This document shows positions 1 to 64,000 of a stretch of DNA of 64,000 bases, piece after piece. Each line of letters opens with the position of its first letter. Position 1 is the first letter of the stretch. This DNA comes from Sulfuritalea sp. (lineage in GTDB: Bacteria; Pseudomonadota; Gammaproteobacteria; Burkholderiales; Rhodocyclaceae). The position numbers and the translations under genes are program-made. Under the pieces are notes generated by a model. It ran no database searches. It had not been told where the DNA came from and was given only the letters and a program-made list of their open reading frames with translations. Where the stretch lies: contig JALHPU010000021.1 in the NCBI GenBank assembly GCA_022842325.1, positions 1 to 64,000 of the forward strand, in the 5' to 3' direction.

Positions 1-736
1 GCCGGCCGGCGGCGCGCGCCGCAGCCCCCGCCCCGGCAAGTTCCACTTCGGGCACCAGGCGCAACGGCGTGCGCGGCGCGTAATGGGCTTCGAGACTGCC
101 GGAGACGCGCGGTGCATTTTGCGTCGCACCGAATTCAGGCGTGACGCCCAGCACGGTGGCGATGGCAGCCGCATCCAGCATGCCGGGCCGCAGGATGTGC
201 GGCTCGCCGCCTGACAGATCGAGGATGGTGGATTCGATGCCGACGGCGCAGGGCCCGCCGTCGAGAATCATCGCCACCGCCGTGCCAAGCTCTTCGCGCA
301 CATGCTCGGCGGTGGTCGGGCTGACGTGGCCGAAGCGATTGGCCGAAGGGGCTGCTACGCCGCCATCGAATTCGCGCAGCAATTGCAGCGCCAGCGGGTG
401 ATGCGGCACACGCAGGCCGACCGTATCCTGGCCGCCGGTGATGGCGTCGAGCACCGCCGGGTGGCGCTTGAGGATCAGGGTCAGCGGCCCGGGCCAGAAT
501 GCGGCGGCGAGACGGTATGCCGCCTCGGGGATGTCGATCGCCCAGCGCTCCAGGTGCGAAGCATCCGGAATATGCACGATCAGCGGATGATCGGCGGGCC
601 GCCCCTTGGCGGCGAAAATCTTGGCAATTGCTTGCGGATTGGTGGCGTCGGCGCCTAGACCATACACCGTCTCGGTGGGGAAGGCGACCAGCTCACCGGC
701 GCGCAGCAGGGCCGCCGCGCGCGACACCTCATTCAT
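1..736 (-). CDS. Sua5-type threonylcarbamoyl-AMP synthase (3' end cut by window)
   Basis: Makes L-threonylcarbamoyladenylate from threonine, bicarbonate and ATP, the first step of the t6A37 modification of ANN-decoding tRNAs in the cytoplasm. The reading frame starts at ATG 736 behind a GGAGAGG-like ribosome site; an in-frame ATG at 778 is a less likely alternative. PTETVYGLG lies at residues 20-28, KGRP at 47-50 and an APSANRFG block further on, all typical of the YrdC fold. The motif HYAPRTP near the window edge is the linker seen in the long Sua5 form, so an extra C-terminal domain should continue beyond base 1. It follows purK in the same direction, 67 bases downstream. The family call is secure; the protein end is not visible. 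Confidence 0.9.
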   Translation of the reverse strand, partial: MNEVSRAAALLRAGELVAFPTETVYGLGADATNPQAIAKIFAAKGRPADHPLIVHIPDASHLERWAIDIPEAAYRLAAAFWPGPLTLILKRHPAVLDAITGGQDTVGLRVPHHPLALQLLREFDGGVAAPSANRFGHVSPTTAEHVREELGTAVAMILDGGPCAVGIESTILDLSGGEPHILRPGMLDAAAIATVLGVTPEFGATQNAPRVSGSLEAHYAPRTPLRLVPEVELAGAGAAARAAGR

Positions 737-802
737 CGCCGCCTCTCCGCCGGGCCGCCCCAAGCAGAGGCCAGCCATGACATCGGAGCGAAGCGAACCA
801 AA

Positions 803-841
803 GTCACCCCCTCCCCTGTGAAGGGGGCCGGGGGGAAGGCT
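803..841. repeat. 39-bp GC-rich interspersed repeat, copy 1
   Basis: A C-tract/G-tract element that begins on the purK stop codon and supplies the low-complexity C-terminal tail of PurK. It aligns without gaps to 15928-15966, with 32 of 39 positions identical by eye, in the same orientation. It can fold on a short CCCCT/AGGGG stem. Confidence 0.6.
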
Positions 842-1985
842 CGTCCTGAATACCGATCAGCCGCCGTGCCACCAGCGCCGACTCCTGCACCTTCCGCGCA
901 TCGCTGCCGATCACGGTGAAGTGGCCCATCTTGCGCCCCGGTCGGGCGTGGTGCTTGCCGTAGAGGTGCAGCTTGAGATTGGGCACGGCCAGCAGTTGCG
1001 CCCAGTCGGGTTCATGGCTCAGATGCGGATCGCGCAGATACCAGAGGTCGCCCAGCAGGTTCACCATCACCGCGGCCGAATGCGCGCGCGCCTCGCCCAG
1101 CGGCAGGCCGGTCAGCGCCCGCACCTGCTGCTCGAACTGGTTGCTGACGCAGGCATCGATCGTGTAATGCCCCGAGTTGTGCGGTCGCGGCGCAATTTCG
1201 TTGACCACCAGCTGACCGCGCACCACGAAAAACTCGACCGCCAGCGTGCCGACATAGCCCATTTCCTGTGCGATGCCCTCGGCGAGTTCCTGGGCATCGC
1301 CGGCCATGCATCCTGTAGTGCGCGCCGGCACGATGGATACGTCGAGGATGCCGTGGCGATGGCTGTTCTCGGTGACCGGGAAGCACTTGACCTGGCCCGC
1401 TTCATCGCGCGCCAGCACTACCGAAACCTCGTAATCGAGCGGCAGCATCTGTTCCAGCACGCAGGGCTCGTTCTTCAGTTGGCGAAATGCCAGCAGGGCT
1501 TCCTCGCGATTCGCGACTCGCACCTGGCCCTTGCCGTCGTAACCGAAGCGCGCGACCTTAAGAATTCCGGGGAACAGGCCCGCATTGGCCTGCGCGACGT
1601 CAGCCTCGCCGCGTATGTCGGCGTAGGGTGCGTGCGGAAAACCGTGCTGTTTGAGGAAGCCCTTTTCCGCGCTGCGATTCTGGCTGATGGCGACCGCCTC
1701 GGCACCCGGTCGCACCGGGAGGAATTTCGACAGGTAGGCAAGGCTGCCCGCCGGCACGTTCTCGAATTCGGTGGTCACCGCGGCACAGGATTCGGCCATC
1801 TGGTTCAGTGCGTCCTCGTCGTCGTAGGCGGCGACCAGGTGCCGGTCGGCAATGCGTCCCGCCGGACTCTGGGCATCGGGATCGAGCACGACGACGCGAT
1901 AGCCCAGCTCGTGGGCGGCAATGACGAAAAAGCGGCCCAACTGGCCGCCACCGAGCATGCCGAGCGTCGCAGGGGGCAGGATCAT
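804..1985 (-). CDS. purK: N5-carboxyaminoimidazole ribonucleotide synthase PurK
   Basis: ATP-grasp enzyme of purine synthesis that carboxylates aminoimidazole ribonucleotide to N5-CAIR, the substrate of PurE. The start is placed at ATG 1985, giving 393 residues; a TTG at 2027 would add 14 residues with no family counterpart. GGGQLG at residues 12-17 is the nucleotide-binding loop, and NEIAPRPHNSGHYT is the conserved ATP-grasp C-terminal block. The last dozen residues (DEPSPRPPSQGRG) are encoded by a GC-rich repeat and look like a captured tail. PurE, the usual neighbour, is absent here: only 151 bases separate purK from purD. The call is secure. Confidence 0.95.
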   Translation of the reverse strand: MILPPATLGMLGGGQLGRFFVIAAHELGYRVVVLDPDAQSPAGRIADRHLVAAYDDEDALNQMAESCAAVTTEFENVPAGSLAYLSKFLPVRPGAEAVAISQNRSAEKGFLKQHGFPHAPYADIRGEADVAQANAGLFPGILKVARFGYDGKGQVRVANREEALLAFRQLKNEPCVLEQMLPLDYEVSVVLARDEAGQVKCFPVTENSHRHGILDVSIVPARTTGCMAGDAQELAEGIAQEMGYVGTLAVEFFVVRGQLVVNEIAPRPHNSGHYTIDACVSNQFEQQVRALTGLPLGEARAHSAAVMVNLLGDLWYLRDPHLSHEPDWAQLLAVPNLKLHLYGKHHARPGRKMGHFTVIGSDARKVQESALVARRLIGIQDEPSPRPPSQGRG

Positions 1986-2136
1986 TGCATCAGAACTTGT
2001 GAGGAAATCGTAGCGAGCGGACCGCAACGGGGTGCGGCCGGAGCACAGCTACCGGAGCGTATGTAGTTATACGCGAGGATAGCGAGCACCGCCCAAGCCC
2101 CGATCCGGTACGCACAGTAGATTTATTCATAAGTTC

Positions 2137-3405
2137 TCAGCGCTTGATGGCGCGATAGCCGATGTCGCGGCGGCACTGCATGCCGTCGAACAGGATCGGG
2201 TCGAGCACTTCGTAGGCGCGCTTCTGCGCCGCCTTGACGTTGTCGCCCAGCGCGGTGACGCAAAGCACACGCCCGCCGGCCGTCACCACCTCGCCGTTCT
2301 TCTCGGCGGTACCGGCATGAAACACGTGGCTATCTTCGCTGCGCGGCGGCAGGCCGTGAATCACGTCGCCTTTGCGCGGGGTCTCCGGATAATTCGCGGC
2401 GGCCATGACCACGCCGAGCGCGACGCGACGGTCCCATTCGGCCTCGACCTCGTTAAGGCGGCCGTCGATGGCAGCATCGACCAGTTCAACGAAATTGCTC
2501 TTGAGCCGCATCATGATCGGCTGGGTTTCCGGATCGCCCATGCGGCAGTTGAATTCGAGCACGCGCAAGGACCCGTCGGGCTTGATCATCAGGCCGGCAT
2601 AGAGGAAGCCTGTATACACGATGCCGTCTGCGGCCATGCCGTTGATGGTCGGCATGATCACTTCGCGCATGACGCGGCCATGAATTTCGGGAGTCACTAC
2701 CGGCGCCGGCGAATACGCGCCCATGCCGCCGGTATTGGGACCCTGGTCGGCGTCCTTGAGCCGCTTGTGGTCCTGACTGGTGGCCAGCGCCAGCGCGTGG
2801 CGGCCGTCGGCCATGACGATGAAGCTGGCTTCCTCACCGTCGAGGAATTCTTCGATGACGACGCGCGCGCCGGCATCGCCGAGCTTGTTGTCGGCCAGCA
2901 TCATGTCCACGGCGGCGTGGGCTTCGGCGAGATCCATCGCCACCACCACGCCCTTGCCGGCGGCCAGGCCGTCGGCCTTGATCACGATCGGTGCGCCCTC
3001 GGTATCGATGTAGGCATGCGCTGCCTTGATGTCGGCGAAGGTGGAAAACTTTGCCGTCGGAATGTTATGCCGGGTCATGAAGCGCTTGGCGAAATCCTTG
3101 GAGCTCTCCAGCTGTGCAGCGGCTTTGGTCGGCCCGAAGATGCGCAGGTTGCGGGCGCGAAAAACGTCGACGATGCCGGCCGCCAGCGGCGCCTCGGGGC
3201 CGACCACCGTGGCATGAACTTTTTCGCGCTGCACCCAGTCGGCCAGCTCGTCGATGTCACTGAGCGGCAGGTTTTCCAGTTCCTGCTCGCGCGCCGTGCC
3301 GGCATTGCCCGGCGCGACATAGACCTTCTGCAGCCCCGGCGCCTGAGCCAGGCGCCAGGCCAAGGCGTGCTCGCGACCGCCGGAACCCACCACCAGAATT
3401 TTCAT
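2137..3405 (-). CDS. purD: Phosphoribosylamine-glycine ligase PurD
   Basis: Joins phosphoribosylamine and glycine with ATP to form GAR, the second step of purine synthesis. It is 422 residues, the normal length. GSGGREHA at residues 7-14 is the N-terminal signature; the ATP-grasp core carries [26 protein letters not shown] is the family's metal-binding block. The gene follows purH after only four bases and sits last in the dusB-fis-purH-purD operon. An ATG start at 3405 fits the family N-terminus exactly. The call is secure. Confidence 0.97.
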
Positions 3406-3409
3406 CGGA

Positions 3410-5008
3410 TCAATGCCGGAAATGGCGGAATCCGGTGAACACCATCGCCAGATTCTGCTCGTCGGCTGCAGCGATGACTTCGGCGTCGCGCACCGAACCG
3501 CCGGGCTGGATCACGGCCGTGGCGCCGGCCTTGGCCAGCACGTCAAGGCCGTCGCGGAAGGGGAAGAAGGCGTCCGAGGCGGCAACCGAACCAACCACGG
3601 TCAGGCCGTTGTTCTCGGCCTTGATCGCGGCGATGCGGGCGGAATCGACGCGGCTCATCTGGCCGGCGCCGACACCGACGGTCATCGCGTCCTTGCAATA
3701 CACGATGGCGTTGGACTTGACGTACTTGGCAATGCGCCAGGCGAACAGCAGGTCGCTCATCTCGGTCGCGGTCGGCGCGCGCTTGGTTACCACCTTGATC
3801 TCGGCCGCGGTGATGCGCGCTTCGTCGGCACTCTGCACCAGCAGCCCACCGCCGACACGCTTGTAATCGAGGACACCGCTGACGCGTCCCGCATTTGCCA
3901 ACATGGGTACGACCAGCACGCGCAGGTTCTGCTTGGCAGCGAATACGGCGCGCGCCTCGGCAGTGATCTCGGGCGCGATGATCACTTCGGCGAACTGGCC
4001 GGCCACGGCTTCGGCGGTGGCCTTGTCGATGGTGCCGTTGAAGGCGATGATGCCGCCGAAGGCCGAGGTCGGATCGGTCTTGAAGGCCTTGCGGTAGGCC
4101 TCTTCGACGCTGCCGGCGGTCGCCACGCCGCAGGGATTGGCATGCTTGACGATGACGCAGGCGATTTCGCCGTCGAAGGCCTTGACGCATTCCCAGGCCG
4201 CGTCGGAGTCGGCGATGTTGTTGTAGCTGAGTTCCTTGCCCTGCAGTTGCTGGTAGCTGGCGATGCTGCCGGGGACCACGAGGTTGCCCCCGGTGGTTTC
4301 GCGGTAGAAGGCGGCCTGCTGGTGCGGATTCTCGCCGTAGCGCATGGTGTCCACCTTGTCGAAGGCCAGTTGCAGCCTTTCGGGGAAGATGCCGGGCTTG
4401 TTGTTCTCGTCGAGCGAGGTCAGCCAGTTGGCGATCGCCGAGTCGTAGCGCGCGGTGTGGGTGAAGGCTTTTTTCGCCAGGGCGAAGCGCGTCTTGTAGG
4501 ACAGCGCGCCACCGGCCTTGAGTTCTTCGAGTATCGGCGCGTAATCCTCGGGATCGGTGACCACGCCGACGCCGCCCTGTTCGTTGCCATGGTTCTTGGC
4601 CGCGGCACGGACCATGGTCGGGCCGCCGATGTCGATGTTCTCGATCGCGTCGTCGAGCGTGCAGCCGGGCTTGGCCACTGTCTCGCGGAAGGGATAGAGG
4701 TTCACCACCACCAGGTCGATGGCCGGAATGCCGTGCTCGGCCATGGTCGCCAGGTGCTCAGGCAGGTCGCGGCGGCCGAGGATGCCGCCATGCACCTTGG
4801 GATGCAGGGTCTTGACGCGGCCGTCGAGCATCTCGGGAAAGCCGGTGTAGTCGGAGACGTCGGTGACGTCGAGGCCGGAATCGCGCAGCAGCTTGGCGGT
4901 GCCGCCGGTGGATAGCAGCTTGATGCCGAGCTGGGCCAGGCCGCGGGCGAAATCCACCGTGCCGCGCTTGTCGGAAACGCTGATCAGTGCCTGTGTGACT
5001 TTATTCAT
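3410..5008 (-). CDS. purH: Bifunctional AICAR transformylase / IMP cyclohydrolase PurH
   Basis: Carries out the last two steps of IMP synthesis. The 532-residue length and both domains are standard. The N-terminal cyclohydrolase domain shows SVSDK at residues 10-14 and [13 protein letters not shown]. The C-terminal transformylase domain shows KHANPCG with the catalytic Lys-His pair, and [10 protein letters not shown]. It begins 16 bases after the fis stop codon and nearly touches purD, so fis, purH and purD are probably co-transcribed. This is an ordinary, well conserved gene. Confidence 0.97.
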
Positions 5009-5024
5009 GAAAACCCCGGGAAAG

Positions 5025-5255
5025 TTAAAGCAATTCGTGTTCGACCAGCATGCGGCGCAAAGTGCCGCGACTGATGCCCAGCATGTCGGCGGCGACGGTC
5101 TGATTGCCGTCGGCCTGCTTCATCACGACTTCCAGCATCGGCCGCTCGACGCATTTCAGCACCATGTCGTAGACGGCATGCGGCGCCTGGCCGTCGAGAT
5201 CGCGGAAATAGCGATTCAGGGTGCGCCGCACGCAGTCGTTGATTTCGCTGCTCAT
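5025..5255 (-). CDS. fis: DNA-binding protein Fis
   Basis: Small nucleoid-associated protein that bends DNA and modulates growth-dependent promoters. The product is 76 residues, shorter than the 98 of E. coli Fis but usual for betaproteobacteria, which lack much of the N-terminal arm. The C-terminal helix-turn-helix reads [20 protein letters not shown]. Its ATG overlaps the dusB stop codon (ATGA at 5252-5255), so translation is coupled to dusB, the arrangement also known in enterics. The purine genes follow directly. Confidence 0.95.
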
Positions 5256-6280
5256 GCCGCCTTCATCTCCTTCTCCTGATCGCGATCCTCGTAGCGCAGA
5301 AGTTCGTTCGCCGCGGCGTGGCCGAGGAAGAATTCGTCGGCGGCGGCGAGTTGCTCGCGCACCGTCTGCAGCTGGTTCATGGCATGGCGGAAGTTGGCCG
5401 AGCCGACCAGGCCCTTGGTGTACCAGCTGATGTGCTTCCTGGCGATGCGCACGCCGGTCTCTTCGCCATAGAAGCCGTAGAGATCGCTCAGGTGCCCGCG
5501 TAGAATGCCGTGGATTTCTTCCACGCGCGGCGGCGCCAGTTCTTCGCCGGTCGCCAGGAAATGTTCGATCTCGCGGAACAGCCAGGGCCGGCCCTGTGCC
5601 GCGCGGCCGATCATGACGCCGTCGGCGCCGGTGTAGTCGAGCACGTAGCGCGCCTTGTGCGGCGTCGAAATGTCGCCGTTGGCGATCACCGGAATTTTGA
5701 CCTGCGACTTGACCAGGGCGATCGTGTCGTATTCGGCGCAGCCCATGTACTGGTCGGCGCGCGTGCGGCCGTGGATGGCGATGGCGCGGATGCCGGATTC
5801 CTCGGCGATGCGCGCGATGCGCGGCGCGTTGCGATTCTGGCTGTTCCAGCCGGTGCGAAACTTGAGCGTCACCGGAGTATCCGGCACGGCTGCCACCACC
5901 GCTTCGAGGATTTTCGCCACCAGCGGCTCGTTCTGCATCAGCGCCGAACCCGCCATGACATTGCAGATCTTCTTGGCCGGGCAGCCCATGTTGATGTCGA
6001 TGATCTGCGCGCCGTTGTCGGCGTTGTACCTGGCGGCCTGCGCCATCATGGCCGGATCGGCGCCGGCGATCTGCACCGAGATCGGATCGACCTCGCCGGC
6101 GTGGTCGGCGCGGCGCCGGGTCTTGGCGCTGCCGTAGAGCAGGGAGTTGGAGGTGACCATTTCCGAAACCGCGAGCCCGGCGCCGAGCTGCTTGCACAGC
6201 TGGCGGAAGGGACGATCCGTAACCCCGGCCATGGGCGCGACAAACAGGTTGTTGCGCAACTGAAAGCCGAGGAATTCCAT
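5252..6280 (-). CDS. dusB: tRNA-dihydrouridine synthase DusB
   Basis: FMN-dependent enzyme that reduces specific uridines in the tRNA D-loop to dihydrouridine. Starting at ATG 6280 gives 342 residues and the family N-terminus (MEFLGFQLRNNLFVAPMAG); the frame is open for 23 more codons upstream without homology. APMAGVTD near residue 17 binds FMN, and NMGCPAKK contains the catalytic cysteine. The gene leads the operon dusB-fis-purH-purD. A plausible sigma-70 promoter lies at 6322-6349. The call is secure. Confidence 0.95.
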   Translation of the reverse strand: MEFLGFQLRNNLFVAPMAGVTDRPFRQLCKQLGAGLAVSEMVTSNSLLYGSAKTRRRADHAGEVDPISVQIAGADPAMMAQAARYNADNGAQIIDINMGCPAKKICNVMAGSALMQNEPLVAKILEAVVAAVPDTPVTLKFRTGWNSQNRNAPRIARIAEESGIRAIAIHGRTRADQYMGCAEYDTIALVKSQVKIPVIANGDISTPHKARYVLDYTGADGVMIGRAAQGRPWLFREIEHFLATGEELAPPRVEEIHGILRGHLSDLYGFYGEETGVRIARKHISWYTKGLVGSANFRHAMNQLQTVREQLAAADEFFLGHAAANELLRYEDRDQEKEMKAA

Positions 6281-6321
6281 GTCGGAGGAAGGAATGAAGA
6301 ATGCGGTCGGGGAAGGGCGCG

Positions 6322-6349
6322 ATTTTAACGCAAACGGCAACGACGGCAA
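6322..6349 (-). promoter_or_regulatory. Probable sigma-70 promoter of the dusB-fis-purHD operon
   Basis: Read on the minus strand, TTGCCG is followed after 16 bases by TAAAAT, matching -35 and -10 consensus at 4/6 and 5/6. The predicted start site is about 35 bases before the dusB ATG. Based on pattern only. Confidence 0.45.
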
Positions 6350-6377
6350 TCGAGGCTTTTTATCGGAACACCCAAAC

Positions 6378-7517
6378 TCAGGGCCAGGCGCGGGCGCCGA
6401 AAATCATCCGCCTGGCCACGAAAGCCCGCAACGGCGGCAACAAATCCAGCGCGAGCAGCCCGCCCCCGCGCAGATGCCGGAGCGGCGCGAAATCCGGGGC
6501 AAAGCCGTCGATCAGCAAATCGGTGAAGCCAATGGCGCCGCGCCGGTCCATCCGCCGGCCGCGCGCGTAGGCGGCAAGCACCTCGGGCGCACCCGGATCG
6601 GCAACGCCACCCAGGGTCTGTGCCAGTTCCCAGATGTCGCGCAGCGCGAGGTTGAACCCCTGCCCGGCGACCGGATGCAGGGTCTGCGCCGCATTGCCGA
6701 TCCAGACCTGACGCTCGCCCACCGGGTCCGGCCGGTAGCGCAGACCCAGCGGATACGCCACGCGGGCAGTGGCGGCAGTGAAACGGTGGCGCGTGCCGAA
6801 GCGCCGTTGCAGCAGGTCGAGGAAGGCCGCATCGTCGAGCGCCTTGACCTCGTCGAGGATCTCGTCGGCACAGGTCAGCACCACGGAATAGCCCGCGCCG
6901 AGCGGCAGCAGTGCCACCGGGCCCTCGTCGGTGAAGCGCTCCCAGGCGACGTTGCGATGCGGCTCGGCCACGCTGACGTGGCACAGCACCGCGTGCTGGC
7001 CGTAGTCGCGCAGGGTTCCGGCGCCGGGCTCGACCCGGCCCTCGGCGAAGGCGGTCAGGGCAAAGCCCGCCGTTACCTGCCCGCGAAGCGGCGTTCCAGG
7101 TACGCAAGGCGGAGCAGCGCCGACTCTTGCACCCTCATGGTAGGCAATTCCGGCAGCGCTCACCGCGGCGTCGAGCGCCGGTATCAGCTCGCTGGCCGGC
7201 AGCACCCAGCCCAGGGCCTTGAGGTCCATCTCGGCGGCGCGCAGGAGCGTGCGGCCAAGGCCGCCGCGCTGCGAGATGTGTATGCTTGCTATTGGCGTCG
7301 CCGACAGGCCGGACCAGACGCCGAGCCATTCGAGGATCTGCCGCGCGCCGTCGGAAAGGGCCAGCACGCGGGGATCATTGCGCACCGCCGCGCGCTCGCG
7401 CGCCTCGAAGATTTCGGTGTCGACACCATGAATTTTGAGCGCCAAAGCCAAGGCCATTCCCGCAGGGCCGCCGCCGACAATCGCGACGGACCGGCTTGTA
7501 TCAGCCGCCACGGGCAT
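6378..7517 (-). CDS. UbiH/UbiF-family FAD-dependent ubiquinone hydroxylase
   Basis: Flavin monooxygenase of the family that hydroxylates the ubiquinone ring. The FAD-binding GGGPAG is at residues 15-20, and the C-terminal block GNAAQTLHPVAGQGFNLALRD is the typical second FAD motif. The start overlaps the end of pepP by 17 bases, the classic pepP-ubiH order. At 379 residues it is slightly short for the family. About residues 129-147 (GAAPPCVPGTPLRGQ and neighbours) do not resemble the family and are encoded by a member of a dispersed repeat (7076-7136), so the gene may have gained an in-frame insert in the region between the FAD domain and the sheet. Which ring position it acts on cannot be told. 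Confidence 0.85.
   Translation of the reverse strand: MPVAADTSRSVAIVGGGPAGMALALALKIHGVDTEIFEARERAAVRNDPRVLALSDGARQILEWLGVWSGLSATPIASIHISQRGGLGRTLLRAAEMDLKALGWVLPASELIPALDAAVSAAGIAYHEGARVGAAPPCVPGTPLRGQVTAGFALTAFAEGRVEPGAGTLRDYGQHAVLCHVSVAEPHRNVAWERFTDEGPVALLPLGAGYSVVLTCADEILDEVKALDDAAFLDLLQRRFGTRHRFTAATARVAYPLGLRYRPDPVGERQVWIGNAAQTLHPVAGQGFNLALRDIWELAQTLGGVADPGAPEVLAAYARGRRMDRRGAIGFTDLLIDGFAPDFAPLRHLRGGGLLALDLLPPLRAFVARRMIFGARAWP
7076..7136 (-). repeat. Dispersed repeat copy inserted in frame in ubiH-like gene
   Basis: On the minus strand the copy begins with AGAGTCGGCGCTG, the core of a repeat found at about ten further places in this window, and continues for roughly 50 bases. It encodes a peptide with no counterpart expected in UbiH proteins. 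The outer limits are estimates. Confidence 0.5.
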
Positions 7518-8856
7518 CCCGCATCAGGGCTTCGATGTCGGCGATCTTTTTCGGCGCGGCGAGGGTGATGATTTCGCAGCCGTCGGCCGTCACCACGGCG
7601 TCGTCCTCGATGCGCACGCCGATGTTCCAGAAGGCCTCGGGCACGTCCTCCGCCGGACGGATGTAGCAGCCGGGCTCGATGGTCAGCACCATGCCCGGCG
7701 CCAGCGGCGCCCAGTGTTCGCCCTCCTTGTACTCGCCGGCATCGTGCACGTCCTTGCCCAGCCAATGGCTGGTGCGATGCATGAAGAAACGCTTGTAGCT
7801 TTCGGATTCGATCACGGCGTCGAGCGAGCCGGGTAACAGCTTCAGGTCGATCATGCCCTGGGCCAGTATCTTCAGCGCCGCCTCGTGCGGCTCGACGAAG
7901 GTGGCGCCGGGGCGCACCGCTGCAATCGCCGCGGCCTGCGCGTCGAGCACCAGATCGTAGACATCGGCCTGCGGCCCGCTGAAGCGGCCATTCACCGGAA
8001 AGCTGCGTGTGATGTCGGAGGCATAGCCGCCGAGTTCGCCGCCGGCATCGATCAGCAGCAGATCGCCGTCGCGCAGCACCTGATCGTTGCCGACGTAATG
8101 CAGCACGCAGGCATTCGGCCCGCCGGCGACGATCGAGGTATAGGCGGGAAACTCGCAGCCCAGGCGGCGAAACTCGTGCAGCAGTTCGGCTTCGACTTCG
8201 TATTCGAAGCGGCCCGGGGCGACGAAGCGCATGGCGCGAATGTGGGCGCCGGCCGAGATCGCCGCGGCACGGCGCATGGTCTCGAGTTCGGTCGCATCCT
8301 TGACCAGGCGCATGGCATCGAGCTCGGCACGCACGTCGCGGATCGCCGCCGGGGCGCGCTTGCCGCTGCGGCTTTCGGCACGCACCTTGTTCAGCGCAGC
8401 GGCGATGCGGCCATCCCAGCCGGCATCGTGGCCGATGGAAAACCACAGCGCCGGCTGATCGGCCAGCAGTTCCGCCAGCTTGGCATCCAGTTCGCCGATG
8501 GCATGGGCTGCATCGAAACCGAATACTTCGCGGGCGCCCTCCGGGCCATGGCGGAAACCGTCCCAGATTTCCCGCTCAAGGTTCTTTTCGCGACAGAACA
8601 GGATGGCTTGCGGCGCCCCGTCGCCGCGGCCGACGACGATCACCAGCACCGCTTCCGGCTCGGTGAATCCGGTCAGATACTGGAAATAGCTGTCGGCACG
8701 GTAGGGAAAGTGGCTGTCCCGATTGCGCGGCTGCTCCGGCGCCGTGGGAATCACGGCAATGCCGCCCCCGCTGCGCGTCATGCGCTCGATCAATGAAAGT
8801 CGGCGCTGATGGTACGCCGCGAAACTGTGGCCGATGGCAGGCGGTGTGGTATCCAT
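7501..8856 (-). CDS. pepP: Xaa-Pro aminopeptidase PepP
   Basis: Dinuclear manganese peptidase that removes N-terminal residues preceding proline. The product is 451 residues. The N-terminal half is the creatinase-like domain; the catalytic pita-bread half shows the metal-binding DAGGELGGYASDITR around residues 265-280, then HRTSHWLGKDVHD and a late EPGCYI and E-containing segment that complete the metal site. It lies upstream of and overlaps the ubiquinone hydroxylase gene and follows murU by 7 bases, so amgK-murU-pepP-ubiH probably form one transcription unit. The call is secure. Confidence 0.95.
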   Translation of the reverse strand: MDTTPPAIGHSFAAYHQRRLSLIERMTRSGGGIAVIPTAPEQPRNRDSHFPYRADSYFQYLTGFTEPEAVLVIVVGRGDGAPQAILFCREKNLEREIWDGFRHGPEGAREVFGFDAAHAIGELDAKLAELLADQPALWFSIGHDAGWDGRIAAALNKVRAESRSGKRAPAAIRDVRAELDAMRLVKDATELETMRRAAAISAGAHIRAMRFVAPGRFEYEVEAELLHEFRRLGCEFPAYTSIVAGGPNACVLHYVGNDQVLRDGDLLLIDAGGELGGYASDITRSFPVNGRFSGPQADVYDLVLDAQAAAIAAVRPGATFVEPHEAALKILAQGMIDLKLLPGSLDAVIESESYKRFFMHRTSHWLGKDVHDAGEYKEGEHWAPLAPGMVLTIEPGCYIRPAEDVPEAFWNIGVRIEDDAVVTADGCEIITLAAPKKIADIEALMRDARGG

Positions 8857-8863
8857 CGATTGA

Positions 8864-9652
<789 letters not shown>

Positions 9653-10690
9653 CTACTCACGACGGGTCCCGAGGCTGCCCGCGTCCATGGTGTAACCGAG
9701 CACGGTGACCTTGTCCTCGACCTTGTCGAGAATCTTGCGCAGCGGCGAGAGTTCGCTGTAGCGTTCGCAGGCCTTGCGCAGGTAGCGCGCCACCAGCGGC
9801 AGATCCTTGAGATAGCCGTCCTTGCCATCACGGTGGTAGAGCCGGGCGAAAATGCCCAGCACTTTCACATGGCGCTGCACGCCCATCCATTCGTAATCGC
9901 GGAAGAATTCGCCGAAATCGGCGGCGACCGGCAGCCCCGCCTTGCGTGCCTGCTCCCAGTAGCGGACCAGCCAGTCGAGGGCCAGGTCTTCGTCCCACTC
10001 GATATAGGCATCCTTCAGCAGCGAGACCATGTCGTAGCTGATCGGGCCATACACGGCATCCTGGAAATCGATGATGCCGGGATTGCCTGCGCCGTCGATG
10101 CGCATCAGGTTGCGCGAGTGATAGTCGCGATGGACGAAGACCTTCGGCTCCGCCAGATTCATGGCCAGGATGCGCTCGAAGACGGCCGCCAGACCCTGTC
10201 GTTCGCTGTCCGTGAGCACCAATTGATGGTGCTGCGCCAGAAACCACTCCGGAAACAGCTCGAGTTCCCGCCGCAACAGCGCCGCGTCATAGTCGGGTAG
10301 CGCGCCGGGGCGGCTGGCCTGCTGGATTTTTACCAGCGCGGCAATGGCATCGGCATAGAGCGGGGCGGCGTTGTCGGCGTCGAGCGCCTGCAGGTAGGTG
10401 CTGTCGCCGAGATCGGAAAGCAGCAGGAAGCCGCGCTCGAGATCCTGCGCCAGAACCTCCGGCACATGGGCCCCGGCGGCCTGAAACAACTGCTGCACGT
10501 GCAGCCAGGGCCGACAGTCTTCGTTCGCCGGTGGCGCGTCCATCACGATGCGGGTCGTGCCATCGTCCAGCGTGACGCGGAAGTAGCGACGGAAACTGGC
10601 ATCGGCCGAGGCCGGCGCGAGCGTGAAACTCTCTCCCGGCCACAAGGCGTCCAGCCACGTCCTGATCTGCTTCTGGCGTTCCATATGCAA
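9653..10690 (-). CDS. amgK: N-acetylmuramate/N-acetylglucosamine anomeric kinase AmgK
   Basis: Phosphorylates MurNAc and GlcNAc at the anomeric position in peptidoglycan recycling, feeding MurU. The protein is an aminoglycoside-phosphotransferase-fold kinase of about 345 residues. FVHRDYHSRNLM is the catalytic Asp/Asn loop and IIDFQDAVYGP the metal-binding Asp. An ATG at 10690 and a second at 10684 are both possible starts. It is divergent from lptD across 175 bases that contain the inverted repeat TAGAAT-N5-ATTCTA at 10758-10774, which may hold back-to-back -10 elements. Confidence 0.9.
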   Translation of the reverse strand: MHMERQKQIRTWLDALWPGESFTLAPASADASFRRYFRVTLDDGTTRIVMDAPPANEDCRPWLHVQQLFQAAGAHVPEVLAQDLERGFLLLSDLGDSTYLQALDADNAAPLYADAIAALVKIQQASRPGALPDYDAALLRRELELFPEWFLAQHHQLVLTDSERQGLAAVFERILAMNLAEPKVFVHRDYHSRNLMRIDGAGNPGIIDFQDAVYGPISYDMVSLLKDAYIEWDEDLALDWLVRYWEQARKAGLPVAADFGEFFRDYEWMGVQRHVKVLGIFARLYHRDGKDGYLKDLPLVARYLRKACERYSELSPLRKILDKVEDKVTVLGYTMDAGSLGTRRE

Positions 10691-10757
10691 AGTGTTCGAT
10701 AGGCGGAGACGGGCGCAAAAGCTTTGTCGGACAGCGCGTTCCGCAGGCGTGAAGTGT

Positions 10758-10774
10758 TAGAATTTGCGATTCTA
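10758..10774. promoter_or_regulatory. Inverted repeat between amgK and lptD, possible divergent -10 elements
   Basis: TAGAAT, five bases, then ATTCTA: a perfect palindrome whose halves read as a -10-like hexamer in each direction. No convincing -35 was found for either, so this may be a regulator site instead. Confidence 0.3.
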
Positions 10775-10865
10775 GCATCGGCCGACAATGGCTTCCCCGG
10801 CATGCAGTGCGCCTGCTTTGCGTCTGCCTTGGGCCGTCACCGCTGCGCCAACTTACCGATACGGC

Positions 10866-13604
10866 ATGTCTCAATCGCATCGCGGACAATTCGGCCCCGT
10901 TTCACTGCTTGTTCTGCTGGCGCTTCCTGCGGGTTCCGCAGCGGCGGACGCGCTACCGCCCTTGCGCATCAATCCCGCCCTGCTCGGTGCCGGCACCTTG
11001 CCGCCCGCCGCGCCGGCAGTTGCGCCCGCCAGTCCCGAACCCATCGTCGCTGCCAAGCCTCCTGTGCCCGCTCCGGTGCGAATCGAGCCGGCGCCAATGG
11101 CGCGTGTCGATCTGACTGCCGAGCAACCCCGGTCCATGGCTGCACCAGCAGCGCCAAGCGCCAAGACGGAGGCTGCGGCGCCCATGCCGGCGCCCAAGCC
11201 GGCCCCCTTGCCACAGACGGCTTTCAGCGAAGCACCGCGTCGTCCGCCGGAACCCGATCCGCTGCCGCAAACCGCGCCGCAGGCGGTAACCATCCAGAAG
11301 CCGCAGGAGCCGCCACAGGTCGCCGAACGCCGCAGCCTGCCCCCCCTCTACTCGGCCCTGGTCGCCGCAGGAGAACTGCCGGCGCCCAGCCTGAAGGGTT
11401 CCACGGCAGTCCTGCCCCACTTGAAGCAAACGGGCGAACAGTTGCCGACCTTCATCACGGCCGACCACATCGCCGGCAAGACCAATGTCGAAGTCGTCGC
11501 CGATGGCGACGTTGAATTGCGCAAACGCAATTCCATCCTGCTCAGTGACCGCCTGACCTACTGGCAGGATTCGGACGAGATGGAAGCCGAAGGCAATGTT
11601 CGCCTCTCCCGCGACGGCGACCGCGTGCGCGGCCCGAAGATGCGCATGAAGATGGACGACAGCACGGGCTTCTTCGAGCAACCCGAATACAGCATCCGCC
11701 GCATCAAGACCGGTTCGGCCGCAACGCTTTGGACCGGCACCGAGGAACGCGCATCGGCGAATCTGACGACCGGCCATGGCTCTGCAGCGCACATGGAGTT
11801 CGAGGGCGAGGGCAAGTATCGCCTGACCGATGCCACCTACAGCACCTGCACCCCGGTAGCCGGCCGCGATCCGGACTGGTTTGCCCGTACCACCGATTTG
11901 CGCCTCGACTACGACCGGGAAGTCGGCACTGCGCGCAACGCCACGCTTTACTTCCTCGGGGCGCCGATTCTCTACTCGCCGTGGATGAGCTTCTCGCTCA
12001 ACCATGAGCGCAAGAGCGGCCTGCTGACACCCACCTTCGGTTCCACCAGCAGCGGGGGCATCGAATACACCCAGCCCTTCTACTGGAACATCGCGCCGAA
12101 CATGGATGCGACGATTGCGCCGCGCTTCATGGCCAAGCGCGGCACGCTGTGGAACGGTGAATACCGTTATCTGCAACCGTCCTACAGCGGCACCATGCAG
12201 GGGCAATATCTGCCGGACGACAAACTCGAACACAAGCGGCGATCTGCCTATTCCGTGAACCACGCCCAGGACTTCGGCTCGGGGTTCTACGGGACGCTGG
12301 CCCTCAATGGCGCGTCCGACGGCACCTTCTTCAGCGATCTGGCCAGCGGCTCGTCGGTAATTGCCCAGACCAATTTGCTGCGCCAGGGCACGCTCAGCTA
12401 CGGCAGCGACTGGTGGTCGGCATATCTGCTGGCGCAGAGCTACCAGACCCTGCAGGATCCCTCGCTGCCGCCGGTAACGGAGCCCTACGCGCGGCTGCCG
12501 CAGTTGTCCGTATATGCCAATCGCGGCGACCTGCCGTTCGGCATCAATTTTGGATTCAGCGGCGAGCACGTCAGCTTCCGCAATCCGACCCTGGTGCAAG
12601 GCCAGCGCTTTACGCTGTATCCGCAACTTTCGCTGCCACTGCAGACCGAGATCCTGAGCATCACGCCCAAGATCGGCCTGCATGCCACGCGCTACAGCCT
12701 GGACCGCCAGGCGGCCGGCACGCCGGACAAGCTCTCGCGCGACGTGCCGATCTTCAGCGTCGACTCGTCGGTGACCTTCGAGCGTGACGTGGCCTGGCTG
12801 GGCCAGGCGCTGACCCAGACCCTGGAGCCGCGGCTTTTCTACCTCTATGTGCCGGTGCGTGACCAAAGCCAGATCCCGGTGTTCGATACCGCCGCAACCG
12901 ATTTCAATTTCGCACAGATATTCGCCGAAAATCGCTATGGCGGCGGCGACCGGATCGGCGACGCGAATCAGGCCACGGTCATGCTGACGTCGCGACTGCT
13001 CGATCCCCTGACCGGCGCCGAAACCATGCGCGCCGCGTTCGGCCAGCGCTTCTATTTCAGCACCCAGAAAGTCGGCCTGCCCGGCGAAATCCTGCGTAGC
13101 GACCGCCAGACGGATTTTCTCGGCTCGCTGTCGGGTCGCATTCTGCCCAAGACCTACGCCGACATCGGCGTCCAGTACAACCCGCGCCTGAATCGCATGG
13201 AGCGGCTCAACGTCGGCGGACGCTACCAGCCGGAAGCCGGCAAGGTGCTCAATGCCGGCTACCGCTATTCGCGCGACCAGCTCGGCCAGGTGGACATCTC
13301 CGCCCAGTGGCCGATATGGGGCGGCTGGCACGCGGTGGGCCGCTTCAATTACTCGACCAAGGACCGGCGCATGATCGAAACTGTCGCCGGCCTCGAGTAC
13401 GACGGCGACTGCTGGGTGGCCCGTGTCGTCCTGCAGCGCCTGGCCACCCAGACGCAGCAATCGAATACCTCACTGTTCTTCCAGCTCGAACTGAACGGTT
13501 TCGCGAAGGTCGGATCCAACCCGCTGGACATTCTCAGACGCAACGTGCCCGGCTACGGCGTGATCAACCAGCAAGATACCGAGACACCTCTGACCACACC
13601 ATGA
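10866..13604 (+). CDS. lptD: LPS-assembly protein LptD
   Basis: Outer-membrane beta-barrel that, with LptE, inserts lipopolysaccharide in the outer leaflet. Starting at ATG 10866 gives 912 residues with a clear signal peptide (hydrophobic FGPVSLLVLLALPAG then SAAADA). About residues 30-170 form an unusually long Ala/Pro-rich linker. An LptA/OstA-like domain follows (DGDVELRKRNSILLSDRLTY), then the barrel. Only two cysteines are visible, one in the periplasmic part (TYSTCTPVAG) and one near the C-terminus (DGDCWVARV), so at most one interdomain disulfide can form. The frame is open upstream to 10788 but that part lacks signal-peptide character. The stop overlaps the surA start. Confidence 0.93.
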   Translation: MSQSHRGQFGPVSLLVLLALPAGSAAADALPPLRINPALLGAGTLPPAAPAVAPASPEPIVAAKPPVPAPVRIEPAPMARVDLTAEQPRSMAAPAAPSAKTEAAAPMPAPKPAPLPQTAFSEAPRRPPEPDPLPQTAPQAVTIQKPQEPPQVAERRSLPPLYSALVAAGELPAPSLKGSTAVLPHLKQTGEQLPTFITADHIAGKTNVEVVADGDVELRKRNSILLSDRLTYWQDSDEMEAEGNVRLSRDGDRVRGPKMRMKMDDSTGFFEQPEYSIRRIKTGSAATLWTGTEERASANLTTGHGSAAHMEFEGEGKYRLTDATYSTCTPVAGRDPDWFARTTDLRLDYDREVGTARNATLYFLGAPILYSPWMSFSLNHERKSGLLTPTFGSTSSGGIEYTQPFYWNIAPNMDATIAPRFMAKRGTLWNGEYRYLQPSYSGTMQGQYLPDDKLEHKRRSAYSVNHAQDFGSGFYGTLALNGASDGTFFSDLASGSSVIAQTNLLRQGTLSYGSDWWSAYLLAQSYQTLQDPSLPPVTEPYARLPQLSVYANRGDLPFGINFGFSGEHVSFRNPTLVQGQRFTLYPQLSLPLQTEILSITPKIGLHATRYSLDRQAAGTPDKLSRDVPIFSVDSSVTFERDVAWLGQALTQTLEPRLFYLYVPVRDQSQIPVFDTAATDFNFAQIFAENRYGGGDRIGDANQATVMLTSRLLDPLTGAETMRAAFGQRFYFSTQKVGLPGEILRSDRQTDFLGSLSGRILPKTYADIGVQYNPRLNRMERLNVGGRYQPEAGKVLNAGYRYSRDQLGQVDISAQWPIWGGWHAVGRFNYSTKDRRMIETVAGLEYDGDCWVARVVLQRLATQTQQSNTSLFFQLELNGFAKVGSNPLDILRRNVPGYGVINQQDTETPLTTP

Positions 13605-14917
13605 CTCTGCGCATCCTGCTGCTGCTCCTGTTCTCCGGCCTGACCCTGGTTCCGGCGCACGCTCAGACGCGGCGCGCAGCACCGCAGGAGGTCGACCGCA
13701 TCATCGCCGTCGTCAACGAGGAGGCCATCACTGCCTTTGAGCTGCGCGCCCGGCTGGCCACCGTGGAGCGCCAGTTGCGTGCCCAGAACGTGCAGTTGCC
13801 ACCGCGCGAAGTGCTCGAAAAGCAACTGCTCGAACGCATGATCACCGATCGCGTGCAAGTGCAGTTCGCCCGGGAAACCGGCCTGCGCATTTCCGACATC
13901 GAACTCGACGGCGCGATGCGCCGTATTGCCGAAGGCAACCGCCTCAGCTTGCCGGAGTTCCGTGCTGCATTGGAGAAGGACGGCATCTCCTGGGTCAAGT
14001 TTCGCGAGGAGATTCGCGAGGAAATCGTGCTGTCCCGCCTGCGCGACCGTGAGGTCGAGAGCCGCATCGTCGTCTCCGATGGCGAGATCGACAACTACCT
14101 GGCGAATCCCGACCAGGGCGGCAATGCAGGCAATGACGAGGTGCAGACCGCGCACATCGTCCTGCGCGTTCCGGAACAGGCCACCCCCGACCAGTTGATG
14201 CGCATCGGCGCCCGCGCCCAGGCCGCGCTCGACCAGATCCGTCGCGGTGAGAATTTCGCCAAGGTGGCCGCCAGTTATTCCGACGCACCCGATGGCCTCT
14301 CCGGCGGCGTCATGGGGACGCGACCGCTCGACCGCCTGCCGGCGCTCTACGCCGATGCCGTAGGGAAATTAAAACCGGGCGAGACCAGCGATATCCTGCG
14401 CAGCCCGGCCGGCTTTCATATCATCAAACTGATCGAGCGGCAGGGCGGTGGCAGCGCCAAGGCGGCGGTAGCGCTGAGGCAGTCGCGCGCACGTCATATC
14501 CTGATCAAGGTCAATGAACTCGTCTCCGAAGCCGAAGCGCGGCGCAAGCTGGTGGCGCTCAAGGAGCGGCTCGACAACGGCGCCGATTTTGCCGAACTGG
14601 CGCGCCTGCATTCCAACGATCTTTCCGCCGCCAAGGGCGGCGATCTCGGCTGGTTGTACCAGGGCGATACCGTGCCCGACTTCGAGAAGGCGATGGATGC
14701 GCTGAAGATCAACCAGATCAGCGAGCCGGTGCAGTCCCCCTTCGGCTTCCACCTGATCCAGGTGCTGGAACGCCGCACCGAAGATGCCAGTGCCGAGCGC
14801 CAGCGTCTGAGCGCACGCCAGGTGCTGCGCGAACGCAAGTCCGACGAAGCCTATCAGGACTGGGTCCGGCAAATGCGCGACCGCGCCTATGTCGAATACC
14901 GCAGCGAAGAACGCTGA
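13601..14917 (+). CDS. surA: Periplasmic chaperone/peptidyl-prolyl isomerase SurA
   Basis: Folds outer-membrane proteins in the periplasm, including LptD. The gene starts at ATG 13601, overlapping the lptD stop as ATGA, and encodes 438 residues. The signal peptide is [23 protein letters not shown] SurA N-terminal chaperone domain is followed by two parvulin domains (about residues 175-275 and 290-390), each with the AHIVLRV or ARHILIKV opening strand and a GFHIIKL or GFHLIQV closing strand. The reading frame is also open upstream inside lptD, which is an artefact of GC-rich sequence. Confidence 0.95.
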
Positions 14918-15968
14918 TCGTTCAGGGCCGCCGGTGATTGCGGTCACCTCCGGCGAACCGGCGGGAATCGGACCGGATATCTGCCTGCGCCTGGCCGAGC
15001 GCGAATGGCCGGCAAGGCTGGTGGTGCTGGGCGACCGCGACCTGTTGGCTGCGCGCGCAGTCCAGCTCGGCCTCGACGCCAGCCGCATCGAAATCCGCCA
15101 TGTGCCGCTGCAGAAGTCGGCGCTGGCAGGACGCCTCGATGTTGCGAACGCCCGCTACGTGCTCGACATCCTCGATGCCGCGCTGGCCGGCTGCGTCGGC
15201 GGCGAGTATGCGGCGATGGTCACCGCGCCGGTGCACAAGGGCGTCATCAACGATGCCGGGATCGCCTTCAGCGGCCATACCGAATACCTGGCCGAGCACA
15301 CTTCGACACCGCGCGTGGTGATGATGCTGGCCGGCGCTGGCTTGCGCGTCGCGCTGGCGACCACGCATCTGGCGCTGAAGGATGTCGCCGCCGCAATCAC
15401 GCGCAGCGATCTGGAGACCACGATCCGCATCCTGCACGCCGATATGCAAACCAGGTTCGGCATCGCCGCGCCGCGCATCCTCGTCGCCGGACTCAACCCG
15501 CATGCCGGCGAAAGCGGCCACATGGGCCGCGAGGAGATCGAGGTGATCACGCCGGTGCTGGACAGGCTACGTGCGGAAGGTATGAATCTGATCGGCCCCT
15601 TGCCGGCGGATACGCTATTCACCAAAAATGTGCTGACCGGTTCCGACGCACAACTGGCCATGTACCACGATCAGGGCCTCGCCGTGCTCAAGTATGCGGC
15701 CTTCGACCAGGGCATCAACGTCACGCTCGGATTGCCGATCATCCGCACCTCGGTCGATCACGGCACGGCGCTGGATCTCGCCGGAAGCGGCAAGGCCTCG
15801 CCAACCAGCCTGTTCGCCGCCGTCGACGCGGCGATCGAAATGGTCTCGCGGCGGAGCGTGCCGCCCGCAGGGCCGCCCCAAGGGCGGCGCAGCCAAAACA
15901 CGGAGCCGGTGCAACCGGCGAACCACCGTCACCCCCTTCCTCGGGAAGGGGGAGGGGGGGATGGCTAA
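14889..15968 (+). CDS. pdxA: 4-hydroxythreonine-4-phosphate dehydrogenase PdxA
   Basis: NAD-dependent enzyme of pyridoxal phosphate synthesis. The start at 14889 overlaps surA by 29 bases. [12 protein letters not shown] near the N-terminus, the metal-ligand histidines in [13 protein letters not shown] and [11 protein letters not shown], and [10 protein letters not shown] are family hallmarks. At 359 residues it is longer than the usual 330 because the last 30 or so residues after AIEMVSRRS are low complexity and run through a GC-rich repeat (15928-15966). The tail is unlikely to be functional. Confidence 0.95.
15928..15966. repeat. 39-bp GC-rich interspersed repeat, copy 2
   Basis: It contains a perfect 9-bp stem (CCCCCTTCC, loop TCG, GGAAGGGGG at 15932-15952) and ends on the first base of the pdxA stop codon. 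It aligns over its whole length with 803-841, the other copy, which likewise overlaps a gene's stop codon. Confidence 0.6.
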
Positions 15969-16751
15969 ATGTGTCAGCTGCTCGGCATGAACGGCAACAC
16001 GCCGACCGACATCTGCTTTTCCTTCGAGGGTTTCCGCACTCGCGGCGGGCTCACCGATGTGCACAAGGACGGCTGGGGCATAGCCTTTTTCGAAGGGCCG
16101 GGCTGCCGTGTCTTTCTAGACGTCGAGCCTTCGGCGCATTCGGCCGTTGCCGAATTGGTGCGCCACTATCCGATCCATTCGAAAAACGTCATCGCCCACA
16201 TCCGCAAGGCGACCCAGGGCCGCGTCGCACTGGAAAATACCCATCCCTTCCAGCGCGAACTGTGGGGCCGCTACTGGCTGTTCGCCCACAACGGCAACCT
16301 CAAGGACTTCGCGCCGACCCTCGACGGCAGCTTCGTCCCGGTCGGCGACACTGATTCGGAACTGGCCTTCTGCTTCCTGCTGCAACGCCTGCGCGCCGAA
16401 TTCGGCCATGCCATGCCGTTGCGCCGCCCGATGTTCGATTTCCTCGCCGGCATCACGCGCGAAATCGCCGCCCACGGCGAATTCAATTTCCTGCTCAGCA
16501 ATGGCAACTGCCTGTATGCCCACTGCGCCACCAAGCTCGCTTACATCGTGCGTCAGGCGCCCTTCGCCGTCGCCCACCTGAAGGACCAGGACGTCAGCGT
16601 CGATTTCAGCGAAGTGACCAACCCCGACGACCGCGTCGCCGTGATCGCCACACTGCCACTGACCGACAACGAAACCTGGACCGCCATGGAGCCCGGCACC
16701 CTGATGGTGTTCCACGGCGGCGTGCCGGCGGCCACGGCGCACACCGCATGA
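15969..16751 (+). CDS. Class II glutamine amidotransferase, YafJ type
   Basis: A 260-residue protein of the single-domain class II (Ntn-type) glutamine amidotransferase family. Cys2 (MCQLLGM) would become the N-terminal nucleophile after methionine removal; [20 protein letters not shown] and FAHNGNL are the conserved glutaminase blocks. There is no synthase domain, as in E. coli YafJ, whose substrate is unclear. It directly follows pdxA and overlaps rsmA by four bases, so it is carried in the lptD-surA-pdxA-rsmA operon. The family is secure; the reaction is not known. Confidence 0.85.
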
Positions 16752-17557
16752 AATCCGTCGCCGGGCACACCGCCCGAAAAAGGTTCGGCCAGAACTTCCT
16801 GGTCTCCGACGGCGTGATCCGCAAGATCGTCGAGGCCATCGCGCCGCGCGCCGGCGACACCGTGGTCGAAATCGGACCGGGGCTGGGCGCCCTGACCGAA
16901 CCGCTGCTGGAGCGCATCGATCATCTGCATGTGGTCGAGATCGACCGCGACCTCATCGCGCGCCTGCAGCAGCGCTTCCCGCCGCAACGGCTGACGATCC
17001 ACCAGGGTGACGCGCTCGAATTCGACTTCGGCACGCTGAAAGGGTCGGGGCCGCTGAAAATCGTCGGCAACCTGCCCTACAACATTTCCAGCCCACTGCT
17101 GTTCCACCTGGTGCCATTCGCGCCGCTGGTCCATGACATGCACTTCATGCTGCAGAAGGAAGTCGTCGATCGCATGGTGGCCGAGCCCGGCAGCAAGGAC
17201 TTCGGCCGCCTGTCGGTGATGCTGCAGTACCGCTATCACATGGAGCGCATGTTCATCGTGCCGCCTGGCGCCTTCAACCCCTCGCCGAAGGTCGACTCGG
17301 CCATCGTGCGCATGATCCCGGTCAACTTCTCGAAAGTCGGCGCCGGCGAGACGGCGCAGGACCCGGCGCTGTTCGCCAGGGTGGTCACCGCGGCGTTTTC
17401 GCAGCGGCGCAAGATGCTGCGCAACACGCTGCGCGAATTCATCAGCGAGGCAGATCTCGCCGCGCTGGGCATCACGCCCACGGCGCGTGCCGAAGACATC
17501 GCCGTGGCCGACTACGTGCGCCTCGCCAATACGCTGGCCGATCTTGCCCGCTGCTGA
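16748..17557 (+). CDS. rsmA: 16S rRNA dimethyladenosine transferase RsmA (KsgA)
   Basis: Dimethylates two adjacent adenosines in helix 45 of 16S rRNA during late 30S assembly. The protein is 269 residues. KRFGQNFL near the N-terminus, the SAM-binding [14 protein letters not shown] and the catalytic [12 protein letters not shown] are all intact. The start overlaps the preceding gene as ATGA. The linkage surA-pdxA-rsmA is widely conserved. A segment at 17334-17354 ([10 protein letters not shown], a surface loop) matches the dispersed repeat core described elsewhere, without disturbing the fold motifs. Confidence 0.96.
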
Positions 17558-18821
17558 GCCACAGCCGCAAACGATTGCTGTCATCGGCGGCGGCCCGGCC
17601 GGCCTGATGGCGGCGGAAGTGTTGAGCAACGCCGGCCTGCGCGTCGAAGTCTTCGACGCGATGCCATCGGTGGCGCGCAAGTTCCTGCTGGCCGGCCGCG
17701 GCGGGCTCAACCTGACACACTCCGAGGCTCTCGACATCTTTGTGTCGCGCTATGGCACGCGCAGCGCCGAGGTCGGACGCTGGCTCGCCGGGTTCGGCCC
17801 GCAGCAGTTGCGCGACTGGGCCCACGACCTCGGCATTGCCACCTTCGTCGGCAGTTCCGGCCGCGTCTTCCCGCAGGAAATGAAGGCGGCGCCGCTGCTG
17901 CGCGCCTGGTTGCACCGGCTGCGTGGCACCGGCGTGGTTTTCCATGCGCGCCACCGCTGGCTGGGCTGGGATACCGACGGCGCCTTGCGCTTCGCCACGC
18001 CGGCGGGTGAGTCGAAAGTCGGCGCTGACGCCACGGTGCTGGCGCTGGGCGGCGGCAGTTGGGCGCGGCTGGGTTCGGATGGCGCCTGGGTGCCGCTGCT
18101 GGCGGCGCGCGGGGTCAATGTACAGGCGCTGCGTCCGGCCAATTGCGGTTTCAACGTGGCGTGGAGCGGGCACCTGCGCCAGCGCTTTGCCGGCACGCCG
18201 GTAAAGAACGTCAGCGCTGCGTATGTCGCGCCCGACGGCACGGCGATCGGGCGCGCGGGTGAATTCCTCATCACTGCCGATGGCGTCGAAGGCAACCTGA
18301 TCTATGCGCTTTCGGCTGCGCTGCGCAACGGCATCGAAGCCGGCGGCAGTGCCACGCTGCAGATCGACCTCGTCCCGGAACGCGAATTGCAGCGCCTCAC
18401 AAAAGACCTGTCTCATCCGCGCGGCCGCGATTCGCTGGCCAATCACCTGCGCCGACGCGCCGGCATATCCGGCGTCAAGGCAGCACTGCTGTATGAATGC
18501 GCGGCCGCAGCCGATCTCGCCAACCCGGAACGGCTTGCCGCATTGATCAAGGCCCTGCCGCTGCGCCTGGCCTCGCCGCGCCCACTCGACGAAGCCATCA
18601 GCAGCGCCGGCGGCGTCGATTTCGCGGCGCTCGACAACAACTTGATGCTGCAGGTGCTGCCGGGAATTTTTTGTGCCGGGGAAATGCTCGACTGGGAAGC
18701 GCCGACCGGCGGCTATCTGCTGACCGCCTGTTTCGCCAGCGGACGCGCCGCGGGGCTGGGGGTGCTGCGCTGGCTGGCTCGGGTGCAGCCGGCCATGGCC
18801 GACCCGCACCCGGTCAGATGA
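17544..18821 (+). CDS. HI0933/YhiN-family flavoprotein
   Basis: A putative FAD-dependent oxidoreductase of the HI0933 family, function unknown. [13 protein letters not shown] near the N-terminus binds [32 protein letters not shown] and the C-terminal [18 protein letters not shown] are family blocks. TTG 17544, inside the end of rsmA, best matches the family N-terminus; GTG 17487 is the alternative. It is in line with rsmA and probably in the same transcript. The convergent DUF2892 gene ends four bases after it. Confidence 0.8.
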
Positions 18822-18825
18822 AGCT

Positions 18826-19020
18826 TCAGGCCTGCTTCTTCACCGCACAGGTGCTGAAGCCGAACATCGCGTAAGGCGGGCACCAGCCGATGACGCCGGT
18901 GGCCAGGGGCACTACGCCGATCCAGGCCCACACCGGACCGCCCATGGCAGCCCAGCCAACCAGTCCAAGACCTGCAGCAATACGAATCACGCGGTCGATG
19001 CCGCCAACGTTCAGTTTCAT
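18826..19020 (-). CDS. DUF2892 (YgaP-like) small inner-membrane protein
   Basis: A 64-residue protein with the conserved MKLNVGGIDRVIRIAAGLGL start of DUF2892 and two hydrophobic helices (about residues 12-30 and 32-48) ending with a CPPYAMFGFSTC motif that has two cysteines. It has a good ribosome site (AAGGAG before ATG 19020). DUF2892 domains accompany rhodanese and sulfur or redox genes in many bacteria, but no such partner is seen. A CRP-type operator 64-79 bases upstream, beside a Crp/Fnr-family gene, suggests it is a target of that regulator. Confidence 0.85.
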   Translation of the reverse strand: MKLNVGGIDRVIRIAAGLGLVGWAAMGGPVWAWIGVVPLATGVIGWCPPYAMFGFSTCAVKKQA

Positions 19021-19083
19021 GGTGTTCTCCTTTTGGGGTTGTGCAACAGTGGGTGCATTACACCAGTTGCGCCGCCGCCTGAC

Positions 19084-19099
19084 TGTAACCTAAGTCACA
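19084..19099. promoter_or_regulatory. CRP-like operator in front of the DUF2892 gene
   Basis: TGTAA-N6-TCACA differs in one base from the CRP consensus TGTGA-N6-TCACA, inside an 18-base palindrome with 7-base arms (19083-19100). It overlaps the stop codon of the Crp/Fnr-family gene and lies upstream of the DUF2892 start, a typical activator position. Confidence 0.5.
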
Positions 19100-19743
19100 G
19101 AGGCCACCCGGCGCAAACCCGCGGCATCGAGCAGCTCGACCTGCTCGCGGCCGAGCTTGACCAGGCCCTGCTCGGCAAAACCCTTCAACAGGCGGCTGAC
19201 CATTTCGCGCACGCTGCCCAGTTCGTCGGCCAGTTGCTGGTGCGTGGCATGCACCACGCGCCCCTTGCCCAGCAGCAAGGCCGCCAGACGCTGGTCGAGC
19301 TTGCGGAAGGCCACTTCCTCGACCAGTTGCATCAATTCGGCCATGCGCTCGGAGAACAGCGCAAAGACGAAGTTGCGAAACACCGGTTCGGCCAGCATTT
19401 CCTCGAACAAGGGCCGCGGCAGCAGGGCCAGCGTGGTCGGGCCTTCGCTGACGCCACGCGCGTTGTAGTCGGCGTGGCCGAGCAGGCAACTGGAGCTGAT
19501 GATGCAGCTTTCGCCGGCCAGCACCCGATACAGCGGCAGCTCGCGCCCGCTGGGGCTGAGCTTGACGACGCGGATCGCTCCCTCGAGCACGAAAGGAAAG
19601 CCGCGGCAGGGCTGGTGTTCGTCGAATACGACGGTGGCGCCGGGCACCGCCAGCCTCTGCATGGAATCGACAATCCGCTGCAACAGGCCGGCCGGCAGCT
19701 TGCCCAGCACCGGATAGAGCGCCACCAGCTCCGCGGGCTTCAT
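19090..19743 (-). CDS. Crp/Fnr-family transcription regulator
   Basis: A 217-residue regulator with an N-terminal cyclic-nucleotide-binding-fold domain (about 1-125) and a C-terminal winged helix. The helix-turn-helix reads [20 protein letters not shown]; its RE-xx-SR pattern resembles the Arg-Glu-Arg contacts of CRP, which read TGTGA half-sites. There is no N-terminal FNR cysteine cluster, although Cys46, Cys80 and Cys86 occur in the sensor domain. ATG 19743 overlaps the xthA stop as ATGA. The ligand is unknown. The nearest candidate target is the DUF2892 gene downstream. Confidence 0.85.
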
Positions 19744-20516
19744 GTCGGCCCCAGCTCCAGCGTCGCCATCACCGGCGCATGGTCGGAAGGACGCTCCAGC
19801 TTGCGCGGCGCCTTGTCGATGACGCAGGCCCGGCATGCGGCAGCGAGCGGCGGCGAGAGCAGGACATGGTCGATGCGCAGCCCGCGATTGAGGCGGAAGC
19901 CCATCTGCCGGTAATCCCACCAGGAATAGAGTTTCGGCGCTTGCTCGAACAGGCGGAAGGCATCGGCCAGGCCCAGCCCGAGAAAATTCCGGAAGGCCGC
20001 ACGCTCCGGCTCGCTGCAAAGGATCTGGTCCTTCCAGGCGGCGGGGTCATGCACGTCGCGGTCGTCCGGCGCGATGTTGTAGTCGCCGAGCAGGGCCAGT
20101 TGCGGCCAGCGCTGCAGGTCGTCGCGCAGCATCGCGGCGAGCGCCGCCAGCCAGCGCAGCTTGTAGGCGTACTTGTCGGAGCCGACTTCCTGGCCGTTGG
20201 GCATGTAGGCGCAGACGATGCGCAGGCCGTTCACTGTGGCGGCGAGCACGCGCTTCTGTTCGTCGGCAAAGCCGGGAATATCAGAGCGCACATCCTCGAG
20301 TGCGCCGCGCGCGAGGATGGCAACGCCGTTATAGGTCTTCTGCCCGTTGTGCGCGGCATGGTAGCCGGCGGCTTCCAGTTCGGCATAGGGAAAGACCTTG
20401 TCCTCCTGCTTGGTTTCCTGCAGGCAGAGCACGTCGGCCTGCGACGTCGCCAGCCAGTCGAGAACGTGCGGCAGGCGCACCTTGAGCGAATTCACGTTCC
20501 ACGTGGCGATCTTCAT
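19740..20516 (-). CDS. xthA: Exodeoxyribonuclease III
   Basis: Metal-dependent AP endonuclease and 3'-5' exonuclease for base excision repair. ATG 20516 begins the family N-terminus [15 protein letters not shown] and gives 258 residues. The catalytic Glu in [22 protein letters not shown] and the C-terminal RIDHVLLS and SDHAPV blocks are present. It is followed with overlap by the Crp/Fnr regulator, an unusual partner for a repair gene. Confidence 0.93.
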
Positions 20517-20546
20517 GCGGCGATGATACCCGAGCAACCGACTGTC

Positions 20547-20552
20547 TATAAT
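20547..20552 (+). promoter_or_regulatory. Consensus -10 box before the Cys-rich mini-gene
   Basis: A perfect TATAAT lies 42 bases before ATG 20594. The -35 region is poor, so this is only a likely promoter. Confidence 0.4.
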
Positions 20553-20593
20553 CAAAGCGAGGCCTGCACAAGGCGCGGATGCGGAGGTGCATC

Positions 20594-20782
20594 ATGTTCG
20601 ACTCGCCGATTGAACCCTGCCCGGTATGCGGAGAAATGGTCGTGCTGGATCAGACCCAGTCCGAATGCGCCCGGGAACACCATTGCAGCAGCGAAACCCT
20701 GTGTCCGCTGCGCATGTGCTTCACCGGCATCGATTTCCACATTGCCCAGTCCAAGGAAGCCCTGCTCAAGCAAGGCTATTGA
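20594..20782 (+). CDS. Cys-rich small protein, zinc-ribbon-like
   Basis: A 62-residue protein preceded by GGAGG eight bases before ATG 20594. It has six cysteines: CPVC at residues 9-12, then Cys25, Cys31, Cys37 and Cys42, with His29 and His30 between, a pattern fit to bind zinc. No enzyme motif is visible and the family is not recognised. It stands alone, divergent from xthA and convergent with prlC, with a perfect -10 box upstream. It is likely a real gene because of the ribosome site and the ordered cysteines. Confidence 0.7.
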   Translation: MFDSPIEPCPVCGEMVVLDQTQSECAREHHCSSETLCPLRMCFTGIDFHIAQSKEALLKQGY

Positions 20783-20804
20783 GGAAGCTGCCAAGCGCCG
20801 GCAC

Positions 20805-20867
20805 AGAAGTTATATCTACGGCAAAGCCGGAGACGGTATCCCTTGCGGACGGCGCTGGTGCTACGCC
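20805..20867. repeat. Dispersed repeat copy between the mini-gene and prlC
   Basis: Shares in the same order the blocks AGTTAT, GCAAAGC, GGTATCCC, GGACGGCGCTGG and GCTACG with the minus strand of 54263-54315 in aceF, with different spacing. It fills most of the 88-base convergent gap. Confidence 0.6.
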
Positions 20868-20870
20868 GAA

Positions 20871-22916
20871 TCAGGCCGCCACGGTCATGCCGTTGTGGCG
20901 CAGCAAGGCGTCCGGTTGCGGATCGCGGCCGCGGAACGCCCTGAAGGATTCGAGCGCCGGACGCGAACCGCCGACGGAAAGAATCTCCCGCCAGAAGCGT
21001 TCGCCGATCGCGGGATCGAGCGTCGTGCCGGCTGTCCTGGCCGCTTCTTCGAAAGCTTCGTAGGCATCGGCCGAAAGGACCTCGGCCCATTTGTAGCTGT
21101 AATAGCCGGCCGCATAGCCACCTCCGAAAATGTGCGAGAAGCTCTGCGGAAAGCGGTTCCATTCCGGCGGCGGCAGCACCGCCACTTCCTTGCGCACGAC
21201 AGCCAGCAAGTCCATGAAGTTGCGGCCGGCACCGGGGACGAATTCGCTGTGCAGCAGCAGGTCGAACAGGCCGAACTCGATCTGGCGCAGGATCTGCAAT
21301 CCGCTTTGGAAATTCTTCGCCGCGATCATCTTGTCGAAGAGCGCGCGCGGCAGCGGCTCGCCGGTTTCGGCGTGGCCGGTCATGCCGGACAGCACATCCC
21401 ATTCCCAGCAGAAATTTTCCATGAACTGGCTCGGCAGTTCGACCGCATCCCATTCGACGCCGTGGATGCCCGACACCGGCAGTTCGTCCACTTGCGTCAG
21501 CAGATGGTGCAGGCCGTGGCCGCATTCGTGGAACAGCGTGATCACGTCATCGTGGCTGAAGGTGGCTGATTTATCACCGACTGGGGACGGGAAATTGCAG
21601 TTGAGGTAGGCCACCGGCGTCTGCACCCCGCCGCGGATGCGACGGCGGGTGATCGCCTCGTCCATCCACGCGCCGCCGCGCTTGGTTTCGCGGGCATAGA
21701 GATCAAGGTAGAACTGGCCGATCAGCTTGCCTTCGCGCTCGATGCGAAAGAAGCGCACGGCCGGATGCCACACCGGCGCGGCATCGGGTGCCAGCTTCAC
21801 GGCAAAAAGCGACTCGATGACGCGGAACAGGCCGGCCAGCACTTTCGGCTCGGGAAAATACTGCTTCACCTCGTCGTCGGAAAAACTGTAGCGCTGCTGC
21901 TTGAGCCTTTCCGCAGCCCAGGACAAGTCCCAGCTTTCCAGGCTTTCCATGCCGAGTTCACGCTGCGCGAATTCGCGCAGCTCGGCGACATCGCGCACGG
22001 CAAAGGGTCGGGCTTTTCTTGCCATGTCGCGCTGAAAAGCCGCGACCTGGGCTGGCGTATCGGCCATCTTGGTCGCCAGCGAGACTTCTGCGAAATTGCC
22101 GTAACCGAGCATCTGCGCTTCTTCATGGCGCAAAGCCAGCAGGCGCTCGATCAGCGGACCGTTGTCGCGCTCGGCCGGGCCGAACTCCGAGGCCCGCGTG
22201 GCGTAGGCGCGATACATGCGCGCGCGCAGGGAGCGAGAGTCGCAGAACTGCAGCACCGGAATGTAGGACGGCGCATGCAGGGTGAACTTCCAGCCTGGCT
22301 TGCCGTCCTTCTCCGCGGCAGCCCGCGCCGCGGCTTTCGCATCCTCGGGCAGACCCGCAAGGTCAGCTTCGTCCTCGATCCATTCGGCATGGGCGTTGGT
22401 CGCGTCGAGCACGTTTTCGGAGAACTTCGCACCGAGCGCCGACAGCTCTTCCTGAATTTCCTTGAAGCGCGGCTTCTGCTCCTCGGGCAACTCGGCGCCG
22501 GACAGCCTGAAATCGCGCAGTTCGTTTTCGATGATGCGGCGCCGGGCCGACGACAGTGCCGGAAACTCCGGGCCTTCGGCCAGTGCCTTGTACTTGGCGA
22601 ACAGCGCCAGATTCTGCCCAAGGTCGGCAAAGAAGCTCGATACCTCGGGCAGCATGGCGTTGTAGGCCTCGCGCCAGGGCGGCACGTCATTGACCGAATG
22701 CAGATGGCCGACGATGCCCCAGGCACGCGACAGGCGCTCGCCTGTGTCCAGCATCGGCTGCACAAAGGTGTCCCAGGTCGGGGCCGTGTCCGTCGCGATC
22801 AGGCCTTCGATCAGGGCGCGGTTTTCGGCCAGCAGTTGACGGATGGCGGGAGTGACGTGTTCGGGCTGCACCGTATCAAAGCGCGGCAGCCCGCTGAAAT
22901 CGAGCAATGGATTCAT
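20871..22916 (-). CDS. prlC: Oligopeptidase A
   Basis: Cytosolic M3-family zinc metallopeptidase that degrades oligopeptides, including cleaved signal peptides. It is 681 residues. The zinc motif HECGHGLHHLL sits about residue 460. The N-terminal helical domain starts MNPLLDFSGLPRFDTVQPEHV, the family start. A membrane-protein gene lies 30 bases upstream in the same direction. This is an ordinary gene. Confidence 0.95.
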   Translation of the reverse strand: MNPLLDFSGLPRFDTVQPEHVTPAIRQLLAENRALIEGLIATDTAPTWDTFVQPMLDTGERLSRAWGIVGHLHSVNDVPPWREAYNAMLPEVSSFFADLGQNLALFAKYKALAEGPEFPALSSARRRIIENELRDFRLSGAELPEEQKPRFKEIQEELSALGAKFSENVLDATNAHAEWIEDEADLAGLPEDAKAAARAAAEKDGKPGWKFTLHAPSYIPVLQFCDSRSLRARMYRAYATRASEFGPAERDNGPLIERLLALRHEEAQMLGYGNFAEVSLATKMADTPAQVAAFQRDMARKARPFAVRDVAELREFAQRELGMESLESWDLSWAAERLKQQRYSFSDDEVKQYFPEPKVLAGLFRVIESLFAVKLAPDAAPVWHPAVRFFRIEREGKLIGQFYLDLYARETKRGGAWMDEAITRRRIRGGVQTPVAYLNCNFPSPVGDKSATFSHDDVITLFHECGHGLHHLLTQVDELPVSGIHGVEWDAVELPSQFMENFCWEWDVLSGMTGHAETGEPLPRALFDKMIAAKNFQSGLQILRQIEFGLFDLLLHSEFVPGAGRNFMDLLAVVRKEVAVLPPPEWNRFPQSFSHIFGGGYAAGYYSYKWAEVLSADAYEAFEEAARTAGTTLDPAIGERFWREILSVGGSRPALESFRAFRGRDPQPDALLRHNGMTVAA

Positions 22917-22946
22917 TGGTTGCAGATCGGGGTGGGGGACGCTGTT

Positions 22947-23786
22947 TCAAGTGCCCGTGGCGGGCGGGCGCGGCATGGCAGGACACGAGTTCGCCACCGG
23001 CTCGACCAGATCCCGGTAGGCATGAAAACTGGCATGGCCGAGCCAGGGCATGACCAGAACCAGCCCGACCAGGGCCGTGGCGAAGCCGAAGCCGGTCAGC
23101 AGCATGATGATGACGGCCCAGAATGCCAGCGGCAGCGGGTTTTCGGCGACTGCATTGATACTGGTGGTCAGCGCGCTAATCAGGTCGCAACGGCGGTCGA
23201 TCAGCATCGGCATCGACACCACGCTGAGGGCGAACACCACGGCCGCGAGGACGCCACCGGCGCCCATGTACACGAAGAACATCAGGTAGTGCTGCGGGTT
23301 GATCAGCACCTGGATCATCAGGTCCAGCGGCTCCCGCGGCGGCCCATGGTAAAACACGGCCACAATCACCGCCGAGATCACCTGCCACAGCGTGCCGGCG
23401 AGGATCGACAGCAGGCCGAAACCGATCATGCACGAGGGATTGCGCTTCCAGGCCAGCATGGAGTCGCCCAGTGTTACCGGTTCATTGGCGAGATAGCGGC
23501 GCGACAGTTCGTAGAGCCCTGCGGCGAGCATCGGCGCGACCAGCAGGAAGCCGGTGATGGCGGCAGCGAAGAGATACGGCAGGCTGGCCGTGACACCCAG
23601 TATCACGGCGCCGGTCACGGCGACCGCAATGCCATAGAACAGGCTGGCCCCGGGCTGGCGCCATAGATCGCGCCAGCCGCGCCCCAGCCAGCCCAGCGGC
23701 GCGCCAAAACCGATCCGCCGTACACCGGGAAGGATTCGGCAGGACTCGGTGCAATGCGCCGGCGGGGCCGCGACGGGATCGGTCAT
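22947..23786 (-). CDS. DUF2189-family integral membrane protein
   Basis: A 279-residue protein with about six hydrophobic segments and the family pattern of a soluble N-terminus, then WLGRGWRDLWRQPGASLFYG. ATG 23786 is preferred over TTG 23795. DUF2189 proteins are predicted inner-membrane proteins of unknown function. Its neighbours purC (upstream, same strand) and prlC do not suggest a role. Confidence 0.75.
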   Translation of the reverse strand: MTDPVAAPPAHCTESCRILPGVRRIGFGAPLGWLGRGWRDLWRQPGASLFYGIAVAVTGAVILGVTASLPYLFAAAITGFLLVAPMLAAGLYELSRRYLANEPVTLGDSMLAWKRNPSCMIGFGLLSILAGTLWQVISAVIVAVFYHGPPREPLDLMIQVLINPQHYLMFFVYMGAGGVLAAVVFALSVVSMPMLIDRRCDLISALTTSINAVAENPLPLAFWAVIIMLLTGFGFATALVGLVLVMPWLGHASFHAYRDLVEPVANSCPAMPRPPATGT

Positions 23787-23808
23787 GGGACGCAATGCGG
23801 CAACGGCA

Positions 23809-24714
23809 TCAGACTGCCTGGGTGCCCGTCAGGCGGGTCAACGCCTCGAGATAGTTGGCGGTGGTCTTGTCTATGATGTCCTGCGGCAGCTTCGGCCCCG
23901 GGGCCGTCTTGTTCCAGTCCAGGGTTTCCAGGTAATCGCGGACGAACTGCTTGTCGAAACTGGGCGGGCTGATGCCGAGCTTGTAGCGGTCGGCGGGCCA
24001 GAAGCGCGAGGAATCGGGCGTCAGCACCTCGTCGATCAGGTATAGGCGGCCCTCCTCGTCCTGGCCGAATTCGAACTTGGTGTCGGCGATGATGATGCCG
24101 CGCACGCGGGCGAATGCCGCCGCCTCGCGATACAGGCGCAGCGTGGTTTCCCTGACCGTCTTGGCCAGGCCGGCGCCAAGCAGCTGCTCGACGGTGGCGT
24201 AATCGATGTTTTCGTCATGATCGCCCATCTCGGCCTTGGTCGCCGGAGTGAAGATCGGTTCCGGCAGCTGCTGCGCCATCTGCAGGCCGGGCGGCAGTGC
24301 GATGCCACATATCGCGCCCGTCGCCTGGTAGTCCTTCCAGCCCGAGCCGATCAGATAACCGCGCGCCACGGCCTCGATCGGCAGCGGCTTGAGGCGCCTG
24401 ACCACCAGTGCGCGGCCGCGCACCTGTACCTTGTCATCTTCGCCGGTAACCACCGTCTCGGGATCGATGCCGGTCAGCTGATTGGGCACCACATGGGCCA
24501 GCTTGCCGAACCAGAAATTGGCGACCGCGGTGAGGACCGCACCCTTGCCCGGAATCGGGTCGGGCAGGATCACGTCGAAGGCCGACAGGCGATCCGTGGT
24601 GACAATCAGCAGCTTGTCTTCGCCCACGGCGTAGATGTCGCGCACCTTGCCGCGACCTAGCAGCGGCAGGCTCTTGATGGTGGATTCGAACAGTGGCGGC
24701 GTGGCGATGGGCAT
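23809..24714 (-). CDS. purC: SAICAR synthase PurC
   Basis: Condenses CAIR with aspartate to form SAICAR in purine synthesis. The product is 301 residues, the long yeast-like form common in betaproteobacteria. [14 protein letters not shown] near the N-terminus, [19 protein letters not shown] and [10 protein letters not shown] are conserved. In many relatives purC lies next to purE-purK; here they are more than 21 kb apart and purE is missing from the window. Confidence 0.96.
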
Positions 24715-24735
24715 GGTTTGCTCTGAACGGATGGA

Positions 24736-25182
24736 TTATTCGCGAACGTAGGCTTTGCCGCGATTTTCGTCGGCATCTTCGCGGTAGGGGTAGCGCACGT
24801 GGCCATAACGAATCGCCAGTACGGCCACGGTCAACAGGAGTATTGCGGCAGTGACCGCCAGCATGCGCCATTCGCTCATCTCCTTGAGATCGAGGATCAG
24901 GTAGCGCGCCAGCGCCACCATGCCGATATATAGCGGGAAGCGCACCGGCAACTGCCCCGACCGGAAGTACTGGCCGATCATGGCCAGCACCTCGAGGTAG
25001 AGGAACATCAGCAGCAGGTCGGCCAGCGCGACCCGGTGCGATTCGACCATCACCATCGCCTCCTGATACATGGCAATGGTGGTAGCGAAGGCAATTACCA
25101 GCAGGCCGGCATACTCGACCAGGTCGAGACCACTGCTGAAAAATTTGCGCAGCCGATCGAAGGTATGGGATTGGATGTTCAT
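24736..25182 (-). CDS. PsiE-family phosphate-starvation-inducible membrane protein
   Basis: A 148-residue protein with four predicted membrane helices and the PsiE pattern (EYAGLLVIAFATTIAMYQ, LLLMFLYLEVLAMIGQYF, ARYLILDLKEM). E. coli PsiE responds to phosphate starvation through PhoB, but its function is not known. It lies between fba and purC, on the same strand but behind a terminator-like hairpin at 25193-25217. No Pho box was identified. Confidence 0.75.
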   Translation of the reverse strand: MNIQSHTFDRLRKFFSSGLDLVEYAGLLVIAFATTIAMYQEAMVMVESHRVALADLLLMFLYLEVLAMIGQYFRSGQLPVRFPLYIGMVALARYLILDLKEMSEWRMLAVTAAILLLTVAVLAIRYGHVRYPYREDADENRGKAYVRE

Positions 25183-25192
25183 GCCAGAAAAG

Positions 25193-25217
25193 GAAAGGCC
25201 GCCCGAGCGGGGCGGCC
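25193..25217 (-). terminator. Intrinsic terminator after fba
   Basis: On the minus strand an 8-bp GC stem (GGCCGCCC/GGGCGGCC, 5-base loop) is followed by a T-rich run. It would end the long fbp-to-fba transcript before psiE. Confidence 0.7.
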
Positions 25218-25241
25218 CCTTAATTTACCGCAAATTGCCGC

Positions 25242-26306
25242 TTACTTCACGATCGCGTTGAGTTCGCCCTTCTTGTAGCGCTCGGCCATCTTTTCCAGTG
25301 ACATCGGCTTGATCTTGCCGGCCTGTCCGGCACAGCCGAAGGCCGTATAGCGAGCCACGCAGATTTCCTTCATCGCCTTGCGCGCTGCCGCGAAGTACTT
25401 GCGCGGATCGAAATCCTTGGTGTTCTCGGCGAGGTACTTGCGTATTGCCCCGGTCGACGCCATGCGCAGGTCGGTATCGATGTTGATCTTGCGCACGCCG
25501 TGCTTGATGCCCTCAACGATTTCCTCGACTGGCACGCCATAGGTTTCACCCATGGTGCCGCCGTACTGGTTGATGATCTTGAGCCAGTCCTGCGGCACCG
25601 AGGAAGAACCGTGCATCACCAGATGGGTATTCGGGATGCGGGCGTGAATTTCCTTGATGCGGTCGATGCGCAACACGGCGCCGGTGGGCGGCCGCGTGAA
25701 CTTGTAGGCGCCGTGCGAGGTGCCGATGGCAATCGCCAGCGCATCCACGCCAGTGGCCTTGACAAATTCAGCGGCTTCGTTCGGATCGGTCAGCAACTGG
25801 TCGTGCGACAGCGCGCCCTCGGCACCATGGCCGTCTTCCTTCTCGCCCATACCGGTTTCCAGCGAGCCCAGGCAGCCCAGTTCGCCTTCGACCGACACGC
25901 CGATGGCGTGCGCGATGTCGACCACGTGCTTGCTGACGCGCGCGTTGTACTCGAAGCTGGCCGGGGTCTTGGCATCTTCCTGCAGCGAGCCGTCCATCAT
26001 CACGCTGGAGAAGCCCGAGCGCATCGACTGGATGCAGATCGCCGGGCTGGCGCCGTGGTCCTGGTGCATCACGATCGGGATGTCGGGGTGGGTTTCGATC
26101 GCGGCCTCGATCAGGTGGCGCAGGTAGGGCTCGCCGGCATATTTGCGGGCGCCGGCCGAGCCCTGCATGATCACCGGGCTGTTGGTCTCCTGCGCGGCTT
26201 CCATGATGGCCTGGATCTGCTCCAGGTTATTGACGTTGAAGGCCGGCAGGCCGTAGCCGTTCTCGGCGGCGTGATCTAGCAGTTGACGCATGGAAACCAG
26301 GGGCAT
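25242..26306 (-). CDS. fba: Class II fructose-bisphosphate aldolase
   Basis: Zinc-dependent aldolase joining dihydroxyacetone phosphate with glyceraldehyde 3-phosphate or erythrose 4-phosphate in the Calvin cycle and gluconeogenesis. It is 354 residues. HQDHGAS carries the zinc histidines, MMDGSLQED the catalytic Asp region, and [11 protein letters not shown] and INIDTDLR the phosphate-binding parts. This is the CbbA subgroup of the class II family. It is the last gene of the CBB operon that runs from fbp and is followed by a terminator. Confidence 0.95.
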
Positions 26307-26349
26307 GGCAATCTCCTCAGAATGAATTCAGTGTGACTCGTTGGACGGC

Positions 26350-27798
26350 TTATTGGTTCGAGCGATGCTCGCCCACCTTGACAATCTTCATGGTGTTGGT
26401 GCCGCCGGGTTTGCCGATCGGCTCGCCGATGGTCAGCACGATCAGATCGCCGACTTCGACGGCGCCGGCAGCTATCAGGGCCTCCTCGGCATCGAGCAGC
26501 ACCTGGTCACGATCCTGACCGCTTTGGCGCATCATGACCGGAAATACACCCTTGAAAATGCTGACCTTGTAGCGTGTCCTCACTTCCTGGGTCAGGGCAT
26601 AGATCGGGATGCCCGTATTGAGGCGCGACATCCACAGCGCGGTCGAACCGGATTCGGTCAGCGAAGCGATGGCCTTGACCTTCAGGTGATGCGCGGCAAA
26701 TAGCGCGGCCATGGCGATCGACTGGTCGATTCGGGTAAACACACGATGCAGAAAATGCGTATCGAGAGGGAAATCGGAGGATTTTTCAGCTTCGACGCAG
26801 ATGCGCGCCATCGCCTCGACCGTCTGCACCGGATAGTCACCGGTCGCGGTTTCCGCCGAGAGCATCACCGCGTCGGTACCATCGAGTACGGCATTGGCGA
26901 CGTCCGAGACTTCGGCGCGGGTCGGTACCGGGCTGTGGATCATCGATTCCATCATCTGCGTCGCCGTGATGACGAATTTGTTGAACTCGCGCGCGGTGCG
27001 GATGATGCGTTTTTGCAGGGCCGGCACCGCCGCGTCGCCAACCTCGACCGCGAGGTCGCCGCGCGCCACCATGACGCCATCGGTAGCTTCGAGAATGTTG
27101 TTGAGGTTCTCGATCGCCTCGACGCGCTCGATCTTGGCCACCAGCAGTGCGCTCGAACCTGCCGCTGTCAGAAGCGCTCGCGCCAGACGCATGTCATCGC
27201 CCGACTTGGGAAAGGACACCGCCACATAGTCGATGCCGATGCTGGCCGCGGTGCGGATGTCCTCCATGTCCTTGGCCGTCAGGGCTGGTGCGGTAAGCCC
27301 GCCGCCCTGCTTGTTGATGCCCTTGTTGTTGGAGAGTTCCCCGTCGTGGCGATTGCGGCAGCGGATTTCCTTGCCCTGCACCTGCAGCACGTCGAACACG
27401 GTGCGACCGTCATCGAGCAATAGCACGTCGCCGGCGCGCACGTCCTTGACCAGATCCGGATAGTCGAGCCCCACCCGCCCCTCGTCGCCCAGGGTGCAGG
27501 CGGCATCGAGTATGAATTCCTGGTTGGCCTTGATTTCGACCGGACCGGATGCGAACTTGCCGATGCGGATCTTGGGGCCCTGCAGATCCGCCATGACGCC
27601 AACCGTGCGCCCGGCCTCATGCGCCGCCGCCCGCAGCGCATCGACCCGCTGACGATGGTCGTCAGCCGTGCCGTGGGAAAAGTTGATGCGGACTACATCC
27701 ACCCCCGCCGCGACCAGCGCCAGCATGCGCTCGGGACTGCTCGACGCAGGACCGAGCGTGGCAACGATCTTGGTTGAGCGCTGAAGCGATGCCGTCAT
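26350..27798 (-). CDS. pyk: Pyruvate kinase
   Basis: Makes pyruvate and ATP from phosphoenolpyruvate. It is 482 residues. [26 protein letters not shown], the metal and K+ site region [19 protein letters not shown] and [11 protein letters not shown] are intact. It overlaps pgk by four bases. Its presence between pgk and fba links carbon fixation output to pyruvate and hence to the pyruvate dehydrogenase operon later in the window. The call is secure. Confidence 0.96.
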
Positions 27799-28976
27799 CC
27801 AGCCGCCCGCTGTTCGAGCATCTCGACCGCCGGCAGCTTCTTGCCTTCGAGAAACTCGAGGAAGGCCCCACCGGCTGTGGAAATATAGGAGACCTTGTCG
27901 TAGATGTCGTACTTCTGGATCGCCGCGATGGTGTCACCGCCGCCCGCGAGCGTGAAAGCCTTGGTGTTGGCGATGGCCATGGCGATGGCCTTGGTACCCT
28001 CACCGAACTGGTCGAACTCGAACACGCCGACCGGGCCGTTCCAGACCACGGTACCCGCCTTCATGATGATGTCGACCAGTTCCTGCGCCGATTTCGGACC
28101 AATGTCGAAAATCATGTCGTCATCAGCGACGGCACCGGCATCCTTCGCCACCGCCGGCTCGGCGGCATCGAACTTCTTGCCGCAGACCACATCGACAGCG
28201 ATCGGAATCGTGGCGCCGCGCGCCGTCATCTTCCTCATCAGCGCCTGGGCGGTGGGCACCAGATCGTCCTCGCACAGCGACTTGCCGACGTTCTTTCCCG
28301 ATGCCTTGAGGAAGGTATTGGCGATGCCTCCGCCGACCACCATCTGGTCGACCTTTTCCGAGAGCGCTTCGAGCACGGTGAGCTTCGTCGACACCTTGGA
28401 ACCGCCGACAATGGCCACCATCGGCCGCGCCGGGGTCGCCAGTGCCTTGGTCAGGGCTTCGAGTTCCTCGGCCACCAGCAGGCCGGCGCAGGCCGCCGGC
28501 GCATACTGGGCGACGCCGTAAGTCGAGGCCTCGGCGCGATGCGCGGTACCGAAGGCGTCCATGACGAACAGATCGCACAGCGCCGCATACTTGCGTGCCG
28601 TGGCTTCGACGTTCTTCTTCTCGCCCTTGTTGAAGCGGCAGTTCTCCAGCACCACGACTTCGCCGGCAGCGACCTCGAAACCACCGTCGACCCAGTCGCG
28701 GATCACGCGTACCGGCTTGCCCAGCTTGGCAGCCATGACCTCGGCCACCGGTTTGAGCGAGTTCTCCTCGGCATAGACGCCCTCCTCGGGGCGACCAAGG
28801 TGCGAGGTCACCATCACCTTCGCGCCGGCCTTGAGGCACAGCTCGATGGTCGGCATCGAGGCGGTGATGCGTGCGTCGGAAGTGACCTTGCCGTCCTTGA
28901 CCGGCACGTTGAGATCGGCGCGAATGAAAACGCGCTTGCCGGCCAGGTCGAAATCGGAAAGACGTTTGAACGTCAT
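27795..28976 (-). CDS. pgk: Phosphoglycerate kinase
   Basis: Phosphorylates 3-phosphoglycerate to 1,3-bisphosphoglycerate, the first reduction-phase step of the Calvin cycle. It is 393 residues. [19 protein letters not shown] near the N-terminus, [11 protein letters not shown] and the C-terminal [17 protein letters not shown] are family hallmarks. It sits between gap (18-base gap) and pyk (overlap) in the CBB operon. This is an ordinary gene. Confidence 0.97.
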
Positions 28977-28994
28977 TGCGCGTATCCCCCCGGC

Positions 28995-32047
<3,053 letters not shown>

Positions 32048-32159
32048 GGCGGCTCGAATTTGAAAGGACGGAACGGGTTCCATCCGGGTAGCCCGGTATT
32101 ATCGGCGAAACCGGGTGGATCGCGCTAGGTAGACAGCTAGGTACTTGATTCGCTGAAGC

Positions 32160-33032
32160 TCATGCCCGCTTGCGGTTTTCCATCATGCGCAGGATCAGCG
32201 GCGTGAAGATCAGTTGCATCGCCAGTTCCATCTTGCCGCCGGGCACCACGATGATGTTGGGCCGCGACATGAAGGAGTCATGGACCATCGACAGCAAATA
32301 GGGAAAGTCGATGCCCTTCGGATTGGCGAAGCGGATCACCACGAAGCTCTCGTCGGCGGTCGGAATGTCGCGGGCGATGAAGGGGTTCGAGGTATCGACC
32401 GTCGGCACCCGCTGGAAATTGATGTGGGTACGCGAGAACTGCGGCGTGATGTAGTTGACGTAGTCGGGCATGCGGCGCAGGACGGTATCCACCACGGCTT
32501 CGGTCGAGTAGCCGCGCTGGCTCTTGTCGCGCTGCAGTTTCTGGATCCACTCGAGGTTGATGATCGGCACCACCCCCACCAGCAGGTCGGCATGCTGTGC
32601 GACATTGACCTTGTCGGTCACCGCCGCGCCATGCAGGCCCTCGTAGAACATCAGGTCGGTGCCGGGCTCGATGTCTTGCCAAGGGGTGAATTCCCCCGAC
32701 TGCTGGCCGTAGGGCGCGGCTTCCTCGGCATTGTGCAGATACTTCCTGACCTTGCCCTTGCCGGTTTCGCCGTAGCCCTTGAACAGTCCCGCGAGTTCCT
32801 CGAGAAGATTGGCTTCCGGACCGAAATGGCTGAAATGGTTGTTGCCCTGCAGTCGCGCCTCTTCTGCCGCCGCCTTCATGGCCTTGCGGTCGAAGCGATG
32901 AAACGAATCGCCCTCGACGATGGCCGCCTTGAGCTTTTCGCGGCGGAATACCAGGTCGAAGGACTTGGTGACCGTGGACGTGCCGGCGCCGGAGGAACCG
33001 GTAATGGCAACAACGGGGTGCTTGACCGACAT
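32160..33032 (-). CDS. prkB: Phosphoribulokinase
   Basis: Makes ribulose 1,5-bisphosphate, the acceptor of carbon dioxide; this reaction is specific to the Calvin cycle. ATG 33032 follows CAGGAGG and gives 290 residues, the size of proteobacterial octameric class I enzymes (CbbP). The P-loop GSSGAGTST lies at residues 12-20. HFGPEANLLEEL and EGLHG are conserved. It has no regulatory cysteine pair of the plant type at the N-terminus. It lies between fbp and tkt. Confidence 0.95.
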   Translation of the reverse strand: MSVKHPVVAITGSSGAGTSTVTKSFDLVFRREKLKAAIVEGDSFHRFDRKAMKAAAEEARLQGNNHFSHFGPEANLLEELAGLFKGYGETGKGKVRKYLHNAEEAAPYGQQSGEFTPWQDIEPGTDLMFYEGLHGAAVTDKVNVAQHADLLVGVVPIINLEWIQKLQRDKSQRGYSTEAVVDTVLRRMPDYVNYITPQFSRTHINFQRVPTVDTSNPFIARDIPTADESFVVIRFANPKGIDFPYLLSMVHDSFMSRPNIIVVPGGKMELAMQLIFTPLILRMMENRKRA

Positions 33033-33054
33033 GGGAGCCTCCTGGCTTAAAGTC

Positions 33055-34146
33055 TTATTGCGTCCTGAACAGCGAGCGCGTTGAAAACAAGGGCGAATCA
33101 AAGGTATCCGGTTCCTTGCCGTTGGCGTAATCGGCGTGGTAGCCGGCAAGACGCTCGACTTCGTGCTTTGAGCCGAAGATCAGCGGTACGCGCTGGTGCA
33201 GGTCCGTCGGAGTAATTTCCATTACCCGTTCGCGTCCCGTGGTCGAGGCGCCACCGGCCTGCTCGATGAGGAAGGAAATCGGATTGGCCTCGTACATCAG
33301 CCGCAGCCGACCAGGCCTGGTGGCATCCTTGCTGTCCTTCGGGTACATGAAAATCCCGCCGCGGGTCAGGATGCGGAAAGTCTCGGCCACCAGCGAGGCG
33401 ACCCAGCGCATGTTGAAGTCCTTGGCCCGGGGCCCAGTCTTGCCGGCCAGGCACTCGGCCACGTAACGCTTCACCGGGGCTTCCCAGAAACGCTCGTTGG
33501 AGGCATTGATGGCAAACTCGTGCGCATCGTTCGGAATGCGCATCCGGGGATGGGTGAGGATGAATGCGCCGATGTCTCGGTCCAGCGTGAAGCCGTCGAC
33601 GCCGTCTCCCGTGGTCAGCACCAGCATGGTCGATGGCCCGTACAGTGCGAGGCCTGCGCAAACCTGCTGTGTCCCGGGTTGCAGGAAATCCTCGAGGCTG
33701 GCGTCCTTGCCTGGATTCGGTGCGCGCAAAATCGAAAATATGGTTCCTACCGTCAGATTGACGTCGATGTTCGAACTGCCGTCAAGTGGATCGAAGACCA
33801 GCAGATATTTGCCGCGCCGGCAATGCTCGGGAATGGTGTATACCCCGTCCATTTCCTCGGAAGCCATTCCGCTCAGGTGACCGTTCCACTGGTTTTCCTG
33901 AAGCATGACTTCGTTGCTCATGACGTCGAGCTTCTTCTGCACTTCACCCTGGACGTTGACCGAAGCACTATCACCGCCGGCATTGCCCAGCGCACCGACC
34001 AGCGCACCCTTGTTGACCTGGTTGGAGATAATCTTGATTGCCGTCGCCAGGGAATTGAGCAGGCCGGAAAACTCCCCCGAGGCGCCCGGATGCCTGTGTT
34101 CTTCCTCGATGGTGTAACGCGTCAGTGTCTTGCGCCCTTCAAGCAT
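33055..34146 (-). CDS. fbp: Class I fructose-1,6-bisphosphatase
   Basis: Removes the C1 phosphate of fructose bisphosphate (and possibly sedoheptulose bisphosphate) in regeneration. ATG 34146 has GGAGGA eight bases upstream and yields 363 residues starting [16 protein letters not shown]; longer starts would run into the promoter. [12 protein letters not shown] binds metal and GGIFMYPKD substrate. It is the first gene of the operon fbp-prkB-tkt-gap-pgk-pyk-fba. A composite CbbR-type operator lies 160-198 bases upstream, which suggests CbbR activation. Confidence 0.95.
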
Positions 34147-34305
34147 GCTCCAATCCTCCATGGGTCCTCGCTGCTCCGGCATCCCCTGCGAGAAAAACCC
34201 GCCCTCGCTCCAGGAAACCAGGCGAGTCCGGATGTTGCGCGTGAGGAGTTGCGACGCCTGAATCAGGAAGCCCCGATCCGGCGGATAGAATGTAGCGGGG
34301 CTTAC

Positions 34306-34344
34306 CCATAAGCGCCATTCACTTTTTCTTATCGAATGAATAAG
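34306..34344 (-). promoter_or_regulatory. Composite CbbR-type operator upstream of fbp
   Basis: Minus strand: CTTAT-N7-ATAAG (34328-34344), then AAAAAGTGAATG, then CTTATGG (34306-34312). The same arrangement recurs at 40488-40524 and 41289-41327. The inverted repeat has the T-N11-A geometry of LysR-type sites, and the extra half-site lies three helical turns away. Confidence 0.7.
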
Positions 34345-34403
34345 TGCCTTTTGATATTCTCCGATTCGGTCTCCCGTACAGGTGGCAGCAGTCGCCAACT
34401 GGC

Positions 34404-34835
34404 ATGGAAATAAGCATTTTCCGCGACCCGCCCCTGGGGCACGAACTGCGGCGCCTGCCCGCCGCCGAGTACAACCTGGCGCGCATGCTGCAGACACGCA
34501 GCCCACGAGGGGTCGCCTTCGTACCCATCCGCCGCATGCAGATTCTGGCTATCCTCGACGCCGAGGAATTCGTCTTCGTCGATAGCCAGAACAAGCAGCT
34601 GGCAGTGCTGGCCTGGCGTGGCTTTCGGCCGCAGGCGCGCGAATCGCTGGACGATCCGGTGCCTTTCGACGCAGTGTTCTACCGGGACGACGCGCGGGAA
34701 TTACAGCGGCAACTGCAGCCGGAGTTGTTCAAGGCGATGCAAGCACTGGCGGAGAGGGAGCGGCGGATCGCGGGGCCGTCACGGGTGCTCAAATTCGAAC
34801 GGCCGATCGCAGGCAAGGGGTCCAAGTCGCCGTAG
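34404..34835 (+). CDS. Unknown protein divergent from fbp
   Basis: A 143-residue soluble protein starting at ATG 34404 ([10 protein letters not shown]); an earlier GTG at 34344 would overlap the CbbR operator. It has mixed alpha/beta character, no signal peptide or membrane helix, and a basic C-terminal tail ([13 protein letters not shown]). The family is not recognised. It shares the 257-base intergenic region and its CbbR-type operator with fbp, so it may be co-regulated with carbon fixation. It ends 17 bases from the convergent unknown gene that follows cbbO. Confidence 0.65.
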
Positions 34836-34852
34836 GCGGCCGATCCGCAAGC

Positions 34853-35155
34853 TCAGTCGTCGTCGCCAAGCTCCGGGTTCCACCCGAGCACCTTGGCTCT
34901 TGCGATCGCTTCCTCGTAGATTCTGGTGTGGCGCGCGCGCAGTTCCGGCGGCAGACGGCTGGGCAGGTGGGCGTAGGGCTCCCACGCCAGCACGACTCTC
35001 TCATACAGGCTTTGCATCTGGCTTGCCGACCAGCCGGCGCAAGTCTCGGTCTCGGGCAGCAGACCGAACATCCAGGCATCCCGGACGATCCGACCAAGGT
35101 GGCTCATGCCGCCGTGGGTGTCGTCGCGCAGGCCAACGTAATTGATGTCCGGCAT
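34853..35155 (-). CDS. Unknown protein downstream of cbbO
   Basis: A 100-residue soluble protein (MPDINYVGLRDDTHGGMSHLG) with a Trp-rich middle (EPYAHLPSRLPPELRARH) and an acidic end. It starts seven bases after the cbbO stop on the same strand, so it belongs to the cbbQ-cbbO transcript. No domain is recognised. The tight linkage suggests a role with the RuBisCO activase, which is inference. Confidence 0.65.
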   Translation of the reverse strand: MPDINYVGLRDDTHGGMSHLGRIVRDAWMFGLLPETETCAGWSASQMQSLYERVVLAWEPYAHLPSRLPPELRARHTRIYEEAIARAKVLGWNPELGDDD

Positions 35156-35162
35156 GCAATTC

Positions 35163-37505
35163 CTATCTGGTCAGGCCTGCATAGAGCAGGGGCAACTTCT
35201 CGGGCAGGCGCTCGACGTGGTCCACCACCATGTAATTCTTCTGGCCGAAGATGCGGGAAACGTACTGGTCGGCGCGCGGATCGAGGCTCATGCAGTAGGT
35301 GACGATACCACTCTTTGCGGCTTCCTCGACTGCCTTCTTGGTGTCGGAGCGCAGGTATTGCGGATCGCGCACGTCTACGTCGGCGGGCTCGCCGTCGGTG
35401 ATGACGATCAACAGCTTCTTCGCCGAATGTTGCAGATTCAGGTGGTGTCCAGCGTGGCGTATGGCCGCGCCCATGCGCGTGGAAAGTTGGCCGCTCATGC
35501 CCGCCAGTTTGGCCTTCGGAACCTCGTCCCAGTGCTGGTCGAAATCCTTGAAGCGGTAGTACTCGACGTCGTGGCGCCCGTCGGAGCAGAAGCCATGAAT
35601 CGCGAACGGGTCGCCGACCTTGTTGATCGCGTCGGCCAGCAGCACGCAGGCTTGCTGGGTCAGTTCGCGCACCGAGTATTCCTGGTCCTGCACTTTTTCG
35701 TTGGTCGATTCCGACAGGTCGAGCAGGACGAGGATCGAGAAGTCGCGGGTTTTCCTCACGCTGCGCATCATGATGCGCGGATCGGGCTGGTTGCCCAGGC
35801 GGATGTCGGTAAGGCTGGCGATCGCCGCATTGATGTCGATTTCGTCGCCGTCCTCGAGCCTGCGGATGCGCTGTACGCCCTGCGGCTGCATCGCGTCGAG
35901 CAGGAACTTCATGCGATGGATTTCGCGTTTGTACTGCGTGGTGATGGCGTCGATGATCTGCAGGTCGCCCGACTTGGGACGCTTTTCCAGCACGGTCGCC
36001 CAGGCCGGACGTTCGAGCTGGATCTGGTAGTCCCACTCGGAATAGTGGAAGGGGTCGGACACGGGTTCCTTGCCTTCCAGTTCGTTGAAGCTCTTGCCCA
36101 TGTCTTCGTAGGGGAACAGTTCCGTGTCAAGCACCCAGATTTCCTCGGCGTCGTCGCCGGCGTTTTCGACGTCGACCTCGTTGGCCATCTCGATCGCGCT
36201 GACATATTTCCGCACCTGCTTGATGGAGTCGTAGCCGGCGTTGGCGGCCTTGTTGAAATCGAACTCCTCGAATTCCCAGAAATAGCGGTTGTCGTCGCGG
36301 TAGGGCGCCGTCAGCAGGTCGGTGCGCGGATTGAAGGCGATTTTCTTCTGGCTCAGGCTGTGCGCGAGCTGGACGCCGATCTCCCAGGAGGTGTGGTTGT
36401 TGTCCAACTTGTCTTGCGCGAGCGCGAACAGCGCGCGGGCCTCAAGAATCCACGGATCCTTGTCTTCATAGCTGTCATCGAGCAGGGCGCGCGCCAGGCG
36501 GTCGAGATAACCGCCGACGCTGGTCTTCATCTCGGGCGTGGCCGTGTGCAGCCTGCTCCAGATCTGCTTCAGCCCCGGGAAGCGCCGGATGGAGAGAGTT
36601 TCCACCCGCGCATCTTCAATCACGCCGATGACTGCCATCTGCATCGGATTGAGCGCCTCGGCGGAAATCGGATATTTCGTCTCGACCACGTGCGCGGCGC
36701 AATGCGCGGCCGTGGCGCGATAAAGCTCCAGCCCGGATACCGGCCCGCGGCCTTCCGGCGTGAAATCGTCGAAGGCGTCCGGCAGATGCAGCAGGTAGTC
36801 CTCGATATAGGGCCGGTACCCTTCGCGGCTTTCGAAATCGCCCGAGGTGGGGCGCATGAAGAAATCGCGCGCCCACAGCGCGCGCAGGTACATGTTGATG
36901 CGACGCTGCACGTCCACCAGCAGAGTGCCCTTGCGCTCCTTCTGCAGCATCGCCAGCGATTCCCTGGAATCGAGGCTGAAATACTTGATCTGCTCTTCGT
37001 AATTGGTGCGGTGGGCGTGGGCGCCCCACAAGGCCCAGCGGCGCAAGCCGCCCAGGGTGAGCTGCTGGAACAGCACTTCCAGCTTCTCCAGCATCGGGCG
37101 CACGCCGCGCGGCGCCTGCGAAATCAGGGTGTTGATGAATTGCAGGTAATTGAGGAACAGCTGCGCGTCGCCCAGGCGGTTGGCGGCGGTGGCCGAAGTG
37201 GCAAGCAGCAGTTCGATCACCGCGCCGGAGGTTCTGGAGGCCAAGGACAGCGCAGCGGTGGCGAGGTCGCCGACCACGTCCTCGCCGACCTCCTTGGCCA
37301 CCTGCGGCGCCTCCACAATCCATGCCTCAACCAGCGAGTCGCCCTTGCCGAGTCCGCGGATCGCGGACGCGCCCTTAAGGTAGTTGTCCAGCCCGCGTGG
37401 CGAGAACACCTTCGTGGCATCGTGCCAGTTGGCTTTGAGGGCCGCCTGGCTGTGCGGCGACAGGTCCTGCAGAAGTTCGGCGTAGTCAGCGAGATTGATC
37501 GACAT
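35163..37505 (-). CDS. cbbO: CbbO, von Willebrand A adaptor of RuBisCO activase
   Basis: Partner of CbbQ in the activase that remodels inhibited RuBisCO; CbbO binds RuBisCO and the CbbQ ring. It is 780 residues. A long N-terminal helical region is followed by an acidic linker (EVDVENAGDDAEEIW) and a C-terminal vWA domain with the metal-site motif LDLSEST around residue 590 and ITDGEPADVDVRD near 710. It follows cbbQ by 66 bases. The family is clear from sequence and neighbourhood. Confidence 0.93.
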   Translation of the reverse strand: MSINLADYAELLQDLSPHSQAALKANWHDATKVFSPRGLDNYLKGASAIRGLGKGDSLVEAWIVEAPQVAKEVGEDVVGDLATAALSLASRTSGAVIELLLATSATAANRLGDAQLFLNYLQFINTLISQAPRGVRPMLEKLEVLFQQLTLGGLRRWALWGAHAHRTNYEEQIKYFSLDSRESLAMLQKERKGTLLVDVQRRINMYLRALWARDFFMRPTSGDFESREGYRPYIEDYLLHLPDAFDDFTPEGRGPVSGLELYRATAAHCAAHVVETKYPISAEALNPMQMAVIGVIEDARVETLSIRRFPGLKQIWSRLHTATPEMKTSVGGYLDRLARALLDDSYEDKDPWILEARALFALAQDKLDNNHTSWEIGVQLAHSLSQKKIAFNPRTDLLTAPYRDDNRYFWEFEEFDFNKAANAGYDSIKQVRKYVSAIEMANEVDVENAGDDAEEIWVLDTELFPYEDMGKSFNELEGKEPVSDPFHYSEWDYQIQLERPAWATVLEKRPKSGDLQIIDAITTQYKREIHRMKFLLDAMQPQGVQRIRRLEDGDEIDINAAIASLTDIRLGNQPDPRIMMRSVRKTRDFSILVLLDLSESTNEKVQDQEYSVRELTQQACVLLADAINKVGDPFAIHGFCSDGRHDVEYYRFKDFDQHWDEVPKAKLAGMSGQLSTRMGAAIRHAGHHLNLQHSAKKLLIVITDGEPADVDVRDPQYLRSDTKKAVEEAAKSGIVTYCMSLDPRADQYVSRIFGQKNYMVVDHVERLPEKLPLLYAGLTR

Positions 37506-37571
37506 GGTTCACCTCGGATCGTCGGGCGGGCACGGTAGCGCCAGCCCGCTGTTGCTCGATGCCCGCATCGC

Positions 37572-38375
37572 TCAGAAGAAGGTGCTTACCGCGGCGTCCA
37601 GCGCATCGCGCATGTCGGGGTCATCGGTGATCGGGCGCACCAGCGCTACGCGGCAGGCGGCCGCGGGCGCGACCCCCTTGGCGATCAGGCTGCCCGCGTA
37701 AATCAGCATGCGGGTGGAGAGACCTTCGTCGAGCCCGTGGCCCTTGAGGTTGCGCGAACGCTCGGCGATCGACACCAGCTTGGCCGCCGCTTCGGCGGAA
37801 ACACCGGATTCGTGCATGACGATTTCGGTTTCGATTGCGTGCTCGGGATAGGTGAAGTCGAGAGCACCAAAACGCTGTTTGGTGGACTGCTTCAAGTCCT
37901 TCATCAGCGACTGGTAGCCGGGATTGTAGGAAATCACTATCTGGAAATCGGGGTGGGCGTGGACCAGTTCGCCCTTTTTTTCCAGCGGCAGCACGCGGCG
38001 GTTATCGGTCAGCGGGTGGATCACCACGGTGGTGTCCTGGCGTGCTTCGACCACTTCGTCGAGATAGACGATGGCACCGTGACGGGCGCCGATGGCCAGC
38101 GGGCCATCCTGCCATTCGGTTCCCTTGGCGGAGAGCAGGAAGCGGCCAACCAGATCAGAGGCGGTCATGTCCTCGTTGCACGCCACGGTGATCAGCGGCC
38201 TGCCCAGCTTGTGCGCCATGTATTCGACGAAGCGCGTCTTGCCGCAGCCGGTGGGGCCCTTGAGCATCATCGGCATGCGCACGGAGTAGGCGGCCTCGAA
38301 CAATTCCACTTCGTCGGCGACGGCACGATAGTAGGGTTCCTGGGTGATGCGGTACTGGTCAACGATGCTGCTCAT
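37572..38375 (-). CDS. cbbQ: CbbQ, AAA+ ATPase of RuBisCO activase
   Basis: MoxR-type AAA+ motor that drives removal of inhibitory sugar phosphates from RuBisCO. ATG 38375 with AAGGAG upstream gives 267 residues, the family length. The Walker A GPTGCGKT is at residues 40-47, Walker B IVYLDEV follows, and the sensor is in the [10 protein letters not shown] segment. It lies downstream of cbbS but behind a strong terminator at 38480-38516, so its level is probably lower than that of RuBisCO. Confidence 0.95.
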
Positions 38376-38479
38376 GAGAGACTCCTTGCTGAGAACGCGG
38401 ATTTGTCCACGAATGGCGCGTGCATCCATGCCCGCGCCATTAGTTGCCAAACCCGGCCGGCAACCCCATGCCGGCAATC

Positions 38480-38516
38480 AAAAAGCCCCCGCCGCGCTGG
38501 CAAGCGCGGCGGGGGC
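38480..38516 (-). terminator. Strong intrinsic terminator between cbbS and cbbQ
   Basis: A perfect 14-bp stem (38485-38498 with 38503-38516) and 4-base loop, followed on the minus strand by five T residues. It would stop most cbbLS transcripts, with read-through feeding cbbQ and cbbO. Confidence 0.9.
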
Positions 38517-38540
38517 CGGTACTGCCAACCGCCGCGGGAC

Positions 38541-38897
38541 TTAAACCGTCTTGCCGCGGAAGATCACCATGGCCGCACCTTGCGACTGCTTGAAGTTGTC
38601 GTAGCCGACCAGGCGCACATGGTTGTTGGGGTTGGCCTTGTGGCAGGCTTCGGCTTCGGCAAGTACGTGATCCACATCGGTTTCGCCGAACATCGGCAGC
38701 TTCCACATGTACCAGTAGGAATCCATCAGGTACTCGGGCTCGATGTGTTCGATGGCCGGGTTCCATCCCTTCCTTACCAGGTACTCGACCTGCTTCTTGA
38801 TGGCGGCAGCGTCCATCGCGGGCAGGTAGGAGAAGGTCTCGAATTTCCGGCTGGCGGGGTCGGAGAGTCGGGAGTTGTAATCCATCACTTCAGACAT
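38541..38897 (-). CDS. cbbS: RuBisCO small subunit, form I
   Basis: Caps the L8 core of form I RuBisCO. It is 118 residues. The proteobacterial form IA pattern [33 protein letters not shown] and [12 protein letters not shown] is complete. It follows cbbL after an 82-base gap that contains a hairpin (38926-38955) and is followed by a terminator. AAGGAAATGAAATG precedes the ATG as ribosome site. Confidence 0.97.
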
Positions 38898-38925
38898 TTC
38901 ATTTCCTTTCGAATTGGTTTCTGGA

Positions 38926-38955
38926 TCCCGGATCGCGCCTGCGGCGCGTCCGGGA
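38926..38955. repeat. Hairpin between cbbL and cbbS
   Basis: CCCGGA-CGCGCC paired with GGCGCG-TCCGGG, one bulged base and a 3-base loop. It has no T-run, so it is more like a REP-type palindrome or RNA processing/stability element than a terminator. Confidence 0.65.
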
Positions 38956-38979
38956 TGACATCGCGGTGGCGCCGCAATG

Positions 38980-40401
38980 TCACTTGTGGGCGACGTCCAG
39001 CTTGTCGACGGTGTCGAACTCGAACTTGATCTCTTTCCAGGTTTCCATGGCGATCCTCAGTTCGGGCGAATGCTTGGCGGCTTCGGTCAGGACGGCCTTG
39101 CCTTCCTTCTCGACGGCGACGCCGCGGTTCCGCGCTTCGACGCAGGCTTCCAGCGCGACGCGGTTTGCGGCGGCGCCGGCGGCGTTGCCCCAGGGGTGGC
39201 CGAGCGTGCCGCCACCGAACTGCAACACCGAGTCGTCACCGAAGATGGTCACCAGCGCGGGCATGTGCCAGACGTGGATGCCGCCGGAAGCGACCGGCAT
39301 CACGCCGGGCATCGAGCCGAAGTCCTGGTCGAACATGATGCCGCGACTGCGATCCTCCTTGATGAACTTGTCGCGCATGAGGTCGATCCAGCCCAGCGTC
39401 GCTTCGCGGTCGCCTTCCAGTTTTCCGACGACGGTGCCCGAGTGCAGGTGGTCGCCGCCCGACAGACGCAGCACCTTGGTCAGGACGCGGAAGTGGATGC
39501 CGTGGTGCGGGTTGCGGTCGAGCACGGCGTGCATGGCGCGGTGGATGTGCAGCAGCATGCCGTTTTTGCGGCACCAGTTGGCCAGGCCGGTGTTGGCCGT
39601 GAGGCCGCCGGTCAGGTAGTCGTGCATGATGATCGGGGCGCCGATTTCTTTCGCGTATTCGGCGCGCTCGTACATCATCTCAGGAGTTGGAGCCGTGACG
39701 TTCAAATAGTGGCCCTTGCGTTCGCCGGTTTCACGCTGCGCCTTCTCGGTGGCTTCCTGCACGAAGTCGAAGCGCTGGCGCCAGCGCATGAAGGGTTGGC
39801 TATTGACGTTCTCGTCGTCCTTGGTGAAGTCGAGGCCGCCGCGCAGGCACTCATACACGGCGCGGCCGTAGTTTTTGGCGGACAGTCCCAGCTTGGGCTT
39901 GATGGTGCAGCCCAGCAGGGGACGGCCGTACTTGTTCATGATGTCGCGCTCGACCTGGATGCCCAGGGGCGGACCGCCGCAGGTCTTGACGTAGGCGATG
40001 GGGAAGCGCACGTCTTCCAGGCGCAGGGCGCGCAACGCCTTGAAGCCGAACACGTTGCCGACCAGCGAGGTCAGCACGTTAACCATGGAGCCTTCCTCGA
40101 ACAGGTCGATCGGGTAGGCCACGAAGGCGTAGAAGCAGGTGTCGTCGCCGGGCACGTCTTCGATGCGATAGGCGCGACCCTTGTAATAGTCCAGGTCGGT
40201 CAGCAGGTCGGTCCACACCGTGGTCCAGGTGCCGGTCGATGACTCGGCGGCCACCGCGGCGGCGACTTCCTCACGCGACACGCCAGGCTGCGGGGTGACC
40301 TTGAAACAAGCCAGGAGGTCGGTATCCAGAGGGGTGTACTCCGGGGTCCAGTAGGTTTGCCGGTACTCTTTCACGCCGGCGTTGTAGGTCTTAACAGCCA
40401 T
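38980..40401 (-). CDS. cbbL: RuBisCO large subunit, form I (IA-like)
   Basis: Carboxylates ribulose 1,5-bisphosphate. ATG 40401 behind GGAGGA gives 473 residues, the exact form IA length; the open frame extends 23 codons further but into the promoter. Catalytic parts are intact: TIKPKLGLS, the carbamylation region [10 protein letters not shown], the loop-6 lysine in [11 protein letters not shown] and [10 protein letters not shown]. Association with cbbQ and cbbO marks the form IAq type. CbbR-like sites lie 87-123 bases upstream. Confidence 0.97.
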
Positions 40402-40486
40402 GTGTTCCTCCAGTAGATTGGATAGGGATGTCCTCAAAAACTTGTTCGGTGCTGCCTGAGGTAGCAGCATGATGCAGAAAATTAAC

Positions 40487-40492
40487 TATCAA
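40487..40492 (-). promoter_or_regulatory. Possible -35 element of cbbL
   Basis: TTGATA on the minus strand, five of six matches to TTGACA, overlaps the promoter-proximal half-site of the CbbR operator, as expected for a LysR-activated promoter. No good -10 follows at 16-18 bases, consistent with dependence on an activator. Confidence 0.35.
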
Positions 40493-40524
40493 TAACATTC
40501 ACTTCTTCTAATCCAGACGATAAG
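40488..40524 (-). promoter_or_regulatory. Composite CbbR-type operator upstream of cbbL
   Basis: Minus strand: CTTAT-N7-ATTAG (40508-40524), then AAGAAGTGAATG, then a degenerate third half-site (TTGAT, 40488-40492). It is in the same orientation as the fbp copy, with AGAARAAGTGAATG conserved at one ambiguous position. Confidence 0.7.
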
Positions 40525-40531
40525 GTAGGGC

Positions 40532-41263
40532 TTATTGTTGGCCGGTCGCCAGTGCGCCACGCCGTTCATGCAATTGTCGCAACTGCCGCAGGTTCGTGTC
40601 GGCCAGATCCGGCAGCACGTCCAGCGCTCCAGAGAAATTCTCGCCGCGCGTGTATTGCGCCTCGGTGATCAGCGTCGGCAGGCCGGCGCCGAGCGCCGAG
40701 CGCAAGCCGTTGAACGAGTCCTCGATCGCCAGGCACTCGCTCGCCGGGAGCCCAAGCCTGTGCAGCACCCAGAAATAGATATCGGATGCCGGCTTTTTCT
40801 TCTCGACCACGTCGCCGGCGCCGATCACCTCGAACCACCCTTCGGCGTCTGCCGCCAGGGATGCGTGCAACAGAGCCGTCACATTGTCGTGCGAGGTGGT
40901 GGTGGCGATGGCCAGCCTGATGCCTGCCGCCCGCGCCTCCTCGATCAATCGAGCAACACCCGGTCGTAGCGGCAGGCCGCCGCGACCGACGATCTCCACG
41001 TAGCGTTTGCTCTTGTCCTGATGCAGCCGCTGCACGAGCCCAGCGAATTCCGCCTGATCGAGGAGTGCCGGGTGAAAGCGCTGGCAGAAGTGACGAATCC
41101 GCTCTTTGCCGCCGGTGACGGCAAGCAGTTCACCGTAAAGCTCATGGGTCCAGTGCCAGTCCAGCCCCGCGGCGCGAAATGCCTCGTTGAAGGCCACGCG
41201 GTGAGCATCGCGCTCGGTTTCGGCCAGCGTGCCGTCGACGTCAAATATCAGGGCTTTCAACAT
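40532..41263 (-). CDS. cbbY: CbbY-like HAD phosphatase
   Basis: Haloacid dehalogenase-type phosphatase; CbbY of Rhodobacter destroys xylulose 1,5-bisphosphate, an inhibitory by-product of RuBisCO. ATG 41263 starts MLKALIFDVDGTLAETE with the nucleophile Asp motif DVDGT and gives 243 residues; ATG 41275 and TTG 41284 are in frame upstream. IATTTSHDN and EDSFNGLRSALGAG are the other HAD motifs. Its place between cbbR and cbbL supports the CbbY role. Confidence 0.88.
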   Translation of the reverse strand: MLKALIFDVDGTLAETERDAHRVAFNEAFRAAGLDWHWTHELYGELLAVTGGKERIRHFCQRFHPALLDQAEFAGLVQRLHQDKSKRYVEIVGRGGLPLRPGVARLIEEARAAGIRLAIATTTSHDNVTALLHASLAADAEGWFEVIGAGDVVEKKKPASDIYFWVLHRLGLPASECLAIEDSFNGLRSALGAGLPTLITEAQYTRGENFSGALDVLPDLADTNLRQLRQLHERRGALATGQQ

Positions 41264-41288
41264 GGAAAGCAGCATAGCCTCCAATCAT

Positions 41289-41327
41289 CCATAAGCAAAA
41301 GTCATTCTTTCTTATGGCAGTGATAAG
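41289..41327. promoter_or_regulatory. Composite CbbR-type operator between cbbY and cbbR
   Basis: Third copy: CTTAT-N7-ATAAG (41311-41327) plus CCATAAG at 41289-41295, with the half-sites spaced exactly as at fbp. It overlaps the likely cbbR promoter region and abuts the cbbY start, so autoregulation of cbbR is the simplest role. Confidence 0.7.
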
Positions 41328-41381
41328 ATATTCGAAACTTCGCAATGCAATGCAACCGGTTCGGGAAGCCCGCACTCACCC

Positions 41382-42326
41382 ATGAAAAACGTCACCTTGC
41401 GTCAGCTCAAAATATTCGAGGCGGTAGCACGTCATCTGTCTTTTTCGCGCGCCGCCGAGGAACTGCACCTGACCCAGCCTGCGGTATCGATGCAGGTGCA
41501 GGCGCTGGAGGATCAGGCGGGACTGCCGCTGACCGAACAGGCTGGCAAGAAGGTGCGCCTCACCGCCGCCGGCGAAGAAATCGCGGGTCAGGCGCGACGC
41601 ATCGCCGAACAACTGCGCGAGGCCGGCGAAGCCTTGGCCGCGCTGAAGGGCGTCGAGGCCGGCCATCTGAAGATCGGGGTGGTCAGCACCGCAAAATACT
41701 TCGCGCCGTCCCTCCTTGCCGAATTTCGGCGCCGGCACCCTGGCGTCGAATTGCAGCTGACGGTCAACAACCGCGGCAGCATCGTGCGCCATCTTGCCGA
41801 AAACGATATCGACCTGGCCATCATGGGTACGCCGCCGAGCGAGTTCGAAACCGTGGCGAAGATCTTCGCCGAACACCCGCTGGTGTTCATCGCTGCCCCC
41901 GACCACCCGCTGGCGGGCAAGAAGCGCATCGAGCCGCAGAGGCTCGCAGAAGAAACCCTGCTGATCCGCGAACCCGGCTCGGGCACCCGCGGCGCACTCG
42001 AGCGATTCCTCGAACTCCATCACGTCACGGCTGGCGCGCGCATGGAACTGGGCAGCAACGAAACCATCAAGCAGGCCGTGATGGCAGGCCTCGGGCTGTC
42101 TTTCATATCGGAGCACACCATCGGACTGGAGCGTTCGGTCGGCCGTCTGGTCAGGCTCAACGTCACCGGCAGCCCGCTGATACGCCATTGGCGCCTGATC
42201 TATCGCACCGACAAACGCCTGATGCCGGCGGCCACCGCCTTCGTTCAATTCATGGACAGCGAAGGTTCGCGCCTGATCGAGGCCCAGGTCGGCAAGCAGG
42301 CGCCGAGCGCCGCAACCGGGCGCTGA
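41382..42326 (+). CDS. cbbR: LysR-type regulator CbbR
   Basis: Activator of CBB operons responding to metabolites such as RuBP, phosphoenolpyruvate or NADPH in relatives. It is 314 residues. The N-terminal winged helix-turn-helix (LRQLKIFEAVARHLSFSRAA, then HLTQPAVSMQVQALE) is followed by a periplasmic-binding-protein-like sensor with GHLKIGVVSTAKYF. It is divergent from cbbY and cbbL and is flanked by a composite operator. Position and similarity make CbbR clear. Confidence 0.93.
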   Translation: MKNVTLRQLKIFEAVARHLSFSRAAEELHLTQPAVSMQVQALEDQAGLPLTEQAGKKVRLTAAGEEIAGQARRIAEQLREAGEALAALKGVEAGHLKIGVVSTAKYFAPSLLAEFRRRHPGVELQLTVNNRGSIVRHLAENDIDLAIMGTPPSEFETVAKIFAEHPLVFIAAPDHPLAGKKRIEPQRLAEETLLIREPGSGTRGALERFLELHHVTAGARMELGSNETIKQAVMAGLGLSFISEHTIGLERSVGRLVRLNVTGSPLIRHWRLIYRTDKRLMPAATAFVQFMDSEGSRLIEAQVGKQAPSAATGR

Positions 42327-42340
42327 GCGGAACCCGTCGC

Positions 42341-42835
42341 CTATCTGGCTGGAACTCTCCACAGCGTCGCCGTTACACCCAGCTTGGTGACGAAGGCCTT
42401 GACGTAGTAGTTGCCAACGGTGATGCGCTTGCCGCCGCCGGGAAGCGCGCTCATGAAAATGTCGGCAATCTCATCCTCCGACAGGCTGGTGGCGCCGGCC
42501 GAGTGCCAGACCCGGACGTGGTTGCAGTCATCGCGATCGATCAACAGGGCCTTGTCGTGCTTCGCTTCAGGCAGGCTGATCATAGCGCCTTCGCCGCTCT
42601 CATAGACGCGGGCAGGGCCGGCGCTGGTCGGCACTACAGCGCCGCCCCCGGGTCGGGCCGTAACCTCGAGCTCCATGATCTCGTCATCGGTCAGCTGGCT
42701 TTCCCCTTCGGTATGCCAGACCGTAAAGCCGCCGCCCGCTCGCAGCTGAATCAACAAGACATTGTCCGCCGCACTTGCCGCCCCCACGATCAGCAGAAGC
42801 GCGAGGAACAGCGCGGCCTTCAAGGCTTCTTCCAT
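42341..42835 (-). CDS. Secreted protein with two internal repeats, function unknown
   Basis: A 164-residue protein with a signal peptide (KAALFLALLLIVGAASA, cleavage near residue 23). The mature part holds two copies of a unit of about 40 residues: LLIQLRAGG...VWHTEG...LTDDEI...ARPGGG and LLIDRDDCN...VWHSAG...LSEDEI...ALPGGG. The duplicated WH and DEI and PGGG positions suggest a repeat fold. A single Cys is present. Its start overlaps the end of the redoxin gene by 16 bases, so the two are probably made together. The family is not recognised. Confidence 0.7.
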   Translation of the reverse strand: MEEALKAALFLALLLIVGAASAADNVLLIQLRAGGGFTVWHTEGESQLTDDEIMELEVTARPGGGAVVPTSAGPARVYESGEGAMISLPEAKHDKALLIDRDDCNHVRVWHSAGATSLSEDEIADIFMSALPGGGKRITVGNYYVKAFVTKLGVTATLWRVPAR

Positions 42836-43377
42836 TTGATCGAGCAGCCGATGCCTGCTGTCTGCTGCGCGGGGCCCCGCCCGGTCAAGGCGACTTGCTG
42901 CATGGCCTCAAACAACTCGCGACGTACGCCTTCGGGGGCGGTTTCCTTGCGCGATTCGTCGAGCCTGCCGCGGTACTGCAGTTCCAGCTGAGCGTTGTAG
43001 CCGAAGAAATCCGGGGTACACACGGCGCCATAGGCTTTCGCCACCGCCTGCGACTCATCCAGCACATAGGGAAAGGGAAACTCCAGTTCGCGCGCGATCC
43101 TCACCATGTTGTCCCACGAATCCTCGGGGTAATCGGCCGCGTCGTTGCTCATGATGGCGATGCTGCCGACTCCGTGCGCCGCCAACTCCCGCGTATCGCG
43201 CACGATGCGGTGGATCACCGCCTTGACATAGGGGCAGTGATTGCAGATGAACATCACCAGCAATCCTTTCGTGCCGCGGGAACTGGCGAGGCTATGTCGC
43301 TTGCCGTCGATGCCCGGCAAATCGAAATCAATGGCCGGACGACCGAAGTCGCAAACCGGTGGAGAAAGGCTGACCAT
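42820..43377 (-). CDS. Thioredoxin-like AhpC/TSA-family redoxin
   Basis: A 185-residue thioredoxin-fold protein with FICNHCPYVKA, a Cys-Asn-His-Cys pair in the active-site position, then SNDAADYPEDSW and AVCTPDFFGY (a third Cys before the cis-proline). This subgroup is often called redoxin or thiol-disulfide oxidoreductase. No signal peptide is visible, so it is likely cytoplasmic. It is divergent from rsmE by 30 bases. The substrate is unknown. Confidence 0.8.
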   Translation of the reverse strand: MVSLSPPVCDFGRPAIDFDLPGIDGKRHSLASSRGTKGLLVMFICNHCPYVKAVIHRIVRDTRELAAHGVGSIAIMSNDAADYPEDSWDNMVRIARELEFPFPYVLDESQAVAKAYGAVCTPDFFGYNAQLELQYRGRLDESRKETAPEGVRRELFEAMQQVALTGRGPAQQTAGIGCSIKWKKP

Positions 43378-43407
43378 GCGTTACATCCCATATTTGACGA
43401 TAATTGA

Positions 43408-44139
43408 ATGATGATACCCAGATTCTTCTGTCCCTTTCCACTTCATCCTGGCGCCACCGTTGAGCTTGCCGCCGAGGCAACCCACCACGCACTGAAGGTC
43501 CTGAGAGTCGGCGCCGGCGACACGGCGATTCTGTTCGACGGCCGTGGCGGGCAGTGGCAAGCGGTACTCAATCCGGCTGGCAAGAGCCTGCGTGCGACAT
43601 TGACCGCGTTCGAGGACAGCGACCCGGAGCCGCCCTTGCTGCTGACGCTGGTGCAAGGCCTGCCCGCCAGCGACAAGATGGATTTCGTGGTGCAGAAGGC
43701 GGTTGAGCTCGGGGTGGTCCGCATCCAGCCGGTCGCGGCAAGACGCAGCGTGATCCGGCTTTCCGGCGAACGCGCCGAGCGCCGCGTCGAGCATTGGCGC
43801 AACATCGCCATCGCCGCCTGCGAGCAGTGCGGGCGCAATCGCATCCCGGCGGTCGCGCCAATTCTTGATCTGCCGCAATACCTTGGCATCGCGGCGCGGG
43901 AAAATGCATTACGCTTCGTTTGCGCGCCGGGTGCGGCCGGGTCGTTGCGCGACCTGAAAGCACCCGAAGGTTCCGTCAGCCTGCTGGTCGGCCCTGAGGG
44001 CGGCTTCGAAGAAGGTGAATTGTTGGCGGCACGTGCTGCCGGCTTCGAGCCAATCCGCTTGGGGCCGCGGGTGTTGCGCACCGAAACCGCCGGAATTGGC
44101 GCTGTCGCGGCAATGATGGCACTTTGGGGAGATTGGTGA
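43408..44139 (+). CDS. rsmE: 16S rRNA (uracil1498-N3)-methyltransferase RsmE
   Basis: SPOUT-class enzyme that methylates U1498 in 16S rRNA. It is 243 residues. An N-terminal PUA-like domain (HHALKVLRVGAGDTAILFDG) is followed by the trefoil-knot domain with LVGPEGGFEEGEL and RLGPRVLRTETAG, which bind SAM. RVGAGDTAI at 43505-43525 coincides with the dispersed repeat core, though it also fits RsmE proteins generally. Its stop overlaps the polyphosphate kinase start. Confidence 0.95.
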   Translation: MMIPRFFCPFPLHPGATVELAAEATHHALKVLRVGAGDTAILFDGRGGQWQAVLNPAGKSLRATLTAFEDSDPEPPLLLTLVQGLPASDKMDFVVQKAVELGVVRIQPVAARRSVIRLSGERAERRVEHWRNIAIAACEQCGRNRIPAVAPILDLPQYLGIAARENALRFVCAPGAAGSLRDLKAPEGSVSLLVGPEGGFEEGELLAARAAGFEPIRLGPRVLRTETAGIGAVAAMMALWGDW

Positions 44140-45848
44140 TGTTCGAATCCGCGGAAATCGGTCACAAGATCGACAAGGACACGTACAAGAAAGCGGTGCC
44201 GGAACTGCGCGCCGCATTGCAGGACGCCCAGTACGACCTGAAGGAGAACGGCAAGATTCCGGTCGTCGTGCTGGTCAGCGGCCAGGACGGCGCCGGCAAG
44301 GGCGAGACCATCAACATCCTCTACGAGTGGATGGACCCGCGCTTCATTTCGACCCTGGCGTTTTCGGCGCCGACCGACGAGGAACGGGCGCGGCCCTTCA
44401 TGTGGCGCTACTGGCGCGCGCTGCCGCCCAAGGGGCGCGTCGGCATCTTCGCCGGCTCCTGGTATTCGAGCCCGATCCACGACCGCCTTGAAGGCAGCAT
44501 GAGCAAGGCGGACGTGGACGCGCGCATTGACCAGATCAACCGCTTCGAGGCCATGCTGGTCAATGAAGGCGCGCTGGTGCTGAAATTCTGGTTCCACCTG
44601 ACCAAGGACGGTCAGAAGCGTCGCCTGAAGGCCCTGGAGAAGGACCCGAAGACCGCCTGGCGCGTCACCAAGTGGAACTGGGAACGGCTCAAGACATACG
44701 ACAAGCTGCAGGATGTGGTCGGCCACGTGTTGCGCATGACCAATTCGCCCTGGGCGCCGTGGACCATCATCGAAGGTGAGGATGATCGCTACCGCTCGCT
44801 GACCACCGGCAAGATCCTGCTCGAGGCAATCCGCCAGCGCCTGGCCGATGCCGGCAAGCAGACCACTCCGGTGGCGCCGCAAATGCGGGTGAATATCGAC
44901 GGCCGCGACGTGCTGTCCGAACTCAACCTCAAGCACAGGCTGAGCGAGAAGGAATACGAGGAGCAACTGGCGAAGTGGCAGGGCAAGCTGTCCGAACTGG
45001 TACGCGATCCGCGCTTCAAGAATCGTTCGCTGGTCTGCGCCTTCGAGGGCGCGGATGCCGCCGGCAAGGGCGGCGCCATACGCCGCATCGCGGCGTCGAT
45101 GGATGCGCGTGACTACCAGATCATCCCGGTGGCCGCGCCGACCGAGGAAGAGCGCGCGCAACCCTACCTCTGGCGTTTCTGGCGCCACATTCCGCGCAAC
45201 GGCCGGGTGGCGATCTTCGACCGCACCTGGTATGGCCGCGTGCTGGTCGAGCGCGTCGAGGGCTATTGTGCCGAGGCGGACTGGCTGCGTGCCTATTCCG
45301 AAATCAACGATTTCGAGCACGATCTCGCCGAGGCCGGCGTCATCGTCGTCAAGTTCTGGCTGCAAATCAGCCAGGAAGAGCAATTGAAGCGCTTCAAGGA
45401 ACGCGAGAAGATCCAGTTCAAGCGCTTCAAGATCACCGAGGAAGACTGGCGCAATCGCGAAAAATGGGACGCCTACCAGGAATCCATCTGCGACATGGTC
45501 GATCGCACCAGCACCGGCATTGCGCCGTGGACCCTGGTCGAGGCCAATGACAAGGGCTATGCCCGGGTCAAGATCCTGCGCACGATATGCGAGCGCCTCG
45601 AAGCCGAGCTGGAAGGCAAACCGATACCGCGAGCGAAGCCGGAAAAGCCGCCCAAGGATGACAAGAAGGCGAAAGCCGGCAAAGCACAGAGGGGCAGCAA
45701 GGAGCTCGCCCAGGTAACCGCGAAACCCGTTGCTGCCAAGGCACCGCCAAAACCGGCTGCCGTCCGGGCGCCACTGAAACCCGCCAGACCGAAGGCCCCC
45801 GTGGCCGCCGTGAAAACCAGGCCGAAGAAAGGCAAGACCACCACATGA
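44139..45848 (+). CDS. Two-domain PPK2-type polyphosphate:AMP phosphotransferase with Lys/Pro/Ala tail
   Basis: Uses polyphosphate to phosphorylate nucleotides; two fused PPK2 domains are typical of the polyP:AMP phosphotransferase (class II). ATG 44139 overlaps the rsmE stop. Domain 1 has the Walker A-like GQDGAGKG at residues 48-55, domain 2 has EGADAAGKGG near residue 305 followed by FDRTWYGRV. At 569 residues it is longer than the roughly 500 usual, because residues from about 492 on are a Lys/Pro/Ala-rich low-complexity tail (AKAPPKPAAVRAPLKPARP), histone-H1-like and probably disordered. It could tether the enzyme to DNA or polyphosphate (inference). Confidence 0.88.
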   Translation: MFESAEIGHKIDKDTYKKAVPELRAALQDAQYDLKENGKIPVVVLVSGQDGAGKGETINILYEWMDPRFISTLAFSAPTDEERARPFMWRYWRALPPKGRVGIFAGSWYSSPIHDRLEGSMSKADVDARIDQINRFEAMLVNEGALVLKFWFHLTKDGQKRRLKALEKDPKTAWRVTKWNWERLKTYDKLQDVVGHVLRMTNSPWAPWTIIEGEDDRYRSLTTGKILLEAIRQRLADAGKQTTPVAPQMRVNIDGRDVLSELNLKHRLSEKEYEEQLAKWQGKLSELVRDPRFKNRSLVCAFEGADAAGKGGAIRRIAASMDARDYQIIPVAAPTEEERAQPYLWRFWRHIPRNGRVAIFDRTWYGRVLVERVEGYCAEADWLRAYSEINDFEHDLAEAGVIVVKFWLQISQEEQLKRFKEREKIQFKRFKITEEDWRNREKWDAYQESICDMVDRTSTGIAPWTLVEANDKGYARVKILRTICERLEAELEGKPIPRAKPEKPPKDDKKAKAGKAQRGSKELAQVTAKPVAAKAPPKPAAVRAPLKPARPKAPVAAVKTRPKKGKTTT

Positions 45849-47188
45849 CCCTGGAGACCCGCAGCACCCAGCCCGACACCGATGCACGCCTGGTCGCCTG
45901 GGTGCGGCAGGCCGCGCCCTACATCCACGCCTTTCGCGGCCGTACCTTCGTCATCGCCTTCGGTGGCGAAGTGCTCGAAGCGGGCGCCGCACAGGCGCTG
46001 ATTCACGACATTGCGCTGCTCGACAGCATGGGCATCCGCCTGGTGCTGGTGCACGGCGCACGGCCGCAGATCGATGCCGAAATGCAGGCACGCGGCCTGA
46101 CGCCGAAATTCCACAAAGGTCTGCGCGTCACCGATGCGGCGGCGCTGGAATGCGTCAAGCGCGCCATGGGCGTGACCCGCATCGAGATCGAGGCGCTGCT
46201 CTCGCAGGGCTTGCCCAACACGCCGATGGCCGGCGCCTTCCTGCGCGTCACCGGCGGCAACTTCATCACCGCACGTCCGGTCGGCGTGGTCGATGGCATC
46301 GACTTCCAATACACCGGAGCGATACGCAAGGTGATCGCCGAGGAAATCCAGGCCGACCTGGCTCAGGAGAACGTGGTACTGATCACGCCCATCGGCGCCT
46401 CGCCCACCGGGGAAATTTTCAACCTGGCCTGGGAAGAAGCTGCCGAAGCTGTTGCCGTCGCGGTCAAGGCCGACAAGCTGATTTATCTGTGCGACGCACC
46501 GGGGCTGGTCACGGCCAAGGGCGCCCTGATCGATGCCGTCACCGCCGACGAAGCGCAGAAACTCGCCGCCAGGCATCTGTCGGCTCAGGCGCCGGAAGTC
46601 GCCCGGGTGCTGCCCAGCGCCATCCGTGCCTGCCGTGCCGGCATTGGCCGCGTGCATTTCCTCGACCGCCAGGCCGACGGCGCGATGCTGATGGAGTTCT
46701 TTACCCGCGACGGCGTCGGCACGGTGATGACCAGCGCTCCGCTGGCGCAACTGCGCGATGCCACCATCGACGATGTCGGCGCCATCCTCGGCCTGATCGA
46801 ACCGCTGGAGGCGGACGGCACCCTGGTCAAGCGTGGTCGCGAACGTCTGGAAATGGAAATCACGCGCTTCTCGGTGGTGGAGCACGATGGCGTGATTGTC
46901 GGTTGCGCGGCTCTCTATCCCTTCTCGACCGAAAAGGCGGCGGAACTGGCTTGCCTGGCCGTAGTACCGGATTTTCGCCGCAGCGGTTATGGCGAACAAC
47001 TCTGCGGGCACATCGAGGCCCGCGCCAGGAAGCTGAAGCTGAAGAAGCTGTTCGTGCTGACCACCCGCACTGCGCACTGGTTCATCGAGCGCGGCTTCGT
47101 CGAGGCGGGCATCGACGCCCTGCCGGAAGCACGGCGCGAGCTCTACAATCTGCAGCGCCGTTCGAAGGTACTGGTGAAGGCGCTGTAG
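45845..47188 (+). CDS. argA: N-acetylglutamate synthase ArgA
   Basis: First enzyme of arginine synthesis, acetylating glutamate with acetyl-CoA. It is 447 residues. An amino-acid-kinase-like domain (IRLVLVHGARPQID, GGNFITARPVG) carries the arginine feedback site, and a C-terminal GNAT domain has AVVPDFRRSGYGEQL for acetyl-CoA binding. ATG 45845 overlaps the preceding kinase gene as ATGA, so they are co-expressed. The call is secure. Confidence 0.95.
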   Translation: MTLETRSTQPDTDARLVAWVRQAAPYIHAFRGRTFVIAFGGEVLEAGAAQALIHDIALLDSMGIRLVLVHGARPQIDAEMQARGLTPKFHKGLRVTDAAALECVKRAMGVTRIEIEALLSQGLPNTPMAGAFLRVTGGNFITARPVGVVDGIDFQYTGAIRKVIAEEIQADLAQENVVLITPIGASPTGEIFNLAWEEAAEAVAVAVKADKLIYLCDAPGLVTAKGALIDAVTADEAQKLAARHLSAQAPEVARVLPSAIRACRAGIGRVHFLDRQADGAMLMEFFTRDGVGTVMTSAPLAQLRDATIDDVGAILGLIEPLEADGTLVKRGRERLEMEITRFSVVEHDGVIVGCAALYPFSTEKAAELACLAVVPDFRRSGYGEQLCGHIEARARKLKLKKLFVLTTRTAHWFIERGFVEAGIDALPEARRELYNLQRRSKVLVKAL

Positions 47189-47248
47189 AAGGGCTTGAAG
47201 TCGGGGTAAACTGCACCCACTTGTGTATCTCTAGCGAAAGGAAACCCC

Positions 47249-47521
47249 GTGGCACGCATGGTCAATTGCATCAAACTTGGACGCGAGGCCGAAGGCCTCG
47301 ACCTGCCGCCGATGCCCGGCGAAATGGGCAGGAAGCTGTATGAAAATGTCTCCAAGGAGGCATGGCAGCAATGGATCAAGCTGCAGACGATGATCATCAA
47401 CGAAAACCGCCTGAGCCTTGCCGATGCCCAGCATCGCAAGTATCTGGCCGAGCAGGTGCAGAAGCACTTTTTCGGCGATGGCGCGGATCAGGTCGGCGGT
47501 TACGTTCCACCCAGGGCCTGA
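47249..47521 (+). CDS. yggX: YggX-type Fe(II)-trafficking/oxidative damage protection protein
   Basis: Small protein thought to protect iron-sulfur clusters and limit Fenton damage. It is 90 residues with the family pattern [15 protein letters not shown] and [18 protein letters not shown]. It starts at GTG 47249, preceded by AAGGAAA; the only nearby ATG (47261) would remove the first four residues. Cys7 is the conserved cysteine. It is followed by a strong terminator. Confidence 0.92.
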
Positions 47522-47549
47522 CCGGCTCAAGGCGGGTTCCATAGACGCA

Positions 47550-47585
47550 ACGACAAGCGGCGCCCGGAGCGCCGCTTGTCGTTTT
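47550..47585 (+). terminator. Intrinsic terminator after yggX
   Basis: A perfect 14-bp stem (47550-47563 with 47569-47582), 5-base loop and a run of four T residues. It lies between the convergent yggX and phoU genes. Confidence 0.85.
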
Positions 47586-47608
47586 GATTCCTTGCGTCGA
47601 GCAACCGG

Positions 47609-48313
47609 CTAGCTGCCGGAAACTTCCTTTTCCATCGCCTCGAGGCCGATGTGACGCACGTCGCGGCCCTTGACCAGATACACCACATATTCGGAAATGT
47701 TCTTCGCATGGTCGCCGATGCGTTCGATGGAGCGGGCGATGAACAGGAGGTCCAGGGAACTTGAAATAGTGCGCGGATCTTCCATCATAAAGGTGATCAG
47801 CTGGCGCATCGCGGCCTTGAAACCGGCATCCACCTCACGATCCTGACGCACCACCTCGGCCGAGGCATTTACGTCGAGGCGGGCGAAGGCGTCGAGCGAT
47901 TTGCGCAACATGGCGACGGCGATCTCGGCCGGCGCCCGCAAATCGACCCGCGGCACGAAGCGGGTGTCTCCACCGTGGATGCCGCGCGCCATTTTCGCGA
48001 TTTTTTTTGCTTCATCACCAATCCGCTCGAGGTCGGTGATGGTCTTCACCACGGTCATGATCATGCGCAGATCGACCGCTGCCGGTTGCCGCTTGGCGAT
48101 CACGTGGTTGCAGGCCTCGTCGAGTTCGACCTCGTGCCGATTGACCAGGCGATCGGCGGCAATCACCTGCTCGATCGCCGCCAAGTCGCCTGAAGCCAGT
48201 CCTTCCATGGCACGAATGACTTGCTGTTCGACCAGCCCGCCCATCGCCAGGACGCGCGTGCGCAAACCCTCGAGATCGGCGTCGAACTGTTTGACGATGT
48301 GTTTTTGGTCCAT
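47609..48313 (-). CDS. phoU: Phosphate-signalling regulator PhoU
   Basis: Links the Pst transporter to PhoR and represses the Pho response. ATG 48313 gives 234 residues in two three-helix bundles, each with the metal-binding E/DxxxD motif: DLERIGDEAKKIAKM in the first and SIERIGDHAKNISEY in the second. The frame is open 17 codons upstream but without homology. No pst or pho genes adjoin it, so it is transcribed apart from its usual partners; a TATAGT-like -10 lies at 48341-48346. Confidence 0.93.
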   Translation of the reverse strand: MDQKHIVKQFDADLEGLRTRVLAMGGLVEQQVIRAMEGLASGDLAAIEQVIAADRLVNRHEVELDEACNHVIAKRQPAAVDLRMIMTVVKTITDLERIGDEAKKIAKMARGIHGGDTRFVPRVDLRAPAEIAVAMLRKSLDAFARLDVNASAEVVRQDREVDAGFKAAMRQLITFMMEDPRTISSSLDLLFIARSIERIGDHAKNISEYVVYLVKGRDVRHIGLEAMEKEVSGS

Positions 48314-48383
48314 GCTGCCACCCAAGTTTGCAAAGTCGCCACTATAGCGGCGGCGTGTGAACAAATTATTTCAGCGCACCGAC

Positions 48384-49055
48384 TCAGCGTAAATGGGTCT
48401 GTACGCCCTCGGGAGTGGCCAGCAACAGCACGTCCGCGCCGCGTTGCGCGAACAGCCCGTTGGTCACGACACCGACGATCTGGTTGATCCGCTCCTCCAA
48501 TCCCGCCGGATCGGTGATTGACAGGCCGTGTACATCGAGGATCAGGTTGCCGTTGTCGGTCACCAGGTCGGCGCGCAATTTCGGCGTGCCGCCGAGCTTG
48601 GCCAACTCGCGACTGACGTAGGCCCGCGCCATCGGAATCACCTCCACCGGTAGCGGAAAGCGGCCCATGGTCTGTACCCTCTTCGACGCGTCGCAGATGC
48701 AGACAAAAGTCTCCGCCACCGCGGCGACGATTTTCTCGCGGGTCAGTGCGCCGCCCCCGCCCTTGATCATCGCCATGCCGCCATCGATCTCGTCGGCACC
48801 ATCGACATAGATGCCTATTGCATCGACGTCGTTGAGATCGAGCACGCGGATGCCATGGCCGGCCAGGCGCTTCGCCGTGGCTTCGGAACTCGCCACAGTG
48901 CCGCCGAGGCGGTCCTTGATGGCGGCGATCTCGTCGATGAAGAAATTCGCCGTGGAGCCGGTGCCGACTCCGAGTATCGCCCCGACCGGCAGCCGGTCAG
49001 CCACATAGTCGCGCGCTGCGCGCGCGACAGCCTGCTTCAGTTCGTCTTGTGTCAT
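48384..49055 (-). CDS. rpiA: Ribose-5-phosphate isomerase A
   Basis: Interconverts ribose 5-phosphate and ribulose 5-phosphate; supplies phosphoribulokinase and nucleotide synthesis. It is 223 residues. [20 protein letters not shown] and [11 protein letters not shown] are the active-site blocks. It sits apart from the CBB cluster, between phoU and an unknown gene on the same strand. This is an ordinary gene. Confidence 0.96.
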
Positions 49056-49063
49056 GAGAGCCT

Positions 49064-50761
49064 TCAGGAAATGCGGGTAAATTCGATGCGATCGTAGTCC
49101 GGTCCGCGGTCGAGCAAGGACTTGAGGCGCAGCCGCCAGAGTCCCGATTCGCTGCGGACATCGACCTCGATGTCGTCGGCGAAACTGCCCGCGGGCAGTA
49201 TAAGCTCGCCGCCCTTCTCGCTGACGATGATGGCATCCGTCCAGCCGTGGCCGCCGCCGTCAGCCGCCCGGGTCCAGGCACTTTCCTCGCCGACCGGTTT
49301 GGCCTGGGCGCAGATCGATGGCCAGGCCAGGGTTTCAATGCCGATGCTGGGGCGGTTCGCGGCATCGCGGCCGATGCGGCGGATCAGGCCCAGGCGCCAA
49401 TCCAGGCCGTCGACTTCGCGCATACAGATCAGCAAACCGATGCGATGGCGCGGCAACACCGCAGGCACCACGGCGCCCAGCCCCGTCGTACTCGAGTCCA
49501 CCTGCGTCCAGCTTTCCATCTGGGCCTCGTCGCCGCCGGATTCCAGCCGGCGCAAAATCTCGATCGGCGTCTTCGCCGCCGCCGGCTCCCTGGCTGCGGT
49601 CGCGGCCGCCTTGGTCGTCTCGTCCTCTGGCGCGACGGTGCCGAAACGGGCATCGTCGAACATCTGGGTGACCACAGTGCCCTCGTACTCGAACGAGCGG
49701 CCCATGCGGGCGAAATGCGCAGCGGCGATCATGCGCCGCGCCAGGCCGAAACCGAGCACGACCCGCAGTTCGCCCGCATGGCTGACGCGATCGTTGCCGC
49801 GCGTGGGTGGCGCCTGTGCCCAATGGTTCATCAGGATCAGGATGGTGCCTTCGATCTGTTCACGGCTGGCGGGGACCTGCGCCAGCCATTCGGGCGCTTC
49901 GTGCGGCCTTTTCACCTGAGCGGCAAGCCGCAGCACTGCGCCGCGCAGCTTGCGTACCGAGCAGTAACGGACGCTGCCGCCGCCCTGGTCGCCCTGCTTC
50001 AGCCGTAGCGGGCCCAAGGCCGCAGCGAGGTCGATGCGGTCGGTACTCAACTCATCGGGCTGCGAACTCAGGTCGAGACCATCGCTGGCGCGCAGGAAAC
50101 GCTCGGCGAATTCCAGTTGCTGCGGCACCACGTTGCCGACCGGCACGAACTCGAGATAAAGCCCGATCAGGTACTCGCCCAGCGGTGTCGATTCTGCGTC
50201 GTTGCGATAAGGCGCGACGCGAGTTTTCAGCAGGCCCAGGCGATTCAGTATCTGGAGCAGGTCGTGGGCCTCCTGCCACAGTTCCGCGTCCGGAGTGCGA
50301 TAGCGGAAACGTTGCAGCTTCTTGCGCAAGGCCCAGGCCATCAGCGCACGCGCGGCACAGCGGGCGGTACGCAGCTTGTCGTCGTCCGTGGCGAGTTCGA
50401 TCGATGTGTTCAGGAATGACCGGTAGCAGCGGAACAGATGGGCGGCATGGGTATCCAGCGTGGTCCACACCGAGTCCGCCAGGTATTCGCGCTCGCCGAC
50501 CGACAGGTAGCGCGTAAGCAACTGCACCGCGCTGGGCCTGGAGAACTGGTCCAGCCGGGCCAGTGCCCGCAGCGCCAGCTTGGGGCCGATTTCGGCAACG
50601 GTGGCATCGAGCCCGGCCAGCGACTCATCGACGTCGAACAGCAAGCGCCGCGAGTCGGACTGCGGGATGTCGGCCATCAGGGCGTTCAGGCTCGCGTCCG
50701 AAGCCCAAGGGTGGTCCGACGTCTTCTTTTCCTGGAACCGTGAGAGGAACTTGTTGAACAC
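49064..50761 (-). CDS. Unknown 565-residue protein, C-terminal beta-barrel-like domain
   Basis: A large soluble protein without signal peptide or membrane helices. The first 330 residues are mainly helical with Leu/Arg-rich stretches ([25 protein letters not shown] is one of several). The C-terminal third is predicted beta-rich; [26 protein letters not shown] resembles PilZ-like barrels that bind cyclic di-GMP, but the RxxxR and D/NxSxxG motifs are not convincing. It ends eight bases before rpiA. A middle Ala/Thr/Glu-rich linker lies near residues 375-395. The function is unknown. Confidence 0.7.
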
Positions 50762-50787
50762 AGTACCGGGAGTGTACCCGGATCAGC

Positions 50788-52587
50788 TCATTTTTTGCGC
50801 ATCGGCGGCAGGTCGGTGCAGGAACCGTGCGCGACCTCGGCCGCCATGCCGATGGTTTCGCCCAGGGTAGGATGCGGATGGATGGTCTTGCCGATATCCA
50901 CCGCATCGGCCCCCATTTCGATGGCCAGCGCGACTTCGCCGATCATGTCGCCGGCATTGGGGCCGACGATGCTGCCGCCGATCACGCGATGGGTTTCTTC
51001 GTCGAACACCAGTTTGGTGAAGCCGTAGTCGGCACCGTTGGCGATCGCGCGGCCGGAGGCCGCCCAAGGGAACTTGGCAACGCTGACTTTGCGCCCGGCT
51101 TTCTTCGCCTCGTCTTCGCCGACGCCAACCCAGGCCACTTCCGGATGGGTGTAAGCGACGCCGGGGATCACTGTCGCATCAAAATGGCTCTTCTGCCCCG
51201 CCGCCGCTTCGGCCGCAACGTGGGCCTCATGCACCGCCTTGTGCGCCAACATCGGCTGGCCGACGATGTCGCCGATGGCGAAGATGTGTGGAACATTGGT
51301 ACGCATCTGGCTGTCGACGGGGATGAAGCCGCGCTCGTTCACCGTCACGCCGGCTTTCTCGGCGCCTATCTTCCTGCCGTTCGGCGAGCGGCCCGCCGAC
51401 TGCAAAATCATGTCGTAACGTTGCGCTTCGGCCGGCGCCTGCTCGCCTTCGAACTTGACCCAGAGGCCGTCGGGTTTGGCGTCAACAGCAACGGTCCTGG
51501 TCTTCAGCATGACCTTGTCGAAACGTTTGGCGTTCTGCTTTTCCCAGACCTTGACCAGGTCGCGATCCGGCCCCTGCATCAGGCCGTCGAGCATTTCTAC
51601 CACATCGACTTTTGCGCCCAGCGTCGAATACACGGTGGCCATTTCGAGGCCGATGATGCCGCCGCCGATGACCAGCATTCGCTTCGGCATGAAGCGCAGC
51701 TCCAGCGCGCCGGTGGAATCGACGATGCGCGGGTCTTTCGGGATGAAGGGCAGGTGGAAGGCCGCGGAACCGGCAGCGATGATGCATTTCTGGAAGCGGA
51801 TCACCTTCTTCTCGCCGGTCTTCTCCTGTGCGCTGCCGGTCATGGCCTCGACTTCAAGATGGTTGGCGTCGAGGAAGTGGCCGTAGCCGCGCACGGTCTC
51901 GACCTTGCGCGCCTTGGCCATGCCGGAGAGGCCGCCGGTGAGCTTGCCGACCACCTTGTCCTTGTGCGCACGCAGCTTGTCGACATCGACCTTGGGCGCG
52001 GCGAAACTGACACCCAGGTCGCTCGCATGCTCGGCCTCTTCGATCACCGCGGCGACATGCAGCAAAGCCTTGGACGGAATGCAGCCGACGTTGAGGCAAA
52101 CGCCGCCCAGGGTGGCGTAGCGTTCGACGATGACGGTCTTCATGCCGAGGTCGGCGGCGCGGAAGGCGGCCGAGTAGCCGCCGGGGCCGGCGCCGAGCAC
52201 CAGCATTTCGCATTCGAGATCGACCTTGCCGGCGAACTTGCCAACTGCGCTGCCGGCGACGGGTGCCGCTACCGGCGCCGCGACGGGAGCCGCAGGCGCG
52301 GGGGCCGTGACCGGCGCCGGAGCGGGTGCAGCCGCCGTAGCGCCAGCGCCGACTTTTACCAAAGCGACCAGCGTACCTTCGGCCACCTTGTCGCCGACCT
52401 TGATCTTCAGTTCCGTCACAACACCCGAGACCGGCGACGGCACATCCATGGTGGCCTTGTCCGATTCGAGGGTGATCAGCGAATCCTCGGCCTTGACCGT
52501 GTCGCCGACCTTGACCAGCACTTCGATCACCGGCACATCCTTGAAGTCGCCGATGTCGGGTACTTTCACTTCAACGCTGTCACTCAT
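50788..52587 (-). CDS. lpdA: Dihydrolipoamide dehydrogenase with N-terminal lipoyl domain
   Basis: E3 of pyruvate dehydrogenase; reoxidises dihydrolipoamide with FAD and NAD. ATG 52587 follows AAGGAG and gives 599 residues. Residues 1-75 form a lipoyl domain ([11 protein letters not shown] carries the lipoylated Lys), an Ala/Pro linker follows, then the flavoprotein with [11 protein letters not shown], the redox disulfide CLNVGC near residue 163 and [10 protein letters not shown]. Extra lipoyl domains on E3 occur in Ralstonia and Neisseria. It overlaps the upstream proteasome-like gene by eight bases. Confidence 0.95.
52334..52357 (-). repeat. Dispersed repeat core in the lpdA linker
   Basis: Minus strand AAAAGTCGGCGCTGGCGCTACGGC, the closest match to the consensus core; it encodes the linker start KVGAGATA. 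Confidence 0.5.
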
Positions 52588-53161
52588 TTGACTCTCCTTC
52601 CAGCTTGAACTCATAGACCACGATCGGCGGTCCGGAGGATGTATCGAATTCAATGCCGGCGGCGACGCCGGCATTGGCGATCTCCGCCGCCGTCAGCGGG
52701 CCGTCATAAAGCGCGTACATTGCGCCGAGGGCAAAGCTGCGACCGGAGCCGGCGGACCAGACGCGGTCAAATTCGAACACCTCGCGGTACGAATACACGC
52801 CGTAGATGCCGGTGCTGTTGGCGATCAGGGCGGTGATCTGCGAACTCTCGTAGGGATCGTCTTCGTCTTCCTTGGTATTTAGAAAGGCGTGTTCCTTGAG
52901 GATCGGGTGCAGACGGCGGAAGGTTTCATAGACTTCCATGCGCGAACCCAGCTTCACGTCCTCCAGCCTGGAGAAGGCCGAAAGCAGCACCAGGTGGTGC
53001 GCCGAGGACCCGCAGATGCCGATCTTCGAGCCGGCGATGTCGAGGATCTTGTCGTGCTCGCCCTTGTAGCTGCGCGGCAGGCGGGTATCGCCGAAGGTGG
53101 TGAGGCCGTCGGCGGCAATGGCGACTTGGGTACCCTTCTTGACTACGGTGAGCGTGGTCAC
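52580..53161 (-). CDS. Proteasome-like Ntn-hydrolase (BPH/HslV-related) inside the pdh operon
   Basis: A 193-residue protein of the proteasome beta/HslV fold, probably the betaproteobacterial proteasome homologue (BPH). After loss of Met1 the N-terminal nucleophile is Thr2 ([10 protein letters not shown]). Asp18 in IAADG and Lys38 in HDKIL align with the catalytic Asp17 and Lys33 of Hsl[10 protein letters not shown] and [15 protein letters not shown] match its later active-site loops with the Ser. No HslU-like ATPase is adjacent. The start overlaps aceF (ATGA) and the end overlaps lpdA, so it is translated with the pyruvate dehydrogenase genes. Substrates are unknown. Fold assignment is strong; BPH identity is from memory of the family. 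Confidence 0.82.
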
Positions 53162-54882
53162 AACATGCTTCTCCGCATGTCGGCCAGCAGCTGCGCCAGA
53201 TAGACGTTGAAGCGCGTCGCCAGCGCGCCGTCGATCACGCGATGGTCGGCGGTCAGCGACAGCGGCAGGATCAGCCGCGGAGCAAAGGCCTTGCCGTCCC
53301 AGACCGGCTTCATCGCCGACTTGTTGACGCCGAGGATCGCCACTTCCGGCGCATTGACGATGGGCGCGAAGTAGGTACCGCCGATACCGCCGAGGCTGGA
53401 GATGGTGAAGCAGGCACCCTGCATGTCGGCCGGCTTCAGCTTGCCTTCACGGGCCTGTTTGGCCAGTTCGCCGCTTTCCTTCGCCAGTTCGAAGACGCCC
53501 TTGCTATCCGCGTTCTTGATCACCGGCACCATCAGGCCGTTCGGCGTGTCGGCGGCGAAGCCGATGTTGAAGTACTTCTTCAGCACCAGGTTGTCGCCGT
53601 CGATCGACGAGTTGAACTCGGGATACTTCTGCATCGCCTTGACACAGGCCTTGATCAGGAAGGCGAGCATGGTCAGCTTGGCGCCACCGGCCTTTTCATT
53701 CTCCTTGTTGACCTGGACGCGGAAGGCTTCGAGGTCGGTGATGTCGGCGTCCTCGTGGTAAGTGACGGCCGGGATCATGACCCAGTTGCGCGACAGGTTG
53801 GCGCCGGAAATCTTCTTGATGCGCGACAGCGGCTGCACGTCGATGGCGCCGAACTTGGAGAAGTCGATCTTCGGCCACGGCAGCAGGTCGAGCCCAACCC
53901 CCGAACCTGAAGCAGGCGCGGCAGCAGGTGCCGCCGCCGCGCTGACCACGCCCTTGACCCAGGCCTGGACGTCGCTCTGCATGATGCGTCCCTTGGGGCC
54001 GCTGCCCGGTACCTTGGCGATATCGACGCCCAGTTCGCGCGCAAAGCGGCGCACCGATGGGCTGGCATGGGCCGCCCGGCCGGATATCCGGTCCGCCGGC
54101 GTCGGCATGGCGACACGCGGCTGGGCGGAGATCAGGTCGGCATCGCCGGGCCGGAAGTCAGCCGCCGCACCACCCGTCGCTGGCACAGCAGCAGCTGCCA
54201 GCGCCGCTTGTGGTGCCGCGCTCGCCGCAGCCGGAGCAGCGGCCGGCGCCGCTGCAGCCACAACCGCCGTAGCGCCAGCGCCGTCCCCGGGGATACCGCT
54301 TTGCATAACTCTTACCAGCGCCAGTACCACGCCCTCGGCTACCTTGTCGCCGACCTTCACCCTCAGCTCGGTGACGACGCCCGAAACCGGCGAGGGAATA
54401 TCCATGGTCGCCTTGTCCGATTCCAGGGTCATCAGGGAGTCCTCGGCTTTCACCGTGTCGCCGACCTTGACCAGCAACTCGATGATCGGCACATCCTTGA
54501 AATCGCCGATGTCGGGCACCTTGACCTCGATCACGGTTGCCGCAGCGGCGGGCGCGGCAACTGGCGCGGCGGCGGCGGGCTGAGCACTCGGTGCCGCAGC
54601 GGGTGCGGCGGCGGCAGGCGCGGCGGCGACCTGCCCGGCAGCAGCGCTGTCGATCAGCGCGACGAGGCTGCCTTCAGCGACCTTGTCGCCGATTTTCAAC
54701 TTGAGTTCGGTGACCACGCCGGAAACCGGCGACGGTACGTCCATGGTCGCCTTGTCGGATTCCAGCGTCACCAGCGAATCCTCGGCCTTCACGGTGTCGC
54801 CTACCTTGACCAGCAGCTCGATCACCGGCACGTCCTTGAAGTCGCCGATGTCCGGGACTTTCACTTCGACTATGTTGGCCAT
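53158..54882 (-). CDS. aceF: Dihydrolipoamide acetyltransferase (E2) of pyruvate dehydrogenase
   Basis: Core of the pyruvate dehydrogenase complex; moves the acetyl group to CoA. It is 574 residues. Two nearly identical lipoyl domains (about 1-75 and 115-190) each carry SDKATMD; a subunit-binding domain (ASPSVRRFARELGVDI) lies near residue 275, and the catalytic domain ends with DHRVIDGALATRF. Ala/Pro linkers separate them. Residues about 189-206 (MQSGIPGDGAGATAVV) replace ordinary linker sequence and are encoded by a dispersed repeat copy. It lies three bases after aceE. Confidence 0.95.
   Translation of the reverse strand: MANIVEVKVPDIGDFKDVPVIELLVKVGDTVKAEDSLVTLESDKATMDVPSPVSGVVTELKLKIGDKVAEGSLVALIDSAAAGQVAAAPAAAAPAAAPSAQPAAAAPVAAPAAAATVIEVKVPDIGDFKDVPIIELLVKVGDTVKAEDSLMTLESDKATMDIPSPVSGVVTELRVKVGDKVAEGVVLALVRVMQSGIPGDGAGATAVVAAAAPAAAPAAASAAPQAALAAAAVPATGGAAADFRPGDADLISAQPRVAMPTPADRISGRAAHASPSVRRFARELGVDIAKVPGSGPKGRIMQSDVQAWVKGVVSAAAAPAAAPASGSGVGLDLLPWPKIDFSKFGAIDVQPLSRIKKISGANLSRNWVMIPAVTYHEDADITDLEAFRVQVNKENEKAGGAKLTMLAFLIKACVKAMQKYPEFNSSIDGDNLVLKKYFNIGFAADTPNGLMVPVIKNADSKGVFELAKESGELAKQAREGKLKPADMQGACFTISSLGGIGGTYFAPIVNAPEVAILGVNKSAMKPVWDGKAFAPRLILPLSLTADHRVIDGALATRFNVYLAQLLADMRRSML
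54263..54315 (-). repeat. Dispersed repeat copy in aceF linker
   Basis: Minus strand: AGTTAT, GCAAAGC, GGTATCCC, GGACGGCGCTGGCGCTACG in this order. The same blocks occur between genes at 20805-20867. It encodes the non-Ala/Pro segment of the linker after lipoyl domain 2. Confidence 0.6.
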
Positions 54883-54885
54883 GGC

Positions 54886-57558
54886 TTACACCTTCACCGG
54901 ATTGGGCTTGTTCGGATCGAGGCCGTATTTTTTGATCGCCTCGGCCACTTTCTCTTTCTTCATCTGGCCGTCTTCGACCAGCGCAGACAGCGCCGCGAGG
55001 GTGATCCAGTAGCGATCCACCTCGAAGAAGTGGCGCAGCTTCTCGCGCGTGTCCGAACGGCCGAAGCCGTCGGTACCGAGCACCGTGTAATGGCGCGGCA
55101 CCAGCGAACGGATCTGCTCGGCGAAGACGCGGATGTAGTCGGTCGCCGCGATCACCGGCCCGCGTGTTTCGGCAAGGCAGGCGGAAACATGCGGCACACG
55201 CGGCTTTTCGGTCGGATGCAGCAGATTCCAGCGCGCGCAGTCGTTGCCGTCGCGCGCCAGTTCGTTGAAGCTGGGACAGGACCAGAGATCGGCCTCCACG
55301 CCCCAGTCCTTCTTCAGCAAGTCGGCGGCGGCAATCGCCTCCATGAAGATGGTGCCGGAGCCGAGCAGCTGCACGCGCGCCCCGTTACTGGCAGCGCCCT
55401 TCCTGAACTGGTACATGCCCTTGAGGATGTCCGGTGCCGCGCCTTCCGCCATTGCCGGATGCTCGTAGTTCTCGTTCATCACCGTCAGGTAATAGAAGAC
55501 ATCTTCCTGCTCGGTGACCATGCGGCGCAGGCCGTCCTGCACGATCACGGCAACCTCGTAGGCGAAGGTCGGGTCGTAGGAAATGCAGTTCGGCACGGTG
55601 CCGGCCAGCACTTGCGAATGACCATCCTCATGCTGCAGGCCCTCGCCGTTGAGCGTGGTGCGCCCGGCGGTGCCGCCGACCAGGAAGCCACGCGCGCGCT
55701 GGTCGCCCGCGGCCCAGACCAGGTCCATGGTGCGCTGCATGCCGAACATCGAATAGCAGACATAGACCGGGATCATCTGCACGCCGTGCGTCGAGTAGCT
55801 GGTGCCGGCGGCGATCCAGTCGGCCATGGCGCCGGCCTCGTTGATGCCTTCCTGCAGGATCTGGCCGTTCTTGGTTTCCTTGTAGAACATCATCTGGTCG
55901 GCATCCTGCGGCACGTAGTTCTGGCCGTCCTGGTTCCAGATGCCGATCTGGCGGAACAGGCCTTCCATGCCGAAGGTGCGCGATTCGTCGACCACGATCG
56001 GCACCACGCGCTTGCCGATGACCTTGTCCTTGAGCATGACGTTGAGGCCGCGCACGAAGGACATCGTGGTGGAGAATTCGCGCCCCTCGCCGCCGGCCTT
56101 GAGCAGGGCGTCGAAGGCGGACAGCGGCGGCACTGGCAGCGACTCGGCCTTGCGTCGGCGCGCGGGCGAATAGCCGCCCAGCGCCATGCGCCGCTCGCGC
56201 ATGTAATTGAGTTCCTTGGAGCCTTCGGGGAAGGTCAGGTAGGGCAGCTTTTCCAGCTCCTCGTCCTTGACCGGCAGCTTGAAGCGGTCGCGGAAGGCCT
56301 TGACCGAGGTGGTGCCCATCTTTTTCTGCTGGTGGGTGATGTTCATCGCCTCGCCTGCCTCGCCCATGCCATAACCCTTGATGGTCTTGGCCAGGATCAC
56401 CGTCGGCTGTCCGCTGTGCGCCACTGCCGCTGCGTAGGCCGCATAGACCTTGTGCGGGTCGTGGCCGCCGCGGTTCAGGCGCCAGATGTCGTCATCGGAC
56501 CAGGTCGACACGAGCTTCGCCAGCTCCGGGTACTTGCCGAAGAAGTGCTGGCGCACATAGGCGCCGTCGCGCGCCTTGAAGGTCTGGTAATCGCCGTCGA
56601 CGCACTCCATCATGCGCTGGCGCAACAGGCCGGTCTTGTCCTGCGCCAGCAGCGGATCCCAGTAGCTGCCCCAGATCACCTTGATCACGTTCCAGCCGGC
56701 ACCGCGGAAATCGGACTCGAGTTCCTGGATGATCTTGCCGTTGCCGCGCACCGGGCCGTCAAGGCGCTGCAGGTTGCAATTGATCACGAAGATCAGGTTG
56801 TCGAGACGCTCGCGCCCGGCCATGCCGATGGCGCCCATCGACTCCGGTTCGTCCATCTCGCCGTCGCCCATGAAGGCCCACACCTTGCGGTTGTCGGTGG
56901 GAATCATTTCGCGGTGCTGCATGTACTTCATGAAGCGCGCCTGGTAGATCGCCTGCAGCGGACCGAGGCCCATCGATACTGTCGGGAACTGCCAGAAGTC
57001 CGGCATCAGCCAGGGGTGGGGATAGGAGGACAGGCCCTTGCCGTCGACCTCGCGGCGGAAATTGTCCATCTGCTCCTCGGTCAGACGGCCGAGCATGAAG
57101 GCGCGCGCATAGGTGCCCGGCGCCGAATGGCCCTGCGACAGCACCAGATCGCCGCCGTGCGTGTCGGACGGTGCGTGCCAGAAGTGGTTGAAGCCAATGT
57201 CATAGAGCGTAGCCGCCGAGGCATAGCTGGCGATGTGGCCGCCAAGGCCGGAATCGTCCTTGTTGGCGCGCAGCACCATGACCAGCGCGTTCCAGCGCGC
57301 GTAGTCACGGATCTTCTGTTCCATCTCGTAGTCGCCGGGCGTGACCGGCTGCTGGTCGGCGGGAATGGTGTTGGTGTATTCGGTGTTGGCGCTGTAGGGC
57401 ATGTTGATGCCGGTCTGGTGACCCAGCGCAATCAATTGTTCGAGCAGGAAATGCGCTCGCTCGGGGCCTTCCTGCGCGATCACGGCTTCCAGCGCGTCAA
57501 GCCATTCACGGGTTTCCTGCGGATCGGCGTCGGAAGACGCGAGTTGGGGCGCAGCCAT
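54886..57558 (-). CDS. aceE: Pyruvate dehydrogenase E1, homodimeric AceE
   Basis: Thiamine-dependent decarboxylase of the complex. ATG 57558 follows GAGGAGAAG and gives 890 residues. The TPP motif starts GDGEMDEPESMGAIGMAG and ends with NCN; SYPHPWLMPDFWQFPT and SQGHSAPGTYAR line the active site. It is the first gene of aceE-aceF-BPH-lpdA. The leader before it (to about 57820) contains tandem 73-base repeats. Confidence 0.96.
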   Translation of the reverse strand: MAAPQLASSDADPQETREWLDALEAVIAQEGPERAHFLLEQLIALGHQTGINMPYSANTEYTNTIPADQQPVTPGDYEMEQKIRDYARWNALVMVLRANKDDSGLGGHIASYASAATLYDIGFNHFWHAPSDTHGGDLVLSQGHSAPGTYARAFMLGRLTEEQMDNFRREVDGKGLSSYPHPWLMPDFWQFPTVSMGLGPLQAIYQARFMKYMQHREMIPTDNRKVWAFMGDGEMDEPESMGAIGMAGRERLDNLIFVINCNLQRLDGPVRGNGKIIQELESDFRGAGWNVIKVIWGSYWDPLLAQDKTGLLRQRMMECVDGDYQTFKARDGAYVRQHFFGKYPELAKLVSTWSDDDIWRLNRGGHDPHKVYAAYAAAVAHSGQPTVILAKTIKGYGMGEAGEAMNITHQQKKMGTTSVKAFRDRFKLPVKDEELEKLPYLTFPEGSKELNYMRERRMALGGYSPARRRKAESLPVPPLSAFDALLKAGGEGREFSTTMSFVRGLNVMLKDKVIGKRVVPIVVDESRTFGMEGLFRQIGIWNQDGQNYVPQDADQMMFYKETKNGQILQEGINEAGAMADWIAAGTSYSTHGVQMIPVYVCYSMFGMQRTMDLVWAAGDQRARGFLVGGTAGRTTLNGEGLQHEDGHSQVLAGTVPNCISYDPTFAYEVAVIVQDGLRRMVTEQEDVFYYLTVMNENYEHPAMAEGAAPDILKGMYQFRKGAASNGARVQLLGSGTIFMEAIAAADLLKKDWGVEADLWSCPSFNELARDGNDCARWNLLHPTEKPRVPHVSACLAETRGPVIAATDYIRVFAEQIRSLVPRHYTVLGTDGFGRSDTREKLRHFFEVDRYWITLAALSALVEDGQMKKEKVAEAIKKYGLDPNKPNPVKV

Positions 57559-57619
57559 GACTTCTCCTCGTACTGACATTATTGGAGTCCGCCGCACGTC
57601 GTCGCTGCGGACTATCTCG

Positions 57620-57774
57620 CTTCGTTTTGGTTACAGCCGCTTCACTTAACGCCGATCTAACTGGCGTTAGCCTGCACTGAAACTCCGCCTTGCTTCGTTT
57701 TAGTTACGGCCGCTTCGCTTAACGCCGATCTAACTGGCGTTAGCCTGCACTGAAACTCCGCCTTGCTTCGTTTT
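57620..57774. repeat. Tandem 73-bp direct repeats in the aceE leader
   Basis: Two full copies (57620-57692 and 57693-57765) and the first nine bases of a third (57766-57774). The copies differ at only three positions. Each holds the inverted repeat TAACGCC-N9-GGCGTTA. The 73-base period equals seven DNA turns. Confidence 0.9.
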
Positions 57775-57826
57775 GTTTTCGCAGCATAGACCTAGTTTAT
57801 GAAACGACACGCTGCGAGTGTTTCGC

Positions 57827-57855
57827 ATTGTAAGATAGCGCTTCACAATACGCAA
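57827..57855 (-). promoter_or_regulatory. Putative sigma-70 promoter of aceE
   Basis: Minus strand TTGCGT, 17 bases, TACAAT (-10 with five of six matches). This would give a leader of about 260 bases containing the tandem repeats. Confidence 0.45.
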
Positions 57856-57873
57856 TATGTGGATTTCCACAGT

Positions 57874-57927
57874 AAAAAGCCAAAGGCCGGCAGCAGGGAT
57901 GAATCCTCCCCTGCTGCCGGCCTTTGG
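57874..57927 (-). terminator. Intrinsic terminator of the bioB-bioC unit
   Basis: A perfect 19-bp stem (57880-57898 with 57909-57927), 10-base loop and five T residues on the minus strand. It stops transcription from bioC and the small basic gene before the aceE promoter. Confidence 0.85.
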
Positions 57928-57938
57928 ACTGCAACAAA

Positions 57939-58100
57939 TCAGGCTTCGTCAGTGCGGCGTCGCAATGCGGCTTTCTGCCGGGCGCGGCTGGCGCGCTTGT
58001 CCTGGCGCTGGTGGGCGCCGCCCTTTTGCAGCAGCGGCGCCAGTGCCAGCGGATTGCGTGGTTTGATCGGCCGCCGCGGCCTTGTTTTCGCGCGCTTCAT
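57939..58100 (-). CDS. 53-residue very basic protein after bioC
   Basis: MKRAKTRPRRPIKPRNPLAL begins a 53-residue protein with about 17 Arg/Lys and a C-terminal basic helix (RQDKRASRARQKAALRRR). ATG 58100 overlaps the bioC stop as ATGA, and a strong terminator follows 12 bases after the stop codon, so it is bounded like a true gene. It is probably a nucleic-acid or ribosome binder by charge (inference). I believe similar small basic proteins exist in betaproteobacteria but cannot name a family. There are no cysteines or membrane segments. Confidence 0.65.
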   Translation of the reverse strand: MKRAKTRPRRPIKPRNPLALAPLLQKGGAHQRQDKRASRARQKAALRRRTDEA

Positions 58101-58915
58101 CGCGAACGAAACTTGACCACCGCACGCCCGTCGGCAATCTGCCGCGGCTCGGGTTTCCAGGCGTGGCCATAGACGATTTCGAAGCTTGCCGGCAGGCGCC
58201 GCTCGGCATCCCGCGGCCAGGCGCGCAACAGCCGGCGCCAGTCGCGCCAGCCCTGCCGGCCCAGCAGCGCGTCGCGCACGCCCAGATGGCGCTGGTCGGC
58301 AAGGAAGGCACGCGGCGCGGCGTAGCTCAGGGTGATCATTTCCATGTCCATCACCGGATCGCCGAAACCAGCGGCGACCAGCATGTCGCCCAGATCGTGC
58401 ATGTCAAGGAAGCGCTTCACCGTATCGCCGGCGCCGACTCCTTGGGCTGCGGCACGCAACTGCTTCAGCGTATCGGGACCGAGCGTGGCAAAGCAGAGCA
58501 GGCCGCCAACTTCAAGCACGCGGTGCAGTTCCTTCAGCGCCGGCAGCGGGTCGTCGAGCCAGTGCAGCATCAGGTTGGACCAGACCAGGCCCAGGGAATT
58601 GGCCGCCAGCGGCAAGGCGCGGACGTCGGCATTGACCGGGCGCGGGCCGCGTCCGATCATCCGCTGCAGGCGCGGCGTGCGGCTGCGCACGGCGTGCAGC
58701 ATGGGCAAGGCGTAATCGAGGGCCAGCGGCAGCGACTTGGTGTAGCGCTGTTGCAGCGCGCGGATGCCGTCGCCCGTGGCGCAGCCGATGTCTGCGATGC
58801 GCTGGGGAGCGATCTTTACCAGATCCAGCCGCGCCGCCATGCGAGCGCCCACTTCGCGGGCGAGGACCGCGGCCAAGTCGTAGGTGTCCGCAGCCCCGGC
58901 GAAGTCGCTGCGCAC
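58097..58915 (-). CDS. bioC: Malonyl-ACP O-methyltransferase BioC
   Basis: Methylates malonyl-ACP so that fatty acid synthesis can build the pimeloyl part of biotin. It is 272 residues from GTG 58915. The SAM site is IADIGCATGDGIRAL; LVWSNLMLHWLDDP and CFATLGPDTLKQLR are BioC hallmarks. It starts six bases after bioB. A BioC-typical loop (GVGAGDTVKR) at 58421-58446 contains the dispersed repeat core. Confidence 0.92.
   Translation of the reverse strand: MRSDFAGAADTYDLAAVLAREVGARMAARLDLVKIAPQRIADIGCATGDGIRALQQRYTKSLPLALDYALPMLHAVRSRTPRLQRMIGRGPRPVNADVRALPLAANSLGLVWSNLMLHWLDDPLPALKELHRVLEVGGLLCFATLGPDTLKQLRAAAQGVGAGDTVKRFLDMHDLGDMLVAAGFGDPVMDMEMITLSYAAPRAFLADQRHLGVRDALLGRQGWRDWRRLLRAWPRDAERRLPASFEIVYGHAWKPEPRQIADGRAVVKFRSR
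58421..58446 (-). repeat. Dispersed repeat core in bioC
   Basis: Minus strand GGAGTCGGCGCCGGCGATACGG. It keeps the core with two changes and lies in a surface-loop coding position. Confidence 0.4.
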
Positions 58916-58921
58916 GACGTA

Positions 58922-59899
58922 TTAAGCGGCGTTGAGCCCCAGCCGCGCAAACAAGGCTTCGTCGCGATCGGCCTCGGGGTTGCCAGCCGTCAGCAGCTTG
59001 TCGCCGTAGAAAATGGAATTGGCGCCGGCGAGGAAGCACAGCGCCTGCAGTTCGTCACTCATTTCCTGGCGTCCGGCCGACAGCCTGACCATCGAGCCGG
59101 GCATCGTGATGCGCGCCACGGCGATGGTGCGGACGAACTCGAAGGGATCGAGCGGCGGCGCGTTTTCCAGCGGAGTGCCGGGCATCGGTACCAGCTCGTT
59201 GATTGGAACCGATTCGGGCGGCGGGTTCATGTTGGCCAGTTCGACCAGCAGCGAGGCGCGCTGGCGGCGCGTCTCGCCCATGCCGACGATGCCGCCGCAG
59301 CAGACCTTGATCCCGGCCTCGCGCACCTTGTCGATGGTGTCGAAACGCTCGCTCTGGGCGTGGGTTTTGATGACCTGGTTGTAGAACTCCGGCGCGGTAT
59401 CGAGGTTGTGGTTGTAATAGTCGAGGCCGGCGGATTTGAGGCGTTCGGCCTGGCCATCCTTGAGCATGCCCAGCGTGACGCAGGTTTCGAGGCCGAGCGC
59501 CTTGACCGCACCGATCATGTCGGTGACGCGATCCAGATCCTTGTCCTTCGGTCCGCGCCAGGCGGCGCCCATGCAGAAGCGCGTGGCGCCCTTGTCCTTG
59601 GCGGCCTGCGCGGCGGCAACGACTTGTTCGGTTTCCAGCAGGGCCTCGCGCTGCGCCTCGCCGTGATGCGCCGACTGCGAGCAATAGCCGCAATCTTCCG
59701 AGCAACCGCCGGTCTTGATCGACAGCAGGGTCGAAAGCTGCACGCCATTGGCGTCATGGTGCTCGCGGTGCACCTGCTGGGCACGGAACAGCAGATCATT
59801 GAAGGGCAGTTCGAACAGGGCAACCAGGGCCTCGATGGTCCAGCGCGGCGCGGGAACGAAGGCGGGGGAAGTGGTTTGGGCAGTGGCTGTGGCAGTCAT
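58922..59899 (-). CDS. bioB: Biotin synthase BioB
   Basis: Radical SAM enzyme that inserts sulfur in dethiobiotin. ATG 59899 gives 325 residues. CSEDCGYC binds the SAM-ligating 4Fe-4S cluster; the 2Fe-2S ligands are supplied by Cys in [10 protein letters not shown] and in [12 protein letters not shown], with the conserved Arg in the C-terminal [11 protein letters not shown]. It leads bioB-bioC and the small basic gene. It is divergent from comF across 56 bases. Confidence 0.96.
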
Positions 59900-59955
59900 C
59901 GCAGCGGACTCGCTAGAATGCGGGAAGGCGCGAATCTTGGTGGAAGGAGCCCGGC

Positions 59956-60663
59956 TTGTCAATTGCAGCGGATCTGAAGAAGGCCTTGCAGCGTGCCGCC
60001 ACGACCCTGTTGCCGCAGCACTGCTTCCTTTGCGCCGATGCGAGCGGCGACCGCCTGCTGTGTCCCGCCTGCTTCGCCGGCCTGCCACGCCTGAGCGCCG
60101 AGCACTGCCCCGTCTGCGCATTGCCGACCCCGGGCGCGAACCGCTGCGGCGCCTGCCTCAAACAGGCGCCGCATTTCGATGCGACCCTGGCTGTGTTCCG
60201 CTACGAGTTTCCGCTCGACCGCCTGATCCAGTCGCTGAAGTACGCTCACCGTCTCGCCAGCGCCGACTTTCTCGGCCGCGCACTGGCAAGGCCACCGACT
60301 CCCTTCCGCCCCGACCTGATCCTGCCGGTGCCGCTGGCGCCGGCCCGACTCGCGGAGCGCGGCTTCAATCAGGCGCTGGAAATCGCCCGCCCGCTATCCC
60401 GCGCGCTCGGCGCACCGCTCGAGATCCGCCACGTCCGCCGCCGCCGGGACACCGCGCCGCAAGCCAGCCTGCCGTGGAAGGAACGCAGGCAGAACATCCG
60501 TCATGCCTTCGAATGCGAAATCGACCTGACGGGCAAAACGGTGCTGGTGGTCGACGACGTGATGACCACCGGCACCACGCTCGACGAACTGGCGCGGGTA
60601 CTCAAGGCACACGGCGCACTCCGCGTCGAGAACCGGGTACTGGCGCGGACGCTGAAGGACTGA
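59956..60663 (+). CDS. comF: ComF/GntX-family phosphoribosyltransferase-like protein
   Basis: Competence-type protein (ComFC) used in DNA uptake and recombination in other bacteria. It starts at TTG 59956 behind AAGGAG seven bases upstream, a clear case for a non-ATG start, and has 235 residues. Four Cys pairs (CFLC, CPAC, CPVC, CGAC) form an N-terminal zinc domain; the C-terminal PRPP loop is [17 protein letters not shown]. It is monocistronic and divergent from bioB. Confidence 0.88.
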
Positions 60664-60703
60664 GATCTGGGTCGCTTGCAGCGCGGCAGGGCCGAGCGGG
60701 ACC

Positions 60704-61330
60704 TTATTTCATCCCGGGCGGCCGGGTATCGACGAACTTCTTCTTGTCCGCCCAGCTTTCGTAGGCCCAGGCGTCTTTTTCGAAATCGTAGGCGTAGGTA
60801 TCAAAGATAGTGAAGGTCGCCACATAGGCCAGTTTCGCACTGCCCGCATTGCAGGCGTAGACGTAGTTCTCTCCCAACTTTTCGACCAGCACCGCGCGCT
60901 TGAACCCCAGGTTCTCGAGGTATTGCGGGCAACGTCCATAGCTTGCCGTATGGGCATCGATCGCCTTGACGATTTCGTTCGCGTCACGTCGCGTGGTCTG
61001 GTGCCACACCCAATGGATGCCAGCCAGCAGCGCTAGCGCGACCAGCCAAACCGTGACGCAGATCAACTGCCCGAGGCGGGCGTAGGGACGGCGCACGATC
61101 ACCCATGCGCTCCAGGTCAGCCAGACCATCAGCGGCAAGCCGCCAAGTAACAGCAGGAAGCCTGCATGTCGCTGCCCGACGGTCAGCACCGCAATGACGG
61201 CCATGATCGTGGCCGAATAGATCTTTCGCTTGGCCTCCCGCGACAGATGGAAACGAACATCTTCGGTCACGGTGAAGCGTGTTCCATCGATGGCCTCGGC
61301 GCCGCAAATGCAGCCGAGGACCCCAGGCAA
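60704..61330 (-). CDS. Membrane protein of unknown function
   Basis: A 208-residue protein with three hydrophobic segments (around IYSATIMAVIAVLTV, GFLLLLGGLPLMVWLTWSAW and LICVTVWLVALALLAG), then a soluble C-terminal domain of about 95 residues with two cysteines (GRCPQYL and YVYACNAG). The start is uncertain: TTG 61330 is the longest and GTG about 20 codons later is possible. The family is not recognised. It lies alone, after the pilin terminator. Confidence 0.6.
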   Translation of the reverse strand: MPGVLGCICGAEAIDGTRFTVTEDVRFHLSREAKRKIYSATIMAVIAVLTVGQRHAGFLLLLGGLPLMVWLTWSAWVIVRRPYARLGQLICVTVWLVALALLAGIHWVWHQTTRRDANEIVKAIDAHTASYGRCPQYLENLGFKRAVLVEKLGENYVYACNAGSAKLAYVATFTIFDTYAYDFEKDAWAYESWADKKKFVDTRPPGMK

Positions 61331-61336
61331 CAGGTT

Positions 61337-61363
61337 TCAGGAGTCGGCGCTGGCAATGCGGCG
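61337..61363 (+). repeat. Dispersed repeat core between genes
   Basis: Plus strand GGAGTCGGCGCTGGCAATGCGG, at the boundary of the gap between the pilin terminator and the unknown membrane-protein gene. Confidence 0.45.
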
Positions 61364-61397
61364 AGTATGCTCATTGGCAGCAGTATGGCATTAGTAG

Positions 61398-61436
61398 AAA
61401 AACGGCAGGCGGTGCAATTTCGCGCCGCCTGCCGTT
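61398..61436 (-). terminator. Intrinsic terminator after the pilin-like gene
   Basis: A 12-bp stem (61401-61412 with 61425-61436), 12-base loop and a run of T residues on the minus strand. Confidence 0.75.
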
Positions 61437-61490
61437 CGTTTCATCGATTCGCCAACATTAGATGCACCGCCGGCAAAAAACAGCCATGCA

Positions 61491-62189
61491 TCAACCGATC
61501 CTCATACACAGAGTCCACGTAGTGACCGTGACGGTTTCGTTATATGCAAGGTCCGCCGGCACGCCCGCCACCGGAGCCAGGTTGGCAGCACCTGTAGCGC
61601 CACGCACGTTGCCTCTGCTGTTGCCGACGTTGTCGGCCGCCATCGGCCCGTCGATCGTGGCATCAACGGCGGCCGCCTGCTTGGTGGTCAGATTCGACGC
61701 GCAGACAAAAGTCCCGGGTAGCCCATATACGGTAGGCGCGCCAACCGCCACACCAATTGACCCGTTCAGGGAGTGCTTCGGCAGCGCAGCGACCAGAACA
61801 TCCGTGACGTTGCCGGAAAGAAAGCCGGACGCGCGCAACGATTGCCAGAATGCCTGGTTCTCGCCAGCCGCATTGGTGAATGTGGCAGCAACCGGAGCGA
61901 GGAGGATTCCGTTGGCGTTGCCGCCCACGGTGGTGGCCCAGCCGCGTGCGGTATAGGTGGCGGGCAATTCATCGCCCGGCACTGTCTTGTAACGATCGAC
62001 GTAGCCGTTATAGGCGGCCTGAACCGCCTTCATGTCGCTGACGACGGACTTGACTTTGGTGTTCTCTATCATTTCCTGGCCCTGCAAGACGCCGACCAGC
62101 AGCAGGCCGATGATGACCAGCACGATGGCGATTTCTACCAGGGTGAAGCCCGACTGGCGGCTTGCGATTCGATTTCTGAGATTATTCAT
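61491..62189 (-). CDS. Type IV pilin/pseudopilin-like protein
   Basis: A 232-residue prepilin. After a short basic leader the peptidase site is SG|FTLVEIAIVLVIIGLLL, with Glu5 of the mature protein. The rest is a globular domain rich in Gly, Ala, Asn and Thr, with two cysteines late (VCASN and LCMRIG) that could form the C-terminal disulfide loop of pilins. AGGAAG precedes ATG 62189. It is a single-gene unit with its own terminator and has no pilus-assembly neighbours. Exact role (major, minor or competence pilin) cannot be told. Confidence 0.85.
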   Translation of the reverse strand: MNNLRNRIASRQSGFTLVEIAIVLVIIGLLLVGVLQGQEMIENTKVKSVVSDMKAVQAAYNGYVDRYKTVPGDELPATYTARGWATTVGGNANGILLAPVAATFTNAAGENQAFWQSLRASGFLSGNVTDVLVAALPKHSLNGSIGVAVGAPTVYGLPGTFVCASNLTTKQAAAVDATIDGPMAADNVGNSRGNVRGATGAANLAPVAGVPADLAYNETVTVTTWTLCMRIG

Positions 62190-62286
62190 GATGGCTTCCT
62201 CGTGATGTGTTTGGATGTGTTTGCGAACTGATGACTGACCCTTAGCACTTTAGTGATGGATCTCGAACCCCGGAAGTCAGGAAATT

Positions 62287-63405
62287 TTACGGTCCTTGCG
62301 CCGGCAGACGCAGCAGGAAACTCAGCCCCCCCGCGGCAGGCCGGGCCTGAAGGTCGCCGCCGGCCTCGCGCAGGCTCTTGCGTGCCTGGTAGAGCCCCAG
62401 ACCGAGGCCTTGCGGACGCCCGCTGGCAAAGGGCTCGAAGACCTTTTCCGGCGCCAGCGGAACGATGCCCGGCGGCCAGGGGCAGAAGAAATCCAGCTCA
62501 GCCATGACCATTCTCGCGTCTTGCACGGTGCGCAGTTGCAGCGCAGGGCTGGCGCCCGGGGTTTCGCGCCAGGCCCCGGCGAGGTTGGTGAACAGGTTGT
62601 CCAGCGCCCGTGCCAGCAGGCTGGCGGCTACCCATGCGGTGGCATCGCCCGCCAGGGTCGGCTCCACGCCGGCCAGGCGCGCGGCATGCAGCGTGGCATG
62701 GCGCAGGTCGACCCGGGCCGCTTGCTCCACTGCCGGGTACTTGCCCAGGGCCCCGATCAGGCGCTCGGCGCGCTCCCTGGCCAGCGGCGCATTGTCGCGC
62801 AGGCGGCGGCCGGCAGCGAGCAGGGCATCCTGCGTTTCACAGGCGGCGAAATCGTCGCTGACCCAGAGCACCCATTGCGCCTGATTGCGCATGTCATGCT
62901 GCAGGTACAGCGAGAGCCTGGCGCGTTCCGCCAGCGCCGCCGAAAGCGCCTCGGTTCGCGCATGCATGCGCGTCTCCAGCAGCAGCACGAAGACGCGCGC
63001 GAGGTGGTCGGCGAACAGGCGGTGCTCGCCCCATGCGTCGGCATGGACCAAGGCAAGCCGCAGCCTGACCTCGTCGCCGCTGGCGAGATCGAAGCCGAGG
63101 ACATGGGCCGCCGTCGCCTTCTTCGTGGGGGCAGCGAGGCCGAGCGTGCCGGCCACCGGCTGGCCGAACCAACTGCCGTCCCATTCCAGACGCTGCCAGC
63201 CGCCGCCGGCAAGGTCTGGCCAGGCGGCGGCAGGAAGCTCGAGCGGGTCGATCGGCTGGCTGGCCAGGTGCAGCAGGTTTTCCATGCGCCCGCTATAGGC
63301 GCGCGCCACGCGCCCGATGCGATAGCTGGCCGCCAGCAGGGTCACCCCGATCGCGACCAGGATAAAGCCCAGCCGGTCCAGATTACTCGGGACGGCGAAT
63401 TCCAT
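62287..63405 (-). CDS. Atypical sensor histidine kinase
   Basis: A 372-residue protein with one N-terminal membrane helix (LGFILVAIGVTLLAASY) and a long cytoplasmic part. The phosphoacceptor box is YLQHDMRNQ, and RALDNLFTNLAGAW is the N box. The F and G2 boxes read VFEPFASGRPQGLGLGLY, but the G1 box that should read DxGxGI is PWPPGI, so the ATP-binding Asp seems lost. The layout resembles the kinase part of PrsK-type proteins. It overlaps the response-regulator gene by 23 bases. Confidence 0.8.
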   Translation of the reverse strand: MEFAVPSNLDRLGFILVAIGVTLLAASYRIGRVARAYSGRMENLLHLASQPIDPLELPAAAWPDLAGGGWQRLEWDGSWFGQPVAGTLGLAAPTKKATAAHVLGFDLASGDEVRLRLALVHADAWGEHRLFADHLARVFVLLLETRMHARTEALSAALAERARLSLYLQHDMRNQAQWVLWVSDDFAACETQDALLAAGRRLRDNAPLARERAERLIGALGKYPAVEQAARVDLRHATLHAARLAGVEPTLAGDATAWVAASLLARALDNLFTNLAGAWRETPGASPALQLRTVQDARMVMAELDFFCPWPPGIVPLAPEKVFEPFASGRPQGLGLGLYQARKSLREAGGDLQARPAAGGLSFLLRLPAQGP

Positions 63406-63997
63406 ACTTGTTCAGGTAGTAGTAGACATGCTCGCGCGCCATACCGAGACGACGGCCGGTCTCGGCGATGTTGTAGCCGGTTTCCGTCAGGGCACGGCGC
63501 AGCAGCAGCTCTTCGGCCGCCGCCGCGACTTCCTTCGGCCCTTCGTCCAGGCGCGCGGTCAGGTGCAGGCGTGCCTCTCCGGATTCAGCCATGCGCGACT
63601 CCTCGCCGGCAAAAAGCACCGCCCGGCGCAAGGCCTGGGCAATTGTTGCCACCGACGCCGGCTTGACCAGGAAATCGAATGCGCCGCGGCGCACGGCTTC
63701 AAGTGCCGCGGCCCGCTCGTCCTGACCGGTCAGCACGATGACCTTGGTCGCCGGCGCATGGCGCAGGCACTGGTCGAGCACGGCCAGCCCTTCTGTCATG
63801 GTGCTGGGTGCGGGCGGCAGGCCGAGATCGAGCAGGACCAGGCCGGGCGGCGCGTCCGAGCTCAGGCAGGCCAGCGCCGTCGCGCGATCATGCGCCTGCT
63901 GCACGACATAACCTTCGTCCCCCAACGCCGAAGCGAGATAGCCCCTCAGCGCAGGGTCGTCTTCGACGATTAGCAGGGATTGGAGGGGTGCCGGCAC
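63383..63997 (-). CDS. Response regulator with Fis-type helix-turn-helix
   Basis: A 204-residue regulator. Residues 1-125 form a receiver domain with LLIVEDD, the phospho-accepting Asp in VLLDLGLPP, and VLTGQ and FLVKPAS with the conserved Lys. The C-terminal end is a Fis-type helix-turn-helix (NIAETGRRLGMAREHVYYYL). There is no AAA+ domain, unlike NtrC. It starts at GTG 63997, three bases from the window edge, and may start further upstream. It is co-expressed with the atypical kinase; the target is unknown. Confidence 0.85.
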   Translation of the reverse strand: MPAPLQSLLIVEDDPALRGYLASALGDEGYVVQQAHDRATALACLSSDAPPGLVLLDLGLPPAPSTMTEGLAVLDQCLRHAPATKVIVLTGQDERAAALEAVRRGAFDFLVKPASVATIAQALRRAVLFAGEESRMAESGEARLHLTARLDEGPKEVAAAAEELLLRRALTETGYNIAETGRRLGMAREHVYYYLNKYGIRRPE

Positions 63998-64000
63998 GAC

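Follow-up and report, generated by a model that had tools for sequence, protein, structure and literature searches.

Does the position of a proteasome-like peptidase gene inside a pyruvate dehydrogenase complex (PDC) operon indicate what the peptidase does? This question is raised by a 64,000-nt stretch of DNA from a Sulfuritalea species (contig JALHPU010000021.1; here called the window), in which a small ORF lies between aceF and lpdA. A preliminary description of this DNA had recognized a relative of Anbu, BPH (beta-proteobacterial proteasome homologue) and HslV, and had suggested that the protein might act on lipoyl-enzyme assembly, damaged E1/E2 or acetyl-CoA supply, or might simply share expression with the operon. 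Both the BPH family and its place in the PDC operon are already published, a point absent from the preliminary description, and the window gene is unexceptional in both respects. The family has solved structures, yet no known substrate.

The BPH gene and its junctions

The features of the operon are listed in Table 1. Reading of the junctions confirmed the overlaps with aceF and lpdA that had been described before: the aceF stop codon TGA is contained in GTGA, the first four bases of the BPH ORF, and the ATG of lpdA at position 52587 lies ahead of the BPH stop codon. The BPH start codon (GTG in 22, ATG in one and TTG in one of 24 loci) directly precedes a Thr codon, i.e. there is no propeptide, and this Thr2 would be expected to serve as the N-terminal nucleophile once Met is removed. 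The aceF-BPH-lpdA arrangement was present in 24 of 25 loci from the window genome and 24 genomes of the same genus, while the remaining locus begins inside BPH. This recurrence, together with a phmmer E value of 2.2e-60 and a dN/dS of about 0.095, argues against a chance ORF.

Table 1. Location of the BPH gene, its neighbors and their junctions in the window
Feature	Coordinates	Strand	Basis and remarks
BPH gene	52580..53161	-	193 aa, GTG start; phmmer homology and catalytic residues
aceF stop / BPH start overlap (GTGA)	53158..53161	-	4 nt, read from sequence
Shine-Dalgarno-like GGAG for BPH	53171..53174	-	within last aceF codons
BPH end / lpdA start overlap (ATGAGTGA)	52580..52587	-	8 nt, read from sequence
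Shine-Dalgarno-like AAGGAG for lpdA	52594..52599	-	within last BPH codons
aceF, pyruvate dehydrogenase E2, two lipoyl domains	53158..54882	-	TIGR01348 681.7 bits, PF00198, PF00364 twice
lpdA, E3 with N-terminal lipoyl domain	50788..52587	-	TIGR01350 485.9 bits; PF00364 near N-terminus; scanned product included one extra codon in front
aceE, E1	54886..57597	-	TIGR00759 1526.9 bits; true start perhaps slightly downstream of ORF start

Two further observations concern the neighboring genes. At the DNA level, the 240-nt lipoyl stretch of lpdA (52341-52580) shares 78% and 80% identity with its two counterparts in aceF (54297-54536 and 54636-54875), pointing to duplication or gene conversion. Following lpdA, a 565-aa ORF (49064-50761, reverse strand) had no match in Pfam, NCBIfam or PHROGs; among the 46 PDC-linked loci of more than 8 kb, 12 have a homologue of it after lpdA.

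Identity of the product

The 193-aa product is, by homology and catalytic residues, a BPH, an N-terminal-threonine peptidase of the proteasome family. In a phmmer search of the PDB it matched 5ovu (E 2.2e-60, 206.8 bits, residues 2-192) and 5ovs (E 1.1e-37, 132.9 bits, residues 2-187), with the best HslV far behind at 21.2 bits. The choice among the three relatives named earlier thus fell on BPH. HslV was rejected since the NCBIfam scores (31.2 bits against a cut-off of 137, and 28.7 against 157.75 for a second HslV model) remained below threshold and no hslU is adjacent, and Anbu was rejected because all ten PDB sequences matched at E values up to 1 were BPH or HslV. The archaeal beta-subunit model of NCBIfam reached 19.8 bits against a cut-off of 224, and PHROGs returned phrog_1040 ("peptidase HslV family", E 4e-16, 60.4 bits). 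A Pfam search gave no match at E 0.001; with this result and NCBIfam scores only below threshold, BPH genes could escape automatic annotation.

Catalytic residues, pore loop and group-marking positions

The window protein carries Thr2, Asp18 and Lys38, as the preliminary description had stated, as well as Gly51 and Ser139 (counting Met), the published catalytic set being Thr1, Asp17, Lys37, Gly50 and Ser139 in Thiobacillus denitrificans numbering (PMC5777263). It also has a long acidic pore loop with a net charge of -5. Residues were compared among five groups of BPHs defined by genomic context, PDC (26 rows, including the displaced locus L053), Hsp33 (26), Hsp15 (7), PabB (7) and ArgG (22). 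Lys38 and Gly51 were invariant throughout. Thr2 and Lys38, whose loss in close relatives would have spoken against the peptidase described earlier, were kept in 26/26 PDC rows. Asp18 was replaced by Glu in two PDC rows (L071 and L077), Thr2 by Ser in one ArgG row, and Ser139 was altered in one Hsp33 row and three ArgG rows.

The pore loop was similar, not identical, across groups, with mean net charges of -4.7 (PDC), -6.4 (Hsp33), -5.7 (Hsp15) and -6.0 (PabB); its end, DDPYESSQ or a near variant, recurred in these four groups when up to eight rows per group were compared, and the ArgG group has an acidic loop of its own (-4.4). Other positions mark the groups. Column 53, which we take to lie in the S1 pocket (proteasome numbering), is Ser or Thr in 22/26 PDC rows, whereas 58/62 rows in the remaining four groups have Ala there. 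Column 125 is Tyr in 23/26 PDC rows and elsewhere mostly Met, Leu, His or Gln, Gln20 marks 22/26 Hsp33 rows, and distinct residues set the ArgG group apart at columns 22, 23, 54, 55, 108, 127 and 135. Since the context groups differ at these columns, specialization by operon is possible.

Distribution and genomic contexts

BPH was detected in 24 of the 30 other Sulfuritalea genomes and, with the window genome included, in 26/199 genomes of the family, 157/399 genomes of the order (E 0.001) and 46/369 genomes of a class sample (E 1e-10). In one case (G794:C1:1041124-1041689) the match fell into three pieces and probably represents a broken gene. In the class sample, each of the 29 loci retrieved from beyond the order carried Ser instead of Thr, in line with the Ser reported for BPHs outside Betaproteobacteria (PMC5777263). 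So did four of the 219 loci (L218, L219, L221 and L231), which came from the order search; the consulted parts of that paper contain no mention of Ser-type BPHs within the order (Burkholderiales in GTDB). Two of the genomes concerned (G376 and G338, with L219 and L221) additionally encode a Thr-type copy beside argG (L220 and L222).

The neighbors in the 219 loci, among which some genomes occur twice by two routes and near relatives of the window are over-represented, were PDC genes (112), divergent pabB (32), hsp33 (26), argG (24), hsp15 (10), the 565-aa ORF (3) or others (12); a search for related loci kept the best 80 of at least 489 relatives. Neighbors were assigned by direct tblastn, and one representative per neighbor family was checked by Pfam. 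The hsp15 gene was provisionally named from an S4 domain match. For BPH gene contexts, Fuchs et al. 2017 cite an earlier source (their reference 14), probably Valas and Bourne 2008. Among loci L083-L111 and L220-L248, the pabB-divergent group comes mostly from Gallionella, Sideroxydans, Gallionellaceae or Nitrosomonadales, and in another group BPH is flanked by yajQ and by argG, the latter with or without ppnP. The 29 loci from outside the order gave no match to the reference neighbor genes within 1.5 kb.

Conservation of the aceF-BPH-lpdA order, a check proposed earlier, was borne out: 110 of the 112 PDC loci (duplicates included) have aceF before and lpdA after BPH on the same strand, and in the other two, L026 and L059 from a single contig, the sequence starts within BPH. 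The PDC linkage extends over seven family codes (f1, f3, f8, f10, f20, f31 and f49). Three prevailing contexts, argG with neighbors, the PDC operon and Hsp33, are described by Fuchs et al. 2017 (PMC5777263), whose consulted parts do not mention pabB, hsp15 or yajQ/ppnP as neighbors; such contexts are typical of BPH but do not define it. The homologues discussed in the consulted parts of Fuchs et al. 2021 (PMC8665760) are reported to have no genomic context suggestive of function. A literature search, with most subscription papers outside its reach, found no further paper joining BPH with PDC.

A probable single capture followed by apparent losses

A tree was built from 98 of the 219 loci (length at least 175 aa; thinned within the same context at 82% identity in the PDC and PabB groups and 90% in the others). 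One branch of this unrooted tree, with support 100/97, separated all 25 PDC-linked rows plus the displaced L053 from the other rows, and 12 context changes were counted against 58.4 in shuffles, a contrast to which near-copies contribute. Because the PDC-linked rows group together, the simplest reading is that BPH entered the slot between aceF and lpdA once and was then inherited in the seven family codes; the direction of this putative capture is an assumption since the root was not inferred. Independent captures into the slot would have spoken for a functional link; none were found, the rows forming one group only.

Six Sulfuritalea genomes are devoid of BPH. Two of them have 47 (L161) and 44 nt (L163) between aceF and lpdA, and these stretches are similar to the opening and closing codons of BPH, with the lpdA start region kept (genomes G013 and G004, respectively). 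These junctions are apparent deletion scars that left aceF and lpdA in place, and they offer a natural comparison of PDC with and without BPH inside one genus. In the others the site is hidden by a contig end (L162, L170 and L183) or lpdA has no match (one genome). Twelve BPH-less genomes from other genera in the family were checked: the aceF-lpdA gap measures -4 to 18 nt in ten, and the other two (L171 and L179) encode an LpdA without a lipoyl domain. Overall, aceF lies beside lpdA in 17 of the 20 BPH-less relatives with sufficient contig reach. A lipoyl-bearing LpdA as the reason for BPH was unsupported, as 19 of the 21 uncut lpdA loci in BPH-less relatives encode one. In genome G098, the displaced BPH is flanked by a glycosyltransferase-41 gene and a homologue of the 565-aa ORF, and the aceF-lpdA pair is found on another contig without BPH; as the contig that carries this BPH measures only 5,167 nt, the displacement could reflect faulty binning or assembly.

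Selection and translational coupling

For BPH, the median pairwise dN/dS in Sulfuritalea was 0.095 (253 pairs from 23 loci, a set without L024 and the partial L026). The final 200 codons of aceF gave 0.093 (231 pairs from 22 loci), and some 430 codons of lpdA, the linker among them, gave 0.152 (210 pairs from 21 loci). Judged by these values, BPH is under purifying selection in this genus. GGAG occurs no more than 18 nt ahead of the BPH start in all 24 Sulfuritalea loci (L002-L025) and is absent from the aceF tails of the two scar genomes. A Shine-Dalgarno-like word for lpdA was found in 22 of the 24 loci (in L004 and L012 the lpdA start was not located by the script), and the word GGAAGG persists in both scars. 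Among 66 distinct PDC-linked BPH genes, 49 showed the 4-nt aceF overlap by a script heuristic, and in 49 the lpdA start overlapped the BPH end when the first possible start codon was taken. The overlaps and Shine-Dalgarno-like sites suggest that translation of BPH is coupled to that of the PDC genes.

What the operon says about function

Biochemical information on BPH comes from Fuchs et al. 2017 (PMC5777263), as far as the consulted parts of that paper go. The structures of the Cupriavidus metallidurans and T. denitrificans proteins are tetradecameric double rings in which epoxomicin binds Thr1. Both proteins were inert on peptides and casein, so that the term peptidase rests on fold and inhibitor binding, and carbonylation patterns were unchanged by BPH, leaving a stress role with no direct support. 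We favor, with a probability of about 0.65, the reading that BPH is a housekeeping peptidase acting independently of an ATPase, and that its tie to PDC lies in expression and not in any proven substrate. By analogy with the two solved BPHs, removal of the start Met would expose Thr1, and 14 subunits would assemble into a double ring that encloses the active sites and has an acidic pore loop. The protein would need no dedicated ATPase and would act on unfolded or short peptides, presumably in a housekeeping or stress role. Its place between aceF and lpdA is most simply explained by one ancestral capture, and the overlaps together with the Shine-Dalgarno-like site in the aceF tail would couple its translation to PDC and provide steady expression. 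Other groups are likewise fixed beside hsp33, hsp15, argG-yajQ and pabB, which argues that the operon shows how BPH is expressed and not what it cuts. With neighborhoods that differ by group and catalytic residues that are largely constant, the operon is a poor guide to the substrate.

A peptidase dedicated to PDC, which would control the quality of or process damaged E1, E2 or E3, for example at Ala/Pro-rich lipoyl linkers, and be co-translated to match PDC amounts, appears unlikely to us. It would account for the same slot in 110/112 PDC-linked loci of seven family codes, for purifying selection like that on aceF and for the group-specific residues at columns 53 and 125, and the consulted parts of PMC5777263 state that PDC subunits are prone to carbonylation and then degraded in a regulated way. 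However, the linkage appears to have one origin, so that its conservation may reflect descent alone, the pull-downs from C. metallidurans, which has a PDC-linked BPH, contained no PDC subunit (PMC5777263), and BPH-less relatives mostly retain the lipoyl-bearing LpdA. BPH was apparently lost by deletion in two genomes and displaced in one, three groups that are not linked to PDC have a similar pore loop, and the catalytic residues match those of BPHs from unrelated operons. A variant, in which the PDC-group BPH became such a co-translated quality-control peptidase after the single capture, its pocket being retuned (column 53 from Ala to Ser/Thr, Tyr at column 125), seems slightly less probable still. 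A general role with PDC-tied expression is favored over a PDC-specific one on account of the slot conserved by descent, the differing contexts, the patchy presence and the deletion scars, even though retention of the slot across several families is a counterpoint. The interpretation offered in the preliminary description is thus partly supported: shared expression fits best, while a PDC-specific role found no positive support in pull-downs, residues or BPH-less relatives.

Similarly doubtful, at about the level of the retuned pocket, is the possibility that HslU or another general AAA+ protein such as ClpX, encoded elsewhere in the genome, unfolds substrates for BPH. The absence of an adjacent ATPase gene, noted before, held for the scanned neighbors aceE, aceF, lpdA and the 565-aa ORF, and the window genome has adjacent hslV and hslU on contig C18, apart from BPH on C21. 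Descent of BPH from HslV (PMC5777263) would suit HslU as a partner, and HslU was commoner in BPH-bearing genomes (136/152 versus 158/247, Fisher p 6e-9, raw counts that ignore phylogeny), hence a link is possible, although the raw association may itself come from phylogeny. Five weak order-level matches (E 5e-6 to 7e-4) were dropped from the 157 for this comparison. Against it, 16 of the 152 BPH genomes, several listed as 97-100% complete, had no HslU match in a search at E 1e-50 that scored the first four candidates per genome and may have missed a few; BPH can persist without HslU, and HslU as an obligatory partner is unsupported. The consulted parts of PMC5777263 report that HslU-interface residues are not conserved in BPH, that HslU was not in the C. 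metallidurans pull-downs and that no partner ATPase was found. Least probable by far is a passenger gene that acts mainly as a coupling spacer for lpdA translation, its protein mattering little. The lpdA Shine-Dalgarno-like site does sit in the BPH tail and such a word is kept in both scars, but a dN/dS of 0.095 and conserved catalytic residues indicate that the protein is selected, and the ten BPH-less family members of other genera manage with the short aceF-lpdA gaps given above.

Comparison with known systems

The closest solved structure is 5ovu, which we infer to be the C. metallidurans BPH (Rmet_1198, PMC5777263) because its two chains and EDEDD loop fit the consulted text of that paper, the PDB table giving no organism. 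It shares with the window protein the Thr nucleophile, the acidic pore loop and an operon with three PDC genes, and only sequence differences were seen. Entries 5ovs and 5ovt, which by the same fit appear to be the T. denitrificans BPH, belong to the same family (E 1.1e-37) and have Thr1, Asp17 and Lys37 in common with it; unlike the PDC-linked window gene, the T. denitrificans gene is linked to argG (PMC5777263), a context resembling the argG-linked group of the present survey. HslV is a distant homologue with which BPH shares the N-terminal Thr, Asp and Lys, but HslV of the window genome has HslU beside it, whereas BPH has none. Anbu and the beta subunits of the 20S proteasome belong to the same superfamily.
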